Assembly: GCF_002803605.1 (NCBI RefSeq)
Contig: NZ_PHRG01000001.1
Location: 496,001-560,000 of the forward strand
DNA: 64,000 nt
Direction of reading: 5' to 3'
Source: Acinetobacter pseudolwoffii
GTDB taxonomy: Bacteria; Pseudomonadota; Gammaproteobacteria; Pseudomonadales; Moraxellaceae
Shown: positions 1 to 64,000 of the stretch, in pieces
Position numbering within the stretch: position 1 is the stretch's first letter
How the letters are laid out: each line of letters opens with the position of its first letter
Notes under the pieces: model-generated
Seen by the model: only the letters and a program-made list of their open reading frames with translations
Databases searched by the model: none
What the model was told of the DNA's origin: nothing
Program-made: the position numbers and the translations under genes

Positions 1-9
1 AACTTTCAT
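1..9 (-). CDS. Possible 5' end of a leftward gene cut by the window edge
   Basis: On the minus strand an ATG followed by two codons (M-K-V) runs off the left edge. A purine-rich GAGAGCGAAG lies just upstream of this ATG and could be its ribosome binding site. Only three codons are visible, so neither product nor reality can be judged. It would be divergent from the cyclase gene that starts at 272, leaving the gap between them as a shared promoter region. Confidence 0.25.
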
Positions 10-271
10 GGCTTCGCTCTCATCTATGGGGCTATCTAACTAATGCAGCCATTTTAAGGCTTAGGTTGCATGAAATAATTAGCACAGATAAAACACATCA
101 TTCTGAATTTAGAACAAAACCAGCTTTAATATTAGAAATTCCTATTTTGCAGACGCCTTAAATATTGTGGTTTATCAAGCGTTAAAACTTATGTTATCTT
201 ATGTAAATAAAGCTATAAATAGTCAATAAATCTTAAAAAGTTGCCATAATAATTTAAGTCAGACCGACAAC

Positions 272-1468
272 ATGAAGCGAATATCGCCTGTATTACAAAA
301 AATAATCAAACACAGAATCACGAAATATCTGGTCGAAGATGAAGTCGTGATGAACTGGAGTATTCTCAAAAAGTGCATCCTGATGCTAACTTTGGGCTGC
401 GGCGTACATCTGACCTGGCTCGGTTGGGATATCTTTGTTTTATTCAATCCAGAGTATTGGCAATATGTTCAGTTAGAACGGGTTCATACCCAAGTTATCC
501 TGAACAGCAGCTTTTTAGCGATTTTATTGGCACTGATTTATCCCTGTTATAAATTTCAGGGCAATCCTCTGGTGGAACGTTATTTGCCCTATCTGGCAGT
601 TGGTACTTTTGTGATTTCGCTGTGCCGTGATGCCTATGTCGTGGGGGTGATCAGTCCTGTGGCCACCACATCCTATGTCTGTTTAATTATGGTGGGACTG
701 GTGCTGTTTCATCGCAGGCTGGTTTATAGCATGCTGATTCCAGCCTCGCTCTTTTTAGGCGGTTGCGCTTATTTGAGCTTCAGTCAGCAATTGCCTTATT
801 CTCCTTTATTCAACATTCAGGACAAACATTTTTATAATGCTTTCTGGCTGTTTTCAATGCTGTATTTCATTGTCCCAATTTTAGCTGTATGCATGGTGTT
901 ATTTGAAATTTTACTCAGCCAATGGCGTCATCGTGAAGAACTCATCAAGCAGCTCAGTCAGATTGATCCGCTCACCAACCTGTTTAACCGGCGCAGTATC
1001 AATCAATGTCTGGATCAGCTCAATGCTACGGCTGTACCCCATTACGCCCTGGTTCTCTTAGATCTGGATCACTTTAAGAAAATTAATGATCTGTATGGTC
1101 ATCATAAGGGCGATGAAACCTTGGTTGAAGTCAGTGCTGTATTAAGCCAACAGTTACGCGAAAGTGATGTAGTGGGCCGCTTTGGCGGTGAAGAGTTCAT
1201 TTTGGTGCTGAAAAATACCAGTCTGGAAAAAGCCAAACAAGTAGCAGAACGCTGCCGCAGCGCGATTCAGCAATTACAGATGATGAGTGATGAAGGTGAG
1301 CCGATTCCGGTGACTGCCAGTTTCGGAATTGCTATTTCCAAAGCCGAGTTACGCCCACAACAGCTACTCAGTCAGGCCGATCAGGCGCTTTATCAGGCCA
1401 AAGCCGGTGGACGTAATCGGGTCAAAGCCTATGTTGAGCCGGTGACTGCACAGATGCAGATTTCTTAA
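272..1468 (+). CDS. Membrane-bound GGDEF diguanylate cyclase
   Basis: Predicted to make cyclic di-GMP from two GTP at the inner membrane. The N-terminal half (about residues 25-215) holds roughly six hydrophobic segments, as in MASE-type sensor modules. The C-terminal GGDEF domain carries the active-site signature GGEEF at residues 305-309. An RxxD inhibitory site (RESD, 296-299) sits five residues upstream, so product feedback inhibition is expected. The metal-binding LDLDHFKKIND motif is intact. The start is uncertain because no clear Shine-Dalgarno precedes the ATG at 272; an in-frame ATG at 347 (MNWSIL) is possible. It converges with dsbD, 31 bases away. The signal sensed by the membrane part is unknown. 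Confidence 0.9.
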   Translation: MKRISPVLQKIIKHRITKYLVEDEVVMNWSILKKCILMLTLGCGVHLTWLGWDIFVLFNPEYWQYVQLERVHTQVILNSSFLAILLALIYPCYKFQGNPLVERYLPYLAVGTFVISLCRDAYVVGVISPVATTSYVCLIMVGLVLFHRRLVYSMLIPASLFLGGCAYLSFSQQLPYSPLFNIQDKHFYNAFWLFSMLYFIVPILAVCMVLFEILLSQWRHREELIKQLSQIDPLTNLFNRRSINQCLDQLNATAVPHYALVLLDLDHFKKINDLYGHHKGDETLVEVSAVLSQQLRESDVVGRFGGEEFILVLKNTSLEKAKQVAERCRSAIQQLQMMSDEGEPIPVTASFGIAISKAELRPQQLLSQADQALYQAKAGGRNRVKAYVEPVTAQMQIS

Positions 1469-1499
1469 ACGGGTTCAGCTTTTTCGATGATTATGAAGA

Positions 1500-3344
1500 T
1501 TATGGAGTTGAGCTTTGAGCCAGACGTTGCAGCTGGGCCAGCAATTCTGCTTCGCTAAAAGCACCGGTCAAACGTAAACCGCGAATTTCCTGTTGCTGCT
1601 CATTCAGAAATAAATAGGTTGGTGGTCCCAGAATTTCCCATTGATTTAACAGCATTTGATGCGAGGCATTGTATTGGCTTAAATCCAGCTTGATCAGGAA
1701 ATAAGGTGCCAGAGCCTGCTGTACCTGTGCAGATTTTAAAATACGATGTTCAATCGGCTGACAAGCGACACACCAGTCGGCATAGACATCAATCACGATC
1801 TTTTGCCCTTGCGGTGCTGTATTCAAAATCTGCTGAAATTCTGCTGCGCTGCGTGCCACATGCCACTGGGCTTCTGTACTGGACTGCTCAACAAAAAACC
1901 GCTGACTATACTGATATTGGCTATAGCTGATATAAGGCAGCGCTATCATCAGACACAGGATATACAACCACCTCAAGCCAGTACGATGCCAGAAAATCCG
2001 GAACAGTACATAGGCCACAAAGGCCATGCCCAAGCCTAAGGATAACCACTGTAAAGTCGCTTCTGAAATCAGTGGGCGAATAAAATACAGTGCCAGCGCC
2101 AGCATGATAAAGGCAAAGAGCACTTTGATCTGATTCATCCAGTGCCCGGCTTTAGGTAGTACCCGTGCACCCAAAATACTGGCCAGCAGTAAAGGTGTGC
2201 CCATGCCAAAACCGAGGGTAAACAGCAGCAAGGCACCCTGCCACTGGCTTTGGGTCTGGGAAATAAACAAGAGTGCACCCGCCAACGGTGCGGTCATGCA
2301 TGGCCCGACCAGCAGCGCCGAGATCATGCCCATGACTCCAGCACTGACCAAACTACCGCCCTGCTGCATGGCCTGAGCCCGATCCAGACGCTGAACCAGA
2401 CGTTGTGGCAGTTTAATCTCAAACAGTCCAAACAGATTCAGGGCAAACAGGACAAACAACACACTAAACGCGATCAGGGTACCGGGTTGCTGCAACCAAC
2501 GCTGGAAATTCAGGCCGGCCGAAGACGCAATTAAACCCAGCACCGCATAGACCGCGGCCATACTGCTGACAAAAGTCAGGGCGATCATCCAGGCTTTGAC
2601 ACCTTTGCTATCCCGTACAATCAGCGAGGTCAGGATCGGCAGCATCGGCAAGGAACATGGGGTAAAAGCCAGCAAGATTCCTAAGCCAAAGAACAGTAAC
2701 AGTCCATAACCCAAAGAGCGTTCAAGCAATTGAGCTGACCATTTTTGGTCTTGTGCCGCACCGACTGCGGGTTGCCCGCTAGAGGTTGCAGAAAATGCAT
2801 CTGCTGTAGATTCTGAGGAATCCGCTGTATTAAACAGGGTATTGTGTTGCAGTGATGACCCGTTTAGATCAAGTAAGCGCTTGCTTCCTGGGCCGGCAGC
2901 TTCAAATTGCACCAGACCAGACAGATCTGTCTTGAACTGAATACTTTGCGGCGGATAACAGATTCGGTCTTTGGCACAGCCCTGCCAGCTCACCTGATAG
3001 GACTGGTTGGCCTGCGTCGGAATCTGAAACTTTAACTGCTGATAATACACCTGGGTATGCCCATAGTTGTCATCATACAGATCTTTAGCAGGCGGTAATT
3101 CAAGCAATACAGGCTGATTGCCCTGCCGCACTTCAATTTTATGCTGATACAGATAATAGTTATCCGGAATCTGCCAGCTCAGCTCAGCCTGTTGCTGACT
3201 GGTAGAAATCACATGAACAGGAAAAGCCTGCTCGGCAGACAAGAGCGCTGTTTCGGCCTGAACCGGACTGCTAAACACGAGGCTTCCCAGGATGACCGGG
3301 GCAAGCATTTTGCCCCAGCTCTGGAATTGCGGGTTTCTGATCAT
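1500..3344 (-). CDS. dsbD: Thiol:disulfide interchange protein DsbD
   Basis: Moves electrons from cytoplasmic thioredoxin across the inner membrane to periplasmic reductases such as DsbC and CcmG. A signal peptide ends near SPVQA. An N-terminal periplasmic domain has paired cysteines (GCAKDRIC). A central multi-helix domain has the conserved membrane cysteines in FTPCSLPMLP and VGPCMTAP. The C-terminal thioredoxin domain has CVAC at about residues 525-528. The length of about 614 is normal for the family. A GTG directly precedes the chosen ATG and could be the start. The gene lies 14-17 bases downstream of an outer-membrane protein gene and is probably cotranscribed with it. Confidence 0.95.
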   Translation of the reverse strand: MIRNPQFQSWGKMLAPVILGSLVFSSPVQAETALLSAEQAFPVHVISTSQQQAELSWQIPDNYYLYQHKIEVRQGNQPVLLELPPAKDLYDDNYGHTQVYYQQLKFQIPTQANQSYQVSWQGCAKDRICYPPQSIQFKTDLSGLVQFEAAGPGSKRLLDLNGSSLQHNTLFNTADSSESTADAFSATSSGQPAVGAAQDQKWSAQLLERSLGYGLLLFFGLGILLAFTPCSLPMLPILTSLIVRDSKGVKAWMIALTFVSSMAAVYAVLGLIASSAGLNFQRWLQQPGTLIAFSVLFVLFALNLFGLFEIKLPQRLVQRLDRAQAMQQGGSLVSAGVMGMISALLVGPCMTAPLAGALLFISQTQSQWQGALLLFTLGFGMGTPLLLASILGARVLPKAGHWMNQIKVLFAFIMLALALYFIRPLISEATLQWLSLGLGMAFVAYVLFRIFWHRTGLRWLYILCLMIALPYISYSQYQYSQRFFVEQSSTEAQWHVARSAAEFQQILNTAPQGQKIVIDVYADWCVACQPIEHRILKSAQVQQALAPYFLIKLDLSQYNASHQMLLNQWEILGPPTYLFLNEQQQEIRGLRLTGAFSEAELLAQLQRLAQSSTP

Positions 3345-3361
3345 CACGAAACTGGAGTGTC

Positions 3362-4117
3362 CTAGAATAAAAAGGATACGCCTAAACCTGAAAAGTAGCT
3401 TCGCTCTGTACCGTCCAGATCAACTCCCACACTGGCATCCAGCTGAACACGGTCATTAAGTGCATACATTACCCCAGTGCCAAGCGCGTATTCATTGTCG
3501 ATGCTTTCAGCTTTACGGTAAATCAGTTCAGAATAGCCTGACCAGCGATCGGTGATCTGGTAGCCGATCGATGGAATCGCAGCTATGGCCCAATTGCTGT
3601 CCTGCCATTCATAACGCATAGTCAATGCAGTACTAACCAAGTCATTATATTGGTACGATACGACAGAACCCAGGCTGTAAATATCTTCTTCATTACTGAA
3701 ACCGGCATTGCCTGTCGCAATAACTGCTTCGGCCAGCAAGGCCAGACTCAGTTTGTCATCATCCAGATCAATGGCTTTTTTCAGACCAATACTGACATCG
3801 CCCAGACCATCATTTTCATTCGTCTGACCATTGGATTTGACTTGTGACCAGACAGGGCCTTCCCAGCCCAGACGCAACTCCAGACCATCACTAAGTCCGG
3901 TACGTAACAACATATCTGCATTCAGTGTCGTTACCGTTTGCTCGCCCGACTTGCTGTAGCGGGCTGTGGGCAAACCTTGCTCCCAGGCAACATTTCCGAC
4001 CGGGGTAATGCCTGTACTCAGACCTTCACCTGGTCGATCAAATTCAAAATCTGCTGCGAAAAGTGATGCACTGCAACCAGTCAGTGCAATTAAACCCAAA
4101 GTTTTTAATATTGTCAT
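3362..4117 (-). CDS. Outer-membrane beta-barrel protein, MetA-pathway/transporter-like family
   Basis: The 251-residue protein has an export signal with a likely cleavage after SLFA (about residue 21). LTGC at 12-15 resembles a lipobox, so a lipoprotein form is not excluded. The mature part has alternating polar and hydrophobic strands and ends in phenylalanine (GVSFLF), typical of outer-membrane barrels. Motifs such as DFEFDRPGEG and GLGDVSIGLKKA resemble the Phenol_MetA_deg/transporter family, whose substrates are mostly unknown. It sits between an ankyrin gene (21 bases upstream) and dsbD, and all three could form one transcript. The substrate cannot be inferred. Confidence 0.7.
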   Translation of the reverse strand: MTILKTLGLIALTGCSASLFAADFEFDRPGEGLSTGITPVGNVAWEQGLPTARYSKSGEQTVTTLNADMLLRTGLSDGLELRLGWEGPVWSQVKSNGQTNENDGLGDVSIGLKKAIDLDDDKLSLALLAEAVIATGNAGFSNEEDIYSLGSVVSYQYNDLVSTALTMRYEWQDSNWAIAAIPSIGYQITDRWSGYSELIYRKAESIDNEYALGTGVMYALNDRVQLDASVGVDLDGTERSYFSGLGVSFLF

Positions 4118-4138
4118 CTTGGTGCTCTTTATTAAAAT

Positions 4139-4681
4139 TTAACCCAGTTCTTTGCTCATTTTTGCGCCATGACTACGCAGGAGTTCTAGCGTCTGTTTTT
4201 CTTCATCCAAGGCTTCTGACCAGTTAATTTCATCAAAATCACAATCGAAGAACAGGTCACTGATCGAAGATAAAATGGTCATGCCATCTTCATCTTTGCT
4301 ATTTGGATCAACTTTTTCATCGAGTAAACGCTGCACGGCAGGTGCACATGCGGCACTTGCAGCATCCCATAATGGGCCATAAATTTCTTCTGCATCCCAG
4401 AGATGCAAATTCACTTTGGCCTGGATCAATTCTTCCAGAATTTGTAAATGTACAGCCAATCTTGCCTGTTTTTCTTCAGCTGAAAGTGGGGTGCCGGCTT
4501 CATATAACTCGCATACCTCTTCCCACCATTTAAATAAACCATCTGACCAGACCGAAATTACCGGGCCTTTGTCATGATCAATAAAATTTGGATTGAGTCC
4601 ATCTGCCAAAAGCTGCTTTACCTGATCCAGATTTAATTCTTCGAGTGCTTGCACAAAAAGCTGTTGTTGCGCAGTTAACAT
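4139..4681 (-). CDS. Ankyrin-repeat-like cytoplasmic protein
   Basis: About 180 residues with ankyrin-type features: an N-terminal helix pair (LTAQQQLFVQALEELNLDQ), then VKQLLADGLNPNFIDHDKG and later VQRLLDEKVDPNSKDEDGMT, both matching the helix-turn-helix-DPN repeat pattern. There is no signal peptide, so it is probably cytoplasmic. The ATG at 4681 is chosen because GTGAG lies about eight bases upstream; longer forms starting at 4699 or 4750 are possible. It lies first in a leftward group with the outer-membrane protein and dsbD. Ankyrin repeats usually bind proteins; the partner is unknown. Confidence 0.7.
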   Translation of the reverse strand: MLTAQQQLFVQALEELNLDQVKQLLADGLNPNFIDHDKGPVISVWSDGLFKWWEEVCELYEAGTPLSAEEKQARLAVHLQILEELIQAKVNLHLWDAEEIYGPLWDAASAACAPAVQRLLDEKVDPNSKDEDGMTILSSISDLFFDCDFDEINWSEALDEEKQTLELLRSHGAKMSKELG

Positions 4682-4771
4682 GATGGAGCTCACTTTCATT
4701 CGTTTTCGACTATTATGCCGAATAACGTGCGGCTTTGTTGCGCTTCTCACTATTATATTTTTATTTCATAC

Positions 4772-4796
4772 AAAAAAAGCCCCGCAGGGCTTTTTA
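4772..4796 (-). terminator. Intrinsic terminator after the HPF-like gene
   Basis: A GCCC...GGGC hairpin is flanked by an A-run on the left and a T-run on the right, so it can end the leftward transcript of the ribosome-factor gene and may act in both directions. Confidence 0.75.
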
Positions 4797-4809
4797 AAAT
4801 CGGTCAGCA

Positions 4810-5178
4810 TTACTCGTCAATCTCTGCTGCAGTATCTGTATCTGCCAGTGCTAAGGCACCAGGACGAACATTGTCTTTTTTCTCAATCACATGTTCCAGA
4901 CTGCGTTTTAGCCGGTCAATCGCACCACGAATGGCAGTATCCACATTGTGAGCGCGATGATTGACGACCACGGGTTTTAACCCTGCAGGACGCGCTTCTA
5001 TCATGCAGCGAATATCATCATCACCGCCTTTGGCGCCATTTTCATCACTGAGATGGACTGAAAAATGAGTAATACGCTCACTATGGCGCTGGAATTCTTG
5101 ATTTAATTCTTCACGTACATAATCAATTAAACGCTCGCTATTCTGAATGTGTTTATCTGTACGAAGTTCAATATTCAT
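4810..5178 (-). CDS. HPF/RaiA-family ribosome-associated protein
   Basis: A 122-residue protein matching the sigma-54 modulation/S30AE family that binds the 30S subunit and promotes ribosome hibernation. The N-terminal MNIELRTDKHIQNSERLIDYV and the helix VDTAIRGAIDRLKRSLEHVIEKK fit the beta-alpha-beta-beta-beta-alpha fold. The mid-region is more acidic (DENGAKGGDDD) than in classical HPF, so this may be a paralogue acting on a different state. GAGGAT precedes the ATG. A hairpin terminator follows. It is not next to rpoN, the usual neighbour of hpf. Confidence 0.75.
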   Translation of the reverse strand: MNIELRTDKHIQNSERLIDYVREELNQEFQRHSERITHFSVHLSDENGAKGGDDDIRCMIEARPAGLKPVVVNHRAHNVDTAIRGAIDRLKRSLEHVIEKKDNVRPGALALADTDTAAEIDE

Positions 5179-6303
5179 AAATTACCATCCTCAATCTTTG
5201 TAACTTTTTGAGTGCAAAAATTTTTATCTTGGCACGTTTGTAGCTTGCTGTTTCGCATCGCATTTCACTTCTTCAAATGATTGGAATTACACCCTCCACT
5301 TTGAATGATGAACACATTTTTGAGTCTGCAGAACCGTGTCCTTATATCTCGAATATCAGCCCTATCTTGAAAATATGCAAGTCCTATTTTGGCTTTTTAG
5401 CAAAAGAATAATGGATTGTGACAACTGTTTACTCAGCTTAAAATAGGGTTATTGACCTCTCTCAATTACATTATCATTCATATGATTTCATCAAAAATTA
5501 ATAGCGAAATATTCTTATAAAAAAGTACAAATAACATCCAGACCACTCTATTCATGAGCTGAAATAATGGCAAAATCTGAAGAGTTTATCTGAAAATCTC
5601 AGAAGCAATAATCAAGTAGATTTTCTGGGAAATATAAGCGTGACAAGCCTTACAATCATCCTTCTCTCTTCTAGGCTAGTGATTGTTTTCTACTCTTCTT
5701 AAAGATTTTCAAAAATTCTTATATCTTCCCCTAAACACAATGTTCTTATGGCTTTTTGTATGCAGGAAATGACCGGTCAGGATGATTTCTCCACAAGCCA
5801 AACAGTTTAATAAATAAACAAAAAACTTTGATTAAAGCTTGAATTTATTACACAAAATGAACAGGAATTTAAAGATTCTGGCAGCTATAGTCGCTTAAAT
5901 ACCGGCCAAATAGCTTCATCGAGCCAAACATTTTCATGCTTTTTAGCAAAATATTCGCCCTAAAAATACATCGCTATTGTGCTTTCTCTTTTTGATGAAT
6001 GATGAGATGGCAATCTTGCAAACTCAAAACACTTAAAAAACAGTGAGATTTAAATTCGATTAAAGAGAGTTTCAGCTTTATTATTTCAATAAAGCTTTCT
6101 TGGTTTTTATACTGCCTGATTTAAATTTTTTTTAATAATAATGACTTAAAAACTCATCTCTTATTTTCGGAAATGTCTATCGATGAGATCAAATATTTCC
6201 TCATGCTGAAGACTTGGAGATATTTAGGTCAACGATCAATTTTAACTTTATTTTTACGCATTAATCTGTATGCTTACTCTGCTTTCTTGGGGGAGAGATT
6301 TAA
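5179..6303. other. Gene-poor AT-rich region, possible gene relic
   Basis: About 1.1 kb without a convincing gene. All frames are broken by frequent stops. On the minus strand, 5885-5959 reads a short coding-like tail (ending KKHENVWLDEAIWPVFKRL) directly behind an in-frame TAG, and further open codons lie upstream. This could be a decayed gene. A sequence close to the sigma-54 consensus, with GG and GC ten bases apart, lies at 5230-5244 on the plus strand. The right end must hold the promoter of the Tsx-like gene. No repeats or RNA genes were recognised. Confidence 0.5.
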
Positions 6304-7047
6304 ATGAAATTGACACAACTCGCGGCACTTTGTGCATTGGCTACCACTGCAACATTTACCCAGGCAAAACCAATCTGGCAAGACTTTAGCCTGACCGGCC
6401 TTTATGGTGAAAACTATAAAGTACCATTTCCAACTCAAGATGAAAAAATTGAGCAAAGCACAGTTACTGCTGAATATGCAGCCGGTTTTAAATATGGCGA
6501 TTTCTTTGCCTTTGCGGATCGTACCAACAATGATCCAAATGGTAACGAAACCTATTTTGAAGTTGCACCACGTTTAAGCCTTGGCGCGGTAACTGGCCAG
6601 AAACTTGAACTAGGCCCTATCACAGACATATTGATTGCAACGACTTGGGAAGGCAACAGTGCCCAGGGTAGTGATTTTAACAACTACCTATATGGTGTTG
6701 GTTTTAATTTAGCGATCCCTTATACCAACTATGCAACCATCAACTTCTATAAAGCCGACAATGATCTGCAAAAAGATGATTATCAAATGACCATCACTTA
6801 TGCGGTACCATTTAAAATTGGCAGTGAAGAGTTCCTGGCAGATGCTTTCCTAGATTGGTCAACTGCTGAAGGTCCCGATCATAAAAGTGAACTCAACTGG
6901 ACCAGTCAATATAAATGGAATGTGGGTAAACACATTTCTCCCGAGACTAAACTTTATCTAGGTATCGAGCATTCGGTCTGGAATAACAAGTTCGGTACAA
7001 ATATCGACCAACATGATGTTAGTGCACTGGTGAAGTATCACTTCTAA
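6304..7047 (+). CDS. Tsx-like nucleoside-specific outer-membrane channel
   Basis: A 247-residue outer-membrane protein. A signal peptide ends near FTQAKP. The mature part begins WQDFSLTGLYGENYKV, as in Tsx/OmpK channels, and contains many aromatic-rich beta strands, ending in the C-terminal phenylalanine signature (VKYHF). Family members let nucleosides or other small solutes cross the outer membrane; the substrate here is inferred from family only. A strong ribosome site (GGGGGAGAG) precedes the ATG, suggesting good translation. It follows a long gene-free region and ends at a UUCG-loop terminator, so it is probably a single-gene transcript. Confidence 0.8.
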   Translation: MKLTQLAALCALATTATFTQAKPIWQDFSLTGLYGENYKVPFPTQDEKIEQSTVTAEYAAGFKYGDFFAFADRTNNDPNGNETYFEVAPRLSLGAVTGQKLELGPITDILIATTWEGNSAQGSDFNNYLYGVGFNLAIPYTNYATINFYKADNDLQKDDYQMTITYAVPFKIGSEEFLADAFLDWSTAEGPDHKSELNWTSQYKWNVGKHISPETKLYLGIEHSVWNNKFGTNIDQHDVSALVKYHF

Positions 7048-7064
7048 TTGAGGTATGATCAAAG

Positions 7065-7088
7065 GCAGAACTTCGGTTCTGCTTTTTT
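7065..7088 (+). terminator. UUCG-tetraloop intrinsic terminator of the Tsx-like gene
   Basis: A perfect seven-pair stem (GCAGAAC/GTTCTGC) is capped by TTCG and followed by six T residues, 17 bases after the stop codon. Confidence 0.9.
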
Positions 7089-7121
7089 CATCCCTTATTC
7101 AAGCCAAACTAGAACAAAAAT

Positions 7122-7649
7122 ATGCATCATTTTCAAATTCGACATGCCACCGAGCATGATCTTGAAACCATCCTCGAGATTTATAATCAAGAAGTGCTAC
7201 ATGGCACTGCGACCTGGAACAGAACAGCCTTTGATTTGAACTATTTTAAAATCTGGTTTAAGCAGTTGAAGAATCAAAATTTCCCGGTTTTTGTGGTTGA
7301 AGATAGACAAGATCAGCGTGTTGCTGGCTATGCCTGCTATGACCAGTTTCGTAGTATTCAAGGCTTTCAACACACGGTAGAACATTCAGTTTTTCTAAAT
7401 CCGGATTATGCAGGACAAGGTCTAGGTTCTAGCTTATTAAAGCATTTAATTGAAGAGGCTCAAGCACAGCAATTGCATATCATGGTCGCAGCGATTGATT
7501 CAGAAAATATCTCATCGATTCGCCTGCATGAAAAACTGGGCTTTGTGCAAAGTGCTTATATGCCGCAAGTTGGACAAAAGTTTGGTCAATGGCGCGATCT
7601 GGTGCTATTACAACTGAATTTGGAGCAGGCTGAAGTAACGGCTCTTTAA
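7122..7649 (+). CDS. GNAT N-acetyltransferase, phosphinothricin acetyltransferase-like
   Basis: A 175-residue acetyl-CoA-dependent acyltransferase. The start IRHATEHDLETILEIYNQEVLHGTATW and the acetyl-CoA loop YAGQGLGSSLLKHL (motif A), followed by NISSIRLHEKLGF and W-x-D near the C-terminus, are typical of the PAT/Bar/MddA subgroup. That subgroup acetylates phosphinothricin or methionine sulfoximine and sulfone. The natural substrate here is uncertain. The gene lacks a strong ribosome site and follows the Tsx terminator, so it is likely expressed alone. Confidence 0.85.
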   Translation: MHHFQIRHATEHDLETILEIYNQEVLHGTATWNRTAFDLNYFKIWFKQLKNQNFPVFVVEDRQDQRVAGYACYDQFRSIQGFQHTVEHSVFLNPDYAGQGLGSSLLKHLIEEAQAQQLHIMVAAIDSENISSIRLHEKLGFVQSAYMPQVGQKFGQWRDLVLLQLNLEQAEVTAL

Positions 7650-7765
7650 ATCTCCTGTTATTTAGACCGGCTTCTCTTTTTTTAAACTGGTATCGAAACA
7701 GACACTCTATTTACTTCCAAAGCTGGCTATGTTTTATTCAGATCAAAGCCGTCCAGAGTAAAACA

Positions 7766-8494
7766 ATGTATAAATCTCTATGTTGTATTGGTATTTTAAC
7801 TTTAAGTACACTAACTTTTGCCGATTCAGATTTTGAAAAAGAACTTCGTACAAGCTGCAGCAAAGTGAAGAGCTACGCCAATAATGGCAAAAAATTCTAT
7901 GATCAAAAACACTATCAACAGGCCATAGCACAATTTAAGCAACAAGCTGCCTGGTCATCTTTTTGTGAAATGAACCGGGATGAAGCTAAAACCTCTTTCT
8001 CTGAACAAGCCATTACAACAGCATTTAATAATGTGGGTTTAAGCTATAGCAAACTTGGCAAGCCTCAATGGGCACGTGCCTGGTTCTCCGTTTACCCCGA
8101 TGCTAAAAGTAGTCAATTTAATTTAAAACAGCTTCCTCCACCTAAAAAGGACACTGAACTTGCAGGTACTTATGTACAGCATGCCGGTTTTGGTGCCTGG
8201 AGTACGCTGAAAATTGTCAAACAGCAGCAACATTATGCGATCGAATATGAAGGTCTCTATATGGGCTTACGCAGTTTGATTTATGGACCAAATCTAGGTG
8301 GATTTAATACCACGATGCCACTGAATAAAACACAGGCACAATATCGCTCTGAAGACTGCAAAATCGATATCTCTTTCGGCTTTGATGCCAAACTCGGAAG
8401 TCATGCAGTGCTTAAGCAAAATAGTGGTGATTCAGGTTGTGGCTTTGGGCATAATGTTTCAGCGGCAGGAGTTTTCTTAAAAGTAGAGAATTAA
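7766..8494 (+). CDS. Exported protein of unknown function with TPR-like N-terminal part
   Basis: A 242-residue protein with a signal peptide (cleavage likely after TFA, near residue 19). Residues 25-105 are helical with a tetratricopeptide flavour: ARFxx-like FYDQKHYQQAIAQFKQQAAW, then TAFNNVGLSYSKLGKPQWARAWF. The C-terminal half is beta-rich, with LAGTYVQHAGFGAWSTLKIV and two cysteines (C-K-I-D and SGCGFGH) that could form a disulfide. Possibly periplasmic. The family was not recognised. It converges on parE with a terminator between them. Confidence 0.6.
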   Translation: MYKSLCCIGILTLSTLTFADSDFEKELRTSCSKVKSYANNGKKFYDQKHYQQAIAQFKQQAAWSSFCEMNRDEAKTSFSEQAITTAFNNVGLSYSKLGKPQWARAWFSVYPDAKSSQFNLKQLPPPKKDTELAGTYVQHAGFGAWSTLKIVKQQQHYAIEYEGLYMGLRSLIYGPNLGGFNTTMPLNKTQAQYRSEDCKIDISFGFDAKLGSHAVLKQNSGDSGCGFGHNVSAAGVFLKVEN

Positions 8495-8558
8495 TCGGTT
8501 TTAGATATAAAAATATCAGCGCTCAGATCGAAAAAATAGTACTTAGATTCAAGCCAGC

Positions 8559-8580
8559 AAAAAGCCCGCAGTTGCGGGCT
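8559..8580 (-). terminator. Intrinsic terminator of the yqiA-parE transcript
   Basis: A perfect eight-pair stem (AGCCCGCA/TGCGGGCT) with a two-base loop. On the minus strand it is followed by a T-run, placing it just downstream of the parE stop. Confidence 0.85.
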
Positions 8581-8602
8581 CTTGATCTAAAAAAGAGTGC
8601 TA

Positions 8603-10483
8603 TTACACAATAATATCTGCCAGATTGCCTTTTTGCTCTAACCATTCCTTACGGTCACTGGCACGTTTTTTCGCAAGTAACTTATCCAGTAAACCTGCGG
8701 TAAAATGACTATCATCCAAATCCAGCTGCACCAAACGGCGTGTATTTGGATCTAAGGTCGTTTCACGTAACTGGCTGGCATTCATCTCGCCCAGACCTTT
8801 GAATCGGGTAATTTGCGGATTTTTGCTTTTGCATTTTTTCAAAATACCATTGAGCTCGTCATCATCCAGGGCATAGTGCACGTCTTTGTTGTCATCAATC
8901 CGATACAAGGGCGGCATGGCAACGAATAAATGCCCTTCTTCCACCAAGGTCGGGAAATGCTTGACGAACAGGGCACAGAGCAAAGTTGCAATATGCAGAC
9001 CGTCGGAATCGGCATCGGCCAGAATACAGATTTTGCCATAACGTAGCTCGGACAGGTCATCTGAACCCGGATCGACACCGATCGCAATCGCGATGTTATG
9101 TACTTCTTGCGATGCCAAAACTTCATCCGAAGAGACTTCCCAAGTGTTTAGAATTTTACCGCGAATGGGCATGATCGCCTGGAAGTTTTTATCACGCGCC
9201 TGTTTGGCAGAACCACCCGCAGAATCGCCTTCCACAATAAACAGTTCCGACTGATCCAGATCATGTCCAACACAGTCGGATAATTTACCCGGCAAGGTTG
9301 GACCGGCCACAATTTTTTTACGTTCTACTTTTTTCGCGGCTTTTAAACGGCGACCCGCTTTGGAAATGGCCATTTCAGCCAGTTGCATCGCGATATCAGA
9401 ATTCTGGTTTAGCCAGAGTGCAAATGCATCTTTGGCAATATTCTGCACCGTACCTGAGGCTTCACGACTCGACAGACGCTCTTTGGTTTGTCCCGAGAAC
9501 TGCGGCTCCTGGAATTTCAGCGACAGAATATAGTTGACACCATCCCAGACATCTTCCGCAGAGAGTTTCATATTACGCGGCAACAGATTACGCAGCTCAC
9601 AGAATTCACGCATGGCATCGGTCACGCCTGAACGTAAACCATTGACATGGGTACCGCCCTGCGCGGTCGGAATCAGGTTGACATAGGATTCCTGAATGCT
9701 ATCGCCGCCTTCTACATTCCAGCAAATCGCAAACTCGGCACTGGCACGCTCAGCGTCACCTGTTGCAACAAAAGCCGGTGCAGGAATGATTTCACGATCC
9801 TCAAGCTCATCCATCAAATAGTCGACCAGACCATTTTCAAACTGCCAGCTGATCTTTTCGTCATTGATCTGGTCAACATAATTGATCTGTAAGCCCGCAG
9901 CCAAAACCGCTTTGGCTTTGAGATTATGCTTTAAAGCTTTTAAGGCAAATTTGGGTGAATCGAAGTATTTGGTTTCAGGCCAGAAATGTACCGTAGTTCC
10001 CGAGGCGCGTTTAGGCGCCTTGCCTGCCAGCACTTCAAGTGGAGCCGTCGGCTCACCATTTTCAAAGGCCATTTTATACAGGTTGCCCTGACGCTGAACT
10101 TCGACTTCTACACGGGTCGAAAGCGCATTGACGACTGAAATCCCCACGCCATGCAAACCACCGGAAAACTGGTAGTTATCGGTGCTGAACTTACCACCGG
10201 CATGCAGTTTGGTCATGATGATTTCAATACCACTTTGACCATATTCGGGATGAATATCGACTGGCATACCACGACCGTTATCTTCGACAGATAATGAACC
10301 ATCTTTACAGACCGTGACGGTAATCTTGTTGGCATGTCCGGCCAAGGCCTCATCGACAGCATTATCAATCACTTCCTGCGCCAGATGGTTCGGACGAGAG
10401 GTATCGGTATACATGCCCGGACGACGACGTACCGGATCCAGACCAGATAAAACTTCAAGAGATTGAGCCGTATATTGAGACAC
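8603..10483 (-). CDS. parE: DNA topoisomerase IV subunit B
   Basis: The ATPase subunit that, with ParC, decatenates daughter chromosomes. The N-terminal GHKL ATPase domain shows the DNAVDEALAG, EDNGRGMPVD and GGLHGVGISVVNAL motifs. The TOPRIM domain shows FIVEGDSAGGSAKQ, PIRGKILN and DADSDG. Length 626 matches ParE rather than GyrB, which is longer. The start is GTG with AAAGGAAA nine bases upstream. That ribosome site lies within the end of yqiA, one base away, so the two genes are translationally and transcriptionally linked, as in E. coli. This is a fluoroquinolone/coumarin target family; no unusual change was noticed by eye. Confidence 0.97.
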   Translation of the reverse strand: MSQYTAQSLEVLSGLDPVRRRPGMYTDTSRPNHLAQEVIDNAVDEALAGHANKITVTVCKDGSLSVEDNGRGMPVDIHPEYGQSGIEIIMTKLHAGGKFSTDNYQFSGGLHGVGISVVNALSTRVEVEVQRQGNLYKMAFENGEPTAPLEVLAGKAPKRASGTTVHFWPETKYFDSPKFALKALKHNLKAKAVLAAGLQINYVDQINDEKISWQFENGLVDYLMDELEDREIIPAPAFVATGDAERASAEFAICWNVEGGDSIQESYVNLIPTAQGGTHVNGLRSGVTDAMREFCELRNLLPRNMKLSAEDVWDGVNYILSLKFQEPQFSGQTKERLSSREASGTVQNIAKDAFALWLNQNSDIAMQLAEMAISKAGRRLKAAKKVERKKIVAGPTLPGKLSDCVGHDLDQSELFIVEGDSAGGSAKQARDKNFQAIMPIRGKILNTWEVSSDEVLASQEVHNIAIAIGVDPGSDDLSELRYGKICILADADSDGLHIATLLCALFVKHFPTLVEEGHLFVAMPPLYRIDDNKDVHYALDDDELNGILKKCKSKNPQITRFKGLGEMNASQLRETTLDPNTRRLVQLDLDDSHFTAGLLDKLLAKKRASDRKEWLEQKGNLADIIV

Positions 10484-10484
10484 G

Positions 10485-11078
10485 TTATTCGGTTTCCTTT
10501 TTTATGCAGTCCAACAAAAACTGTAAGAGCAGCGGAATTTTCTCCGCAAAATCATCCATCCCGTGACTGCCATTTGCTTCGGTCATCAGCATTGCAGGGG
10601 GACGCGCAGCACTATAATAACGATGTGCTTCACGATAATCCAAAACTTCATCGCCTTGTTGCAGCAGAACCAGCATTTTGTCTGCATCTTGTGCAACTGG
10701 CAGGGCCAATTGTTGCAGTTGTCGAAGATCCGCATCATCCAGACACCAGTTCGGATGCACCTGCAAAGGCAGTTGCTCGTCAAACAGTTCACGAAACAGT
10801 TGCCATGGTCGCATTGCCGGATTAATCAGTACAGCAGGCACAGCATGCTGTGCGACCAGATATGTCGCATAGAATCCGCCGAGACTGCTGCCCACCAGCG
10901 CCACATCTTGCATTGACTGAATCTGCTCGGAAAGCTGCTGAATCGCAGCCAGTGGCGACATATTTAAATCAGGCAAATGCACCTGAACCCCGGAGTATTT
11001 TGCACAGTAGTGTTGCAGCAATGTCCCCTTGATCGAGTGGGCATTACTTTTAAAGCCATGCAAATAAATAATATTCAT
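10485..11078 (-). CDS. yqiA: YqiA-type alpha/beta-hydrolase esterase
   Basis: A 197-residue small esterase. MNIIYLHGFKSNAHSIKG is the family start. The nucleophile elbow is VGSSLGGFYA, and a catalytic histidine is likely in GSHGMDDF near the C-terminus. The E. coli homologue has esterase activity on short acyl esters; its physiological role is unclear. The gene immediately precedes parE with one base between, reproducing the conserved yqiA-parE pair. Confidence 0.9.
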   Translation of the reverse strand: MNIIYLHGFKSNAHSIKGTLLQHYCAKYSGVQVHLPDLNMSPLAAIQQLSEQIQSMQDVALVGSSLGGFYATYLVAQHAVPAVLINPAMRPWQLFRELFDEQLPLQVHPNWCLDDADLRQLQQLALPVAQDADKMLVLLQQGDEVLDYREAHRYYSAARPPAMLMTEANGSHGMDDFAEKIPLLLQFLLDCIKKETE

Positions 11079-11324
11079 GAACTACCAACAAAAAACCCAT
11101 TCATCATCAAAATTTAATTTAAAAAATGTGAAGTACACTACATTATAAGACCCGTTAATTACTTAAATTGTCTGACAAAAAAGCCAGAAGTATTCTGTAA
11201 TTCTCGCTATTTTAGAATGAAGGCCTCAATATCTGGAAACTCGACAAGAAAAAGAATTTATACCGCGAAGTTCTTTAAAAAGAAAGATGACAAATCATGC
11301 GGCTCATTGAAAGGACAGCATCAG

Positions 11325-12656
11325 ATGCCAAGTTTGACACCGTTACATGAAACCTATTGTCGCTGGGACCGAACCCCACCGAGTCAGGCCGATGTACTGG
11401 AAGGTCTGGCGCAGCTGGTGACGACGCGCTTTAACGACGTGATTCAGGAACTGATCAAGAGTATTCAGCGTGAAATTTTAATGAGTATTTTTGGTCTAAG
11501 TGAGAATAATTCACAAAAAATTCAGAATATTCCATCGATTGCCCGGCTCTATCAAATGTCCTATGACATGCTGTTTCATTATGGCAATACCCTGATTGCA
11601 CCCGGTCTACGCCAGATTATTGAACGTTTTCCCAAACTGCATAATAAGCCGCTGACGCCTTCCTTGCATTTTCTGGTCAGTGCCTTAAATGGCATTATTG
11701 GGGATTATCTGCTGAAATATCAAAACCCTTTGGCCTTGCCCATGGTGATCTATGATCATTATGGCTCATTGCAAAATGGTGAGCTGAGCGGACGGATTAC
11801 CCTGTTTGTACATGGCTTATGCATGAACCATTTAGACTGGTCAAATCGCAAATATGAAGGGATTGGAGAAAAATTACTGGCCCAGCGCGACCGCAATACC
11901 ATGCTGTATCTGAATTACAATACCGGTCGGCGAATTTCAGCCAATGGCCGCAGTCTAGCCAATACCTTGCAGGATCTGGTTGCTCGCAATCCGAGAATTA
12001 CCAGTATTGACCTGATCGGGCATAGCATGGGGGGTCTGGTCTCTCGTAGTGCGCTGTTTTATGGCAAGCAGAATATGTATGGCTGGATCAATATGGTGGA
12101 GAATCTGGTCTGTCTCGGCTCACCACATCATGGTGCTGTACTGGAACGTTTTGGGTTTAGCTTGCAGGACAAACTTGGACATTTCCCGCTGATCCGGCTG
12201 ATTGGTCATTTGGTCAATATTCGCAGTAATGGAATTCTGGATTTACGCCATGGCAGCGTCCGTGATGATGACTGGGAGCATAATGCGCTTCGGATCGGCT
12301 TTATGGATGACAACCGTAAACCTGCCCCGATTCCGTCGCATATCGACACCTATCTGGTCGCGGGTACGATCGAATTTGAAAACCGCAAAAACAAGACCCT
12401 GCACGTGATTGGCGACTATCTGGTCAGTATCAAAAGCGCTTTGGGCGAGCATCCCAATCCGCGTTTCCAGCTCAAAGTTCCGGATGCCCACAAGGCTATT
12501 TTCTATGGCTTGAACCATTTCGAGATTCAATATCATCCGCTGGTCGCCGAACAGGTGGCACGCTGGTTCTATCCAAGTGTAGAAGATGAAGCCTTTGATC
12601 AAATTCGTGAATATACAATTGATCTGGAAAGTCTGGAAGGTATTGCCCTGACTTAA
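11325..12656 (+). CDS. Alpha/beta-hydrolase, PGAP1/lipase-like
   Basis: About 443 residues. The C-terminal two-thirds holds a lipase-type fold: LFVHGLCMNHLDW (oxyanion region), IDLIGHSMGGLVSRSAL (nucleophile serine in GHSMGG) and VCLGSPHHGAVLERFG, typical of cytoplasmic triacylglycerol-lipase/GPI-deacylase-like hydrolases. A late HFEIQYHP histidine may complete the triad. The N-terminal 110 residues are helical and specific to this subgroup. The ATG at 11325 is chosen because AAGGA lies upstream; the frame is open 36 codons further back. No signal peptide is visible. The substrate is unknown. Confidence 0.8.
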   Translation: MPSLTPLHETYCRWDRTPPSQADVLEGLAQLVTTRFNDVIQELIKSIQREILMSIFGLSENNSQKIQNIPSIARLYQMSYDMLFHYGNTLIAPGLRQIIERFPKLHNKPLTPSLHFLVSALNGIIGDYLLKYQNPLALPMVIYDHYGSLQNGELSGRITLFVHGLCMNHLDWSNRKYEGIGEKLLAQRDRNTMLYLNYNTGRRISANGRSLANTLQDLVARNPRITSIDLIGHSMGGLVSRSALFYGKQNMYGWINMVENLVCLGSPHHGAVLERFGFSLQDKLGHFPLIRLIGHLVNIRSNGILDLRHGSVRDDDWEHNALRIGFMDDNRKPAPIPSHIDTYLVAGTIEFENRKNKTLHVIGDYLVSIKSALGEHPNPRFQLKVPDAHKAIFYGLNHFEIQYHPLVAEQVARWFYPSVEDEAFDQIREYTIDLESLEGIALT

Positions 12657-12669
12657 CTTTCAGCGCATT

Positions 12670-12690
12670 AAAAAACCCTCAATTGAGGGC
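12670..12690 (-). terminator. Intrinsic terminator of dsbB
   Basis: The perfect palindrome CCCTCAATTGAGGG is preceded on the plus strand by an A-run, giving a T-run on the minus strand just past the dsbB stop. Confidence 0.8.
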
Positions 12691-12707
12691 TTGTTAATGC
12701 GAACTTA

Positions 12708-13235
12708 TTAATATTTATCTCTGAGCCGTTTAACCGGTGCAGTTTTATATTTGCGCAGCAGTTGCCATAGACTGACCAGCAATAAAATACTAAAGAAGAT
12801 CAGAGACCAGACCGGCAAAGATTGCCCCAAGAAAGTCCAGTCAATGGTGGCACACTCGCCAGAACCATTAAGTACCTGTTGCAACACTGACTGCATTGGC
12901 AAGGTTTCCAGCCAGTATTCCAGGCCAGGACCACAACTCGGCACCTGATCCGGTGGCAGATTCTGTAACCAGACATGCCGGGCAGCAACGCCCACAGACC
13001 ATAAAATACTCAGCGAACCTAGCAAGGCATAGAGCCGCTTCATGATATTGGATTGAGGGTTATGCAGACATGCGATGAGTGAGATGATCCCCAGTCCAAT
13101 TAATCCCACACGCTGAAACACACAGAGTGGACAAGGCGCCAGGCCCTGTACATGCTCAAGATATAAGGCAAATGCCATTCCAATGACAGCAGCCAAAAAT
13201 AACATACCACTCACGAAGCGATAACCCCATTGCAT
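12708..13235 (-). CDS. dsbB: Disulfide bond formation protein DsbB
   Basis: An inner-membrane quinone reductase that reoxidises DsbA. It has four hydrophobic segments, a first periplasmic loop with CPLC (residues 35-38) and a second loop with C101 and C128, so all four redox cysteines are present. The quinone-site arginine after CPLC (FQR) is also present. Length 175 is normal. GAGGATT precedes the ATG. It lies 18 bases downstream of gshA and may share its transcript. Its partner dsbA is at 47.9 kb. Confidence 0.95.
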   Translation of the reverse strand: MQWGYRFVSGMLFLAAVIGMAFALYLEHVQGLAPCPLCVFQRVGLIGLGIISLIACLHNPQSNIMKRLYALLGSLSILWSVGVAARHVWLQNLPPDQVPSCGPGLEYWLETLPMQSVLQQVLNGSGECATIDWTFLGQSLPVWSLIFFSILLLVSLWQLLRKYKTAPVKRLRDKY

Positions 13236-13253
13236 GGTGAATCCTCTTATTTT

Positions 13254-14831
13254 TTATCGATATTGGGCTAAATAATCAGCAAAACTGACGCTGCTATCTT
13301 GCTCGAGTTGCTGTTGTTGCTGCAATGACTTTTGTGACATTTCTTCAAAATAAGCCAGTGTTTCCGGGCTAAGCTGGTGTGCTTCATAAACACTGCTATG
13401 TTGCTGAGCCAGATGCTGGCCAAAGTGCCACATACTGCCTTGAGTGCGTGTATCGCCCACCACCAGGGCAGATAAAGTCGCATCAACTTCATCGACCCGG
13501 ATCTGCATCATTTTCATGGCATTGCTATACAGATCGGTTGCATAGGTCTGATTGAGCAGCTCGGCCAGAGGTTGCATGCGTTGCAGATGCATGGCACACC
13601 AGTCTTCAATCGGATAGCATTGACCATCTGCCAGAATTGCAGCATTCGGCGCACGGCCACGATTTACCACTTCGGTCTGATTCTGCTCAATGATCTCCTG
13701 CTCCTCACCGAAAAGTGCTGGACTGTCCTGCAATAAACAATACAAGGCCACCACTTCCAGGAAGCCGGCGGTGTCTTCATTGATGCCAATCGGGCTATAT
13801 GGATTGACATCGACTGCCCGCAGCTCGACATAGGCAATCCCGCGATTTTCCAGGGCTTGAGATGGGGTTTCACCCTCTTGTGGCACCTGCTTCGGACGTA
13901 CCAGACTATAATATTCATTTTCGATTTGCAGCACATGATCATTGATCTGAGTCGGCTGGCCATCTGCTGTATTTAGTCCAAGACGACTAAAGGGTTTATA
14001 CGGCGTTTTGACTGCTTTTTGCAGTCCATCTAGATAGTCTTGCAAGTTATTATAGTGAATGCCGAGCTGTTTCTGGGCTGAGTTCTGGTAGCCAAATCGT
14101 CCCATACGCAATGCTGTCGCATAAGGGGTATACAGGGTGCCTTTTACCAAGGGCAATAGATGATGATCACGACCGGTCATAAAGCACTGGCAGACTGCCG
14201 GACTGGCACCGACCAGGAACATCACCAGTGGGGTCAGACGAATAAAGTTACGGATCAGCCCCATATAGCGGTGGCTGCGATAATCCTGCAGGCTTAAGTC
14301 CTTGAGTGCTTCATCCTGCTCCTGCTGCTGTAAGGCTTCGAACAGATGATCCGGGAAAGACAGGTTATAATGCACCCCTGAAATGGTCTGCATACGGCGA
14401 CCATAACGCACCCCCAAGCCATGACGATACAAGGTTTTAAATAAGCCGATATTCGAGCTGCCATACTGCGCCAACGGAATACTTTCATCGCGGCTATCCA
14501 GCATGCAGGGCATCGACATCGGCCAGAGTTTTTCCTCATTTTCCAGATGACGATGCACAATCGCGTGAATATCAGTGAGATAGTCCAAGGCTTTTTTGAT
14601 CGTGTCCTGCGGCGGCGTAATGAACTCCATTAAGGCTTCAGAATAGTCTGTGGTGATATGTGGATGAGTCAAGGCTGAACCCAAGGCACGCGGATGCCCT
14701 GCCTGTGACAGGAAACCATCACTCTGCATACGTAAGCTTTCACGCTCAATACCACGCAGCATGCCTTTGATGAGTGACGACTCTACCCAGGTCGGTAACA
14801 CATTTTGGGAAGTCGGTTCAGGTTGACTCAT
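13254..14831 (-). CDS. gshA: Glutamate-cysteine ligase
   Basis: Catalyses the ATP-dependent first step of glutathione synthesis. The 525-residue protein is close to the E. coli-type (class 1) GshA. It begins with the conserved LKGMLRGIERESLRM, continues through TDYSEALMEFITPP, and has YVELRAVDVNPYSPIGI in the centre, which forms part of the substrate and metal site. The gene lies directly upstream of dsbB, linking two thiol-redox functions in one likely transcript, though the functional link is inference. Confidence 0.96.
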   Translation of the reverse strand: MSQPEPTSQNVLPTWVESSLIKGMLRGIERESLRMQSDGFLSQAGHPRALGSALTHPHITTDYSEALMEFITPPQDTIKKALDYLTDIHAIVHRHLENEEKLWPMSMPCMLDSRDESIPLAQYGSSNIGLFKTLYRHGLGVRYGRRMQTISGVHYNLSFPDHLFEALQQQEQDEALKDLSLQDYRSHRYMGLIRNFIRLTPLVMFLVGASPAVCQCFMTGRDHHLLPLVKGTLYTPYATALRMGRFGYQNSAQKQLGIHYNNLQDYLDGLQKAVKTPYKPFSRLGLNTADGQPTQINDHVLQIENEYYSLVRPKQVPQEGETPSQALENRGIAYVELRAVDVNPYSPIGINEDTAGFLEVVALYCLLQDSPALFGEEQEIIEQNQTEVVNRGRAPNAAILADGQCYPIEDWCAMHLQRMQPLAELLNQTYATDLYSNAMKMMQIRVDEVDATLSALVVGDTRTQGSMWHFGQHLAQQHSSVYEAHQLSPETLAYFEEMSQKSLQQQQQLEQDSSVSFADYLAQYR

Positions 14832-15042
14832 TACAATCTCGCTTAAAGGGGCTAAACTATTAAATTAAAATCATCAGTTTAATCAGTATAACGTGATTTC
14901 TGGCCGGCACATGATAGGCTGTCTAGTTTTCAGGCAAACCATTGATTTTTAATTTGGCAATTTTTTAACACAAAGTTCCTCTATAAGACATGTGAAATTT
15001 GTGATTTTATGAATAAATAAATGCTAATGAATTGTAAATGTT

Positions 15043-15582
15043 ATGAATTATCAAGATATTTTAGACTTCTGGTTCCATGCTGACAGCCAGCCGTTGTGGT
15101 TTAGCCAGAGTCATGAATTCGACCAAAGTATCGCGCGGCAGTTCATGAGCACGCATCAGCAGGCCGCCCAGGCTGAACTCTGGTCCTGGCGTAAAACCGC
15201 CGAAGGCCGTCTGGCTGAAGTTATCGTTCTAGACCAATTTTCACGAAATTTATTCCGTGATTCGCCGCAAGCTTTTGCTCAGGACAGTCTGGCACTGGCC
15301 TTGGCGCAAGAAGCTATTAGCCTGGATCTGGATCAACAGCTCAGCCCGGAACAACGCGCTTTTTTATATATGCCTTTCATGCACAGTGAGTCTAAACTGA
15401 TCCATGAATTCGCATTAAAGCTGTTCCAGCGTCTGGGCAATCCGACCAATCTGGAGTTCGAGAAAAAGCACAAGGTGATTATCGACCGCTTTGGGCGCTA
15501 CCCTCATCGCAACCAGACCCTAGGTCGTGACTCGACCGATGAAGAGTTAACCTTCCTGACCCAGCCCGACAGCAGTTTTTAA
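15043..15582 (+). CDS. DUF924 family protein
   Basis: A 179-residue protein with the family hallmarks ILDFWFHADSQPLWF at the N-terminus, LAEVIVLDQFSRNLFRDSPQAFAQD in the middle and YMPFMHSES towards the end. DUF924 proteins have an all-helical TPR-like fold with no established reaction. There is no signal peptide. It starts a rightward group with the lipoprotein and DUF445 genes, with 42 and 11 bases between them. Confidence 0.9.
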   Translation: MNYQDILDFWFHADSQPLWFSQSHEFDQSIARQFMSTHQQAAQAELWSWRKTAEGRLAEVIVLDQFSRNLFRDSPQAFAQDSLALALAQEAISLDLDQQLSPEQRAFLYMPFMHSESKLIHEFALKLFQRLGNPTNLEFEKKHKVIIDRFGRYPHRNQTLGRDSTDEELTFLTQPDSSF

Positions 15583-15624
15583 AGCCTGTTTTTGTGACTG
15601 GATCATTGCATCAGGAGATCGAAC

Positions 15625-16176
15625 ATGAAAAATATGCTACTGGGATTGAGTGTGATCGCTGCCATCAACCTGAGTGGTTGTGCCACGACGCCTTCAAAAC
15701 CATTAACGTTTGATCAGTTGGGCCGCTACAGTACCACGCCACTCAACAACAACACTTATCGGATTGGATTTCAGGCCCGGCCCAATATGAGCTTTGGCAC
15801 GGCTGAGGAAATTGCCCTGGTCAAAGCCGCGCAGACCACTGTGCAAAATGGCTTTCAGTTCTTTAGAGTGCTGAATGATCCAAGTAATCGTACCCAGCAA
15901 CCGCCACGTCAGGCAATCGTCTATCCGGCACCGAGCTATTATCCATATGGTTATTACCGTCGCTATCCGGGGTTCTGGCCAGACCCGTTCTATGACCGTC
16001 CTTATACTGTCACCCTGGATCCTGCTCAGGTGGCCTATACCATTGAATGCTTTAAAGCCGGTCAGGCACCTAGCGATGCTTTCGATGCGCGCTTGATTTT
16101 ACAGTCACTTGGGACTAAATATGGTCTAAGTCCATCCGGCGCAGTGCTGCAACCGCAACCGGCCAATCCCTCTTGA
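15625..16176 (+). CDS. CC0125/CC1285-type lipoprotein
   Basis: A 183-residue lipoprotein. The signal peptide has the lipobox LSGC with C19 as lipidation site. The mature part has YSTTPLNNNTYRIGFQARPNMSFGTAEEIALVKAAQTTVQNGFQFF, a pattern of the CC0125/CC1285 lipoprotein family: a small conserved domain of unknown function. A Pro/Tyr-rich stretch (YPAPSYYPYGYYRRYPGFWPD) follows. A good ribosome site (AGGAGA) precedes the ATG. Probably cotranscribed with the DUF924 and DUF445 genes. Confidence 0.8.
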   Translation: MKNMLLGLSVIAAINLSGCATTPSKPLTFDQLGRYSTTPLNNNTYRIGFQARPNMSFGTAEEIALVKAAQTTVQNGFQFFRVLNDPSNRTQQPPRQAIVYPAPSYYPYGYYRRYPGFWPDPFYDRPYTVTLDPAQVAYTIECFKAGQAPSDAFDARLILQSLGTKYGLSPSGAVLQPQPANPS

Positions 16177-16187
16177 CAGGATGATCT

Positions 16188-17489
16188 ATGCAGACAGAGA
16201 GTATCTCACCGAACTTACAACGCAGTAAACGTTTTGCGACCATCGCGCTGGTGGTCGCGGTACTGATCTGGTTGGTACTCATGCTTGCTGCCAAGCTGCT
16301 GCCCGAATATGTCTGGCTGATTCATATCCTGATGCTCTCTGCAGAAGCCGGTGTGGTCGGTGGTCTGGCTGACTGGTATGCGATTACCGTACTGTTCCGT
16401 AATCCTTTTGGCCGCTTGCCGATCCCGAAATTTTTACGTGACCATACCGAAATCATTCCCCGCAACAAGGCCCGTATTGCAGAGTCGATGGGCCGTTTTG
16501 TGCAGGAAAATTTTCTCTCTCCGCAAATTGTACAGCGCAGTCTGGCCAGTACCGACCTGAGTCTGGCCGCGGGGCGCTGGCTGGCCAATCCACAGAATAA
16601 TGCCCAGGTCACCCAGGTGATCCAGCAAACCGTGCCTAAAGTTTTTGAATTTGTCGGGCAGGAACAGATTGCCGGATTTATCCAGAATAATAGCGTGCAA
16701 TGGGTCAAGAACACCCAGATCAATACCCTGGCCAGCGAGATGCTGCGCGCCGTACTCGAAAATGATTTCCATCAGGATGTACTGCAACGCGGCCTAGACG
16801 TGGTACATGCCTGGATGAGCTCACATCCTGAAGAAACCCGGGAACTGACCCGCAACCTGTTCAAGGAAATGGGAGTCTGGAAACTGGCCAAAGGCGCGAG
16901 CTGGATTGGAATTGATGTACAGCAACGCAGTATCGATTCTGTCATTCAGAGGGTTGAAGCGATGCTGGCCGACCCGGATCATCCTTGGCGGCTTAAAATT
17001 GAGGAAACTGGACATCACTGGATGTTGCAACTGGCCGACAACCACAGTGAAGCCAGCCAGCGTCTGAATGAAACCAAGGATGCCTTGCTCGATAGTCCGC
17101 AAGTGCTGAATTTTATCAGTGGCGCCGTGGTGATTTTATGTGATGCCATTAAAGAGGATTTGCAAAAACCGGATTCCGGTATTGCCGAGAATCTCAGAAT
17201 TGCGATTCAGCAGGTGGGGGAAAATATTATCTCGAATGCTTCAGTACGTGAGCTGCTGAATAAACGTCTTAGCGGGATCGCGGTGGATCTGAGTGATCAG
17301 TACAGTGAAAAAGTGATTCGTTTTATTAGCGAGCGCATTCACGAATGGGATTCGACCGAAATGATCGACAAGATTGAAAATGAAGTCGGTGGTGACCTGC
17401 ATATGATCCGGGTCAATGGTGTCGTGGTCGGTGCCTGTATCGGTCTGGTGCTCGGGATTATCCGGGCGGCGGTGGAGCATCTGATTTAA
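16188..17489 (+). CDS. DUF445 family inner-membrane protein
   Basis: 433 residues. An N-terminal pair of membrane helices (about 15-65) is followed by AEAGVVGGLADWYAITVLFRNPFG, the diagnostic DUF445 segment. A long helical periplasmic or cytoplasmic body follows, and a glycine-rich C-terminal membrane helix (VNGVVVGACIGLVLGIIRAA). This YjiN-like arrangement is widespread in proteobacteria with no known role. It is last in the group that starts with DUF924; the start is 11 bases past the lipoprotein stop. Confidence 0.9.
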   Translation: MQTESISPNLQRSKRFATIALVVAVLIWLVLMLAAKLLPEYVWLIHILMLSAEAGVVGGLADWYAITVLFRNPFGRLPIPKFLRDHTEIIPRNKARIAESMGRFVQENFLSPQIVQRSLASTDLSLAAGRWLANPQNNAQVTQVIQQTVPKVFEFVGQEQIAGFIQNNSVQWVKNTQINTLASEMLRAVLENDFHQDVLQRGLDVVHAWMSSHPEETRELTRNLFKEMGVWKLAKGASWIGIDVQQRSIDSVIQRVEAMLADPDHPWRLKIEETGHHWMLQLADNHSEASQRLNETKDALLDSPQVLNFISGAVVILCDAIKEDLQKPDSGIAENLRIAIQQVGENIISNASVRELLNKRLSGIAVDLSDQYSEKVIRFISERIHEWDSTEMIDKIENEVGGDLHMIRVNGVVVGACIGLVLGIIRAAVEHLI

Positions 17490-17513
17490 AAACCATTTTC
17501 TCTTTGATACAGC

Positions 17514-17531
17514 TTGGCTCTGCAGCAGAGC
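17514..17531 (+). terminator. Hairpin after the DUF445 gene
   Basis: GGCTCT/AGAGCC inverted repeat with a short loop in the convergent gap. There is no clear T-run, so it is only a possible transcript end or 3' stabiliser. Confidence 0.4.
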
Positions 17532-17583
17532 CAGGCGGTTTGAGATCTAATTAATTCAGCCTCTGTCAGGTTGTTTCAAGCAA

Positions 17584-17871
17584 TCACTTGGGTGCTTGGG
17601 GGCCTGACATATCTACCAGCAGTCCGGTAAATTTGCGTACAAATGGCAATAAGGTCACCACGATTGGAAAGGCAATTGCCCAGGAAATCATCCAGTTATG
17701 AAACCAGAGCGCTATAAATCCATCGATCCAGCCCAAGTTGCGCAGCATATTGATCAAGGAAATAATGCCACTCATCAGGCAGGACAAAATAAATGGCACA
17801 ATGATCAGTGCCCATTTTGCAGGAAGTTTAGGAATATTGCCGATAATGGTCGGACGTTGTGGTAAAGCCAT
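17584..17871 (-). CDS. DUF2798 small membrane protein
   Basis: A 95-residue protein with two hydrophobic helices (about 20-42 and 62-82). The pattern PAKWALIIVPFILSCLMSGIIS followed by WFHNWMISWAIAFPIVVTLLPFVRK is that of the DUF2798 family, whose members are small inner-membrane proteins of unknown role. No strong ribosome site is seen. It stands alone, divergent from argS and convergent with the DUF445 gene. Confidence 0.8.
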   Translation of the reverse strand: MALPQRPTIIGNIPKLPAKWALIIVPFILSCLMSGIISLINMLRNLGWIDGFIALWFHNWMISWAIAFPIVVTLLPFVRKFTGLLVDMSGPQAPK

Positions 17872-18129
17872 GCTGACTCTTGTTAATTATTTTTCAGATC
17901 ATCAATAATAAGCCAAATCCCGCACTTTGGAGGACTGATTTTTTTATTGGCAGCATTTTCTCTAAAACTGATTTCATTTTCACCAGATCCGTCCGGTGCT
18001 TTTGGGTTTACTGCACAAAATTTATGGCAGTTGATCGTATAAATTTTATTCCCTGGAAATGCTTTTACCTAAAGAGCATGAAATTTGCTATATTTGCTGT
18101 TTTTCTGCGACATTTATTTTCGACTGATT

Positions 18130-19920
18130 ATGAACACGGCAATCCAAGCAGCTCTAGAACATGCAGTGCAATCCCTTCAAGCTGAAGGTGTCCTCCCATC
18201 TGACTGGAACAATACCAGCAGTTTGACGCGTACCAAAGACCGAACCCATGGTGATTTCGCGTCAAATATCGCGATGATTGCCTCTAAAGCTGCGGGTATG
18301 AAGCCACGTGATTTAGCAGAAAAAATTCTTGCTGCACTTCCTGAAGTAGCAGATATCAGCAAGGCAGAAATTGCAGGTCCTGGTTTTATTAACTTCTTTT
18401 TAAATGCAGACCAGCGCTTTGTGGTACTCGATCAAATTGCAGCACAACAAGAAACTTATGGCCGCACCCAGGTCAATGCTGACAAGCGCATTCAGGTTGA
18501 ATTCGTCTCTGCCAATCCGACCTCTAGCCTGCATGTAGGTCATGGTCGTGGTGCAGCTTATGGGATGACCGTTGCCAATCTTTTAGAAGCGACCGGCGCC
18601 AAAGTTGACCGCGAATACTATGTCAATGACGCTGGCCGTCAAATGGACATTCTGGCAACCTCAACTTACCTGCGTTATTTAGAATTAACCGGTCAGGAAC
18701 TGGTATTCCCAAAAAATGCTTACCAGGGCGACTATGTCAAAGAAATCGCGCAAAGCATTATTGACCAGCATGGCGATGCCTATGTCCGCTCTGTGGCTGA
18801 TGTGTATAAAGACGTGCCGGAAGATGTACAATTTGCAGCTGAACTGGATGCAGATGGCAATAAGGTGGTGCTCTCTGGCGATAAAGAAAAACACATTGAT
18901 GGTTTGATCTTTAATTCTCAGGCCTTGATTGGTACAGGCTACCGCGTATTCTTGCAGGCCGCACTGAAAGCGATTCTGGATGATATTAAAGATGACCTGG
19001 GCGAGTTTGGTGTCACTTTCAATCAATGGTTCAGCGAAGAATCATTAACCGACAAAATTGAAGAAGCCTTACAGACCTTAGATCAACGTGGTTTCCTGTA
19101 CGAAAAAGATGGCAATATCTGGTTCAAGTCGACTGAATTTGGTGATGAAAAAGACCGTGTGGTGAAACGCCGTAATGGCCAGACCACCTACTTTGCCTCT
19201 GACATTGCCTATCACCTGAATAAATTACAACGTGGCTATACCGATATTATTGATATCTGGGGTTCCGATCACCACGGTTATATCGCACGTGTAAAAGCAG
19301 CGATTGATGCGATGGGCTATGACTCGAAGAAATTAACGGTGCTTCTGGTTCAGTTTGTCAGCCTGTGGCGCGGTGGCGAGATGGTACAAATGTCATCTCG
19401 TTCAGGTCAGTTCGTGACCTTGCGTGATCTGCGCAAAGAAGTCGGCAACGATGCTGCACGTTTCTACTATGTGATGCGTAAATCTGAACAACACATCGAT
19501 TTCGATCTAGACTTAGCGGTGTCGCAAAGCAAAGACAACGCTGTATATTACATCCAGTATGCGCATGCCCGAATCTGCCGTATGTTAGAAAAAGCGGCCT
19601 CTACAGGCGTGAATTTTGACGCTGCGGCAGCGCGTACTCTGGCGGCCCGACTCGAGCTGGATGCTGAAACTGAAGTTCTGGCTAAACTGGCTGCCTATCC
19701 AGAAATTCTGGTGCGTGCTGCAAACAGCCATGAGCCACATCAAATCGGCAACTACCTGAAAGAGCTGGCAGCCTTGTTCCACGGCTGGTACAACGACAAT
19801 AAAGTACTCGGTGATGATGCTGAACTGACTCAGGCGCGTTTACTGTTATCAGTGAACGTACGTCAGGTATTGCGTAATGGCTTAGAACTTTTAGGTGTGT
19901 CTGCGCCTGAGAGCATGTAA
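18130..19920 (+). CDS. argS: Arginyl-tRNA synthetase
   Basis: Charges tRNA-Arg in the cytoplasm. The 596-residue class I enzyme has the HIGH-like HVGH at residues 135-138 in VSANPTSSLHVGHGRG. The KMSKS region is replaced by VQMSSRSGQF, which is common in ArgS. An N-terminal additional domain (DFASNIAMIASKAAG) and a C-terminal anticodon-binding domain (DNKVLGDDAELTQARLLLS) are present. The ATG at 18130 (MNTAIQAALE) is chosen over an in-frame upstream ATG at 18085, whose extra residues are hydrophobic and atypical. A SPOR-domain gene follows, as in related bacteria. Confidence 0.96.
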   Translation: MNTAIQAALEHAVQSLQAEGVLPSDWNNTSSLTRTKDRTHGDFASNIAMIASKAAGMKPRDLAEKILAALPEVADISKAEIAGPGFINFFLNADQRFVVLDQIAAQQETYGRTQVNADKRIQVEFVSANPTSSLHVGHGRGAAYGMTVANLLEATGAKVDREYYVNDAGRQMDILATSTYLRYLELTGQELVFPKNAYQGDYVKEIAQSIIDQHGDAYVRSVADVYKDVPEDVQFAAELDADGNKVVLSGDKEKHIDGLIFNSQALIGTGYRVFLQAALKAILDDIKDDLGEFGVTFNQWFSEESLTDKIEEALQTLDQRGFLYEKDGNIWFKSTEFGDEKDRVVKRRNGQTTYFASDIAYHLNKLQRGYTDIIDIWGSDHHGYIARVKAAIDAMGYDSKKLTVLLVQFVSLWRGGEMVQMSSRSGQFVTLRDLRKEVGNDAARFYYVMRKSEQHIDFDLDLAVSQSKDNAVYYIQYAHARICRMLEKAASTGVNFDAAAARTLAARLELDAETEVLAKLAAYPEILVRAANSHEPHQIGNYLKELAALFHGWYNDNKVLGDDAELTQARLLLSVNVRQVLRNGLELLGVSAPESM

Positions 19921-20228
19921 GCAAAGCACCGCTTTGCATGCTCGCAAGGCGAAAGCTTCGCTTGAGTAAGCATGTATAGATTGTTTTGCATGCTCGCAAG
20001 ACAAAAGCTCTACTCGAAGCCACAACGAAAACTGTTGTTTTAGCTGTTCAGAAAATACCTGGCTAGATTCTGCCAGCTATTTGAAAAAATAGTTCAAGTA
20101 TAAATCTGGTGTGCAGTTTGATCTAAATAATGACATTTGGATCTTAATCACATAGGATGAAATAATAGTCAGGCATAACCACTGTTATGCCTTTTCTATG
20201 AGGCAACCCCATATAGAGGAAATCCCAA
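19921..20228 (+). other. Intergenic region argS to SPOR gene
   Basis: 308 bases. It begins at the argS stop with a perfect seven-pair hairpin (GCAAAGC/GCTTTGC) lacking a T-run, followed by two imperfect direct repeats listed separately. The right half is AT-rich, ends with a strong ribosome site, and probably holds the promoter of the SPOR gene. No gene is seen. Confidence 0.6.
19933..20018. repeat. Two imperfect direct repeats downstream of argS
   Basis: Two copies of about 34 bases, both beginning TTTGCATGCTCGCAAG, start at 19933 and 19985, a period of 52 bases. The first copy can fold through GCGAA/TTCGC. They look like a local noncoding duplication or a dispersed small repeat; function unknown. 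Confidence 0.65.
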
Positions 20229-20843
20229 GTGTTTGGAAAAACGCAACGCGGTGTATCTGAAAGACCGAATAAGCCTAAAAAGCCACTGATTCCGACCTGG
20301 CTCGGCACACTCGTGATCATTTTAATCGTGTTGAGTTTTTTAATGGCACTGATGTTGTGGAAGCCATGGGAACCGGTTAAGCCTAAAACTCAAACGACTG
20401 CAGCATCTGTCCAGGAAGAAGACACCAATAAGGATTACCGTTTTTACGATTTGTTGCCACAACAACAAGTAACTCCGATTCCTGAACAGGCGGTACCTGA
20501 AGCTAAAAGACAGGATACTGTGGTGATTGTAGAAGCACCTCGACCTGAAGTTCCTGAAGCTGCAGCAAGCACCGAACCTGGCTTGGAAGTCAGCGAAGCA
20601 CCGGTTACAGCTCCGGTCAGCTATATTCTGCAAGTACGCAGCTTTGATGATCCGGATCAGGCCGATGCCCGCCGTGCGGAAATTATTCTGAATGGCCTGT
20701 CTGCTGATGTGGTCAGAAGCGTAGAAAATGGCAAAGTCTGGTATCGCGTGGTCTCAGGCCCTTATGACTCGGCTGATGCGGCACTGATTGCCCAGCAGAC
20801 CTTGCAACACAGTGGCATTGATTCGATTGTGGTGAAACGCTAA
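20229..20843 (+). CDS. SPOR-domain inner-membrane protein, FtsN-like
   Basis: A 204-residue bitopic protein. It has a basic cytoplasmic tail (1-21), one membrane helix (about 22-45), a Pro/Glu-rich linker and a C-terminal SPOR domain (about 130-204: SYILQVRSFDDPDQADARRAEIILN...GKVWYRVVSGPYDS). SPOR domains bind denuded peptidoglycan at the septum. Its position after argS matches the FtsN-like gene of related gammaproteobacteria, so a role in cell division is likely but inferred. It is shorter than E. coli FtsN. The start is GTG, supported by AGAGGAAA. Confidence 0.8.
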   Translation: MFGKTQRGVSERPNKPKKPLIPTWLGTLVIILIVLSFLMALMLWKPWEPVKPKTQTTAASVQEEDTNKDYRFYDLLPQQQVTPIPEQAVPEAKRQDTVVIVEAPRPEVPEAAASTEPGLEVSEAPVTAPVSYILQVRSFDDPDQADARRAEIILNGLSADVVRSVENGKVWYRVVSGPYDSADAALIAQQTLQHSGIDSIVVKR

Positions 20844-20856
20844 AGATTTAAATGAG

Positions 20857-20882
20857 AAAAAGCGCCTGATGGCGCTTTTTTT
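20857..20882 (+). terminator. Intrinsic terminator of the SPOR gene
   Basis: AGCGCC/GGCGCT stem with a four-base loop, preceded by an A-run and followed by seven T residues. Confidence 0.9.
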
Positions 20883-20995
20883 GTATCCTTCCCTCTTTGG
20901 AAAAGGGTGAGGAGCATTGCTCCGCAAGGGAGGATTTATATCATTCAGGATTAATCCCCCTCGATCCCCCTTTGAAAAAGGGGGAGGATACAAGA
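20881..20995. repeat. Inverted-pair palindromic repeat element (REP/BIME-like)
   Basis: The ends are inverted: TTGTATCCTTCCC at the left and GGGGGAGGATACAA at the right. Inside lie two G/C-run hairpins in opposite orientation, CCCTCTTTGGAAAAGGG and CCCCCTTTGAAAAAGGGGG. A related single unit lies near 27379. The pair sits in a convergent gap between a SPOR gene and psd, a typical site for REP-type elements. There is no coding capacity. Confidence 0.7.
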
Positions 20996-21006
20996 GGCTA
21001 AAATCT

Positions 21007-21858
21007 TTAAACCGTATGCCCCAATGCTTCACCCATATTCACCAAAGAATTGGCCTTGAACGCGGCATCCCACTGCATTTTATGTTCTTCAAATAAAATC
21101 ACTGCAGTTGAACCAAGGTAGAACCGGCCCAGTTCCGCACCTTTTTCCAGGAACAGATCATGCTGGTTTAACTCGATCCGACCAGAAGGTTTAACCTTGC
21201 CAGTAGCCACCGTTTCAATACCAGCCACAATCATTGCACCCACCAAGACCACGGCCATACGGCCAATTTCAGTATCAAACAGGCAGACCATGCGTTCATT
21301 GCGGGCAAACAGACCCGGAATGTTTTCTGCTGTGACCTGATTGACCGAGAACAGCTCGCCCGGTACATACAAAGTTTCAGTCAAAGTCCCTGCAAATGGC
21401 ATATGCACACGGTGATAATCACGTGGTGACAAATATACTGTCGCAAACTCGCCATTTTTGAAGGGTTCAGCCAGTTGCGGGTCAGCAATCAGCGCTTCTA
21501 CAGTAAATTTTTGACCTTTGGCCTGAAACACATCGCCATTTTCAATTTTACCCAGCTGGGAAATCGCCCCATCCGCAGGTGAAACAATACTGCTGGCATC
21601 TGGATCAACTGCACGAATCCCTTGTTTCAGGGCACGGGTAAAGAATTCATTAAATGATTTGAATTTCAAGGCATTGGCCTGTTCAGCAATCGACATATCA
21701 ATGCCGTACTGTGCCTTAAAGGCAGTAATTACAGCCGTTTTGATAATCGGGTTTTCGCTGGCAGCAATTTTGCCGACCACACGAGACAGGCGATGTTGCG
21801 GTACTAATCGTTGAGCTTTAATAAAAAACTGTTGTTTTAAACGTGATGTGATGCTCAA
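21007..21858 (-). CDS. psd: Phosphatidylserine decarboxylase proenzyme
   Basis: Converts phosphatidylserine to phosphatidylethanolamine at the inner membrane. The proenzyme self-cleaves at LGST (residues 248-251), where the serine becomes the pyruvoyl cofactor. DGAISQLG, the [14 protein letters not shown] catalytic region and the [11 protein letters not shown] segment are present. Length 283 is typical. The start codon is TTG and overlaps the stop of the upstream rhodanese gene by four bases; a strong GGGGAGGTG ribosome site just upstream supports it. This implies translational coupling, as in the rhdA-psd pair of pseudomonads. Confidence 0.96.
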
Positions 21859-22712
21859 GATGGCACCTCCCCTGTAGCGATTGGACTATTGAGGCGATTG
21901 CCCCATTCACTCCACGCACCATCATAGGCTCGAATTTTCCAGCCCAGTAAACGGCCCAGAATATAGGCCAAACCTGAGCGATGATGGGACTGGCAGTACA
22001 CCACAACCGGCTGAGTCAAATCAAAGCCCAGTTGTTCCAGACGCTGCTGAGTACGTGGTAAAGGCTGCAATTTTAAATGATTTTGCCGGTTAAGGGCAGT
22101 ACTCCATTCAAAATGACGTGCTCCCGGAATATGACCGCCGCGGCGCGCTGCCAGACGCAGGCCAGTATATTCATCTTCAGTGCGGCAATCCCATAGTTGA
22201 ACTTGTTCATTTTCAATGAGCTGGTGTAATTCATCATAGCAAATCTGAAACTCTGATTTTTGCTCGAGATTGACAGGAACTAAATGACTCACCGGGCTAA
22301 ATATTTCCTGATCGGACGAGGTTGGCAAACCTGCACCTAGCCAGGCATGAATCCCGCCATTCAATAGACTGGTATTTTCAAAACCCAGACAATGCAGATT
22401 CCAGAGTAAACGCCCGGCCCACGCCCCGCCCTCATCATCATAGGCCACCACATGATGCTCAGGCGAAATATTCAGATAAGCAATGAGGGCCTGCAAGCCT
22501 TCTACATCCGGCAATAGCCCCATCGTATGATCTTCCTGACGAACCAGCAGCTTGGGTTGTAAATGCAGGGCATGTGGAATATGCAACTGCTCATACACAG
22601 AAGCCCGGCTGAGGTCGACAATACGAAGTTTTTCATGGCCCAAATAGGGAACTAAATCTTCTGCCTCGATCAGCAGACCAAAATTAAAAGCTGAAGCTGT
22701 CATCGTTATCAT
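21855..22712 (-). CDS. Two-domain rhodanese, thiosulfate sulfurtransferase RhdA-like
   Basis: A 285-residue sulfurtransferase with an inactive N-terminal rhodanese domain (about 15-135) and an active C-terminal domain. The active loop is CQSHHRSG, very like the CQTHHRSG loop of Azotobacter RhdA and unlike the CGSGVTA of E. coli SseA. It probably moves sulfane sulfur from thiosulfate or a related donor; the physiological acceptor is unknown. There is no signal peptide. It overlaps psd by four bases. ATG codons at 22712 and 22703 are both possible starts. Confidence 0.88.
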
Positions 22713-22830
22713 GGCTATGATGGGTCAAATTGTTTTGATCTTAGCACAGCTCATTTTTACACTTATGCGGTTTCTTTTAAGATGATTAGCAGGATTTTAG
22801 ATAAGTCATGCTAAAAATCCATCTCGTATA

Positions 22831-22861
22831 AAAAAACCGCCCCTGTAGCGAAGCGGTTTTT
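22831..22861 (-). terminator. Intrinsic terminator of pncB
   Basis: AAAAACCGC/GCGGTTTTT inverted repeat with a 12-base loop, downstream of the pncB stop on the minus strand, giving a T-run. Confidence 0.75.
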
Positions 22862-22886
22862 AAAATTGCTCATGTCTAAAATGTGC

Positions 22887-24092
22887 TTAAGCAGGTTCAG
22901 TGATCTCGAAAACCTGACGCAAATAAGCCAGGAAAGTATCATTATCAGTCATGGTTTTGCCTGGACTGTCCGAAATTTTTGCCACCGACTGACGGTTACA
23001 TTCCACCAGTTTCAATACGATATTTAAGGGGGTTTGGCCCATGTCGTTGGTCAGGTTGGTGCCAATCCCGAAACTGACCTGAAAACGGTCTTTAAAGTAT
23101 TGATGCAGTTTCCAGGCTTTTTCCAGATTCAGACCATCACTGAAAGTCAGCATTTTGGTTTTGCTGTCAATTTTCAGTTTTTTATAATGTGCATAGGCCT
23201 TGTCACCCCAAACATAGGGATCACCACTGTCATGACGCAGGCCGTCAAACAGTTTGGCAAAATACAGGTCAAAATCACGCAGGAAAGCATCCATACCGAC
23301 CACATCAGTCAGGGCAATACCTAAATCACCACGATATTCCTGTACCCAGGTTTCCAGCGCAGATTTCTGGAAATTACGCAGACGCACGTCAAGCGCCTGA
23401 AATGCTTGCAGGAATTCATGCGCCATGGTGCCAATCGGGGTAATTCCCAATTCTTTCGCCAATAACACATTACTGGTACCACGGAAGACATGTGGTGCAG
23501 CCTTGTTGAATTCTTCTACCACATGCTTTTGCCATTCGAAACTATAACGGCGACGTGTCCCAAAATCCGACACTAAAAATGGCGGATCATGTGGATGTTG
23601 CGATGCATCGTATTCTTTTAATAATTGTATTTTCGCCTGTAAACGGCGCTCACCTTCAGCCAGCACTTCAGGACTACGGATCCGGCTAAAATACAGTTCA
23701 TTGACAATTGCCAGTACGAAGATTTCAAACATCATCGCCTGAACCATCGGGCCTTCAATGGTGATATCTAAACGACCTTCGCTATCGATACTGGCCTGAA
23801 TAAAACGGCGTTTCAGTTGAAACAGTTCCAGATAATCGACGAAATCGCTCTTGATAAAACGCAGACTTCTTAAATATTGCAACTCGTCTTCTTTGAAGTT
23901 GAGCTGACACAACAGATCAAGTTGATGATTGAGATCATCCAGAATATCCGTCAGTGGATAGACTGTATCTTCCAGATTACGACAACGGAAATGGTAGACA
24001 CTATGCGTTTGCGGAAACTTGTGTAATACCACTTGTAACATGGTGAATTTGTACAAGTCAGTATCTAACAGGGAACGGATAATTGGAGCCAT
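22887..24092 (-). CDS. pncB: Nicotinate phosphoribosyltransferase
   Basis: Converts nicotinate and PRPP to nicotinate mononucleotide in NAD salvage. The 401-residue protein has the N-terminal [20 protein letters not shown], the phosphate-binding [13 protein letters not shown], the catalytic-histidine region GTMAHEFLQ and the late [19 protein letters not shown]. Length fits the bacterial PncB type. pncA (32.6 kb) supplies its substrate from nicotinamide and nadC (44.9 kb) makes the same product de novo. Confidence 0.96.
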
Positions 24093-24210
24093 AACTAAGG
24101 AAATATCGCTGTGCTTATCTCAACATTAAAGCATAAAATTTTATGTAATATTGCAGGATTTACGTACAGCTAGCTGAATTCGCGACAAAAGTATCAGAGT
24201 ATAATGGGTT

Positions 24211-24741
24211 TTATTTTGACAACTGGCCTTGGGTTTTCCCCTGTTCCTGAATGATTTTCTGCAGCTGTTTTTCCTGACCAATCACCTTGGCAAATTCGGC
24301 TGTGGTCTTTTGCCCGGTCTGCTTGGCTTGGGCATCACAGTCGACCTGACGCAGCTGTTTGGCAATGGCAAATTCCATTTTAAACAGTGCCCCCATCAAT
24401 GCGGTATTACCTTTATTGTCGCGGGCGCAGCGATCAGCACCATGATTGAGCAAGGTCGTCACAATAGTTTGATGGCCATAATAGGTCGCCATCATCAGGG
24501 GGGTAAAACCGGCACTATTGCGTACATCAACCGGAAAACCATACTTGAGAAATTCATGAATCACTTCGTGATTGCCGGTTTTGGCTGCGGCAAAAAACAG
24601 CGCAACTAATTCCTGTTGTGAGCTCATCTGAATATTGTCCACAGTTTTAGCGGGGGAGATCTCCTTGGCGGTGGCCACGTTTGCGAATATGGAACCTATC
24701 GCGAGAATACTGGCTAAAACTGCATGCTGCATAGCTTTCAT
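24211..24741 (-). CDS. Exported ankyrin-repeat protein, AnkB-like
   Basis: A 176-residue protein with a signal peptide (MQHAVLASILAIGSIFANVATA, cleavage near residue 25). Three ankyrin-type repeats follow: ELVALFFAAAKTGNHEVIHEFLKYGFPVDVRN, GFTPLMMATYYGHQTIVTTLLNHGADRCARD and GNTALMGALFKMEFAIAKQLRQVDC. It lies downstream of an exported catalase on the same strand, the arrangement of katB-ankB in Pseudomonas aeruginosa, where AnkB supports full periplasmic catalase activity. The same role is inferred here. The ATG at 24741 has GGAG eight bases upstream. Confidence 0.82.
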   Translation of the reverse strand: MKAMQHAVLASILAIGSIFANVATAKEISPAKTVDNIQMSSQQELVALFFAAAKTGNHEVIHEFLKYGFPVDVRNSAGFTPLMMATYYGHQTIVTTLLNHGADRCARDNKGNTALMGALFKMEFAIAKQLRQVDCDAQAKQTGQKTTAEFAKVIGQEKQLQKIIQEQGKTQGQLSK

Positions 24742-24823
24742 AATGAACTCCAACAGAAATCAAATAGAGACATGAATCGAAAATGATTCTATTCAGATTA
24801 GATAAGATGAGTAAAACGGAGTG

Positions 24824-24871
24824 CCTGTAGAACTCCCCCTAGGGTGCAGGAAAGGTTTGGAGTTCTACAGG
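24824..24871 (-). promoter_or_regulatory. Long hairpin between catalase and ankyrin genes
   Basis: A perfect 13-base inverted repeat (CCTGTAGAACTCC and GGAGTTCTACAGG) separated by 22 bases lies 58 bases after the catalase stop. It has no T-run on the minus strand. It could be a partial terminator, an mRNA-stabilising stem or a processing site that sets different levels of the two products. Confidence 0.6.
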
Positions 24872-24928
24872 ACTTTGCGGAGGTGAATTCTTAAACCCTA
24901 GTCACCAATCCTGATCGACCAATCGAAA

Positions 24929-26443
24929 TCAGTCTTTGAGTTGTGCTGCTTTGGCTTTGACCGTTGCGATGTTGCCCTTCACCGCTTTGGTCATACGTGT
25001 ACCGTAGTCGGCATCTGCCTTGTAGAAATAAGACAACATGATGTGCTTGGTTTCTGAATCTTTTACTGCACCTAAGTCCGCAGCCAGGTTCATAATCAAG
25101 TCATCTTTCTCTTTGGCAGTATACGAACGGTACAGCTCACCTGCCTGCTTGAAGTTCTGCTCTTTCACACCGATTTGCTGTACATGACCCGATAATGGTG
25201 TTTGTACCGCACGTGCTTTTGCAGTTGCAGCTTTTGGCTCTTTGCGGCTTGGCTCATAGTTCACATCCGAGTCACGCTCAGACACGTTCATATAACCTTC
25301 CTGGTTGTTGTTATTTACAGCAACCACTGGACGGTTCACCGGAATTTGCTGGTGATTCACACCCAGACGGTACATTTGCGTATCTGAGTAAGAGAAGATA
25401 CGGCCTTGTAGCAGACGGTCTTCCGATGGCTCAATACCCGGAACTAGATTACCTGGTGCAAATGCCGACTGTTCAGTCTCATTGAAGAAATTCTTTGGCA
25501 TGCGGTTCAGGGTCAATGTCCCCACTTTCACTTCTGGAACTAAGTCAGTTGGCCAGATCTTGGTGGGATCAAGTGGATCAAAATCAAACTTGCCGAGATC
25601 TTTTGGATCGAGTACCTGGATATGCAGATCCCATTTCGGGAAGTTGCCGGCATAAATGTTGTTATAAAGATCATTGGTCAAGTGATTGAAGTCTTTGCCC
25701 TGTTGCACGGCAGCTTCTTTCACATTCAAACCCTTCACGCCTTGTTGCGAGCGGAAGTTGAATTTCACATATTTGTATTCGCCCTTGTCGTTATATAGCT
25801 TGTAAGCATGTACACCGAAACCGTCCTGTTCGCGGTAGCTGGTGGGCACACCTTGTTTGCCGTACACATAAGTCAGCATGTTGGTAGCCCATGGCTGGCT
25901 CGACAGGAAGTCAAATACACGGTTGGCATCTTGTACGTTTGTCACCGGGCTTGGCTTCATTGCATGAATGAAGTCCGGGAATTTGATCGCATCACGGATG
26001 AAGAATACCGGTGTCTGGTTACCGACCAGATCCCAATTCCCTTCTTGAGTATAAAACTTGATCGCGAAACCGTGCGGGTCACGCAGGGTTTCCGGTGAAC
26101 CTTTACCATGAATTACCGTAGACATACGGACAAAAACTGGAGTTTTAGTACCAGTCTTGAATAGAGAAGCAATTGTTAAGTCAGACAGGTCTTTAGTTGC
26201 AACGAATTCACCATAAGCCCCTGTACCACGCGCATGTACCACACGCTCCGGAATACGCTCACGACCAAAACGTTGTAGTTTTTGTACCAATTGAACGTCT
26301 TGAAGCAAGACTGAACCATTTGGGCCTGCTGTGATTGAGTTCTGGTTATCACCGACTGGCGCGCCATTGTCTTTAGTTAGAGGAGCAGCTTGTGTGGCTG
26401 TGACAGTTGCAAGCATTGCAACCAGTAATGAACGCTTAAACAT
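24929..26443 (-). CDS. katB: Exported monofunctional heme catalase, KatB-like
   Basis: Breaks down hydrogen peroxide to water and oxygen. The 504-residue clade-type small-subunit catalase has the distal histidine in RVVHARGTGAYGEF, the asparagine region VFFIRDAIKFPDFIHA and the proximal heme tyrosine in RIFSYSDTQMYRLG. An N-terminal signal peptide (MFKRSLLVAMLATVTATQAAP) predicts export to the periplasm. Together with the exported ankyrin gene behind it, this matches KatB-AnkB rather than cytoplasmic KatA. The ATG at 26443 is preferred over an upstream TTG. No clear OxyR site was seen upstream. Confidence 0.92.
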   Translation of the reverse strand: MFKRSLLVAMLATVTATQAAPLTKDNGAPVGDNQNSITAGPNGSVLLQDVQLVQKLQRFGRERIPERVVHARGTGAYGEFVATKDLSDLTIASLFKTGTKTPVFVRMSTVIHGKGSPETLRDPHGFAIKFYTQEGNWDLVGNQTPVFFIRDAIKFPDFIHAMKPSPVTNVQDANRVFDFLSSQPWATNMLTYVYGKQGVPTSYREQDGFGVHAYKLYNDKGEYKYVKFNFRSQQGVKGLNVKEAAVQQGKDFNHLTNDLYNNIYAGNFPKWDLHIQVLDPKDLGKFDFDPLDPTKIWPTDLVPEVKVGTLTLNRMPKNFFNETEQSAFAPGNLVPGIEPSEDRLLQGRIFSYSDTQMYRLGVNHQQIPVNRPVVAVNNNNQEGYMNVSERDSDVNYEPSRKEPKAATAKARAVQTPLSGHVQQIGVKEQNFKQAGELYRSYTAKEKDDLIMNLAADLGAVKDSETKHIMLSYFYKADADYGTRMTKAVKGNIATVKAKAAQLKD

Positions 26444-26671
26444 TTCTAAATCTCTCAATTTATTACCTTTCCTGCAGGTGCTAAGATATATAAAAACTAA
26501 AAATTGTTAAAACAGATTATTTTTATCACTTCAATCGTTTTAATGAATTTATAAAAATTAATCAATTGATTTTCAAATATTTAAAATTCATAAAAATCAG
26601 TATCTGATACTGCTTCAGGTTTTATTTTTGCTACAATCACGCCCATCTATCGTTATCAGTCAATATGTAAA

Positions 26672-27112
26672 ATGCGTGCCTTATTACAAAGAGTTTTAGA
26701 AGCTAAAGTCGTGGTCGAGGGTGAAACTACGGGCGAAATAAATAAGGGAATTCTGGTTTTTCTGGGTCTGGGCAAGGACGACAATCTGGAAAAAGGTAAA
26801 AAGCTGATTGATAAGATATTGAAATACCGATTCTTTGATGATGAACAGGGCAAAATGGGCTGGAATATCAGCCAGGCTGGAGGCGGTTTACTGCTGGTTT
26901 CACAATTTACCCTGATGGCGCAAACCCAAAAAGGTTTACGTCCAGATTTTGGCCCTGCCATGCCACCTGCTGCTGCAAAAGAGCTGTATGAGCAACTGGT
27001 TGACTATGCAAAGTCACAATTTGAACATGTACAAACTGGTATTTTTGCAGCGGATATGAAAGTACATTTGGTCAATGATGGGCCGGTGACCTTTAATTTA
27101 GAAGTTGAATAG
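26672..27112 (+). CDS. dtd: D-aminoacyl-tRNA deacylase
   Basis: Hydrolyses D-amino acids wrongly attached to tRNA. The 146-residue protein contains MRALLQRVLEAKVVVEGE, the SQFTLMAQTQKGLRPDF motif whose Ser-Gln-Phe-Thr segment forms the active site, and the C-terminal cross-subunit NDGPVTFNLEV containing the conserved Gly-Pro-cis pair. Length is standard. It is divergent from the catalase, so the promoters of both lie in the 228-base gap. Confidence 0.96.
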   Translation: MRALLQRVLEAKVVVEGETTGEINKGILVFLGLGKDDNLEKGKKLIDKILKYRFFDDEQGKMGWNISQAGGGLLLVSQFTLMAQTQKGLRPDFGPAMPPAAAKELYEQLVDYAKSQFEHVQTGIFAADMKVHLVNDGPVTFNLEVE

Positions 27113-27416
27113 CGACATTATTTTCCACATTAAAAAGCCCTCAGATTCAGTAATCGAGATCAGGCAGGAAACTGTCTGGTTTTTTATTATTGTTATTCAT
27201 AATGATATGGGATAGCTGGAAACCTCATCCCCAACGGTCTGGGGCATCAGGTGTATTGTACCGCAAGATTAGAAAATAATTGTTTCTGCAAAAGATTTAA
27301 AAAATTAAGGAGCTTAGATCTAAACTCCCTAACTGACTGGCATTACCCAGATTGAAACTGGCTGAATCCTGCCCTCAGCCCTCCTTGAAAAAGGAGAGGA
27401 AGTCAGGAGCAGAGTT
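27113..27416. other. Convergent gap between dtd and SCP2 gene
   Basis: 304 bases with no gene. A weak hairpin follows dtd (AAAAAGCCCTC...). Near the right end lies a palindromic unit listed separately. The rest is AT-rich with no recognisable signal. Confidence 0.6.
27370..27405. repeat. Single palindromic repeat unit related to the 20.9 kb element
   Basis: CTCCTT/AAGGAG with a GAAA loop (27381-27396) lies inside a longer C-run/G-run inverted pattern bounded by CCTG and CAGG. The CCTTGAAAAAGGAG core resembles the CCTTTGAAAAAGGGGG unit at 20.97 kb, suggesting a dispersed family. Confidence 0.55.
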
Positions 27417-27896
27417 TTATTTACCCGTTTTTTCTTTAATAAACGCCCGGGCAAATTTAATTTTTTCTTTGACCGGTTTGGGCAATTTGGGTGGAATCAT
27501 CTTCGCCACCTGGTTAAACCAGACCAGCAGGCCAAAGTCACCTTCCATTTTGATGGTGCCACTTTGCATACCGGTCATGAATGCTGTCGGGTCACCTTTG
27601 ACCAAGGTCTTTACACCCTGTTCACTATCAGCAAACTGCAATACAAAATCTGCTTTCTCTGCATCACCTGAAACCGTATCAATCTGGCCATTATTGACAA
27701 TGATCTGACGTGCCATACCTTCATCTGTGCCAATCTGGATCCGGAATTGACGCTCATGTACCAGTTCAATAAATTTTGGGCTGGTACGTGCCAATTGCTT
27801 CATACGTAAAGCCAGACCCGCGACCAACAAGTCCAGTGGATCGGTACTCATATCAATAAGAGGAAGTTTTAACACAGGAATGGACGACAGTTTCAT
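27417..27896 (-). CDS. SCP2 sterol-binding-domain protein
   Basis: A 159-residue protein with an SCP2 fold: FRIQIGTDEGMARQIIVNNGQIDTVSGDAEKADFVLQFADSEQGVKTLVKGDPTAFMTGMQSGTIKMEGD is the lipid-binding core, and the GDPTAFMTGMQSG-type motif is typical. A C-terminal lysine-rich helix follows. SCP2 proteins bind hydrophobic ligands; UbiJ is one bacterial member, but the gene is not beside ubiquinone genes, so a role in that pathway is not supported. It appears to be a single gene. Confidence 0.85.
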   Translation of the reverse strand: MKLSSIPVLKLPLIDMSTDPLDLLVAGLALRMKQLARTSPKFIELVHERQFRIQIGTDEGMARQIIVNNGQIDTVSGDAEKADFVLQFADSEQGVKTLVKGDPTAFMTGMQSGTIKMEGDFGLLVWFNQVAKMIPPKLPKPVKEKIKFARAFIKEKTGK

Positions 27897-27991
27897 GGAG
27901 GATGCCTATTCTAATTGTACGAAAATTGACAAATATCCTAGCATAATTCTTGGCTAGGTTGATTAAGCAGTTTGTATCATATTTCTAAGCT

Positions 27992-28019
27992 AAAAAATGC
28001 ACCCGTGGGTGCATTTTTT
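27992..28019 (-). terminator. Palindromic terminator of the small membrane protein gene
   Basis: A near-perfect palindrome with A-run, TGCACCC/GGGTGCA stem and T-run. It can act in both directions and lies just past the leftward gene ending at 28037. Confidence 0.9.
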
Positions 28020-28036
28020 CTTTGCGATTTGTAGAC

Positions 28037-28372
28037 TTAACGGCTCGAAAGCTGCTGCTGGTCATCTTCATAGACTGGCGTATGTTCGATACAACGGCGT
28101 TTTGCCAAGGCACGCTCTGCACGACGGTCTTCACGCAATAATAAGAAAGTGACCACCATCATGACTGCTGTCAATGCACTCAGATAACTATAGGTCATTG
28201 GCAGATCAAACCAGGCTTGTGTGCCTACACGAATCATCTCAATCAAGCCCCAGACCAACATCCCGGCTGCCATAAAACTCAACCAGCGACGATAAGGCGA
28301 GAAGAACACAGCAACTACAGCTGCAGCGACTAAACTGAAGCCCACGATCGTTGCTAAATTCGCTGTTACCAT
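28037..28372 (-). CDS. Small inner-membrane protein of unknown function
   Basis: 111 residues with three hydrophobic helices (about 5-25, 29-46 and 60-78) and a charged cytoplasmic C-terminus (REDRRAERALAKRRCIEHTPVYEDDQQQ). The family was not recognised. The ATG at 28372 is chosen because a strong GGAGGGG lies six bases upstream; the frame is open 26 codons further, but that extension is hydrophilic and lacks a ribosome site. The upstream leader contains an inverted repeat. Confidence 0.7.
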   Translation of the reverse strand: MVTANLATIVGFSLVAAAVVAVFFSPYRRWLSFMAAGMLVWGLIEMIRVGTQAWFDLPMTYSYLSALTAVMMVVTFLLLREDRRAERALAKRRCIEHTPVYEDDQQQLSSR

Positions 28373-28787
28373 ATAAACCCCTCCATCCAAATAGATAGTT
28401 TGCCTGTTTGATATTGCAACGGTTCTATCTATTGAATTTCGTTCAATCAATAAAATGGAATCTGTTGATTTGTATCTCTATGCCTGCATTATGCTGAGTT
28501 TTTTGCATAAAAAAAGTCCTGTGATCTGGTCTCACGACATACTTTGTCGCGATATTATATTGTCATTACATTTTTTGCTTTTGGCATTTTTGTGGATCAA
28601 TGACTGTGTCAATGTTGGCGTGTCATTACAAAATTATCAGGGCTGTTATTGACTGAAAAAATTATTTTTCCGTTTAAGATGATCGATGTTTTTATAGTCA
28701 ATCTTCTCTGCTGGCTTGGTCACCTTAGTACAAAGGCAATCAAAAAACGCGACCCTGAGGTCGCGTTTATTCTATCAAAAATAGTGT
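28373..28787. other. Intergenic region with leader inverted repeat
   Basis: 415 bases. At the left, AATAGATAG (28390-28398) and CTATCTATT (28425-28433) form a perfect nine-base inverted repeat in the leader of the small membrane gene, next to ATTGAA/TTCAAT (28431-28447). Two copies of TGTCATTACA lie about 60 bases apart (near 28560 and 28620). The serB terminator is at the right end. No gene is convincing. Confidence 0.55.
28744..28770 (-). terminator. Intrinsic terminator of serB
   Basis: AAACGCGACC/GGTCGCGTTT stem with a four-base loop; the plus-strand A-run gives T residues on the minus strand past the serB stop. Confidence 0.9.
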
Positions 28788-30008
28788 TTATGCCTGATTC
28801 AGGTCTTTATCGTGTACCCCGAGCAGATACAGTACCCCGTCCAGTCCCACACTGGAAATCGCCTGCGTGGCATTTTGACGCACCAGTGGCTTGGCACGGA
28901 AAGCCACACCGAGTCCTGCAATCGATAACATTGGCAAGTCATTGGCACCATCACCGACTGCAATGGTCTGTTCCAGGGAAATTCCCATCTCTTTGGCAAT
29001 TTCGCCAAGCAATAAAGCTTTACGCGCGCCATCAACAATATGACCTTTGACTTCACCCGTGACTACGCCATCCTGAACATCAAGCGCATTGGCATGCACT
29101 TCATCAATATCCAGTTTGCCTTGCAGATATTCGGCAAAGTACTGAAAACCACCCGACAGAATTGCAGTACGGTAACCCAATGCTTTTAAAGTCGAAATCA
29201 GGCGTTCAGCACCCTCGGTAATGGTCAGGCGCTCGGCAATTTTCGGCAGTACCGATGCATCCATGCCTTTCAATAAAGCCACACGGGCACGGAAACTGGC
29301 CTGAAAATCAAGTTCACCTTGCATGGCGCGTTCAGTAATTTCAGCAACCTGCGCACCGACCCCTGCTTCAATCGCCAGTTCATCAATCACTTCCTGTTCG
29401 ATCAGGGTCGAGTCCATATCAAAACAGACCAGACGGCGGTTACGGCGATAGGCATTGTCTTCCTGAACCGCAACATCGACATTCAGTTCACTGGACAAAC
29501 GCAAACAGGCAGCACGCATGGCTGCGGCATCCAGCATTTGTCCTTTTAAACCAAATTCGATACAGGCACGTTTCGGACCGGTACTGCTGCCATCCAGGGC
29601 CGGACGGCCAGACAGACGGGTTACGGTTTCAATATTAAAACCCTGAGTCGAGACAATCTGGGTCACGGCCTGCAAATGAGAGGCATTTAATTCAGGGGCC
29701 AATGCCGTTACGATATAACGTGTGCGCCCACCCTCTTTGACCCACTGATCATATTCAGTCGCAGAGATCGGTTTAAAGCGCACAGTTAACCCGATATCAT
29801 GTGCTAGAATCAGGATTTCCTTCATGGCTAATGCTGTCGCCGTCTGGTCATCAGACGCTACAACAATACCTAAGGTTAACTGATTATGAATAACCGCTTG
29901 CCCCACATCTAAAATCTGTAGGGAATGGGCGGACAAAACCTGCATTAATCGTGTAAATTGATTAGGCTGGTCAGGTCCTAAAAATGATATAAGAATGATT
30001 TCTCGCAT
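28788..30008 (-). CDS. serB: Phosphoserine phosphatase
   Basis: Last step of serine synthesis. The 406-residue protein has two N-terminal ACT-like domains (about 1-170) and a C-terminal HAD domain with the catalytic DMDSTLIEQE motif, SGGFQYFAEY and GDGANDLPMLSIAG. It is longer than E. coli SerB because of the extra ACT region, as in pseudomonads, and may bind serine for feedback. It is divergent from a Smp/YtjB-like gene, the same partnership as in E. coli. Confidence 0.95.
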   Translation of the reverse strand: MREIILISFLGPDQPNQFTRLMQVLSAHSLQILDVGQAVIHNQLTLGIVVASDDQTATALAMKEILILAHDIGLTVRFKPISATEYDQWVKEGGRTRYIVTALAPELNASHLQAVTQIVSTQGFNIETVTRLSGRPALDGSSTGPKRACIEFGLKGQMLDAAAMRAACLRLSSELNVDVAVQEDNAYRRNRRLVCFDMDSTLIEQEVIDELAIEAGVGAQVAEITERAMQGELDFQASFRARVALLKGMDASVLPKIAERLTITEGAERLISTLKALGYRTAILSGGFQYFAEYLQGKLDIDEVHANALDVQDGVVTGEVKGHIVDGARKALLLGEIAKEMGISLEQTIAVGDGANDLPMLSIAGLGVAFRAKPLVRQNATQAISSVGLDGVLYLLGVHDKDLNQA

Positions 30009-30067
30009 GAATTGACTCGGGTCTGAGCTACAACTATTGTTAGAATCATAATCGAAATTGAACAGAA

Positions 30068-31339
30068 TTGCCTTGGAAGTTTACGTTGAATGCGCCTAGA
30101 CAAGGGCTATTTGCTAGCCTATTGATTGTAAGTTTTGCTCTGCATACCTTTTTACTGGTATTGGCAACCACTCACCAACTGAATGAAAACCGCACCAGTC
30201 AGGGGCAGCTGATCACCAGTCAACTGGTGACAGACAGCCTGTCCGAGCTGGAACCCGCCAATCGTGTTTCTCTGGCTTTGCTGGCAAATCGTTATGCGAC
30301 CAACCCGAGTGTGGCTTCGATTCGAATTCTGGATGCGAAAGGTCAGGTTTTAGCCACCGGCGGACTGACCAAAACTCGTGATGGTGAAGTTTTTGTCCGT
30401 GATGCACTGCAAAACGAGAAAAAAGTCGGTCTGATTGAAATCACCCTGATTGAGCCAAGTATGGGTGAAATTCTGCGGACGCAATGGCTGGCGATTCTGT
30501 TCTCTTTCATTATTCATGCTTTGATTTGGGTGGCGTACCGCGCGATCGCGCGTCCTAGCCGAACCGAATATCTGGCACGCATTAACAATGAATCCCGTTT
30601 AAAATTCGAGATTCAGACCCTGACCCAAGCTCTGGAACAGGAAAAGCACAATGCTGCGCTGGCCATTGCCCAAGCCCAGCAGGCAGTAAAAAATAAAGCC
30701 AAAGAAAAAGAACATAAGCCAGCTGTACTGGAAAGCGATAGCCTGAGCTTGAATATCCAGTTCTATGATCCAAAACAGTTACTCGATAGCGTGAATAAAA
30801 CCGTATCGGTGCCTTATTTCAACCTGTGTCAGATTTTCCTGAATAAAGCCACTGAACTCTGTGTGCAGCGCTACAAACTGAATGGCAGTGATATTAGTAC
30901 TGTGCATAAATTTGATGAAAAAGGTGCCACTATCAGCATTGCGGCAGACAAGCCAAATGCCTTGGCCTGCCTGACCATGATCAGTGCGGTATTCCAGTTA
31001 CTCTCGGAGGTACTGTATAAACGCTATCGTGAAGAAAAACGTTTTGTACTGCAAACCCGTAGTGCAATTGCGTCTAAAGTCGAGGAGATGCAGCTCAGCT
31101 CGGTGCAGGCCTCTGAGCGTCTTAGCCAGCACCTGGTCGCAAAAGAAAGTGCCTTACATGTCCCGAATAGCTTGCTAAAAGATGTGAGCGAACATTTCCA
31201 GCTGGTCAGTATGCCGAATCCAACCAATGTCCTGACCCGTCATGCCTTTGTGGTAAATGGCATGGATGCAGAAACGGCTGAACTGGCACAGACTTTTAGA
31301 ACCGAGATTTTAAAATCCAAACAGTCCAAAGCCTCATAA
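30068..31339 (+). CDS. AhpA/YtjB (Smp)-like membrane protein
   Basis: 423 residues. One membrane helix near 15-35, a periplasmic region with SVASIRILDAKGQVLATGG (PAS-like sensor flavour), a second helix near 140-158, and then a long cytoplasmic part with a coiled coil (LEQEKHNAALAIAQAQQAVKNKAKEKE). This layout and its position divergent from serB match the Smp/YtjB family. Function in E. coli is unclear. No ATG starts the frame: TTG at 30068 and TTG at 30086 are candidates, and GGAAG six bases before 30086 favours the latter. Confidence 0.7.
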   Translation: MPWKFTLNAPRQGLFASLLIVSFALHTFLLVLATTHQLNENRTSQGQLITSQLVTDSLSELEPANRVSLALLANRYATNPSVASIRILDAKGQVLATGGLTKTRDGEVFVRDALQNEKKVGLIEITLIEPSMGEILRTQWLAILFSFIIHALIWVAYRAIARPSRTEYLARINNESRLKFEIQTLTQALEQEKHNAALAIAQAQQAVKNKAKEKEHKPAVLESDSLSLNIQFYDPKQLLDSVNKTVSVPYFNLCQIFLNKATELCVQRYKLNGSDISTVHKFDEKGATISIAADKPNALACLTMISAVFQLLSEVLYKRYREEKRFVLQTRSAIASKVEEMQLSSVQASERLSQHLVAKESALHVPNSLLKDVSEHFQLVSMPNPTNVLTRHAFVVNGMDAETAELAQTFRTEILKSKQSKAS

Positions 31340-31353
31340 AGGTTGTACAGTAC

Positions 31354-31381
31354 AAAGCCCGACTTTAAATCGGGCTTTTTT
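31354..31381 (+). terminator. Intrinsic terminator of the YtjB-like gene
   Basis: AAAGCCCGA/TCGGGCTTT stem with a seven-base loop and a T-run, just past the stop; symmetric enough to work in both directions. Confidence 0.9.
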
Positions 31382-31467
31382 ATGCGCAGAATTTTTAAGC
31401 TGTTACTCGTCAAGTTCTATTATTCAGCGCCTTGCAGCAATTAAAATCACTGCCGCATTTTAAAACT

Positions 31468-32451
31468 CTAGCTGTCTGTATCCAGATTTTGCTTTGGCTC
31501 TAATGTCGTTACCCTGCTTTTGGCTGCCCAATAGGTGGCCAGAGCTGGCCCTGAAATATTGTGCCATAAGCTAAAGATTGCACTGGGCAAAGCCGTAAGT
31601 GGAGAAGCTGCAAAATGGGTCGCAGCCAAAGCCACACCCAGACCCGAATTCTGCATTCCCACCTCAATCGATACCGCACGACAGTCTATTTCCGCCAGCT
31701 TAAAGATACGACTGGCCCAATAACCCAGCAAATAACCGAGACCATTATGCAAGACCACAATCCCCAAGATCAGTAGTCCAGATTGCAAAATCTGAGCTTT
31801 GCTGCCGGCAATAATTGCTGCCACAATCGCGACAATGGCAATCACAGAAATCAGCGGCATCACCTGAATATAGGCATTTACTTTTTGCTTGAGCAGACTC
31901 CGTACAATCAAGCCCAGAAGAATTGGAAATAGCACCACTTGTAGAATCGACACCAGCATGGATAAGGCATTGATCTCGATCCATTGGCTGGCCAAGAGAT
32001 AAAAAATCGCAGGGGTCAGAATCGGAGCCAATAAGGTTGAGACGGAAGTACAGGCCACAGACAGAGCAGTATTGCCTTTGGCCATATAGGTAATGACATT
32101 GGAGGCAGTACCACCCGGACAGCAACCGACCAGTATCACCCCGATCGCAATTTCCGGCGGCAACTGGAACAATTGACACAAGAGAAAAGCCAGACCCGGC
32201 ATCACTACAAACTGGGCCACGACCCCAATCCCGACAGCTTTCGGACTTTGTAGCACACTTTTAAAATCGCCTACGGTCATGGTCATGCCCATACCAAACA
32301 TGATGATGCCCAGCATCCATGGAATATAAGCGCGTAACCAGACAAAGCCCTCGGGCAGCATTAAGGCAATGCCGGAAAACAGCAGCACCCATAAAGCAAA
32401 GGTTTTTTGGACAAATTGGCTAAACTGGAGCAAGGCTGACATGGGGTTCAT
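31468..32451 (-). CDS. Bile acid:sodium symporter family transporter
   Basis: About 327 residues with nine to ten hydrophobic segments. Family marks are FGMGMTMTVGDFKSVLQSPKAVGIG, VGCCPGGTASNVITYMAKGNTALSVACTSVSTLLAP (crossover region) and EVGMQNSGLGVALAATHF, typical of the YocS/PanS branch of BASS transporters. Known branch substrates include ketopantoate and organic anions; the substrate here is unknown. Start is uncertain among TTG 32463, ATG 32451 and ATG 32442. It appears to be a single gene. Confidence 0.85.
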   Translation of the reverse strand: MNPMSALLQFSQFVQKTFALWVLLFSGIALMLPEGFVWLRAYIPWMLGIIMFGMGMTMTVGDFKSVLQSPKAVGIGVVAQFVVMPGLAFLLCQLFQLPPEIAIGVILVGCCPGGTASNVITYMAKGNTALSVACTSVSTLLAPILTPAIFYLLASQWIEINALSMLVSILQVVLFPILLGLIVRSLLKQKVNAYIQVMPLISVIAIVAIVAAIIAGSKAQILQSGLLILGIVVLHNGLGYLLGYWASRIFKLAEIDCRAVSIEVGMQNSGLGVALAATHFAASPLTALPSAIFSLWHNISGPALATYWAAKSRVTTLEPKQNLDTDS

Positions 32452-32570
32452 CCAGGGGTACAAAGGCAGAATAATAACAAGATAAAACAGGCATCTCTCA
32501 ATACCAGAAATCTGAAGATTTAAATGCGCCGAAGATCAAAGAAATATCCGAAGCGCATCATGATAAAATT

Positions 32571-33200
32571 TTAAACCGGCTGAACGATATCTTTGGTATA
32601 GATGCGTTTTACCCCATGCGCCAGCATATCTTGCCAGGCATGTTGCAAGGAACCATTCAGATCAATGCCCTTGCTGGCATCGGCAATGACATAGGTCTTA
32701 AAGCCCAGTTTGCAGGCATCGATGGCGGTCCAAGCCACACAGAAATCGGTAGCAATCCCAACCACAAATACCGTATCAATACCACGTTCACGCAGATAGC
32801 CGGCCAAACCGGTTGTGGTTTTCTGATCTGCTTCCATAAAGGCGGAATAACTGTCAATCCGGGAATCAAAACCCTTGCGGATAATCAGTTGCGCTTGCGG
32901 TAAATTTAAATCCGGATGCAACTCGGCATCTACTGTCCCCTGCACACAATGCTTTGGCCATAAAACCTGAGTGCCATAATCCAGCTGAATGCTGTCATAA
33001 GCCGCTTTAGCGGGGTGATTGTCTGCAAAAGAAATATGGTTTTCTGGATGCCAGTCCTGCGTCAGGATAATATTTTGAAAATACTGCCCCAATAAATTGA
33101 TATTGGGGATAATCTGGTCAGCATTGGCCACTGCCAGATTACCCCCTGGGGTAAATCCTCTTTGTACATCTACGACCAGCAAAGCGATATTATTTTGCAT
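32571..33200 (-). CDS. pncA: Nicotinamidase
   Basis: Hydrolyses nicotinamide to nicotinate, which feeds PncB. The 209-residue isochorismatase-fold enzyme has the catalytic triad D11, K109 and C154 (in VVGIATDFCVAWTA), and metal ligands D49 and H51 in TQDWHPENH plus a histidine in WPKHC. It is E. coli-type in length. It stands alone between the BASS and MFS carriers, away from pncB. Confidence 0.94.
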   Translation of the reverse strand: MQNNIALLVVDVQRGFTPGGNLAVANADQIIPNINLLGQYFQNIILTQDWHPENHISFADNHPAKAAYDSIQLDYGTQVLWPKHCVQGTVDAELHPDLNLPQAQLIIRKGFDSRIDSYSAFMEADQKTTTGLAGYLRERGIDTVFVVGIATDFCVAWTAIDACKLGFKTYVIADASKGIDLNGSLQHAWQDMLAHGVKRIYTKDIVQPV

Positions 33201-33356
33201 GTATTTTCATCCATTGAAATCTCGATTTATGTCCAAGCATAGCGCAAATTGTTATCGGATTTTTAGAGCGGCTGCTAAAAACCCTGTGACTGCATATTCT
33301 GATTCTGCCTGTTTTTAACCGCACTGCGGATCTGATTCCTTGAATTTTAAACACAA

Positions 33357-33382
33357 AAAAGCCTGCAAAAGCAGGCTTTTTC
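33357..33382 (-). terminator. Intrinsic terminator of the MFS gene
   Basis: AAAAGCCTGC/GCAGGCTTTT stem with an AAAA loop; A-run and T-run flanks make it bidirectional. Confidence 0.9.
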
Positions 33383-33395
33383 AAATCTTGGCCTA

Positions 33396-34601
33396 TTACA
33401 CTTTGGTACGGTTCACCAGGAACAGCATACACAGTGCAGAAATGATGATACATGGGATTGCGGCTGTAATTACCCCTGCGGCACCAAAACCTGCCACCAG
33501 GAGCTGACCTGCGATGACTGGGCCTAGCATGGCACCAATACGACCGACTGCAGAAGCAACACCGACACCGGTACCGCGCACTTCTGTTGGATACACGATA
33601 CTACCGAAGGCATAAAGTACACCCTGACAGCCAATTACGAAGGCACCTGCCAATGCTGCTGCCATATACATCTGGTTCAGTGAGCTTGCACCATTTAGTG
33701 CCAATAGACCTGCAAGAATACCGCCGTACATCAACAGGATCACATACGCTTTTTTCCAGCGATCGGTCAGCATACCCAGGATAATTGTACCAATCGTCGC
33801 CGTGACCATGAAGTAGAACTGTGCGGTTGAACCATCCTTACGGCTAAAGCCAAGTTCCATAAACAATGAGGGTAACCAGCTCAACATGATGTAAACCACC
33901 ATCAGCGTAAAGAAGTAGCTGATCCAGATGCACATGGTACGTAACAGGTTGTCCGAATTAAACAGGTCCTTAAATGAACCTTGTGGTGCAACGGCAAGTT
34001 CTGCTGCAGTTTTGTTCTGTGTTTTCAGATATTCCTTCGATTCAGGCAAAAATAGCATCATCAATGGAATTGCAAAAATCGGTAACAAGCCGCCCAGATA
34101 GAAAACATTTTTCCAGTTGGCACCAAATTCAGTCGCAGCAATTAAAGATAAAATCGCAGCACCCACAGGCATACCGCAATACATCAAGCCGACTGCACGA
34201 CCACGATTTTGCGGCGATACCGCTTCAGAAGCGAGTGTGATGAGAATCGGCATCGCACCGCCCAGACCTGCTCCGGCCAGAAAACGTACTGCCAGCAGAC
34301 TGTTAAAGCTATTGACCCAAACTGTACATAAAGTGAATATGGCAAATGTTGCTGTCGACCAGATCAACACTTTCTTACGGCCGATACGGTCTGCAAATCG
34401 ACCGCCGATCAGTGCACCGGGTAATAAACCCAGAATCCCTGCACTAAAAAACACACCCAACTGGGAACTATCGAGACCGAAGTGTTCACGCACACCGGCT
34501 GCAGCAATACCAGCAGCCTGAATATCCAAGCCTTCAATCACCGCTATCAGAAAACAGATGGCGACCGTGACGATAGCATGCTTATTGTCTGATTTTTCCA
34601 T
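33396..34601 (-). CDS. MFS transporter, aromatic acid:H+ symporter (MhpT-like)
   Basis: 401 residues with twelve predicted membrane helices. AAHS-family signs are VIEGLDIQAAGIAAAGVREHFGL in helix 1, the loop motif GGRFADRIGRKKVL between helices 2 and 3, and RFLAGAGLGGAMP in helix 4. It resembles MhpT, the hydroxyphenylpropionate carrier, but no catabolic genes adjoin it, so the substrate is only a guess among aromatic acids. The ATG at 34601 has AAGGAT upstream; the frame extends six codons to a TTG. Confidence 0.85.
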   Translation of the reverse strand: MEKSDNKHAIVTVAICFLIAVIEGLDIQAAGIAAAGVREHFGLDSSQLGVFFSAGILGLLPGALIGGRFADRIGRKKVLIWSTATFAIFTLCTVWVNSFNSLLAVRFLAGAGLGGAMPILITLASEAVSPQNRGRAVGLMYCGMPVGAAILSLIAATEFGANWKNVFYLGGLLPIFAIPLMMLFLPESKEYLKTQNKTAAELAVAPQGSFKDLFNSDNLLRTMCIWISYFFTLMVVYIMLSWLPSLFMELGFSRKDGSTAQFYFMVTATIGTIILGMLTDRWKKAYVILLMYGGILAGLLALNGASSLNQMYMAAALAGAFVIGCQGVLYAFGSIVYPTEVRGTGVGVASAVGRIGAMLGPVIAGQLLVAGFGAAGVITAAIPCIIISALCMLFLVNRTKV

Positions 34602-35325
34602 TGGATTATCCTTGTTCAATCAGCGTTACAAAAGAAAGACCATCATCTATGAGCCTGAGCGCAGAAATAACTATCAATAAGTTGAACGTTTTACTTGGAT
34701 ATCCCCACAGCAGCTGAAGCAGCTCCATGCAATAGACCTTGCGATAAAGTCGCAAAAGCAATTAATCAAAAAGTTTTAAAATTCACAATTTATACTTTAA
34801 GACTTATACATCAAGTTAAAAAACCAACCGATTAGAAAAATATTATGCAATTTATTGATATTAAAAAAAGATTAATCGATTCAATTTTTCAATCTGTTTA
34901 CATAAGCTTAGCCCCCAGACAAAGATGTTTTACATATAGATTCATCCAATAAAAATATTAATTCAGCAGCTAAAGACAACGAAATTCACGACTTGGCCGA
35001 GATTTTTACTCAAATCGAGCTAATTTTGCAGACAAAATTCCATGATATCTTGCTGAGCCGGGACTTAAGTCGCAGTTTGACCACAGTATTTCGCCGGATA
35101 AATCATCTAATTTATTACTTGATTGTTTTCAAAAGGCTTTGTATAAAGAATTGAGTGGCTTTGACTAAAGCATATTGTTCTTATGCGTTTGATCAGTCAT
35201 AATTTGCATAAGCAATCTTCAATTCAGCGCAAGTCCATTGAATTTGCTATAAATCAAAATACAAATCCATCCCAATTTATGTTTTCTCATTCCTTTCGGA
35301 TGGACAAATAGGATAGTTTTTTAAA
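34602..35325. other. Gene-poor region upstream of dapA, possible relic
   Basis: About 724 bases, AT-rich. From 34912 to 35155 the plus strand stays open without a start codon and contains a coding-like stretch (IHDLAEIFTQIELILQTKF). A 34-codon ORF in another frame begins with ATG at 34845 and overlaps its left end, so a frameshifted relic is possible. The rest probably holds promoters for the divergent MFS gene and dapA. Nothing else is recognisable. Confidence 0.45.
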
Positions 35326-36225
35326 ATGACTCAGCAAGCACAGACCATTCAAGGTTCCATAGTCGCAATCGTCACCCCTATGTTTGAAGATGGCAGCGTA
35401 GATTGGAAGGGTCTCGAGAAGCTGGTTGAATGGCATATTGCAGAGGGCACCAACAGTATTGTTGCCGTTGGAACGACAGGCGAAGCCTCGACCCTGAGCA
35501 TGAGTGAACACACCCAGGTGATCAAAGAAATCATTCGTGTGGCCAACAAACGTATTCCTATTATTGCCGGCACAGGCGCAAACTCGACCCGTGAAGCCAT
35601 CCAACTTACCCGTGAAGCCAAAGAGCTCGGCGCCGATGCTGCTCTTCTGGTGACGCCTTATTATAACAAACCGACCCAGGAAGGCTTGTACCAGCATTAT
35701 AAAGCTGTGGCTGAAGCGGTCGATCTTCCGCAGATTCTGTATAATGTCCCTGGCCGTACCGGTGTCGACATGCTGAATGAAACCGTGATTCGTCTGGCCG
35801 ATATTCCACAAATCGTCGGGATTAAAGATGCGACGGGTGATGTACCGCGTGGTGCTGAACTCTTGCAAGGTCTGAAAGACAAAGACATGGTGGTCTACTC
35901 AGGTGATGATGCAACGGCATATCAGCTGATGGGTCATGGCGCCAAAGGCAATATCTCGGTCACAGCGAATGTGGCTCCGAAAGCCATGAGTGAAGTGTGT
36001 GCCGCTGCCATTACAGGTAATGCTACAGACGCTGAACAGTTAAATGCTCAGGTTGCAAATTTACACAATATTTTATTTTGCGAATCAAACCCAATTCCTG
36101 TGAAATGGGCACTCCATGACATGGGCTTAATTGGTACTGGCATTCGCCTTCCATTAACACCACTTGCAGAACAATATCGCGCTCCGCTTCATGAAGCACT
36201 GGTCGAAGCGGGCGTTATTAAATAA
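35326..36225 (+). CDS. dapA: 4-hydroxy-tetrahydrodipicolinate synthase
   Basis: Condenses pyruvate with aspartate semialdehyde, the first committed step to lysine and diaminopimelate. The 299-residue TIM-barrel enzyme has the Schiff-base lysine K167 in VGIKDATGD, the catalytic tyrosine Y139 in LYNVPGRTGVD, the TT pair in VGTTGEASTL and the binding R144. It is first in the dapA-lipoprotein-purC series, 14 bases before the lipoprotein gene. Confidence 0.97.
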   Translation: MTQQAQTIQGSIVAIVTPMFEDGSVDWKGLEKLVEWHIAEGTNSIVAVGTTGEASTLSMSEHTQVIKEIIRVANKRIPIIAGTGANSTREAIQLTREAKELGADAALLVTPYYNKPTQEGLYQHYKAVAEAVDLPQILYNVPGRTGVDMLNETVIRLADIPQIVGIKDATGDVPRGAELLQGLKDKDMVVYSGDDATAYQLMGHGAKGNISVTANVAPKAMSEVCAAAITGNATDAEQLNAQVANLHNILFCESNPIPVKWALHDMGLIGTGIRLPLTPLAEQYRAPLHEALVEAGVIK

Positions 36226-36239
36226 AAGAGCACAAGATT

Positions 36240-36845
36240 ATGCAATTACGTTTAGGACTTAGCCTTACACTTTCAGTATTCAGTTTGGCAGGTTGTAGTT
36301 CAATGGCCTTTAATAACGGCACTTTAGACTATAAAGAAACTACAACTCTGGACGCTTTACAATATCCTGAAGGCGCCATGGTACGTCCTGCAACGCCATT
36401 GTATCCTGCTCCAACAGTCGATCCGCTTGCAATTGAAAATGCACCGAAGCTTGAAAACCAGCGTGGCAACCGTTTTGCCTTGCCACGCCCTCAGGCCCAG
36501 ACTGAGAACACCGCTCAAGCTGAGCTGACTGAAAGCAATGCTGTTGGTAAACCACAGTTGGTCACAGACGGAAATCTTAATCCGCTGCTTAAAATTGACG
36601 GAAATTCTGCTACAATTTGGCAATATACGCTTGCCACCCTCAGCAGCCTGAATCATAGCATCGTTGCGCAGAATAAAAACCGTTACGAAGTCACGATTCG
36701 GGTCGACCAGCAAACCTATGTATTAAGATTATCTTCTGTCGGTTCAAGTAATAACCTCGCTGTGTTCAATGCCGATAACAGTTTTGCCGACCGTGAAAAA
36801 GCCGCAGAACTGCTCAACCAGATTTACCAAAATTGGCCAGCCTAG
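36240..36845 (+). CDS. Lipoprotein in the dapA-purC interval, BamC/NlpB-like position
   Basis: A 201-residue lipoprotein with lipobox LAGC (C19). A region of low complexity follows (proline and glutamine rich, PATPLYPAPTVDP). The C-terminal part (about 118-201: NSATIWQYTLATLSSLNHSIVAQNKNRYEVTIRVDQQTYVLRLSSVGSSNNLAVFN...EKAAELLNQIYQNW) resembles one BamC-type helix-grip domain. The position between dapA and purC is that of bamC (nlpB) in enterobacteria. It is shorter than E. coli BamC, so membership in the Bam complex is plausible but not shown. Confidence 0.72.
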   Translation: MQLRLGLSLTLSVFSLAGCSSMAFNNGTLDYKETTTLDALQYPEGAMVRPATPLYPAPTVDPLAIENAPKLENQRGNRFALPRPQAQTENTAQAELTESNAVGKPQLVTDGNLNPLLKIDGNSATIWQYTLATLSSLNHSIVAQNKNRYEVTIRVDQQTYVLRLSSVGSSNNLAVFNADNSFADREKAAELLNQIYQNWPA

Positions 36846-36867
36846 ACATTTCTAGGCATTTTTTTTT
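36840..36867 (+). terminator. Terminator/attenuator directly upstream of purC
   Basis: GCCTAGA/TCTAGGC stem with a four-base loop followed by nine T residues. It includes the stop codon of the lipoprotein gene and ends 15 bases before the purC ATG, so purC needs read-through or its own promoter. Confidence 0.8.
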
Positions 36868-36882
36868 GTAAAAGGTTCCCTC

Positions 36883-37602
36883 ATGTTAAAACAAACCTTG
36901 CTCTATACTGGTAAAGCGAAATCTGTCTACACCACAGACAGTTCAGACCATCTGATTTTAGTCTTTCGAGATGATGCCTCTGCATTCAATGGCGAAAAAA
37001 TCGAGCAACTAGATCGTAAAGGCAAGGTGAACAACCGTTTTAACGCCTTCATCATGGAAAAGCTGGCAGAAGCGGGTATTGAAACTCACTTTGAAAAGCT
37101 GCTGACTCCAAATGAAGTGCTGGTGAAAAAACTGGATATGATCCCGGTTGAATGTGTGATTCGTAACTATGCAGCAGGTTCTTTATGCCGCCGTTTAGGT
37201 GTTGAAGAAGGTAAAGAACTGACTCCATCTACATTCGAATTGTTCTTTAAAGACGATGCGCTTGGCGATCCAATGGTCAATGAATCGCAAGCGATTGCTT
37301 TAGGTTGGGCGACTGCTGAGCAACTGGAAAAAATGAAAGAATTGACTTACCAAGTCAATGACGTGCTGAAAGCATTGTTTGATGCCGGTAACATGATTCT
37401 GGTCGACTTCAAACTTGAATTCGGTGTATTCCATGACCGTATCGTTTTGGGTGATGAATTCTCTCCAGACGGTTGCCGTCTATGGGACAAAGACACCAAG
37501 AAAAAACTCGACAAAGACCGTTTCCGTCAAGGTTTAGGCGGTGTGGTTGAAGCCTATGAAGAAGTTGCGGGCCGTTTAGGTATTAACCTCGACAACATCT
37601 AA
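36883..37602 (+). CDS. purC: Phosphoribosylaminoimidazole-succinocarboxamide synthase
   Basis: Makes SAICAR in purine synthesis. The 239-residue protein has [17 protein letters not shown] and [12 protein letters not shown] (ATP-binding P-loop-like start), [27 protein letters not shown] and [29 protein letters not shown]. Length matches the short bacterial form. AAAGG precedes the ATG. An intrinsic terminator lies immediately upstream, so expression may be controlled by attenuation or by an internal promoter. Confidence 0.96.
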
Positions 37603-37624
37603 TGGTGTAGTCCATTGCTTCAAA

Positions 37625-37653
37625 AAAACCGAGCTCAACCGCTCGGTTTTTTT
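37625..37653 (+). terminator. Intrinsic terminator of purC
   Basis: AAACCGAGC/GCTCGGTTT stem with a six-base loop followed by a T-run, 20 bases after the stop. Confidence 0.92.
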
Positions 37654-37735
37654 ATCCCTGATTTTTTTGGCTGGGCCAGATTAACCTTTTAAGCTTTAAT
37701 CGAAAAAACAAATATTACAGATAAAAATGATCGCT

Positions 37736-37764
37736 TTTACATTGGAAAATCTATGGTCTAATAT
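37736..37764 (+). promoter_or_regulatory. Near-consensus sigma-70 promoter in the purC-rarA gap
   Basis: TTTACA and TAATAT are separated by exactly 17 bases. No open reading frame starts downstream before the terminator at 37877, so it appears to drive a noncoding RNA starting near 37771. Confidence 0.75.
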
Positions 37765-37770
37765 CATCAC

Positions 37771-37906
37771 ATACCAGGCAAATTAGTGAGCTGATTGATT
37801 TAACTCAAGGTTTGCCGACCAGATTGATCGGCTACCCTCTAGGATGTTCTCTCCCTTAAAAAACATCCTAATTTATGCCCAATTCGCCTTGAATTGGGCT
37901 TTTTTT
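37771..37906 (+). ncRNA. Candidate regulatory small RNA
   Basis: About 136 bases between a strong promoter and a perfect terminator, with no ORF of note. It can form hairpin 1 (GCCGA 37814-37818 with TCGGC 37828-37832), hairpin 2 (GGATGTT 37842-37848 with AACATCC 37862-37868) and a terminator hairpin. The 13-base loop of hairpin 2 contains CTCTCCCTT and the linker before it contains ACCCTCT, both complementary to purine-rich ribosome binding sites. Such C-rich loops are typical of trans-acting sRNAs that block translation. The family was not recognised, and the start site is estimated from the promoter. Confidence 0.65.
37877..37906 (+). terminator. Terminator of the candidate small RNA
   Basis: Perfect nine-pair stem (GCCCAATTC/GAATTGGGC), five-base loop, then seven T residues. 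No protein gene ends nearby on this strand, so it must belong to another transcript. It lies 31 bases from the end of rarA. Confidence 0.9.
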
Positions 37907-37936
37907 GCCTGAGTTTAATCTATTTGTGTACTGATA

Positions 37937-39211
37937 TTATTGCTGCTGTTGCTGTTGTTGCCAACGGCGTTGCTGTAAGCGCTCTCCTTCAACTTCACGT
38001 TTATTGCGTGCCGACTCATACAGTTTGGTATCTTTCAGTTCTGGCGGCATATAGTCTTGCAGCACAAAATGCTCAGGATAATGATGCGGATACAGATAAT
38101 CCACCCCGTAGCCCTGTTCTTTCATCAGCTTGGTCGGTGCATTTCTCAAATGCAAAGGCACCGGCAAATTCGAGGTTTTATCTGCAAGCTCCATCGCCTT
38201 GTTAATTGCCAGATAGGTGCTGTTACTTTTGGCACTGGTGGCTAAATACACCGCACATTGTCCTAAAATAATCCGGCATTCCGGCATGCCGACGGCCTGC
38301 ACCGAACGGAAACATTCACCCGCCAGCAATAAGGCATTCGGATTGGAATTACCGATATCTTCAGAAGCTGCAATCAGCATACGGCGGGCAATAAATACCG
38401 GATCTTCACCGCCTTTGAGCATGCGTGCCATCCAGTACAGTGCTGCATCGGGATCACTGCCGCGAATTGATTTTATAAAAGCCGAGACCAGATCATAATG
38501 CTGTTCACCGGACTTGTCATAACGGGCAATATTTTGCTGTGCCACTTTCACCACCCCTGCATTGGTGATGATATTTTCCATATCCGGTTCAAAAGTACTG
38601 GCAATCAGATCAAGTAAATTCAATGCTTTACGGGCATCACCTGCTGCGAACTGCACCAAGGCATCAAATTCTTCAATCAGGATATGTCGTTCCTGCAAAA
38701 AACGGTCATTTTGCAAGGCTTGTGTGAGCAGAGTCTGAATCGATTCCGCACTCAACGCATTCAGGCTATACACCTGACAACGTGACAATAAGGCACTATT
38801 CACTTCAAAAGACGGGTTTTCGGTAGTGGCACCAATTAAGGTAATTTTCCCTTTTTCGACCGCATTTAACAGTGCATCCTGCTGGGATTTATTAAAGCGG
38901 TGAATTTCATCAATAAACACCACTGGCGTCAGCAGATCACCGCCTTCGGCAATGATTTCACGTAGTTCTTTCACCCCGGTATTCAGTGCAGACAGACTGA
39001 TAAAAGGCCGATCTACCGCTTGTGCCAACAGTAAGGCAATGGTGGTTTTTCCAACGCCGGGTGGTCCCCAGAAAATAATCGACGGTAGATGACCCTGATC
39101 AATCATCTGGCGTAAGGGCGCCTGTTCCCCTAGCAAATGTTCCTGCCCGATAATCTCTGCAAGGTCACGTGGTCTTAAGCGTTCTGGAAGCGGGATATGA
39201 CTATCTGACAT
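37937..39211 (-). CDS. rarA: Replication-associated recombination protein A
   Basis: An AAA+ ATPase (RarA/MgsA) acting at stalled replication forks. The 424-residue protein has Walker [10 protein letters not shown] and Walker [20 protein letters not shown], the sensor region [20 protein letters not shown] and the C-terminal tetramerisation part ([30 protein letters not shown]). The last residues are WQQQQQQQ, encoded by a CAA/CAG repeat, an unusual poorly conserved tail that could vary by slippage. It stands alone and is leftward. Confidence 0.95.
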
Positions 39212-39433
39212 GTTATTATTGGCTCAAACTAAATTCTGATCTCATTCTAACACCAGCAGTTTTGATTCCAAGATTGCAAACATAAAGCATAAAAAATTAA
39301 TTTATGTAGAAATCCTCTATTTTTTTAATTCTGAATGAATTAATCTTCATAAAAGCAAGTAATTTGAACATGATTAATTGTGAATTAATTACAGTGTAAT
39401 TTTCATATTGTTTATTCTAATTAAAAGAAACTT

Positions 39434-41620
39434 ATGTCGCCCCCTTGGGTATTTTTGGGTTGTATTGGTGAATGCATGAAGCATGATAAATTTGAACAGG
39501 GAGCTGTGAGCCAGTCGGAACCTCTGCTGGCAACATCACTGAGTTCAACCCCTGTTCATCTGTCTGAATTAATTCAGCTTCAAAAACTGATTGATGCCTT
39601 ACCCCAACCTCTCTGGGTCAGTAGCAAAACACATCTGCACTATTTTAACGCCGCCATGACCGATTATCTTGGTGTGAACCTGAATGAACCGGGCAATATA
39701 TCGTGGCAGAGTTTCATTCATACCGAGGACTTACAGCTGTTTTCGAAGCTGTGGCATGCGGCACTGGATCAGCATCAGAATTTTGAAACCCAGTGCCGGA
39801 TTAAACGCAGCGATACCCATTATCGTATGTGTACGCTGGCGGTAAAATTTCATCATGATCCGGAAGATGTGTTGCAGTGGGCGGTTTCACTGACCGATGT
39901 ACATGATTATTTTGAAATCCAGCAACAACTGTCTCAAATCGTTTCAACCCAGGAAAATATGCTGGATGCCAGCGCAGACTGCATCCATATTATCAGTCCT
40001 GAAGGTCAGATTCGGCATAGTAACCAGTCTGACGGTCTGACACCAGAAAGCGAAACAACAGCGCAAGATCAGGACAGTTCTTTGTCCTGGCTGAACCGTT
40101 TAGCACCTGAAGCCCGAAAATCCGGACAACGTGCACTGAAACAGGCAGTCCTAGGCTTAAATAGCCGTTTTTCTAGCAAAACTCAGAGCAAAGACCAGCC
40201 AATCCAATATTGGGATCATCTGCTGACCCCAATTCTGGATCAGCACAATATTACCCAAAGCATCCTCTGTGTCTCACGCAATATCAGTCAGCAAAAAATT
40301 GCAGAAACCCGCTTAAAAGAAGCCATTAAACGAGATGAACTGACTGGTCTGTATAATCGCAGTACCTTCTATAAAACCTTTAAACAGGTGCTATTGAAAG
40401 CGCAACAACAGCAGACCAAGGCGGGTCTACTGCTGATTGATCTGGATTATTTCCGGCACATCAATGACACCCTAGGTCATATTGCTGGCGATCATCTACT
40501 CCATGTTCTGGGTCAGCGTTTCCAGGCCTGTTTCGGCCCGAATACCATTGTGGCCCGTTTGGGTGGAGATGAATTTGCGGTTCTGGTGAAAAATCTGGAA
40601 AGTGAAGAACAGCTGCTGGCCACGGCACAACTGGCCTATAGCCAGCTGGATCAACCGATCAATTATATTGGCGACAGTATCAGCAGTGCCATGAGTATTG
40701 GCTGTGCTATCTATCCACGTGATGCATTAAATACTTCGAACCTGTTGAAATGTGCCGATATTGCTCTAAATGATCTGAAAAATAGTGGTCGTGGCGGCAT
40801 TCGCATGTTTAGTCAGGACATGTGTGGTTCGCTGGAAAATATGACCAAGCAGCTGACTTTGGCCCGCAAGATTATTCTGGCCGATCAGATCATTCCCTAC
40901 TATCAACCCAAAGTCCGTCTGTCTGATGGTGTGGTGATTGGTTTTGAAGCACTGTTACGCTGGCAAGATCAGGATCAGCAGGTGCAACTGCCTTCCGAGA
41001 TTTTTGGTGCCTTTCAGGACTATGAGCTGGCCTCACGTATCAGTGAAACCATGCAACTGAAAGTCTTTGCCGATATGAGTCGCTGGCAGGCCCAAGGACT
41101 GGATCTGTTGCCGATTTCAATCAATGCCGCACCGGTTGAATTTTTGCGCGATGACTATGCTGAAAAAATGTTGGCCCGCCTGTCCAATTTTGATATTCCT
41201 GCGCATAAGGTGGAACTGGAAATTACTGAACAAAGCCTGTCCGAGCATGGTGCCAATTATGTGATCCGGGCCCTGAACCTACTGAAACAGGCCGGAATCC
41301 AGATCTCACTGGATGATTTCGGCACCGGGCATTCTTCACTAACCCGTTTACAAGACTATCCGGTGGATTGCATCAAAATTGACCGCAACTTCGTCGAGCG
41401 TATGAACAGTGACCCGTCCGCCTTGGCGATTGTCAAAGCCATTACCCAGATTGGTTCCAGTATTGCTTTGGATGTTCTGGTCGAAGGCATCGAAAATACC
41501 GAACAACTCGATACCCTGATCCATTGTGACTGTCAGATTGGACAAGGCTTTTATTTCTATCGTCCGATGGCCAGTGCTTCGGCTCAGGCCCTACTGCATC
41601 CGGTAGCTCAGAAACGCTAA
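39434..41620 (+). CDS. PAS-GGDEF-EAL cyclic di-GMP protein
   Basis: 728 residues, apparently cytoplasmic, since no membrane helices are clear. Two PAS-like regions (about 45-160 and 170-290) precede a GGDEF domain with intact GGDEF at 377-381 but no RxxD inhibitory site. The EAL domain has EALLRW (505-510), SINAAPVEF, ELEITEQSL, DDFGTG (627-632), IKIDRNF and VEGIENTEQ, so phosphodiesterase activity is likely. It may be bifunctional or the GGDEF may regulate by GTP binding. ATG at 39434 and at 39476 are both possible starts. Confidence 0.92.
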   Translation: MSPPWVFLGCIGECMKHDKFEQGAVSQSEPLLATSLSSTPVHLSELIQLQKLIDALPQPLWVSSKTHLHYFNAAMTDYLGVNLNEPGNISWQSFIHTEDLQLFSKLWHAALDQHQNFETQCRIKRSDTHYRMCTLAVKFHHDPEDVLQWAVSLTDVHDYFEIQQQLSQIVSTQENMLDASADCIHIISPEGQIRHSNQSDGLTPESETTAQDQDSSLSWLNRLAPEARKSGQRALKQAVLGLNSRFSSKTQSKDQPIQYWDHLLTPILDQHNITQSILCVSRNISQQKIAETRLKEAIKRDELTGLYNRSTFYKTFKQVLLKAQQQQTKAGLLLIDLDYFRHINDTLGHIAGDHLLHVLGQRFQACFGPNTIVARLGGDEFAVLVKNLESEEQLLATAQLAYSQLDQPINYIGDSISSAMSIGCAIYPRDALNTSNLLKCADIALNDLKNSGRGGIRMFSQDMCGSLENMTKQLTLARKIILADQIIPYYQPKVRLSDGVVIGFEALLRWQDQDQQVQLPSEIFGAFQDYELASRISETMQLKVFADMSRWQAQGLDLLPISINAAPVEFLRDDYAEKMLARLSNFDIPAHKVELEITEQSLSEHGANYVIRALNLLKQAGIQISLDDFGTGHSSLTRLQDYPVDCIKIDRNFVERMNSDPSALAIVKAITQIGSSIALDVLVEGIENTEQLDTLIHCDCQIGQGFYFYRPMASASAQALLHPVAQKR

Positions 41621-41631
41621 GGCAGACAGGT

Positions 41632-42084
41632 TTAACGCACCCAACGCACGATATAGTCTTCGATGTCGTCTTCAGGAATGTCGGCTTCACTCAGGCAGCG
41701 CCCTGCTGCCGACTTGCGTGCCTGAATCACACTTTCCCGTGAACCGCTGATCAGATAATGCCAGGCTGGCAGGCTTTTGCCCTGCTCGACCCGGCGATAA
41801 GCACAGCTTGAAGGCAACCAGTGAATCGTTTCCAATTTTTCTGGCGTGAGCTGAATACAGTCTGGCACATAGTGCAAACGCTCTGGATAATTGGAGCAAC
41901 GCGCAGTCGTACAATCCAGCAGTTTGCAGGCCACTTTGGTATAAGCGACTTCCTGGGTATCTTCATCTTCCAGTTTAATCAGGCAACAGAGTCCGCAACC
42001 ATCACACAAGGCTTCCCACTCGGCTTGCGTGAGTTCGGCAAGGCCATAGTTTTTCCAAAATTCGGGACGTAAAGTATCGGTCAT
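41632..42084 (-). CDS. YcgN-type cysteine-cluster protein (UPF0260)
   Basis: 150 residues. The N-terminal WEALCDGCGLCCLIKLEDEDT and the following CKLLDCTTARCSNYPERLHYVPDC give eight cysteines in two clusters, which may bind metal or an iron-sulfur centre. CAYRRVEQGKSLPAWHYLISG completes the UPF0260 pattern. The role of the family is not established. The ATG at 42084 starts the conserved MTDTLRPEFWKNY; the frame extends 15 codons further. It converges on the GGDEF-EAL gene with 11 bases between. Confidence 0.88.
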   Translation of the reverse strand: MTDTLRPEFWKNYGLAELTQAEWEALCDGCGLCCLIKLEDEDTQEVAYTKVACKLLDCTTARCSNYPERLHYVPDCIQLTPEKLETIHWLPSSCAYRRVEQGKSLPAWHYLISGSRESVIQARKSAAGRCLSEADIPEDDIEDYIVRWVR

Positions 42085-42275
42085 GATCAGGTCGGTGCAC
42101 TCAAAAATCAGCTGATTATAGCAGCCCAAACCGCGCAGACCTACCGCTCAAATTCTTATTACCATCACGTAAACTATTGTTAAATCATAGACAGTTCGTC
42201 AACAAAACACTAACAGTCGCTGGAATCGTTTATTTCTATACTAAATTTGAAAATAAAAACACATGGAGAATATAT

Positions 42276-42434
42276 ATGTTTCGCTGGGCTATTATTTTTG
42301 CTGTTATTGCATTAATTGCGAGTCTACTTGGTTTCGGTGGAGTAGCAGGCTTATCTAAGGATTTTGCAATTATCTTGTTAGTAATTGCGGTGATTCTTGC
42401 GATCGTTGGATTTCTTTCCCGCGGTAAGGTCTAG
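42276..42434 (+). CDS. DUF1328 small membrane protein (YtjA family)
   Basis: A 52-residue protein of two membrane helices: [31 protein letters not shown] and [19 protein letters not shown]. The FGGVAG(L)S and ILxxIFxxxF features are those of DUF1328/YtjA, a small inner-membrane family of unknown role. ATGGAGAA seven bases upstream decides this start, although the frame stays open upstream. A long symmetric terminator follows, so it forms its own transcript. Confidence 0.88.
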
Positions 42435-42473
42435 ATTCAGTTTAGATTGAGTCGAAGCAAGTATGATCCTTCG

Positions 42474-42507
42474 AAAAAAACAAGAGCCTTCTGGCTCTTG
42501 TTTTTTT
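42474..42507 (+). terminator. Long symmetric terminator between DUF1328 gene and murJ
   Basis: AAAAAACAAGAGCC/GGCTCTTGTTTTTT stem, four-base loop. It can end both the rightward DUF1328 and the leftward murJ transcripts. Confidence 0.93.
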
Positions 42508-42544
42508 ATGGCTTTATTAAGCGAATATCAAGTTCAATATTCAC

Positions 42545-44086
42545 TTAAGGTTTTAAATGACGCGGTCTAAAACCTGCCGCCAGCAAGGCCGCCAGATAGG
42601 CCACCACACCAATGACACACAAGATGAGTACTTCTGCGACACGCATCCATTGCGACACATCGGCATTGTACCAACTTAAGGCATAAGCCAAAGCTGCGAT
42701 CATCACCACATTGGCAAACATGAATTGCAGGAAGATTTTTTTCCAGTGCGGGCCGAAGCGGAAAATATGACGCTTATGCAGATAATAATAAAGCAGGCCG
42801 GCATTCACCATGGCTGAACCGGTCGATGCCAGCGCCAGTGCCATATGTTCTGCTTCCCAGTCAATCAGCTTGAAGATACCGATAAAAATCACGTTCAGGA
42901 TTGCATTGGCAGCCACAGCCATCAGACCGACACGCACCGGTGTTTTGGTATCCTGCTGTGCATAGAAACCCGGGGCAAAGACTTTAATCAACATAAAGGC
43001 AATCACACCACCGCTCATACATTGCAGCGCCAGAGCCGTCATTTGGGTATCTTCAAAGCTGAACTGACCACGTTCAAACAGGGCCTGAATGATCGGGGTC
43101 GACAGCATAAACAAGGCAATACTGGCCGGTAAACCTGCCATTACAATCACTTTAGCGGCCCAGTCCATCATGCCGCGGAATTTTTCCGGATTCTGCTCGG
43201 TATGTCGTGCCGATAAAGATGGCAAAATGACAGTACCAATCGCCACACCAATCAGGCCAAGCGGCAACTCGGTCATACGCTCGGCACTATACAGCCAGGA
43301 CACCGAACCATCCTGCATGAAAGATGCCCAGATGGTATTCAGCAGCAGGTTAATTTGCGTGACGGATACACCAAATAAAGCCGGCAGCATCAATTTCATG
43401 ATGCGATCCACGCCTTCATGCTTGAAGTCAATTTTAGGTGGGATCAGCAGGTTTTTACGCCACAGTTCAGGAATCTGAATCGCCAGCTGTAAAATACCGG
43501 CAATGATGACTGCCCAGCCCAGTGCCATAATCGGCTCTGCCATATGCGGAGTCAGCCAGAGCGCGCCAGCAATCATGGCCACATTGAGCAAGACCGGTGC
43601 AAAGGCCGGTGTACTAAAAGAACCATAACTGTTCAGAATACTGCTGGCAAAAGCCGTCAGTGACATGAACAGTAAATAAGGAATGGTCAGGCGGAACATG
43701 TCAGTCGCCAAGGCAAATTTTTCAGGATCGCTATGGAAACCGGGCGCATAGATATACATGATCAACGGCGCAGCAATCACTGCGAACATGGTCAGCAGAC
43801 TCATTACCGTTGCCAGACAGCCAAAGACCCGGCTAATCAGAATCTGCACTTCGGCATGGGTACGACTGGTTTTGTATTCGGTCAAAACCGGAATAAAGGC
43901 CTGTGAAAATGCCCCTTCGGCAAATAATCGCCTGAAAAAGTTTGGAATACGAAATGCGACCACGAAGGTATCGAAGTCCTTACCCGCACCAAAGACATTC
44001 AGTAAAACAATATCTCGAACCAATCCCAGTACACGTGACAACATGGTCATCGCACTGACAATGACGGTCGAACGCCAAAGCGCCAT
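42545..44086 (-). CDS. murJ: Lipid II flippase MurJ
   Basis: Moves lipid II across the inner membrane for peptidoglycan synthesis. About 513 residues and 14 hydrophobic segments. STVIVSAMTMLSRVLGLVRDIVLLNVFGAG and FVVAFRIPNFFRRLFAEGAFSQAFIPVL are the conserved first helices including the essential arginines. The ATG at 44086 is chosen because AGGTGA lies just upstream; the GTG at 44095 overlaps that site. It follows ampD with 63 bases between, so the two peptidoglycan genes may be cotranscribed. Confidence 0.96.
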   Translation of the reverse strand: MALWRSTVIVSAMTMLSRVLGLVRDIVLLNVFGAGKDFDTFVVAFRIPNFFRRLFAEGAFSQAFIPVLTEYKTSRTHAEVQILISRVFGCLATVMSLLTMFAVIAAPLIMYIYAPGFHSDPEKFALATDMFRLTIPYLLFMSLTAFASSILNSYGSFSTPAFAPVLLNVAMIAGALWLTPHMAEPIMALGWAVIIAGILQLAIQIPELWRKNLLIPPKIDFKHEGVDRIMKLMLPALFGVSVTQINLLLNTIWASFMQDGSVSWLYSAERMTELPLGLIGVAIGTVILPSLSARHTEQNPEKFRGMMDWAAKVIVMAGLPASIALFMLSTPIIQALFERGQFSFEDTQMTALALQCMSGGVIAFMLIKVFAPGFYAQQDTKTPVRVGLMAVAANAILNVIFIGIFKLIDWEAEHMALALASTGSAMVNAGLLYYYLHKRHIFRFGPHWKKIFLQFMFANVVMIAALAYALSWYNADVSQWMRVAEVLILCVIGVVAYLAALLAAGFRPRHLKP

Positions 44087-44149
44087 CCTATTCACCTAAT
44101 GTATAAATTTGTGGCTATTGTAATGAAACCTCTGTCAGAAGTTCATTGC

Positions 44150-44746
44150 TTAATTGCATCCCTCAAGCGAGGTTGAGGTATTTTTATAATGCTGTAACTG
44201 GCAACGAAAATCAGCCCAGTTAAAATACGGTCCCGGATCGGTCTTACGGCCCGGGGCAATATCCGAATGTCCGGCAATATGCTGCTGAATTTTAGGATAA
44301 TAATCTTGCAAACAGGCAGTGACTTTGATTAAGGCGGCATACTGTACCGGTTCAAAAGGCAAGTCGTCACTGCCTTCCAGCTCAATGCCAATCGAATAAT
44401 CATTACATTCTTCTTTACCCAAATAGGTCGAACGTCCAGCATGCCAGGCACGGTCATTAAAATTGACGAATTGCAGTACCTCACCAGAACGTAAAATCAG
44501 TAGATGGGTCGAAACCTGCATCCCTTCAATGCTTTGAAAATAGGGATGGACTGACCAATCCAGTTGATTTTGAAAAAACTGTTCAATATAACCGCCGCCA
44601 AACTGTGAGGGTGGCAGACTGATGTTATGCACCACAATGAGCTGAATCTCGGTATTGTCCGGACGCTGGTTAAAATTGGGAGAGGGAATGTGACGTGCGC
44701 CCATCAGTTGTCCATTCTTAACCTGAAACTCGGCTGCCTGTTGCAT
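44150..44746 (-). CDS. ampD: 1,6-anhydro-N-acetylmuramyl-L-alanine amidase AmpD
   Basis: A cytoplasmic zinc amidase that removes peptides from recycled anhydro-muropeptides and so keeps AmpC-type induction low where AmpR exists. The 198-residue protein has zinc ligands H40 (in LIVVHNISLPP), H160 and D170 (in HIAGHSDIAPGRKTDPGPYFNW). The catalytic E122 and K168 are in place by analogy to Citrobacter AmpD. It lies upstream of murJ and divergent from nadC, as in many gammaproteobacteria (ampD-nadC). Confidence 0.95.
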   Translation of the reverse strand: MQQAAEFQVKNGQLMGARHIPSPNFNQRPDNTEIQLIVVHNISLPPSQFGGGYIEQFFQNQLDWSVHPYFQSIEGMQVSTHLLILRSGEVLQFVNFNDRAWHAGRSTYLGKEECNDYSIGIELEGSDDLPFEPVQYAALIKVTACLQDYYPKIQQHIAGHSDIAPGRKTDPGPYFNWADFRCQLQHYKNTSTSLEGCN

Positions 44747-44926
44747 AAAACCATTCTCTCCAAAAATAAAATCTGCACGATCAGGGTTGCAGCCGGCTTC
44801 ATGCTAAAACTTTCAGGCACAAATCTCAATTCATCCCGGCAGACTGTAGGAAAAATCGCTCATTTTTTATGTAACAGTGCTAAGATAAGGCGCAATTTTC
44901 ACGGCTTAAAAGATACGGAAATACTC

Positions 44927-45778
44927 ATGCGCATATCTCAAGCGTTGCTAGACCAGTCGATTCAGATCAATATCCAACAGGCACTTTCAGAAGATATTGG
45001 TGACGGTGATATTACTGCCCTGCTGACCCCTGAAGATGAACAGGCCACTGCCACGATCATCAGCCGTGAAGATATGGTACTGGCCGGGCAACCTTGGGTG
45101 AATGCCTTGATTCAGGCCTATGATCCAAGTGTTGAAGTCATCTGGCTAAAAAATGAGGGTGATCAGGTTCAAGCCAATGAAACTTTCCTTAAACTGGCCG
45201 GTTCTGCACGCAGTTTATTGACTGTGGAACGTCCTGCGCTGAATTTTGTCCAGACACTGTCTGCCGTTGCGACGAAAACAGCGCATTATGTCAAACAATT
45301 GGATGGCTTAAATACCAAGCTTCTGGATACCCGTAAAACCCTTCCTGGCCTGCGTATTGCACAAAAATATGCCGTTGCCATTGGTGGTGGGCAGAATCAT
45401 CGTCTGGGTTTATTCGATGCCTTTTTGATTAAAGAAAATCATATTATGGCCGCTGGCGGAATTGTTCAGGCGATTGCCAAGGCACACCAGATTGCGCCGG
45501 GCAAACCGGTCGAAGTGGAAGTGGAAACCTGGGATGAGTTGAATCAGGCCTTAGAGGCCAATGCGGATATCGTGATGCTGGATAATTTCAGCCAGCAGCA
45601 AATGATTGAGGCAGTACAGCATGTGGCCGGCCGCTGCAAACTGGAAGCATCTGGCAATATCACGATTGATAATTTACGTGAAGTTGCCAGTAGCGGTGTC
45701 GATTATATTTCGATGGGTGTCTTGACCAAAGATGTCAAAGCTGTGGATTTATCGATGCGATTTAATGCTGAAGCCTAA
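44927..45778 (+). CDS. nadC: Quinolinate phosphoribosyltransferase (decarboxylating)
   Basis: Makes nicotinate mononucleotide from quinolinate in de novo NAD synthesis. The 283-residue enzyme begins MRISQALLDQSIQINIQQALSEDIGDGDITALL. The active-site features are TLSAVATKTAHYV, DTRKTLPGLRIAQKYAVAIGGGQNHRLGL and the C-terminal LEASGNITIDNLREVASSGVDYISMG. The ATG at 44927 matches the family start; the upstream open frame overlaps ampD and is not used. Confidence 0.96.
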   Translation: MRISQALLDQSIQINIQQALSEDIGDGDITALLTPEDEQATATIISREDMVLAGQPWVNALIQAYDPSVEVIWLKNEGDQVQANETFLKLAGSARSLLTVERPALNFVQTLSAVATKTAHYVKQLDGLNTKLLDTRKTLPGLRIAQKYAVAIGGGQNHRLGLFDAFLIKENHIMAAGGIVQAIAKAHQIAPGKPVEVEVETWDELNQALEANADIVMLDNFSQQQMIEAVQHVAGRCKLEASGNITIDNLREVASSGVDYISMGVLTKDVKAVDLSMRFNAEA

Positions 45779-45797
45779 ATTCGATAGATGACCATTG

Positions 45798-45820
45798 AGG
45801 GTGCGAAGCACCCTTTTTTT
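45798..45820 (+). terminator. Intrinsic terminator of nadC
   Basis: AGGGTGC/GCACCCT stem with a GAA loop followed by seven T residues. Confidence 0.93.
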
Positions 45821-45870
45821 ATTTTTGGATTTTTTTTGCATATATTTTGTTCAATTCTCTATTTTAAGTC

Positions 45871-46065
45871 TTAATCATCATCATCGCGGTCACCTCGGCG
45901 ATCGCGGTCATCATCGTCACCATCACGGTCGTTATATCTCCCATTATCCTCATCACGATCCTGATTTAACACTGAACGCTCGTCATCTTCACGATTATTG
46001 CCCCAGTCACAGGCGCTTAATCCAAGCACGCCCAGCAAAGACATTGCACAAATCCACTGTTTCAT
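45871..46065 (-). CDS. Small acidic Asp/Arg-rich lipoprotein
   Basis: 64 residues. The signal peptide ends in the lipobox LSAC with C19. The mature 46 residues are almost entirely charged, made of Asp, Arg, Asn and Glu (for example RDGDDDDRDRRGDRDDDD), so the product would be a lipid-anchored disordered acidic tail at the cell envelope. Possible roles are cation binding or charge screening; none is shown. It is a single gene between nadC and rph. Low complexity means the frame could be fortuitous, but the clean lipobox argues that it is real. Confidence 0.6.
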   Translation of the reverse strand: MKQWICAMSLLGVLGLSACDWGNNREDDERSVLNQDRDEDNGRYNDRDGDDDDRDRRGDRDDDD

Positions 46066-46199
46066 CTTGCATTCCTCATTGTGATATCGTTTGAATATCG
46101 GGGCAAAATAGCTCTGGATCTAGCCGATTCATGTCGGAATTTTGTCAGGAAGTTTTGTGCTGCATTTTCAATGGAGCTGTATTCTGAAATTTCCGGCAT

Positions 46200-46228
46200 A
46201 AAAAAACGCATCCTGAGATGCGTTTTAT
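46200..46228 (-). terminator. Intrinsic terminator of rph
   Basis: AAACGCATC/GATGCGTTT stem with a CTGA loop and A-run on the plus strand, downstream of the leftward rph gene. Confidence 0.9.
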
Positions 46229-46244
46229 ATTTGGCAGGAATGAA

Positions 46245-46961
46245 TTACCAGCCCAAAGCTTGTTGCTGCTTTTTCACCAGTTCCTGAATGCCTTTCTCCG
46301 CCATTTCCAGCATGGCATCCGATTGGGTACGGGTAAATGGCTTGTCTTCCGCAGTGCCCTGAATTTCAATAAATTCACCGGCCTGTGTCATCACCACGTT
46401 CAAATCGGTTTGACAGTTCGAATCTTCTTCATAGCAAAGATCCAGTAATACTTCATCTTTGAAAATACCAACAGAAACCGCAGCCACCAGACCTTTTAAT
46501 GGATCATGTTTGATTTTCTTTCTTTCCAGCAAAACATTCATGGCATCGACCAGCGCCACCGCAGCACCGGTAATCGCTGCAGTACGGGTACCGCCATCAG
46601 CCTGAATCACATCACAGTCAATGGTAATGGTATTTTCACCCAGCTTTTTCAGGTCAACCATTGAGCGCAAGCTACGACCGATCAGACGCTGGATTTCCTG
46701 GGTACGGCCACTCTGTTTGCCACGTGCCGCTTCACGGTCGCTACGGGTATGGGTTGAGCGTGGCAACATGCCATATTCAGCCGTCACCCAGCCCTGACCC
46801 TGACCTTTCAGGAAACGTGGAACAGAACTCTCTACACTGGCAGTGCACAGTACTTTGGTATGACCAAACTCAACCAATACCGAGCCTTCCGCATAACGTG
46901 TATAGTTACGGGTAATTTTCACTTCACGTAATTGATCTAATGCTCGTTGGTCGATACGCAT
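46245..46961 (-). CDS. rph: Ribonuclease PH
   Basis: A phosphorolytic 3'-5' exoribonuclease that trims tRNA 3' ends. The 238-residue protein starts [44 protein letters not shown]. It contains [22 protein letters not shown] and [22 protein letters not shown], with the phosphate-binding arginine and the catalytic aspartates of [20 protein letters not shown]. The ATG at 46961 gives the family length. It appears intact, unlike the frameshifted rph of E. coli K-12. Confidence 0.96.
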
Positions 46962-47157
46962 GATAAGTCCTGTATAGGCTAAAAATAATTGCGGCTCAGT
47001 ATAACAGAAGCCTTTGCCAAGATTGGTCAGCCGGATGATTGATTTACAAAATCGATGCATCAGAGTGCGGTTAAATATCGAAATTCTGCCGACCTGTGGC
47101 GCTACGATTTGCCTTAATTTTTGCTAGACTAAATCTCCCCTTGAGGAAACTATATTT

Positions 47158-47853
47158 ATGTCCTTACGTGAAGATCGCAAGCAGCAAAGCCATCAGGCGC
47201 TACTGGATGCCACACTGGCCTTGAGCAGTCAGGGTCGCGCTTTTAGCACCATCAGTCTGCGTGAAGTCGCGCATGCCGTTGGACTGGTGCCCACGGCATT
47301 TTATCGGCATTTTCAGGATATGGAGCAGTTGGGACTAGAGCTGCTGGATCAGGTCGCGATTCATCTCAAGGGAGTGCTGAATCAACTGGGACAGGCCTAT
47401 CTGTATCAGCCCAACACCCGGATTAAAACCGGAATTGAGCTATTTTTTCAGGCAGTCGAATATCACCCTGAACCCTGGATTTTTTTTGTTGCAGAACGCT
47501 GGGGTGGCTCGGCAGTGTTACGTGCCGGAATAGAACGGGAAATTCGTTTTTTGACTGAAGATGTCATGCATGAACTGGAAAAAATGCAAGCTACCCAGCA
47601 TATCCAGTCTTCGCAAGATTTGCAGGCACTGGCACAGATGCTGATTGATCTGTCGCTGAACTGGGCCATGGGCTGGATTCATCTGCAACATCAGGCTGAT
47701 CCAGAGCTACGCCGCACCCTATCCAATGTCTTTAAAACCCAAAGCGTGCTACAGATGCAGCTTTTATTGCGAGGGATTTTGCACTGGCATCGAATTCCGA
47801 CAAAAACAGCAGATCCTTCAATCAGTACAGCAACAAGTACTCCCCCCATCTGA
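47158..47853 (+). CDS. TetR-family regulator, FabR-like
   Basis: 231 residues. The N-terminal helix-turn-helix (about 8-55) reads ALLDATLALSSQGRAFSTISLREVAHAVGLVPTAFYRHFQDMEQLG, with the PTAFYRHF recognition helix characteristic of FabR/DesT, regulators of unsaturated fatty-acid synthesis. The C-terminal ligand domain includes EPWIFFVAERWGGSAVLRAGI. The target genes are not adjacent. GAGGAA precedes the ATG. Confidence 0.82.
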   Translation: MSLREDRKQQSHQALLDATLALSSQGRAFSTISLREVAHAVGLVPTAFYRHFQDMEQLGLELLDQVAIHLKGVLNQLGQAYLYQPNTRIKTGIELFFQAVEYHPEPWIFFVAERWGGSAVLRAGIEREIRFLTEDVMHELEKMQATQHIQSSQDLQALAQMLIDLSLNWAMGWIHLQHQADPELRRTLSNVFKTQSVLQMQLLLRGILHWHRIPTKTADPSISTATSTPPI

Positions 47854-47861
47854 ATAAAAAA

Positions 47862-47888
47862 ACCTGCATTATTGATGCAGGTTTTTTA
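47862..47888 (+). terminator. Symmetric terminator between the FabR-like gene and dsbA
   Basis: AACCTGCAT/ATGCAGGTT stem with a five-base loop; A-run and T-run flanks let it serve both converging genes. Confidence 0.9.
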
Positions 47889-47906
47889 CGGATACTCGGT
47901 TATTTC

Positions 47907-48521
47907 TTATTTGGCTTTACGCTCTTTTTCAATCAGGTAATTCACCACCTGAATTACTTTGGCATCATTGCCCTGCACAATATATTTACCATTGACAGTC
48001 ACCGCCGGTACGCCGCTTAACTGATATTGAGCAGCCAGATTTTTGGCCTGCGCAATTTTTGACGAAATCGGGAATGATTTATAAGTCGTGTTAAATTTTG
48101 CTTCAGAAATACCATAACGGGTATAGAACTTGGCCAGTTGTGCCTGTTCTAAAATTGGACGCTGCTTGTCATGAATATCATGGAATAACTGCAAATGGGC
48201 TTTTTGGCGCACACCCAAAGCTTCAGACACATAATAAGCACGTGCCGCTTGTTCCCAGAGTGGATTCATCGCAGCAGGTGTACGTACAAAACGAACATCT
48301 TTAGGTAATTTTTTCAACCAGCCCTGCATATGTGGTTCCAGCATGAAACAGTGACCACAGCCATACCAGAAGAATTCACGTACTTCAATTTTGCCCGGTT
48401 TTTCGACTTTGACTGGTTGTGCGACCACCTGATAGTCCTGACCTGCCACAAAATTGGCCATAGCACTGCCGGAAAAGGCCAAAACAGATGCGGCAACAGC
48501 GCTTAAAAGGAATTTTTTCAT
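47907..48521 (-). CDS. dsbA: Thiol:disulfide oxidoreductase DsbA
   Basis: Introduces disulfide bonds into exported proteins. The 204-residue protein has a signal peptide (cleavage after SAMA near residue 22), the active site FFWYGCGHCFMLEPH with CGHC at 55-58, and the cis-proline loop SGVPAVTVNGKYIV. The CGHC dipeptide differs from the CPHC of E. coli DsbA and resembles PDI, as is known for DsbA of this group. GAGGAC lies upstream. It is reoxidised by DsbB, encoded at 12.7 kb. Confidence 0.95.
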   Translation of the reverse strand: MKKFLLSAVAASVLAFSGSAMANFVAGQDYQVVAQPVKVEKPGKIEVREFFWYGCGHCFMLEPHMQGWLKKLPKDVRFVRTPAAMNPLWEQAARAYYVSEALGVRQKAHLQLFHDIHDKQRPILEQAQLAKFYTRYGISEAKFNTTYKSFPISSKIAQAKNLAAQYQLSGVPAVTVNGKYIVQGNDAKVIQVVNYLIEKERKAK

Positions 48522-48748
48522 TGGGATTATCGTCCTCTAAATCATTATGCTTAGTGTATGGGTTCACTATAAATCAATTATGCCGATTTCGTTTTCATTC
48601 TGTGAACTTTTTTGCTGCTTTTATCGCTTTTTCTGCCAGAAACGCTACACTAAAGCAGAGGACTGATTTTCAAGGTTTTAAGTCAGTCACTCTGGCCATT
48701 CGGCCCCTATGTATTTTTAGATAATCACGACTGATTGAGGTGACACCG

Positions 48749-49477
48749 ATGTCGCAATTGAATGTTGATCCACAAGAAATTGCCAAGTTTGAAGCATTTG
48801 CAGCTATATGGTGGGATCAGCATTCCGAGTTCCGCCCCTTGCACATGATTAATCCACTACGTTTAAACTGGATTGATGAACATGCCGGTGGCCTGAGCGG
48901 CAAGAAAATCCTGGATGTCGGCTGTGGTGGCGGCATTCTGGCCGAAAGTATGGCGCGCCGTGGTGCCGATGTACTTGGCATTGATATGGGTGCTGCCCCG
49001 CTGAATGTGGCGCGGATTCATGCCGAACAGGAAGGTGTCAGCAATATCGAATACCGTCAGGTGCCAGTCGAGCAACTGGCAGAGGAACAGGCTGGCCAAT
49101 ATGACATCGTGACCTGCATGGAAATGCTAGAGCATGTGCCAGATCCGGCATCGATTATTCAGGCCTGTCACAAGCTGGTCAAGCCAGGTGGCCATGTGTT
49201 CTTCTCGACCATTAACCGCAATCCGAAGTCCTATTTATTTGCCATTATTGGTGCAGAATATGTGCTGCGGATGCTGGCCAAAGGCACCCATGATTACAGC
49301 AAATTTATCAAACCGTCCGAGCTGGCACACGATATTCGCAATGCCGGCTTAAAACTCAAAGACATGACCGGTCTGCATTATAATCCCTTGACCAAACGCT
49401 ACTGGCTGGCACCGAATGTCGATGTCAACTATATGGTCTATACAGTCAAAGAAAGCCAGAACGAGACCAGCGCATGA
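48749..49477 (+). CDS. ubiG: Ubiquinone biosynthesis O-methyltransferase
   Basis: Catalyses both O-methylations in ubiquinone synthesis. The 242-residue protein has [22 protein letters not shown] (family start), the SAM motif [26 protein letters not shown] and [11 protein letters not shown]. The ATG at 48749 has GAGGTGA upstream; a GTG three codons earlier is less likely. It overlaps the next gene by four bases (ATGA), so ubiG, mupP and yciK form one transcript, as in Pseudomonas. Confidence 0.96.
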
Positions 49478-50163
49478 AAGCCGTTTTATTTGACCTCGAT
49501 GGCACCCTGATTGATACCGCAGCCGATTTTATCCGGATTATCCAGCAGATGTGCCGTGAAGAAGGCCGGATGCCGGTCGAGCCCGAGCTGATCCGGACGC
49601 AGGTCTCCGAAGGCGCGCGCGCCATGGTGAAACTGGTCTATCCGGAACTGGAACTGGAAGATCCGGTATTTCTGCAACATCGTCAGCGCTTTCTGGACAT
49701 GTACGGCGCAGACATTGCAGTCGATACCGATCTGTTTAAGGGCATGTATCCGTTACTGGAACAGCTGGAAGCACAGGATGTTCCCTGGGGCATCGTCACC
49801 AATAAACCACGCTGGCTCAGTGAATCTTTATTAAAAGCATTAAACCTGACCGAGCGCTGTGCCGTGCTGGTCTGTCCGGAAGATGTGACCCGTACCAAGC
49901 CCGACCCTGAACCGATGTATCTGGCTGCCAAGCAACTGGGGCTTGCGGCAGAAGACTGTATCTACATTGGCGATCATCCGCGCGATATTGATGCAGGACG
50001 CCATGCCAAAATGCCTACCATTCTGGCAGCTTACGGTTATTTACCACTGCAATACAAAGATGACTTAACAGCCTGGCAAGCCGACTATATAGTGAACACG
50101 GTGGCAGAATTACAACAGCTGATTCAGACCTTACTACGCAAACAGCAGACTGCAGTATCTTGA
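49474..50163 (+). CDS. mupP: N-acetylmuramic acid 6-phosphate phosphatase MupP (HAD family)
   Basis: 229 residues. The HAD motif I is [16 protein letters not shown] (nucleophile D8), motif II is the TNKP region, and motif IV is [20 protein letters not shown]. It could be taken for phosphoglycolate phosphatase Gph, but its place between ubiG and yciK is that of mupP in Pseudomonas, where it acts in muropeptide recycling. The assignment rests mainly on this context. It overlaps ubiG by four bases. Confidence 0.85.
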
Positions 50164-50202
50164 ACGCTTAAAACTGAACAATAACAAATAAGGAGGTAGA
50201 TA

Positions 50203-50949
50203 ATGAAATATTCAGCCTATCAACCTCGCCCCGATCTGCTCAAGGATCGTATTATCCTGATCACAGGTGCGGGCGATGGCATTGGACGTGCGGCAGCAAT
50301 CAGTTATGCCTTGCATGGTGCAACCGTGGTGCTGCATGGACGTACCCTGAATAAACTGGAAGTCATCTATGATGAAATTGAAAGTTTAGGTGCACCGCAA
50401 CCTGCCATCTTGCCGCTACAGCTCTCCAGTGCTTCGGAACAGGATTATGAGCTTCTGCTCGACACCCTGGACCGTCAGTTTGGCCGTCTGGATGGGATCT
50501 TGCACAATGCCGGCATCCTTGGTGAGCGTACAGAACTGGCGCATTATTCGCCTGAGGTCTGGGATGATGTCATGGCAGTCAATCTGCGGGCGCCTTTTGT
50601 CATGACCCAGGCGCTATTACCGCTCTTATCCAAATCTGAACATGCTTCGGTGGTATTTGCCAGCTCGGGTGTAGGCCGCGAAGCCCGCGAACGCTGGGGT
50701 GCGTATTCGGTTTCTAAAATTGCTATTGAAGCGGTAAGCCAGTTATTTGCCAAAGAGCAGGTACATCCGAATATCCGTTATAACTGCATCAATCCCGGGG
50801 CAACGCGGACTGCCATGCGCGCCAAGGCCTATCCGAATGAAGATCCGAAAACCCTGCCTACCCCCGATTCAATCATGCCGGCTTATCTATATTTGATGGG
50901 TAATGACAGCCTGCATATGAATGGCCAGAGTATTGATGCACAGGATTAA
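50203..50949 (+). CDS. yciK: YciK-family short-chain dehydrogenase
   Basis: A 248-residue Rossmann oxidoreductase. The cofactor motif is LITGAGDGIGRAAAISYALHGATVVLHGRT, the catalytic serine lies in VFASSGVGREARERWGAYSVSKIA, and the YxxxK pair is in AYSVSK. The basic residues around HGRT suggest NADP use. The substrate of YciK proteins is unknown. GGAGGT precedes the ATG at a good distance. It ends the ubiG-mupP-yciK transcript. Confidence 0.9.
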   Translation: MKYSAYQPRPDLLKDRIILITGAGDGIGRAAAISYALHGATVVLHGRTLNKLEVIYDEIESLGAPQPAILPLQLSSASEQDYELLLDTLDRQFGRLDGILHNAGILGERTELAHYSPEVWDDVMAVNLRAPFVMTQALLPLLSKSEHASVVFASSGVGREARERWGAYSVSKIAIEAVSQLFAKEQVHPNIRYNCINPGATRTAMRAKAYPNEDPKTLPTPDSIMPAYLYLMGNDSLHMNGQSIDAQD

Positions 50950-50968
50950 ATTATTCTGTCTGTCATTC

Positions 50969-50991
50969 AGGGAGCAATCGCTCCCTTTTTA
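50969..50991 (+). terminator. Intrinsic terminator of ubiG-mupP-yciK
   Basis: GGGAGC/GCTCCC stem with a four-base loop followed by five T residues. Confidence 0.88.
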
Positions 50992-51105
50992 TTTCATTTT
51001 TAGTCATATTCAGCGCATAAATCTTAAGTAAGTTCACCCCGCTCGCATTGAGTTTCATTAAAATAACAGCATACTAAGCCCCACTATATTTCACTCGAGT
51101 GCATC

Positions 51106-51525
51106 ATGACTGAATTAAACAATATTACGGTGACCCATTTAGACGATGGCATGGTGTCGCTGCTGATTGATCAACAGCCTATTTCAGAGAAATACGGCAC
51201 CAAGTTTGAAGCCAGTATCGTGGATGACATCAAAGCACTCGAAAATGCTCAGAAACTCAAATTGTTCGAGCAATTTGTATTTTCACATCAGGATCTGAAT
51301 TTTGAACATGCCTATTATTATGTGACTGGCATTGAAAAATTAGACGACAGTTATCGTCTGGCCAAGCATTTTGTTTATCGCATTAAAATTGAAGGTCAGC
51401 CAGAAATCGAACATGTCATCAGCAATCAGGGCAAAGCCATGACGGCCGAGGATGTACGTGCCTTTATTCAGGCGCATGTGCAGAAATCACTCAACGATTA
51501 TACTGACCTGAACTACGCTTATTAA
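51106..51525 (+). CDS. Unknown cytoplasmic protein
   Basis: 139 residues with no signal peptide or membrane helix, mixed alpha/beta composition and an acidic bias (for example FVFSHQDLNFEHAYYYVTGIEKLDDSYRLAKHFVYRIKIEG). The C-terminal helix AEDVRAFIQAHVQKSLNDYTDLNYAY looks globular. No family was recognised. Normal codon use and a clean terminator right after it support that it is a real gene. Confidence 0.65.
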   Translation: MTELNNITVTHLDDGMVSLLIDQQPISEKYGTKFEASIVDDIKALENAQKLKLFEQFVFSHQDLNFEHAYYYVTGIEKLDDSYRLAKHFVYRIKIEGQPEIEHVISNQGKAMTAEDVRAFIQAHVQKSLNDYTDLNYAY

Positions 51526-51548
51526 AAGTCGGGTCATTGAATAATCTT

Positions 51549-51579
51549 GGGCACTTTTCGATAAAGTGCCCTTTTTTTC
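51549..51579 (+). terminator. Intrinsic terminator after the 51.1 kb gene
   Basis: GGGCACTTT/AAAGTGCCC stem with a five-base loop and seven T residues. Confidence 0.92.
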
Positions 51580-51709
51580 TTAAAATCCTGCAAAAAATAA
51601 CAATAAATCGGATTTACATATTAAATATATAAAATTATACGGTTTTCCAAATTAAACTGATTGGACTATGCTTTCTTGAATCACAGATAGATCAAATCAG
51701 GAGCGCAGC

Positions 51710-51865
51710 ATGGCTGACCAAAAACGTAAAATTGAAACAATTCACCGGATTGAACAGTTGCAGTTATCTGAAGCATTGATTGTGGCACTCGATGACGCCC
51801 TACAAGCTGAATCCGTGGCTGACGCGATTCAGTCCTTACAAGGTTTGGCAGAGCAATGGAATTAA
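51710..51865 (+). CDS. Small unknown protein, 51 residues
   Basis: A short gene with a good ribosome site (CAGGAG, seven bases upstream of the ATG). The product is all-helical, hydrophilic and acidic: MADQKRKIETIHRIEQLQLS at the start, then a helix with VALDDALQAESVADAIQSLQ, ending LAEQWN. No membrane or export signal. It could be a small regulator or protein-binding helix pair; no family was recognised. It stands alone between a terminator and an AT-rich gap. Confidence 0.6.
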   Translation: MADQKRKIETIHRIEQLQLSEALIVALDDALQAESVADAIQSLQGLAEQWN

Positions 51866-52179
51866 TCTCAAACTAAACCGGCAAAATTCTTTGTCGTTTC
51901 ATTAAATCATGAACTTTTTTCTCGCTGACTCAATGCTGTTTTTTTGAGCTAAATCATCGATTTTAGCTTGCATGTTTGCCCTCACTTTGATGAGATAAGA
52001 ACTAGGCTCAGCCTGTCGGGTCATCGGACAAATGCGCAGCCTAAGCTCATGTAAAATCATGACATAATCATAATATCTCTGCATTTGTTATAAAACTGGT
52101 GCCTGTTCTTCACAGTTTCTCTGTAATCTTTCCGTATATTAGACACAGTAGAACATGAACGATTTAATGAGGGTTCAAC
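51866..52179. other. Gap with a possible small leftward ORF
   Basis: 314 bases. On the minus strand, 51902-52084 is open for 60 residues (ending MQAKIDDLAQKNSIESARKKFMI without its final region being conserved to a known family), but no ribosome site is visible, so it is unproven. The right part holds the likely promoter of the RcnB-like gene. Confidence 0.4.
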
Positions 52180-52569
52180 ATGAAAAAGGTTTTGGTGGCA
52201 TTAGCGATCTCCTGCAGTACATTCATGCTGAGTCATGTTGCAATAGCCTCCCCTCATTTCAATGCTGAATCACAAATGGATAGCCGTCAGGGACATGGCA
52301 AGAAAGGCCGTGAGTTCCGCGAAAAGGATCAGGACCAACACGATAATCGCCGTATGCGTGAGGAACGTGGAGTGAAGCGCCTGCAACAGCTCAGATGGCA
52401 GCCGGGCTATGTGATGCCGCAGCATTATCGGGGTAATGGCTATAAAGTCGAATACAAAGAACATAGCCTGCCTCGACCTGACCGCAAACAGCAATGGTAT
52501 AAAGTCAATAATGACTATATTCTGGTCAATTCTGAAACCAATAGTATTATCCGCATTGTCGGCGATTAA
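52180..52569 (+). CDS. RcnB-family exported protein (copy 1)
   Basis: 129 residues with a signal peptide (cleavage after IASP region near 23-24). The mature N-terminal half is highly charged and histidine-rich (RQGHGKKGREFREKDQDQHDNRR). The C-terminal half has the RcnB pattern QPGYVMPQHYRGNGYKVEYKEHSLPRPDRKQQWYKVNNDYILVNSETNSIIRIV. RcnB in E. coli is a periplasmic protein affecting nickel and cobalt homeostasis; many homologues have no proven metal role. A paralogue follows 246 bases downstream. Confidence 0.8.
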   Translation: MKKVLVALAISCSTFMLSHVAIASPHFNAESQMDSRQGHGKKGREFREKDQDQHDNRRMREERGVKRLQQLRWQPGYVMPQHYRGNGYKVEYKEHSLPRPDRKQQWYKVNNDYILVNSETNSIIRIVGD

Positions 52570-52602
52570 TGTGTCCGCCTCTTTGCTGACCTGAAACCCT
52601 GA

Positions 52603-52630
52603 TAGACTCAACCCTGGTTGAGTCTTTTTT
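52603..52630 (+). terminator. Intrinsic terminator of RcnB-like copy 1
   Basis: AGACTCAAC/GTTGAGTCT stem with a CCTG loop followed by six T residues. Confidence 0.92.
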
Positions 52631-52815
52631 ATTTGAATCATCAAAAATTCGACAAGTGCAGCGCTGGCTGCTATTCCAGTTTTTAATTGAAGTGATGCAT
52701 CTTCTAAATTTCTTCATAAATTTAACAATTTAACTAAATAGCCCCCACGCTTTCTATCTACTTATTGGCTAATTTAGTCTCATCAAATACAGATCTACAT
52801 TTTTAGGTGAGAGCC

Positions 52816-53184
52816 ATGAAAAAAGTCCTAACTACAATTGCGTTATCCCTAAGTGCTTTGTTGGCTACTTCTGCCATGGCAGCGCCACAGCATGATCCAC
52901 GCTATAACCATAATCCGCATAAACCGGCACCGCACTGGAATGCCAAAGATAGTAAAAAATGGAATGATGACCGTCGTCATAACAACCGTGAGGTCAATCC
53001 AAGCCGTGACTGGCGCTCAGGACAAGTTCTGCCGCGTCAATACGATAACAAACGTTTTAAAGTGAGTGATCGTGAAGCCCGCCGTTTACCGAATACTGGC
53101 CGTTTCCAGCAATGGTACAAGATCAACAATGATTACGTTCTAGTCAATGAACGTAGCAATAGAATTGTACGCATTATCAACTAA
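52816..53184 (+). CDS. RcnB-family exported protein (copy 2)
   Basis: 122 residues, signal peptide ending at AMAAP. The mature N-terminus is rich in His, Asn and Pro (HDPRYNHNPHKPAPHWN), a possible metal-binding segment. The C-terminal half (WRSGQVLPRQYDNKRFKVSDREARRLPNTGRFQQWYKINNDYVLVNERSNRIVRI) matches the RcnB motif and copy 1, implying an old tandem duplication. The ATG at 52816 is chosen because AGGTGAGA precedes it. It has its own terminator, so the two copies can be regulated separately. Confidence 0.8.
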   Translation: MKKVLTTIALSLSALLATSAMAAPQHDPRYNHNPHKPAPHWNAKDSKKWNDDRRHNNREVNPSRDWRSGQVLPRQYDNKRFKVSDREARRLPNTGRFQQWYKINNDYVLVNERSNRIVRIIN

Positions 53185-53212
53185 TCTTTCTCCATTACTG
53201 CGCGTCTTGCAG

Positions 53213-53243
53213 ACACCTGAAGTCCCCTTCAGGTGTTTTTTTA
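53213..53243 (+). terminator. Intrinsic terminator of RcnB-like copy 2
   Basis: ACACCTGAA/TTCAGGTGT stem with a short C-rich loop followed by a run of seven T residues. Confidence 0.92.
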
Positions 53244-53317
53244 TATCTGCACTTCCACTTGCGTTTTTTTTCATTAGAATCAAAGCTTGATCTTTAAGCA
53301 TTGAAATAGGCACAGGC

Positions 53318-54664
53318 ATGAGCTCAGCAGAAACCTCACACAGCACAACCTTGCAATATGTGCACTGGTTTCGCCATTCTGCGCCTTATATCAACGCGCA
53401 CCGCAACAAAACCTTTGTGATCATGTTTGATGGCGAAGCGGTCCTGCACGATAACTTTCAGCATATTATTCACGATATTGCCCTGTTACACTCCTTGGGT
53501 ATCCGGCTGATTCTGGTACATGGGGCACGTCAGCAGATTAACCAGAATCTGGCCCAGAGCCAGATCAGTACGCCTTTTCACCAGCAGCGCCGGATCACTA
53601 CCCGTGAATCCTTAAGCTGTGTGATGAATGCGGTTGGCTCGATCCGTCTGCAAATTGAAGCCCTGCTTTCCATGGGACTGGCCAATTCACCGATGTATGG
53701 TGCCCGCATTGATACGGTTTCGGGCAATTTTATCACTGCCAAACCCTATGGCATTCGCGATGGCGTGGACTTTCAGCTGACCGGTGAAGTCCGTGCGGTC
53801 GATACCGATGCAATTCAGCGCCATCTGGACAGCCATAATATTGTGGTACTTGGCCCGACCGGTTATTCCACCACAGGTGAAGTCTTTAACCTGCTGGCCG
53901 AAGAAGTTGCGACCAAAACTGCAATTCGACTCAAGGCCGATAAACTGATTTTTCTGGGCAAGCAACATGGTCTACTCGATGCTAAGGGCCAGCTCAAACG
54001 TGAAGTGACGCCGCAACAGCTGGATGACTATATTCCGGCAGAACCGCAGGATGCCATCGAAAGAGGCTTGCAGCTGCAGGCGGCACAAGAGGCTTCCATG
54101 AACGGTGTCCATCGGGTGCATCTGATTTCCTATGCCTATGATGGCGCCCTACTTGAAGAACTGTTTACCCGGGATGGTTCTGGTACCCTGATTACCGACG
54201 CACATTATGAAGACGTGCGGATGGCCGATATTCAGGATGTAGGCGGCCTGATCGGTTTGCTGCGACCGCTAGAGGAAGAAGGGATTCTGATCTATCGCTC
54301 CCGTGAACGTCTGGAAAATGAAATTAACCAGTTTGCCGTGATTGAACGGGACGGTATGATTCTGGCCTGTGCCGCGCTTTATCCGATCCCCACCACGGGC
54401 AATGAATTACGTTCCGCAGAAATTGCCTGTGTCGCAGTACATCCAAGTTATCGCCAGTCCAATCGCGGTAGCCAGATCTTGCATTATCTTGAAGAAAAAG
54501 CCAAAAGCATGCAGATTCAGCAGCTGTTTATTTTAACCACGCGTACCGCGCACTGGTTTCTGGAACAGGGCTTTGAACCAACTTCAGTCGATGACCTGCC
54601 GGATGCGCGTCAGGCATTTTATAATTATCAACGCAATTCAATCGTTTGTAAAAAGTCACTTTAA
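53318..54664 (+). CDS. argA: N-acetylglutamate synthase
   Basis: First step of arginine synthesis, normally feedback-inhibited by arginine. The 448-residue protein has an N-terminal amino-acid-kinase domain (FVIMFDGEAVLHDNFQHIIHDIALLHSLGIRLILVHGARQQIN) that binds arginine and a C-terminal GNAT domain (about 300-448) with the acetyl-CoA loop VHPSYRQSNRGSQILHYLEEKA. Length and domain order match E. coli ArgA. The gene stands alone. Its stop codon lies inside the terminator hairpin. Confidence 0.96.
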   Translation: MSSAETSHSTTLQYVHWFRHSAPYINAHRNKTFVIMFDGEAVLHDNFQHIIHDIALLHSLGIRLILVHGARQQINQNLAQSQISTPFHQQRRITTRESLSCVMNAVGSIRLQIEALLSMGLANSPMYGARIDTVSGNFITAKPYGIRDGVDFQLTGEVRAVDTDAIQRHLDSHNIVVLGPTGYSTTGEVFNLLAEEVATKTAIRLKADKLIFLGKQHGLLDAKGQLKREVTPQQLDDYIPAEPQDAIERGLQLQAAQEASMNGVHRVHLISYAYDGALLEELFTRDGSGTLITDAHYEDVRMADIQDVGGLIGLLRPLEEEGILIYRSRERLENEINQFAVIERDGMILACAALYPIPTTGNELRSAEIACVAVHPSYRQSNRGSQILHYLEEKAKSMQIQQLFILTTRTAHWFLEQGFEPTSVDDLPDARQAFYNYQRNSIVCKKSL

Positions 54665-54676
54665 GGTGACTTTTTC
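54650..54676 (+). terminator. Intrinsic terminator overlapping the argA stop
   Basis: AAAAAGTCAC/GTGACTTTTT inverted repeat with the stop codon in the loop; the right arm supplies the T-run. Confidence 0.88.
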
Positions 54677-54995
54677 TTTGAGTGCCTTAGCTTAATTTCA
54701 GATAAAGATATCTGACAATTCCAATTTAAATTTTAAAATGCCATTGCTGCTTTTTAGCTAAATATATCAGCAGATTGAATTTATAAAAATAAATATATAT
54801 TTCATAAGCTTGATTAATTTTATTGGCAAATCTTCATTGTCATATAAATCACTTTTTCGCATAAGTTTTGCGTTTTTTTATTTATCTTTTTTCTTCATTA
54901 GAAATTCCTGAATAGTTATTTTTTTAGAAAAACAAAAACGATTAGCGTGTGTCTAGGTTTTATTCGCTAGTTTTCACTTTCGGGAGTTTTGCTTC
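54665..54995 (+). other. AT-rich leader of the ssu cluster
   Basis: 331 bases without a gene. After the argA terminator it is strongly AT-rich with several T-runs. It must carry the ssu promoter and any sulfur-starvation control site, but no clear CysB- or Cbl-type box could be named by eye. GGGAG lies nine bases before the ssuA start. Confidence 0.55.
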
Positions 54996-55952
54996 ATGCG
55001 CCAATCTAATGTTCAGTTTTTAGCAAAAACTGCAGTACTCGGTACTGCAGTGGCTGGCGTCATGATGCTTTCTGGCTGTTCAAAACAGGAAGATACCACC
55101 ACCCTGAATATTGGTTTTCAAAAATATGGCGTACTGCCAATTTTAAAAGAACGCGGCACGCTAGAAGCCTCATTAAAAAAACAAGGCGTAAATGTGAAAT
55201 GGGTGGAGTTTCCGGCTGGCCCACAGTTACTTGAAGGCCTGAATGTCGGCAGCGTGTCTTTTGGTGAAGCAGGTGAAGCACCCCCCATTTTTGCCCAGGC
55301 AGCGAATTCAAATCTGGTCTATGTCGCAAACCAGCCACCAGCGCCTAAAGCCGAAGCCCTAATTGTACCGAAAGACTCCCCGATTCAATCGATTCAGGAT
55401 CTGAAAGGCAAACGTGTGGTCTTGAACAAAGGTTCCAACGTGCATTATTTACTGTTGAAAGTTCTTGAAGCCAACAATCTGAAACTCAGCGATATTGAAG
55501 TGATTTACCTGCCACCCTCTGATGCACGTGCAGCTTTTGAACGTGGTGCAGTGGACGCTTGGGTGATCTGGGATCCATTCTTTGCCGCTGCTGAACATCA
55601 AATTGGCGCGCGTGTGATTGCCACGGGTGAGAACATCGTGAGCAATCACCAGTTCTATCTGGCAGATCGCAAGTTTGCAGAAAGCCATCCTCAGGTCGTG
55701 GAAGCGGTGGTGAATGAACTTAACTTGACCACAGAGTGGGTAGCACAAAATCAGGATGAAGCAGCCAAACTTCTGGAAAAACCGACAGGTCTGGCTTTTG
55801 ATGTCCTGAAAACTTCGATTTCCCGTATGGGCTTTGGAGTCAAACCTTTATCTAACGATGTCATCCAAAAACAACAACAGGTGGCAGATGCTTTTTATGG
55901 TCAGCAACTGATTCCACAGAAGCTGAATATTGATGCAGCGATTATTAAATAA
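54996..55952 (+). CDS. ssuA: Aliphatic sulfonate ABC transporter binding protein, copy 1
   Basis: 318 residues. Lipobox LSGC with C28 marks it as a lipoprotein, unlike the soluble SsuA of E. coli. The mature protein has NIGFQKYGVLPILKERGTLE, WVEFPAGPQLLEGLNVGSVSFGEAGEAPPIFAQAANS and IQDLKGKRVVLNKGSNVHYLLL, all classic SsuA/TauA-type features. It heads a five-gene rightward cluster. Substrate range among organosulfonates cannot be read from the sequence. Confidence 0.88.
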   Translation: MRQSNVQFLAKTAVLGTAVAGVMMLSGCSKQEDTTTLNIGFQKYGVLPILKERGTLEASLKKQGVNVKWVEFPAGPQLLEGLNVGSVSFGEAGEAPPIFAQAANSNLVYVANQPPAPKAEALIVPKDSPIQSIQDLKGKRVVLNKGSNVHYLLLKVLEANNLKLSDIEVIYLPPSDARAAFERGAVDAWVIWDPFFAAAEHQIGARVIATGENIVSNHQFYLADRKFAESHPQVVEAVVNELNLTTEWVAQNQDEAAKLLEKPTGLAFDVLKTSISRMGFGVKPLSNDVIQKQQQVADAFYGQQLIPQKLNIDAAIIK

Positions 55953-55976
55953 CGCCAGAATAATTCGAGAATAAAG

Positions 55977-56972
55977 ATGAGTAATTTAAAAACGGTTTCC
56001 TCTATCAGTTTAGCGTTATTGGGCTTTGCTTTGATCGGTTGCCAAAAACAGGAGCCACAGCAAAACACTGCTGCAGAAACTGCAGTACCACCACAGGTTC
56101 AAACTATTGCCATTGGTTTTCAAAAATCGGCTTTAAATCTGCTGGTTGCGCGTGATGAAAAACTGATGGAACAGCAGTTTCCAAATACCAAAATTGAATG
56201 GAAGGAATTTCCTGCCGGTCCGCAAATGCTGGAAGCTCTAGCAGTGGGTGCGGTCGATTATGGTTATGTCGGCAATACCCCACCCATCTTTGCTCAAGCG
56301 GCAGATAAATCCCTGAACTACGTGGCATTTGAAAAAGTGGCTGGCAACTCCTCAGCTGTGATCTTACCCCATGACAGTGATATTCAGACCATCCAGCAGT
56401 TGAAAGGTAAACGCATTGCCGTTCAGAAAGGTTCAAGTGCACATGAACTTCTGGCAAAAACTTTAGAAAAAGCCGGATTAAGCTGGTCAGAGATTCAAGC
56501 GGTCTGGTTACCACCTGCAGATGCTCGTGCTGCTTTTGATAAAAAAGCTATTGATGCCTGGGCGATTTGGGATCCGTTTCTGGGTGCAGCTGAAGTCGAC
56601 AGCAACGTAAAAGTGCTGATTGAATCCAGTGTCTTTCCACAGACTTATGCCTTTTATATTGGCAATCCAGAATTTATTCAGAAGCATCCAGACAGCCCGG
56701 AAAAGTTTATTCAGGCTTTAAATGCATCAGATCAATGGATTATTAAAAATCAGTCCTTAGCTTTAGATGTTTATCAGAAAAGTACCGGTCTCAAACCAGA
56801 AGTGGCAAAGATTGCCTTTGAACGTCGCCTTAAACCCTCCCCTGTACTGCCATTAACTGCAGAAGTGGTCGAAGCGCAACAGCATATTGCTGATCTGTTC
56901 CAGCAGGTTCAACTGATTCCCAACAAAATAAGTGTCCAGCAACACATTTGGACGCCAACAGCTACACATTGA
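55977..56972 (+). CDS. Aliphatic sulfonate ABC transporter binding protein, copy 2
   Basis: 331 residues, also a lipoprotein (LIGC, C22). It shares with copy 1 the segments AIGFQKSALNLLVARDEKLMEQ, WKEFPAGPQMLEALAVGAVDYGYVGNTPPIFAQAAD and LPPADARAAFDKKAIDAWAIWDPF, so it is a tandem paralogue rather than a different family. The two may widen substrate range of one SsuBC permease. Starts 24 bases after copy 1 stop with GAGAA upstream. Confidence 0.85.
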   Translation: MSNLKTVSSISLALLGFALIGCQKQEPQQNTAAETAVPPQVQTIAIGFQKSALNLLVARDEKLMEQQFPNTKIEWKEFPAGPQMLEALAVGAVDYGYVGNTPPIFAQAADKSLNYVAFEKVAGNSSAVILPHDSDIQTIQQLKGKRIAVQKGSSAHELLAKTLEKAGLSWSEIQAVWLPPADARAAFDKKAIDAWAIWDPFLGAAEVDSNVKVLIESSVFPQTYAFYIGNPEFIQKHPDSPEKFIQALNASDQWIIKNQSLALDVYQKSTGLKPEVAKIAFERRLKPSPVLPLTAEVVEAQQHIADLFQQVQLIPNKISVQQHIWTPTATH

Positions 56973-57008
56973 TTACCGAGCACAATTACTTAATTTAAGG
57001 AATTTCAC

Positions 57009-58184
57009 ATGAAAATTTTCTGGTTTATCCCGACACATGGCGACAGCCGTTACCTAGGTACCAGCAAAGGTGCGCGCCAGGTCGATCATGCCTACATGAA
57101 ACAGATTGCTGTGGCAGTCGACAACCTGGGCTATGAAGGTGTGCTGATTCCTACAGGTCGTTCATGTGAAGATCCTTGGTTAACTGCTGCCAGCCTGATT
57201 GATGCAACCAAAAAACTAAAATTCCTGGTAGCACTTCGTCCCGGGGTGACCACGCCTGCTTTGGCAGCACGTATGGCTGCAACATTTGACCGTCTCTCTG
57301 GTGGCCGTGTTTTGCTGAACCTGGTCACTGGCGGTGATGAGCAAGAGCTAAAAGGCGACGGCGTCTATGAAGATCACAAAACCCGCTATAAAACTGCCAC
57401 CGAATACACCACCATCTGGCGTGAAATTCTCAAGCGTTCGCATACTGGCGAAAGCTTTACATTCCACGGCGAACGCTTAAGTGTCGATGATGCCAAACTG
57501 CTCTATCCACCAATACAAGAACCACATCCGCCGTTATGGTTTGGTGGTTCTTCAGATGATGCCGTTGAGCTGGCAACAGACCAGGTCGATACTTATCTGA
57601 CATGGGGCGAGCCACCTGCAGCAGTGAAGGAAAAGATTGAAAATGTGCGTGCTAAGGCCGCTGCTAAAGGTCGTGAACTGAACTACGGTATCCGCCTGCA
57701 TGTGATCGTGCGTGAAACCAATGAACAGGCCTGGGCTGCAGCAGAAGAACTGATCCAGTATGTCGATGATGCCACCATTGCAGCAGCTCAGGCGAAGTTT
57801 AAAATCATGGACTCGGTCGGTCAGCGCCGTATGGCTGAATTGCACAATGGCGACCGTAGCAAGCTGGAAGTATCGCCAAACCTTTGGGCCGGTGTTGGCC
57901 TGGTACGTGGCGGTGCAGGTACAGCACTGGTGGGTGATCCGGAAACTGTCGCAGCACGTATTCAGGAATATGCGGATCTGGGAATCAGTACCTTTATCTT
58001 CTCTGGCTACCCGCATCTGGAAGAGTCCATCCGTTTTGCTGAACTGGTGTTCCCATTACTTCCACTGGAAACCCAGAAAAAACTGGCTCAACCGAACCTG
58101 ACAGGTCCATTCGGTGAAATCGTAGCGAACAACTACACTCCGGATGAAAACAAGAAAGCTGAGAAAGTTCAGGAGTCTGCTTAA
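57009..58184 (+). CDS. ssuD: FMNH2-dependent alkanesulfonate monooxygenase
   Basis: Cleaves alkanesulfonates to aldehyde and sulfite using reduced flavin. The 391-residue luciferase-like TIM-barrel protein has [34 protein letters not shown] (active-site cysteine region), [15 protein letters not shown] and the mobile-loop region [20 protein letters not shown]. Length is slightly above E. coli SsuD. It needs reduced FMN, normally from SsuE, which is not encoded in this cluster. AAGGAA precedes the ATG. Confidence 0.95.
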
Positions 58185-58999
58185 TGTCGAAAGTCGTTTC
58201 CGTTGAAACCCTGGCACAAAAGCAGGTTTCACGTGGAACAATTCTGGGGCGGCATTTGCTGCCCTGGCTGGTTCCGATTTTCTTGATTGCCATTTGGCAA
58301 ATTGCTTCTGGCACTGGTCTGCTGGAAAGCCGGATTCTGCCTGCACCAAGTGCAGTGATTTTGGCATTCTGGAAATTATTGTTAAGCGGTGAGCTGTGGA
58401 CGCATGTACAAGTCAGTGCAGGACGTGCTATCAGTGGCTTGCTGGTTGGAGGCGGTTTGGGCCTGTTACTAGGGCTGTTAAATGGTTCATCCAAAATTGC
58501 CTCTACCCTGCTCGATACCACCTTGCAGATGATCCGCAACATTCCTGCGCTTGCGCTGATTCCATTGGTGATTCTCTGGTTCGGGATTGATGAATCTGCC
58601 AAGCTGTTTCTCGTTGCAATTGGGGTATTTTTCCCGATTTATATCAATACCTATCACGGCATCCGTTCAGTCGATCCGCAGTTGATCGAAATGGGGAAAA
58701 GCTATGGGCTTACGCGCTGGCAGCTGTATAAAGAGATCATTCTGCCGGGAGCAATGCCGTCGATTCTGGTTGGACTACGCTTCTCTCTGGGTCTGGTCTG
58801 GGTGCTTCTGATCGTTGCAGAAACCATTTCTGCCCAGTCGGGTATTGGCTATATGACCATGAATGCACGCGAATTCCTACAAACCGATATCGTTTTAGTC
58901 GGTATTTTACTGTATGCCCTACTCGGCAAACTGGCCGATGTCCTGGCGGTGGCCTTAGAACGATTCCTGCTGCGTTGGCATGCGGGTTATCAAAAATAA
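58184..58999 (+). CDS. ssuC: Aliphatic sulfonate ABC transporter permease
   Basis: A 271-residue inner-membrane permease with about six hydrophobic helices and the coupling (EAA) loop LIEMGKSYGLTRWQLYKEIILPGAMPSILVGLRFS. Family start features include LPWLVPIFLIAIWQIASGTGLLESRILPAPSAV. It overlaps the last base of the ssuD stop (TAATG), indicating coupled translation, and works with SsuB and the two binding proteins. Confidence 0.95.
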   Translation: MSKVVSVETLAQKQVSRGTILGRHLLPWLVPIFLIAIWQIASGTGLLESRILPAPSAVILAFWKLLLSGELWTHVQVSAGRAISGLLVGGGLGLLLGLLNGSSKIASTLLDTTLQMIRNIPALALIPLVILWFGIDESAKLFLVAIGVFFPIYINTYHGIRSVDPQLIEMGKSYGLTRWQLYKEIILPGAMPSILVGLRFSLGLVWVLLIVAETISAQSGIGYMTMNAREFLQTDIVLVGILLYALLGKLADVLAVALERFLLRWHAGYQK

Positions 59000-59019
59000 T
59001 TTAAAATAAGGAGCATCTG

Positions 59020-59826
59020 ATGACTGATCTCAGTTTAGGCCGTCATGCCAATGAGCCTATTGCGCCATCCCGGCAACCTGCGGCAGATATCAACCCGAAT
59101 GCGGTGCTTGGTGCCGAAATTATTATTGAACAGCTGCACAAGTTTTATGGTTCCGTCAAAGTTCTGGAAGATCTGGATCTGCATATTCAACCGGGCGAAT
59201 TTCTGGCGATTGTCGGGCGTAGTGGCTGTGGTAAAAGTACCCTGCTGCGTTTGATTGCCGATCTGGAAAAACAGAGCTATGGCGAAATCAAGTTCAAGTC
59301 CGCGCGGCATATCCGTGAAGGAATTACTGCAGATGATATCCGGGTCATGTTTCAGGACCCGCGTCTGCTGCCATGGCGTAGCATCGAACAGAATGTGCAA
59401 CTGGGTCTGGCCAAAGAGCAGCATGCCAAAGCATCGCAAATGCTGGAAAAAGTGGGCTTAAAAGAAAAAGCCGCATTGTGGCCATCACAATTGTCGGGTG
59501 GTCAGCGTCAACGTACCGCTCTGGCACGTGCATTATCGCATCAGCCGCGTATTCTGCTGCTGGATGAACCGCTTGGTGCTTTGGATGCCCTGACCCGTCT
59601 GGAGATGCAAAGCCTGATCGAACGCTTATGGACCGAGCAAGGCTTTACCGCCATTCTGGTCACGCATGATGTCAGTGAAGCAGTGCAGCTGGCCGACCGG
59701 ATTATCCTGCTGGATAAAGGCCATATTGCCAAAGAATTTCAGGTCGACTTACCACGTCCTCGCCAAAAAAGTGTGAAATTTACAGAACTGGAACAGCAGG
59801 TACTGCAAGCAGTTTTGGCAACCTGA
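59020..59826 (+). CDS. ssuB: Aliphatic sulfonate ABC transporter ATPase
   Basis: 268 residues. Walker [10 protein letters not shown] (66-74), signature LSGGQRQR (158-165), Walker B RILLLDEP (177-184) and the switch histidine in LVTHDVSEA are intact. The first 30 residues precede the canonical fold and are variable in the family. AAGGAG precedes the ATG. A GC-rich hairpin (59838-59864) follows and may end the ssu transcript. Confidence 0.95.
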
Positions 59827-60149
59827 ACTATAGATAAAACCCGGAATATGGCTGTTCCGGGTTTCATCTGGGAACTAAATCCTGAACCGGATTTAAACTG
59901 CAGCTATATCCCGGTCATAAAAGCGTTAATTTTCTCATGCTCTTTAAAATAAAAAAAACTTAATAATTCAAGCATTTTCACAAACTTGTAACCTTATTCT
60001 GTTGGGGTGCATTTATGCTGTTTTTAAAGGTCGATCTAGAGAATAAATCATCATTATTCAAAAAATTAGACATTGACTGTGTGCACAAATCTGATGATTT
60101 GCCGTACAATTGAGGATTCCCATTTTTTCATTGTTTTTTATATTTGCTA
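59827..60149 (+). other. Gap between ssuB and the RutR-like gene
   Basis: 323 bases with no gene. It contains the ssu end hairpin (AACCCGGA/TCCGGGTT, 59838-59864) with only a weak T-run. Further right, TGTGCACA is an eight-base palindrome near 60081-60088, and TACAAT near 60105 could be a -10 element of the regulator gene; the palindrome could be its operator, which is a guess. Confidence 0.45.
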
Positions 60150-60770
60150 ATGGAACAAAAAAAGAGTACTCAAAAACGCAACCAGCTGCTGAATGCTGCA
60201 CTAGATGTATTTTCCCTGTACGGTTTTAATGGGGCAAGTCTAGATGAAATTGCACAGATTGCAGAAATGCATAAATCGAATATTTTCTATTATTATGAAA
60301 ATAAAGAAGCTCTCTATGTCGAGGTATTGACCACCGTTCTACAAAAATGGCTGGCACCTTTACAAACACTTGAGGCCGAACTGGAGCCTGAAGAAGCGAT
60401 TACCAATTATTTAATGCAAAAAATTGAAGTGTCGCGCACCCAGCCAAAAGCATCGCGCTTGTTTGCTTTGGAAGTAATTCAGGGCGCACCGCATATACTG
60501 GAAATTTTAAAAGGTCCGCTAAAGAAACTGGTAAAGCGTAAAGCCAAAGTCATTTCTAACTGGCAGGAACAGGGCAAGATTTCCGCAGATATCGATCCTG
60601 AGTTACTGATTCTGAATATTTGGGCGATTACCCAGAACTATGCAGATTTTGCCACTCAAATGGAAATGGTCACTGGAAAAACCTTGCGTAATCGTAGCAT
60701 GCAGCAGCGCATTATCCAGCATACGGTACACATGATGTTATATGGCGTGATCCCGCGTCCGGATAAATAA
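60150..60770 (+). CDS. TetR-family regulator, RutR-like
   Basis: 206 residues. The N-terminal helix-turn-helix (about 9-55: RNQLLNAALDVFSLYGFNGASLDEIAQIAEMHKSNIFYYYENKEALY) and the C-terminal domain with QPKASRLFALEVIQGAPHILEILKGPLKKLVKRKAKVI resemble RutR, the uracil-responsive regulator. No pyrimidine-utilisation genes lie in the window, and it may act on the ssu cluster or elsewhere. The ATG at 60150 is used rather than a TTG two codons upstream. Confidence 0.8.
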   Translation: MEQKKSTQKRNQLLNAALDVFSLYGFNGASLDEIAQIAEMHKSNIFYYYENKEALYVEVLTTVLQKWLAPLQTLEAELEPEEAITNYLMQKIEVSRTQPKASRLFALEVIQGAPHILEILKGPLKKLVKRKAKVISNWQEQGKISADIDPELLILNIWAITQNYADFATQMEMVTGKTLRNRSMQQRIIQHTVHMMLYGVIPRPDK

Positions 60771-60792
60771 GCGCTAGCTTCTGATTGGCATA

Positions 60793-60813
60793 CGACCATA
60801 GCTGCTATGGTCG
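60793..60813. terminator. Perfect hairpin in the convergent gap
   Basis: CGACCATAG/CTATGGTCG stem with a three-base loop between the ends of two converging genes. It lacks a T-run, so termination there may be partial or factor-dependent. Confidence 0.5.
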
Positions 60814-60836
60814 CCGAGCAAGCTTGACTTAATCTA

Positions 60837-61400
60837 CTATTTTACCATTTGATATAAAGATAATAATTTTTGCGCACCCAATAGCAGATTTTCTTCCCAA
60901 TCCAGATGCGCAGTTTCATTGGCCCCATCAGTAATATACTTGACTGAAATCAGGCGAACACCCAACTTTTTACAGACTTTTGCCAAAGCATAACCTTCCA
61001 TATCGACCAGATTACACGCCACTTTCGAAATCCCGGTTTCAAAGCTGTCGCCTGTCCCACAAATCCCTTTGGGTAAATGTTCAAAAAAAGCCTCCAGTTC
61101 AATCGCGGCAGGATAATCCTGATCCATCGGGGTAACACCGACCTCAAAGCCGAGTGGTGATACATCCATATCGCGCTGTACAAACTGAGTCACTTCAATC
61201 AGGTCATGAGCATTAAAATGCGAACTGCCGGCTGTACCCAGATTCAGCAAGGTACTACAACCGGTTTTTTGAATTACTTCAAAGGCTTTAAAGGCCGCGT
61301 TGACTTTACCAATCCCGCTGTAATGCACATTTATGCCTTGAGCTTCAAACAAGCCTTTGGATTCATTGGCTAATGCCATGATAAGCGCCAGATCGGACAT
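60837..61400 (-). CDS. Purine/MTA-type nucleosidase family protein
   Basis: A 187-residue protein of the PNP_UDP fold. Visible marks are YSGIGKVNAAFKAFEVI, LLNLGTAGSSHFNAHDLIEVTQFVQRDMDVS, the active-site segment KVACNLVDMEGYALAKVCKKLGV with the VDMEG glutamate motif, and KYITDGANETA. It is shorter than E. coli MtnN (about 232), as in a recognised short nucleosidase subgroup. Likely substrates are methylthioadenosine, S-adenosylhomocysteine or related nucleosides; which one is not decided by sequence. Confidence 0.8.
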   Translation of the reverse strand: MSDLALIMALANESKGLFEAQGINVHYSGIGKVNAAFKAFEVIQKTGCSTLLNLGTAGSSHFNAHDLIEVTQFVQRDMDVSPLGFEVGVTPMDQDYPAAIELEAFFEHLPKGICGTGDSFETGISKVACNLVDMEGYALAKVCKKLGVRLISVKYITDGANETAHLDWEENLLLGAQKLLSLYQMVK

Positions 61401-61631
61401 TCAAAATCTCGAATACACAGAAAATTGCTGACATTAGAAAACAAAATCCGTGTAATGAAAAGCAGGAATGCGCTGATCCGATCCATTTAAAGCATCAAAA
61501 AACAATCTGGCCTGATGTTGCGGAAAAGGAATATTCAAGAAAAATATTGCATAAAAACACAACAACAAGACGAAAGCGCGAGATTATGGCAATATATAGC
61601 CTCTCGATATTTACAAGCACTCGATTTGCCC

Positions 61632-62633
61632 ATGCAGCTGCTCCGTCTAAATGCTTTAGCGTCACATTCTGAATTACCCAAAACTGCCGTGACGATCGGT
61701 AATTTTGACGGCGTGCATTTGGGTCATCAGGCCATGATCCGTCAGCTGCAACAGGTGGCCAAAGCACAGGGCTTAAAATCTGTGGTGATGATTTTCGAGC
61801 CGCAACCGCTTGAATATTTTAAAGCTTATGAAGCACCACCACGCATTTCCTCCTTACGTGAAAAAGTCGAATATCTGACTGAACTGGGTGTGGACTATAT
61901 TGCGGTGGCGAAATTTGACCATACTTTTCGTAGCCTGACCGCAGAAGCATTTGCCGACATTTTAAAACAAAAACTCAATGCCCAGCATCTGGTACTCGGT
62001 GATGATTTTCACTTCGGTAAAAACCGTCAGGGCAATAGCGAATTCCTGCGCAATTATGGTTTCCAAGTCACCAATTTAAGCACCATTGCTTTAGAGGGTG
62101 AACGGGTCAGTTCAACCCGGATTCGTCAAACTTTACAAGCAGGCGATTTAGCCCTTGCTGCCAAATTACTCGGCCGGCCCTATAGCATTACCGGACGGGT
62201 GCAATACGGCGACCAGATTGGCCGAACCATTGATTTCCCAACCATTAATGTACGACTAAACCGGCATAAGCCCTGTCTGAATGGCATTTATGGGGTTGAA
62301 GTCATCTGTGAAACTGAATCCCTCAGGGATAAAGTAAAACATGATCATGCTACTAAAACAGGCATTGCGGGTTATGACCCCACGGCCCTGTTTGGTGCGG
62401 GTCATGTGGGAACACGCCCAGCCATCAAACAAGCCCATCCAGAATGGCGATTAGAAGTACATTTTCCAGATGTTTCTGCTAATCTGTATGGCCTGTTAAT
62501 GCGGGTGACGTTCTTAAACTATTTACATGGCGAAAAGGACTATCCTTCGCTTGAAGCGCTAAAAGCCGGAATTGATGATGATGTCGAGAAACTGCTGGAG
62601 TTTCGTCGAAATCATCCTACATTTCCCTTTTAA
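61632..62633 (+). CDS. ribF: Bifunctional riboflavin kinase/FAD synthetase
   Basis: Converts riboflavin to FMN and then FAD. The 333-residue protein has an N-terminal nucleotidyltransferase domain (AVTIGNFDGVHLGHQAMIRQL, then VLGDDFHFGKNRQGN and the VSSTRIRQ segment) and a C-terminal riboflavin kinase domain (GRVQYGDQIGRTIDFPTINV, then NGIYGVEV). The ATG at 61632 gives the family start; the frame is open 39 codons upstream but with unusual residues. It precedes ileS by 64 bases, the common ribF-ileS order. Confidence 0.95.
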   Translation: MQLLRLNALASHSELPKTAVTIGNFDGVHLGHQAMIRQLQQVAKAQGLKSVVMIFEPQPLEYFKAYEAPPRISSLREKVEYLTELGVDYIAVAKFDHTFRSLTAEAFADILKQKLNAQHLVLGDDFHFGKNRQGNSEFLRNYGFQVTNLSTIALEGERVSSTRIRQTLQAGDLALAAKLLGRPYSITGRVQYGDQIGRTIDFPTINVRLNRHKPCLNGIYGVEVICETESLRDKVKHDHATKTGIAGYDPTALFGAGHVGTRPAIKQAHPEWRLEVHFPDVSANLYGLLMRVTFLNYLHGEKDYPSLEALKAGIDDDVEKLLEFRRNHPTFPF

Positions 62634-62697
62634 TATCCCATATTTTTATTGTAAAACGTGTCAGTAACATAACTGATTAGATTGGAAGACGACTTGC

Positions 62698-64000
62698 ATG
62701 AGCGATAAGCAAACTCCTGAAAATGCAGTGGACTATAAAGCCACGCTAAACCTCCCAGGTACTGAATTTGCAATGAAAGCAAATTTGGCAGTACGTGAAG
62801 CGAAATGGTTAGAAGAGTGGTATGCCGACAACATTTATCAGCAGATTCGTGCGTCGCGTATTGGCAAGAAAAAATATGTACTTCATGACGGCCCTCCCTA
62901 TGCAAATGGTCAAATCCATTTGGGTCATGCGGTCAATAAAGTATTAAAAGACATCATCATCAAAAGCCGCGTGATGGATGGTTTTGATGCACCCTATGTA
63001 CCGGGCTGGGACTGTCACGGTCTGCCAATCGAACTCAAAGTTGAAGAAAAAGTCGGTAAAGTCGGCGTCAAGGTAGATGCCTCTACCTTCCGTAAAGCCT
63101 GCCGTGAATATGCCTACACCCAAGTTGAACTGCAAAAGAAAGACTTCGTGCGTATGGGTGTATTCGGTGATTGGAACAACCCTTACCTGACCATGAACTT
63201 CAAACAGGAAGCGGACATCGTACGTTCATTGGGTGCGATTGCCAAAGCCGGTCATATCGAGCCGGGTCTGAAACCGGTGAACTGGTGTCTGGACTGTGGT
63301 TCGTCGCTCGCTGAAGCTGAAGTTGAATATGAAGATAAAAAATCAGATGCCATTGATGTCGGTTTTACGGTGGTTGATTTAGCGGATTTATCTGCACGTT
63401 TGGGTGTAACTGTTAGTGATTCAACAGACATCGTCATCTGGACCACCACGCCTTGGACACTACCTGCCAACCAGGCCGTTGCTGTACATGCCGAAATTGA
63501 GTATCAACTGGTTAAAGCACGTGGTGACGAAAAAGCAGCACAAAACTTTATCCTGGCCAAAGATCTGGTGGAATCGGCAACTGAGCGTTATGGTTTTACT
63601 TCATTCGAAGTAATTGCAGGCTTTAGCGGTAGCAAACTTGAACACCTTGTTCTGCAACATCCTTTAATTAGCGATCGTCAGGTACCGGTCATTTTGGGCG
63701 AGCACGTGATTGCCACCAGTGGTACCGGTGCAGTACATACGGCTCCGGGTCATGGTGTGGACGACTATAAAGTGGGCTTATTGTACAACTTGAAGGTTGA
63801 CAATCCAGTCGGCGGAAATGGGGTGTATTTACCGACTTCGCCACTGTTTGCGGGTGAGCACATTTATAAAGCCAATCCACAAATTATTGCGGCGCTGGGT
63901 GAAGCCAATAAGCTGTGGGCACATAAGCCAATCAAGCATAGCTACCCACATTGCTGGCGTCATAAAACCCCGATTATCTTCCGTGCCACACCACAATGGT
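62698..64000 (+). CDS. ileS: Isoleucyl-tRNA synthetase, 5' part
   Basis: The first 434 residues of a class I synthetase, cut by the window end. It begins [20 protein letters not shown] and has the ATP-binding HIGH motif as HLGH (74-77, in [16 protein letters not shown]). The CP1 editing region is visible: [13 protein letters not shown]-type segment ([16 protein letters not shown]) and [16 protein letters not shown], which removes mischarged valine. The C-terminal KMSKS part and zinc domain lie beyond the edge. It is probably cotranscribed with ribF. Confidence 0.96.

Follow-up and report, generated by a model that had tools for sequence, protein, structure and literature searches.

The gap between purC and rarA in Acinetobacter pseudolwoffii carries a predicted small RNA (sRNA) gene of a new family of trans-acting sRNAs, in which a C-rich hairpin loop would probably repress translation of a tsx-like channel gene by covering its ribosome-binding site. 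The window, i.e., the whole stretch of DNA analyzed here, comprises 64,000 nt of contig NZ_PHRG01000001.1 (positions 496,001 to 560,000, forward strand). A sequence-only reading of it had proposed a separately transcribed, trans-acting regulatory RNA with an anti-Shine-Dalgarno loop at this locus, and both the conservation of the gene and its complementarity to tsx support that proposal at the sequence level. The gene has its own promoter and terminator and lacks an ORF, and it shows conserved, specific complementarity to a translation start encoded elsewhere, which is weaker in four lwoffii-type genomes and in genome G011.

An sRNA-like gene between purC and rarA

The convergent genes purC (36883-37602, plus strand) and rarA (37937-39211, minus strand), whose names rest on Pfam/NCBIfam, are separated by 334 bases. 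The following features were assigned in this gap.

37686-37735, plus strand: conserved box AATCG-AAAAA ... AT-AAAATGATCG-TT, adjoining the -35 element on its upstream side (alignment of 25 copies)
37736-37764, plus strand: promoter TTTACA-N17-TAATAT, with the -35 element at 37736-37741 and the -10 element at 37759-37764 (comparison of 25 copies)
37771-37906, plus strand: predicted sRNA of about 136 nt, with the start placed from the -10 element (sequence, fold, and match to covariance model R1)
37777-37816, plus strand: 5' hairpin SL1, arms GGCAAA (37777-37782) and TTTGCC (37811-37816) (comparison of 24 sequences)
37834-37840, plus strand: near-invariant linker ACCCTCT, the last T of which (37840) also forms the basal pair of SL2 with A 37870 (comparison)
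37840-37870, plus strand: hairpin SL2, arms TAGGATGTT (37840-37848) and AACATCCTA (37862-37870), presenting the C-rich loop (fold and comparison)
37848-37859, plus strand: predicted seed TCTCTCCCTTAA, with 12 contiguous pairs to the tsx site
37877-37906, plus strand: intrinsic terminator, a 9-bp stem (37877-37899) followed by seven Ts (37900-37906) (sequence; four stem pairs changed on both sides)

The last T in the T run of the purC terminator is at 37653, and the -35 element follows 83 positions later, as the sequence-only reading had stated. Its stretch of about 136 bases without an ORF was likewise borne out, in that no sense ORF of at least 25 aa lies inside 37771-37906; on the minus strand there is a 27-aa ORF in the sRNA region, and a TTG-start frame opposite rarA starts within the terminator (37894). 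The perfect nine-pair terminator was recovered and is kept in the copies beside rarA. No plasmid or phage record matched the window copy (E value of 1e-5), and we rejected a mobile-element origin. The C terminus of RarA (37937-37970) contains a glutamine run, the length of which varies between relatives.

The proposed promoter is present and conserved in 25 copies (a set with G096 and without G034). The -35 element reads TTTACA in 23 copies and TTCACA in 2, the -10 element is TAATAT in 15 copies and a near relative in 10, and every one of the 25 has a 17-base spacer. The first script sought T[TC][TG]ACA and tried a spacer of 17 first; when spacers of 14 to 20 bases were permitted, 17 was again found in 25/25 copies, with a second reading of 20 bases in 9. 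Judged alone, the promoter does not exceed chance expectation (4 such sites versus 4.5 expected in 2.4 kb), so the comparison across genomes decides. Promoter, loop, and terminator, the conservation of which the sequence-only reading had made the touchstone of its proposal, are all conserved beside rarA (24 to 25 copies).

AATCG-AAAAA ... AT-AAAATgATCgtT is kept up to the -35 element in the aligned copies. Each of six genomes with a rarA-side copy has the string AAAATNATCNNTTTTACA a single time at the sRNA; the window's own genome (G000) has one occurrence elsewhere, and G006 and G009 lack the string. The box is likely the binding site of a regulator. SigAb, an Acinetobacter extracytoplasmic function (ECF) factor reported to be distinct from RpoE, recognizes promoters described as having GTCAAC and CGTT elements (PMC12153292). 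The SigAb-type pattern (GTCAAC, 16 to 18 bases, CGTT) was not found here, where the 25 copies have TTTACA or TTCACA, 17 bases, and TAnnnT; SabS, which is SigAb dependent, resembles the predicted RNA as an Acinetobacter sRNA described with its own promoter (PMC12153292).

Of 58 genomes searched with BLAST, 13 gave matches, and G034 contained several next to one another. We built a covariance model of the 3' core (R1) from 13 copies, one of which is the window copy, whose core scores 86.9 bits. Strong R1 matches (80 to 93 bits) were found at 8 of 45 purC loci from named Acinetobacter or Moraxellaceae (each locus comprising purC and up to 3 kb; 57 of 80 loci searched): A. lwoffii (3), A. schindleri, A. 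variabilis, A. kookii, A. sp. SFB, and A. sp. ANC 3781. Within the 3-kb locus, the copy lies between purC and rarA in 24 of the 26 genomes compared; in G121 and G167, only rarA is within reach of it. The rarA-side copy is thus typical of part of the genus. Rfam 15 gave no family at the gathering cutoff for the window or for eight relative loci.

Next to rarA, G034 has a tandem array of three copies together with a remnant in which the C-rich loop is no longer present. Two of the three copies have TTTACA-17-TAATAT and the third does not; these copies (L005 and L037; about 780-1572, minus strand), with their differing loops and two full promoters, represent a local amplification of the sRNA.

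Folding and concerted changes

The predicted fold of the window copy has a free energy of -39.9 kcal/mol (z score, -4.3), and none of 200 shuffled sequences folded as well. Of the two internal hairpins drawn in the sequence-only reading, SL2 stands. The other, GCCGA..TCGGC (37814-37832), belongs to the minimum-energy fold of the window copy and is genome specific; the comparison favors GGCAAA/TTTGCC (SL1) in its place. SL2 has a 13-base loop, CTCTCCCTTAAAA, which contains the C-rich stretch CTCTCCCTT.

Across 24 sequences, 99.5% of the SL2 cells and 98.6% of the terminator cells were paired; being almost invariant, SL2 says little by covariation. Four pairs of the terminator stem were changed on both sides. 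For SL1, 80.4% of the cells were paired and two pairs were changed on both sides, one of these being unpaired in 12 sequences. The SL1 arms were joined by at least three pairs in 18 of the 24 single folds, not including that of the window copy, and RNAalifold did not predict SL1 from the same alignment. Taken together, SL1, SL2, and the terminator had 94.2% of their cells paired versus 91.4% in shuffles (0/500 as high) and 21 double-changed cells versus 7.3 (0/500), and versions of this structure slid along the alignment had 28 to 45%. The numbers of pairs changed on both sides (6 versus 4.2 in shuffles) and of further pair types (14 versus 13.9) were not clearly above those in shuffles. The terminator stem varies in concert, and SL1 does likewise, less strongly; the covariation check suggested for the purC-rarA gap thus revealed concerted changes.

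A tsx-like gene as the predicted target

The target search suggested by the sequence-only reading, run with the loop motif, identified a specific and conserved ribosome site at a tsx-like gene in the window.

6287-6298, plus strand: predicted target site TTGGGGGAGAGA, which includes the Shine-Dalgarno sequence of the tsx-like gene (loop complementarity)
6304-7047, plus strand: predicted target gene, a Tsx-family nucleoside-specific outer membrane channel of 247 aa (Pfam PF03502)

The gene product matches Channel_Tsx (PF03502) with an E value of 2.5e-10 (41 bits; cutoff, 27.2), and its match to the NCBIfam Tsx subfamily model lies far below the cutoff of that model. Seed and site form, in order, eight Watson-Crick pairs, two G-U pairs, and two A-U pairs. 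Eleven of the 12 seed bases have unpaired probabilities of 0.88 to 1.0 (first base, 0.17). Opening costs are 1.2 kcal/mol for the loop, which is open, and 7.4 kcal/mol for the tsx site, which is partly structured, leaving a net interaction of -9.0 kcal/mol.

Among the 982 in-frame start codons of ORFs of at least 90 aa in the window, the tsx site ranked first (-19.4; next different site, -17.0). With the loop alone as the query, tsx was also first of 59 genome sites with GGGAGA or AGAGGGT before ATG. With the linker and the whole of SL2 as the query, raw duplex energy placed tsx 52nd of 59; this query favors long imperfect duplexes, many of them at chance ATGs inside genes, and we selected tsx because its start is real and its 12-pair duplex is uninterrupted.

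The tsx gene was present in 30/30 genomes queried. In each of 25 genomes with a rarA-side sRNA (G034 included, G096 not; other strong-copy genomes, e.g., G008, G098, G099, G100, G186, G176, and G012, lie outside the set), the loop and the tsx site form 9 to 16 contiguous pairs, G-U pairs allowed, and the interaction energy surpassed that of shuffled loops (P of ≤0.028 in each; 500 shuffles; best copy for G034). The G034 copies have three different loops, and the middle copy has nine pairs with tsx. The Watson-Crick run reaches at least 7 pairs in 20 of the 25 genomes, with a maximum of 13; it is 4 in four lwoffii-type genomes and 5 in G011, and in these five it is no better than in shuffled loops (P of 0.93 to 0.98; G011, 0.40).

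The tsx site also stands out in pattern searches. CTYGGGGGAGA had 32 matches in 19 genomes, chosen because their tsx has GGGGGAGA, versus 1 match of the reversed pattern. Nineteen of the 32 were tsx (one per genome), nine were the sRNA gene on the other strand, and the remaining four were opposite open frames (two), intergenic (one), and before a short ORF (one). GGGGGAGA is not carried at tsx by the four lwoffii-type genomes, G011, and G034, and the ribosome sites of tsx paralogues (nine genomes) lack it. In eight genomes whose loops carry UAUCUCCC, chosen with the knowledge that their tsx has the motif, a search for the seed complement GGGAGATA before ATG returned 76 rows versus 31 for the reversed pattern, and tsx was the only site recognized in 8/8 genomes. 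Thirty of the 76 rows were fetched, and the four tsx sites among them had the four best energies.

The window pairs CUCUCCC with GGGAGAG, and most relatives pair AUCUCCC with GGGAGAU; a mismatch beside the core occurs in G121, G152, and G167 (AUCUCCC versus GGGAGAG) and in G187 (versus GGGAGAA). Cognate pairs were better than noncognate pairs by a mean of 0.7 to 1.1 kcal/mol, with permutation values, uncorrected for relatedness, of 0.014 (25 genomes), 0.024 (20 unique pairs), and 0.022 (14 distinct loops).

The tsx genes of G006, G007, G009, G070, and G183 retain GGGGGAGA as well, and G191 has GGGGAGA. Outside the rarA-side group, the loop fits tsx less well. The loop found at another locus in G009 forms eight Watson-Crick pairs with tsx (energy P of 0.02), and those in G006, G070, and G191 form six (P of 0.05 to 0.11). 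The tsx gene of G183 keeps GGGGGAGATA, and no CUCCC-loop copy was found in the four matching regions read in this genome (L160, L173, L178, and L377). The ribosome site of G183 may owe its conservation to something else, or a C-rich copy may have been overlooked.

On this basis, we propose, as the likeliest reading, that a standalone sigma-70-type promoter would transcribe an sRNA of about 136 nt ending at the intrinsic terminator, and that SL2 would present a single-stranded, UCUCCC-centered loop that base-pairs with the ribosome-binding site of the tsx-like mRNA. Pairing over the Shine-Dalgarno sequence would block 30S binding and lower Tsx synthesis, probably with the participation of Hfq, and a predicted regulator would act through the box before the -35 element.

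Breadth of targeting

A real sRNA could instead be a broad anti-Shine-Dalgarno regulator, for which tsx would be one target among others or a secondary one, and we consider this reading rather unlikely, though it is the strongest competitor of tsx repression. UCUCCC is a generic anti-Shine-Dalgarno sequence, and a C-rich loop pairs with many G-rich ribosome sites: GGGAGA before ATG has 77 matches in G000 (30 of them read) versus 33 for the reversed pattern, and these include rpsL and gyrB, both recognized from translation, and filA (NCBIfam). Two further sites from the seed search recur, with identical matched letters, in 5 and 4 of the 8 genomes, before short frames where read, and the diversity of the three G034 loops also fits broad targeting. 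Against it, complementarity at tsx extends beyond the Shine-Dalgarno sequence in many genomes, to as many as 13 Watson-Crick pairs, and no other site was recognized in all eight genomes of the seed search.

The filA leader keeps CTCTTGGGAGAGT in 18/18 rows with the start seen (of 24), a point in favor of broad targeting. We set filA aside as a target because CTCTTGGGAGAGT is self-complementary and is present in G009, G183, and G191, in which no rarA-side copy was seen. At the filA starts (L276 to L299; G000 C1:996464), the self-complementary CTCTTGGGAGAGT lies over the ribosome site, and this leader is possibly a structured translation control element.

The linker

The sequence-only reading had also assigned ribosome-site pairing to the linker ACCCTCT. 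The linker is near-invariant, but this part of the proposal found no support: AGAGGGT(A) before ATG had 33 matches versus 31 reversed in four genomes, without a convincing excess, and we rejected ACCCUCU as a second seed. A looser linker-complement pattern before ATG gave 43 versus 29 matches in G000. Two genomes shared linker sites at mscS and bpt (named from translation; G000 and G022) and at a dehydrogenase-like gene (G192 and G022), which is too little to claim them as targets.

These counts also bear on a second alternative, in which the tsx pairing is a by-product of anti-Shine-Dalgarno similarity and the function resides in the linker ACCCUCUAGG, common to the tsaC-locus relatives without a C-rich loop (see below). 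The linker is indeed the most invariant unpaired part across locus types, and the tsaC-type members do lack CUCCC, but linker-complementary sites show no excess before starts and the loop-tsx match is specific (CTYGGGGGAGA); we regard this alternative as improbable.

Comparison with known sRNAs

The enterobacterial sRNA MicA is described as repressing ompA, tsx, and ecnB, with tsx as a target in Escherichia coli and Salmonella (PMC3551931). The predicted RNA would resemble MicA in being a standalone sRNA of the Hfq class that targets, among others, tsx mRNA. MicA acts via a linear 5' end, and its stem 1 is also needed for tsx, whereas the seed here lies in a hairpin loop; MicA was not among the Rfam matches for the window. 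Since MicA represses tsx, the control proposed here would be of the same kind, exerted by another RNA family through a loop seed. If so, Acinetobacter has its own sRNA for the control of an outer membrane nucleoside channel, the role that MicA plays for tsx in E. coli and Salmonella, and nucleoside entry through the Tsx-like channel would be open to study via one small gene. The proximity of purC to a nucleoside channel gene suggests purine supply; we give this no weight because relatives of the sRNA adjoin other genes.

Aar, an Acinetobacter sRNA with a CUCC seed, is reported to repress carO and bfnH (PMC11472050, PMC12802169). It resembles the predicted RNA, as far as its published description goes, in its C-rich seed covering ribosome sites and its two 3' hairpins. 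The Aar seed is placed in a single-stranded 5' region, with in-line probing indicating single-strandedness to nt 38 (PMC11472050). The seed here lies in the SL2 loop, and we rejected identity with Aar on this difference in anatomy. In strain AB5075, the neighbors of Aar are trpS and sucD. Its reported position in that strain is 861,839-862,019 (PMC5320573).

The nearest Rfam score was that of suhB/mmgR (RF00519), which shares a CUCCCU motif followed by a terminator. We rejected it at 36.6 bits (gathering cutoff, 41), and the mmgR CUCCCU is in an unpaired linker between stems, compared with a loop here. VrrA was a near miss in the Rfam search and was rejected on score. No description of this sRNA was found in literature passages and listings exclusive of supplements, the ATCC 17978 transcriptome, and the AB5075 group 3 to 6 sequences; nor was a link between an sRNA and tsx in Acinetobacter found in such sources, including the main texts, without supplements, of interactome papers. 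Validated targets are reportedly known for only a few A. baumannii sRNAs (PMC12802169), and the predicted RNA offers a defined target open to testing, an exactly placed seed, and natural variation in sequence among species.

Relatives at other chromosomal loci

R1 matched 164 of 175 Acinetobacter genomes at an E value of ≤0.01 (model-source genomes included) and 10 of 145 sampled genomes of the order (the window's own included); the matches in the other 9 of 144 genomes of the order were weak (E values of 2.8e-5 to 0.008). Both searches used stricter filters, with which weak matches are lost. At the loci read, the shared core consists of TACCCTCTAGGATG-loop-CATCCTA-terminator. Judging from sequence, the 3' core (ACCCUCU, SL2, and terminator) belongs to an Acinetobacter family whose members also lie beside omp33-36, blaOXA, and tsaC.

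G006, G070, G110, and G191 have a C-rich-loop relative next to omp33-36 (G007 has ACUCCC), and G009, G020, G023, G085, G087, and G134 have one next to a class D beta-lactamase gene. Of these neighbors, only the G006 porin, which matches the NCBIfam Omp33-36 model, and the G020 gene, which matches the class D model (nearest subfamily, OXA-214, below its cutoff), were tested against models; the others were recognized from translations. A third type, AACCCTCTGGATGTG...CACATCC, adjoins tsaC in 11 genomes with flanks read, including the window's own (G000:C29:65312); the identity of tsaC was tested by Pfam for G007 only. These tsaC-type members have no CUCCC, i.e., no C-rich loop.

That the purC-rarA region is mere conserved termination or spacer DNA of two convergent genes, with no regulatory RNA, is highly improbable: gaps of this kind often hold terminators, but purC has its own terminator upstream, conservation covers the promoter, linker, and loop and not the terminator alone, and the same core is found at other loci with other neighbors.

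The distribution is compatible with a broader scheme, which we offer tentatively and would not yet favor, in which a genus-wide superfamily of ACCCUCU-hairpin-terminator RNAs (purC-rarA, omp33/blaOXA, and tsaC) would include C-rich members that are dedicated, coevolving outer membrane channel repressors and one tandem set, in a single genome, with loops diversified to new targets. Such a superfamily would play, in this lineage, the part of the RpoE-dependent porin-control sRNAs MicA and RybB. The A. baumannii AB5075 sRNA groups 1 to 6 are likewise described as multicopy families in the genus (PMC5320573).

Several minor observations concern these loci. The gap between omp33-36 and the opposite gene holds a convergent pair of terminator-ended, sRNA-like elements (L170/L181 in G006, L063 in G110, and L174 in G007), the second of which (...CGATGTGTATACCACATC... 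in G006 and G110) is without a C-rich loop. The gene opposite omp33 was taken for a GGDEF-type gene from its translation, and Pfam gave no match to a 439-residue part of it. At L007, L011/L157, L012, and L378 to L380, of which only L007 was model tested, a relative with a CUCCC loop immediately follows a class D gene, in convergent orientation. The element in the tsaC-EamA gap (e.g., L057, 2013-2083, and L163, 1501-1571) has a related hairpin and terminator and is likely a separate sRNA. Within the window, a weak R1 match at 45790-45837 (plus strand; 22.2 bits; E value of 0.0037) is, on reading, an ordinary GGGTGC/GCACCC terminator.
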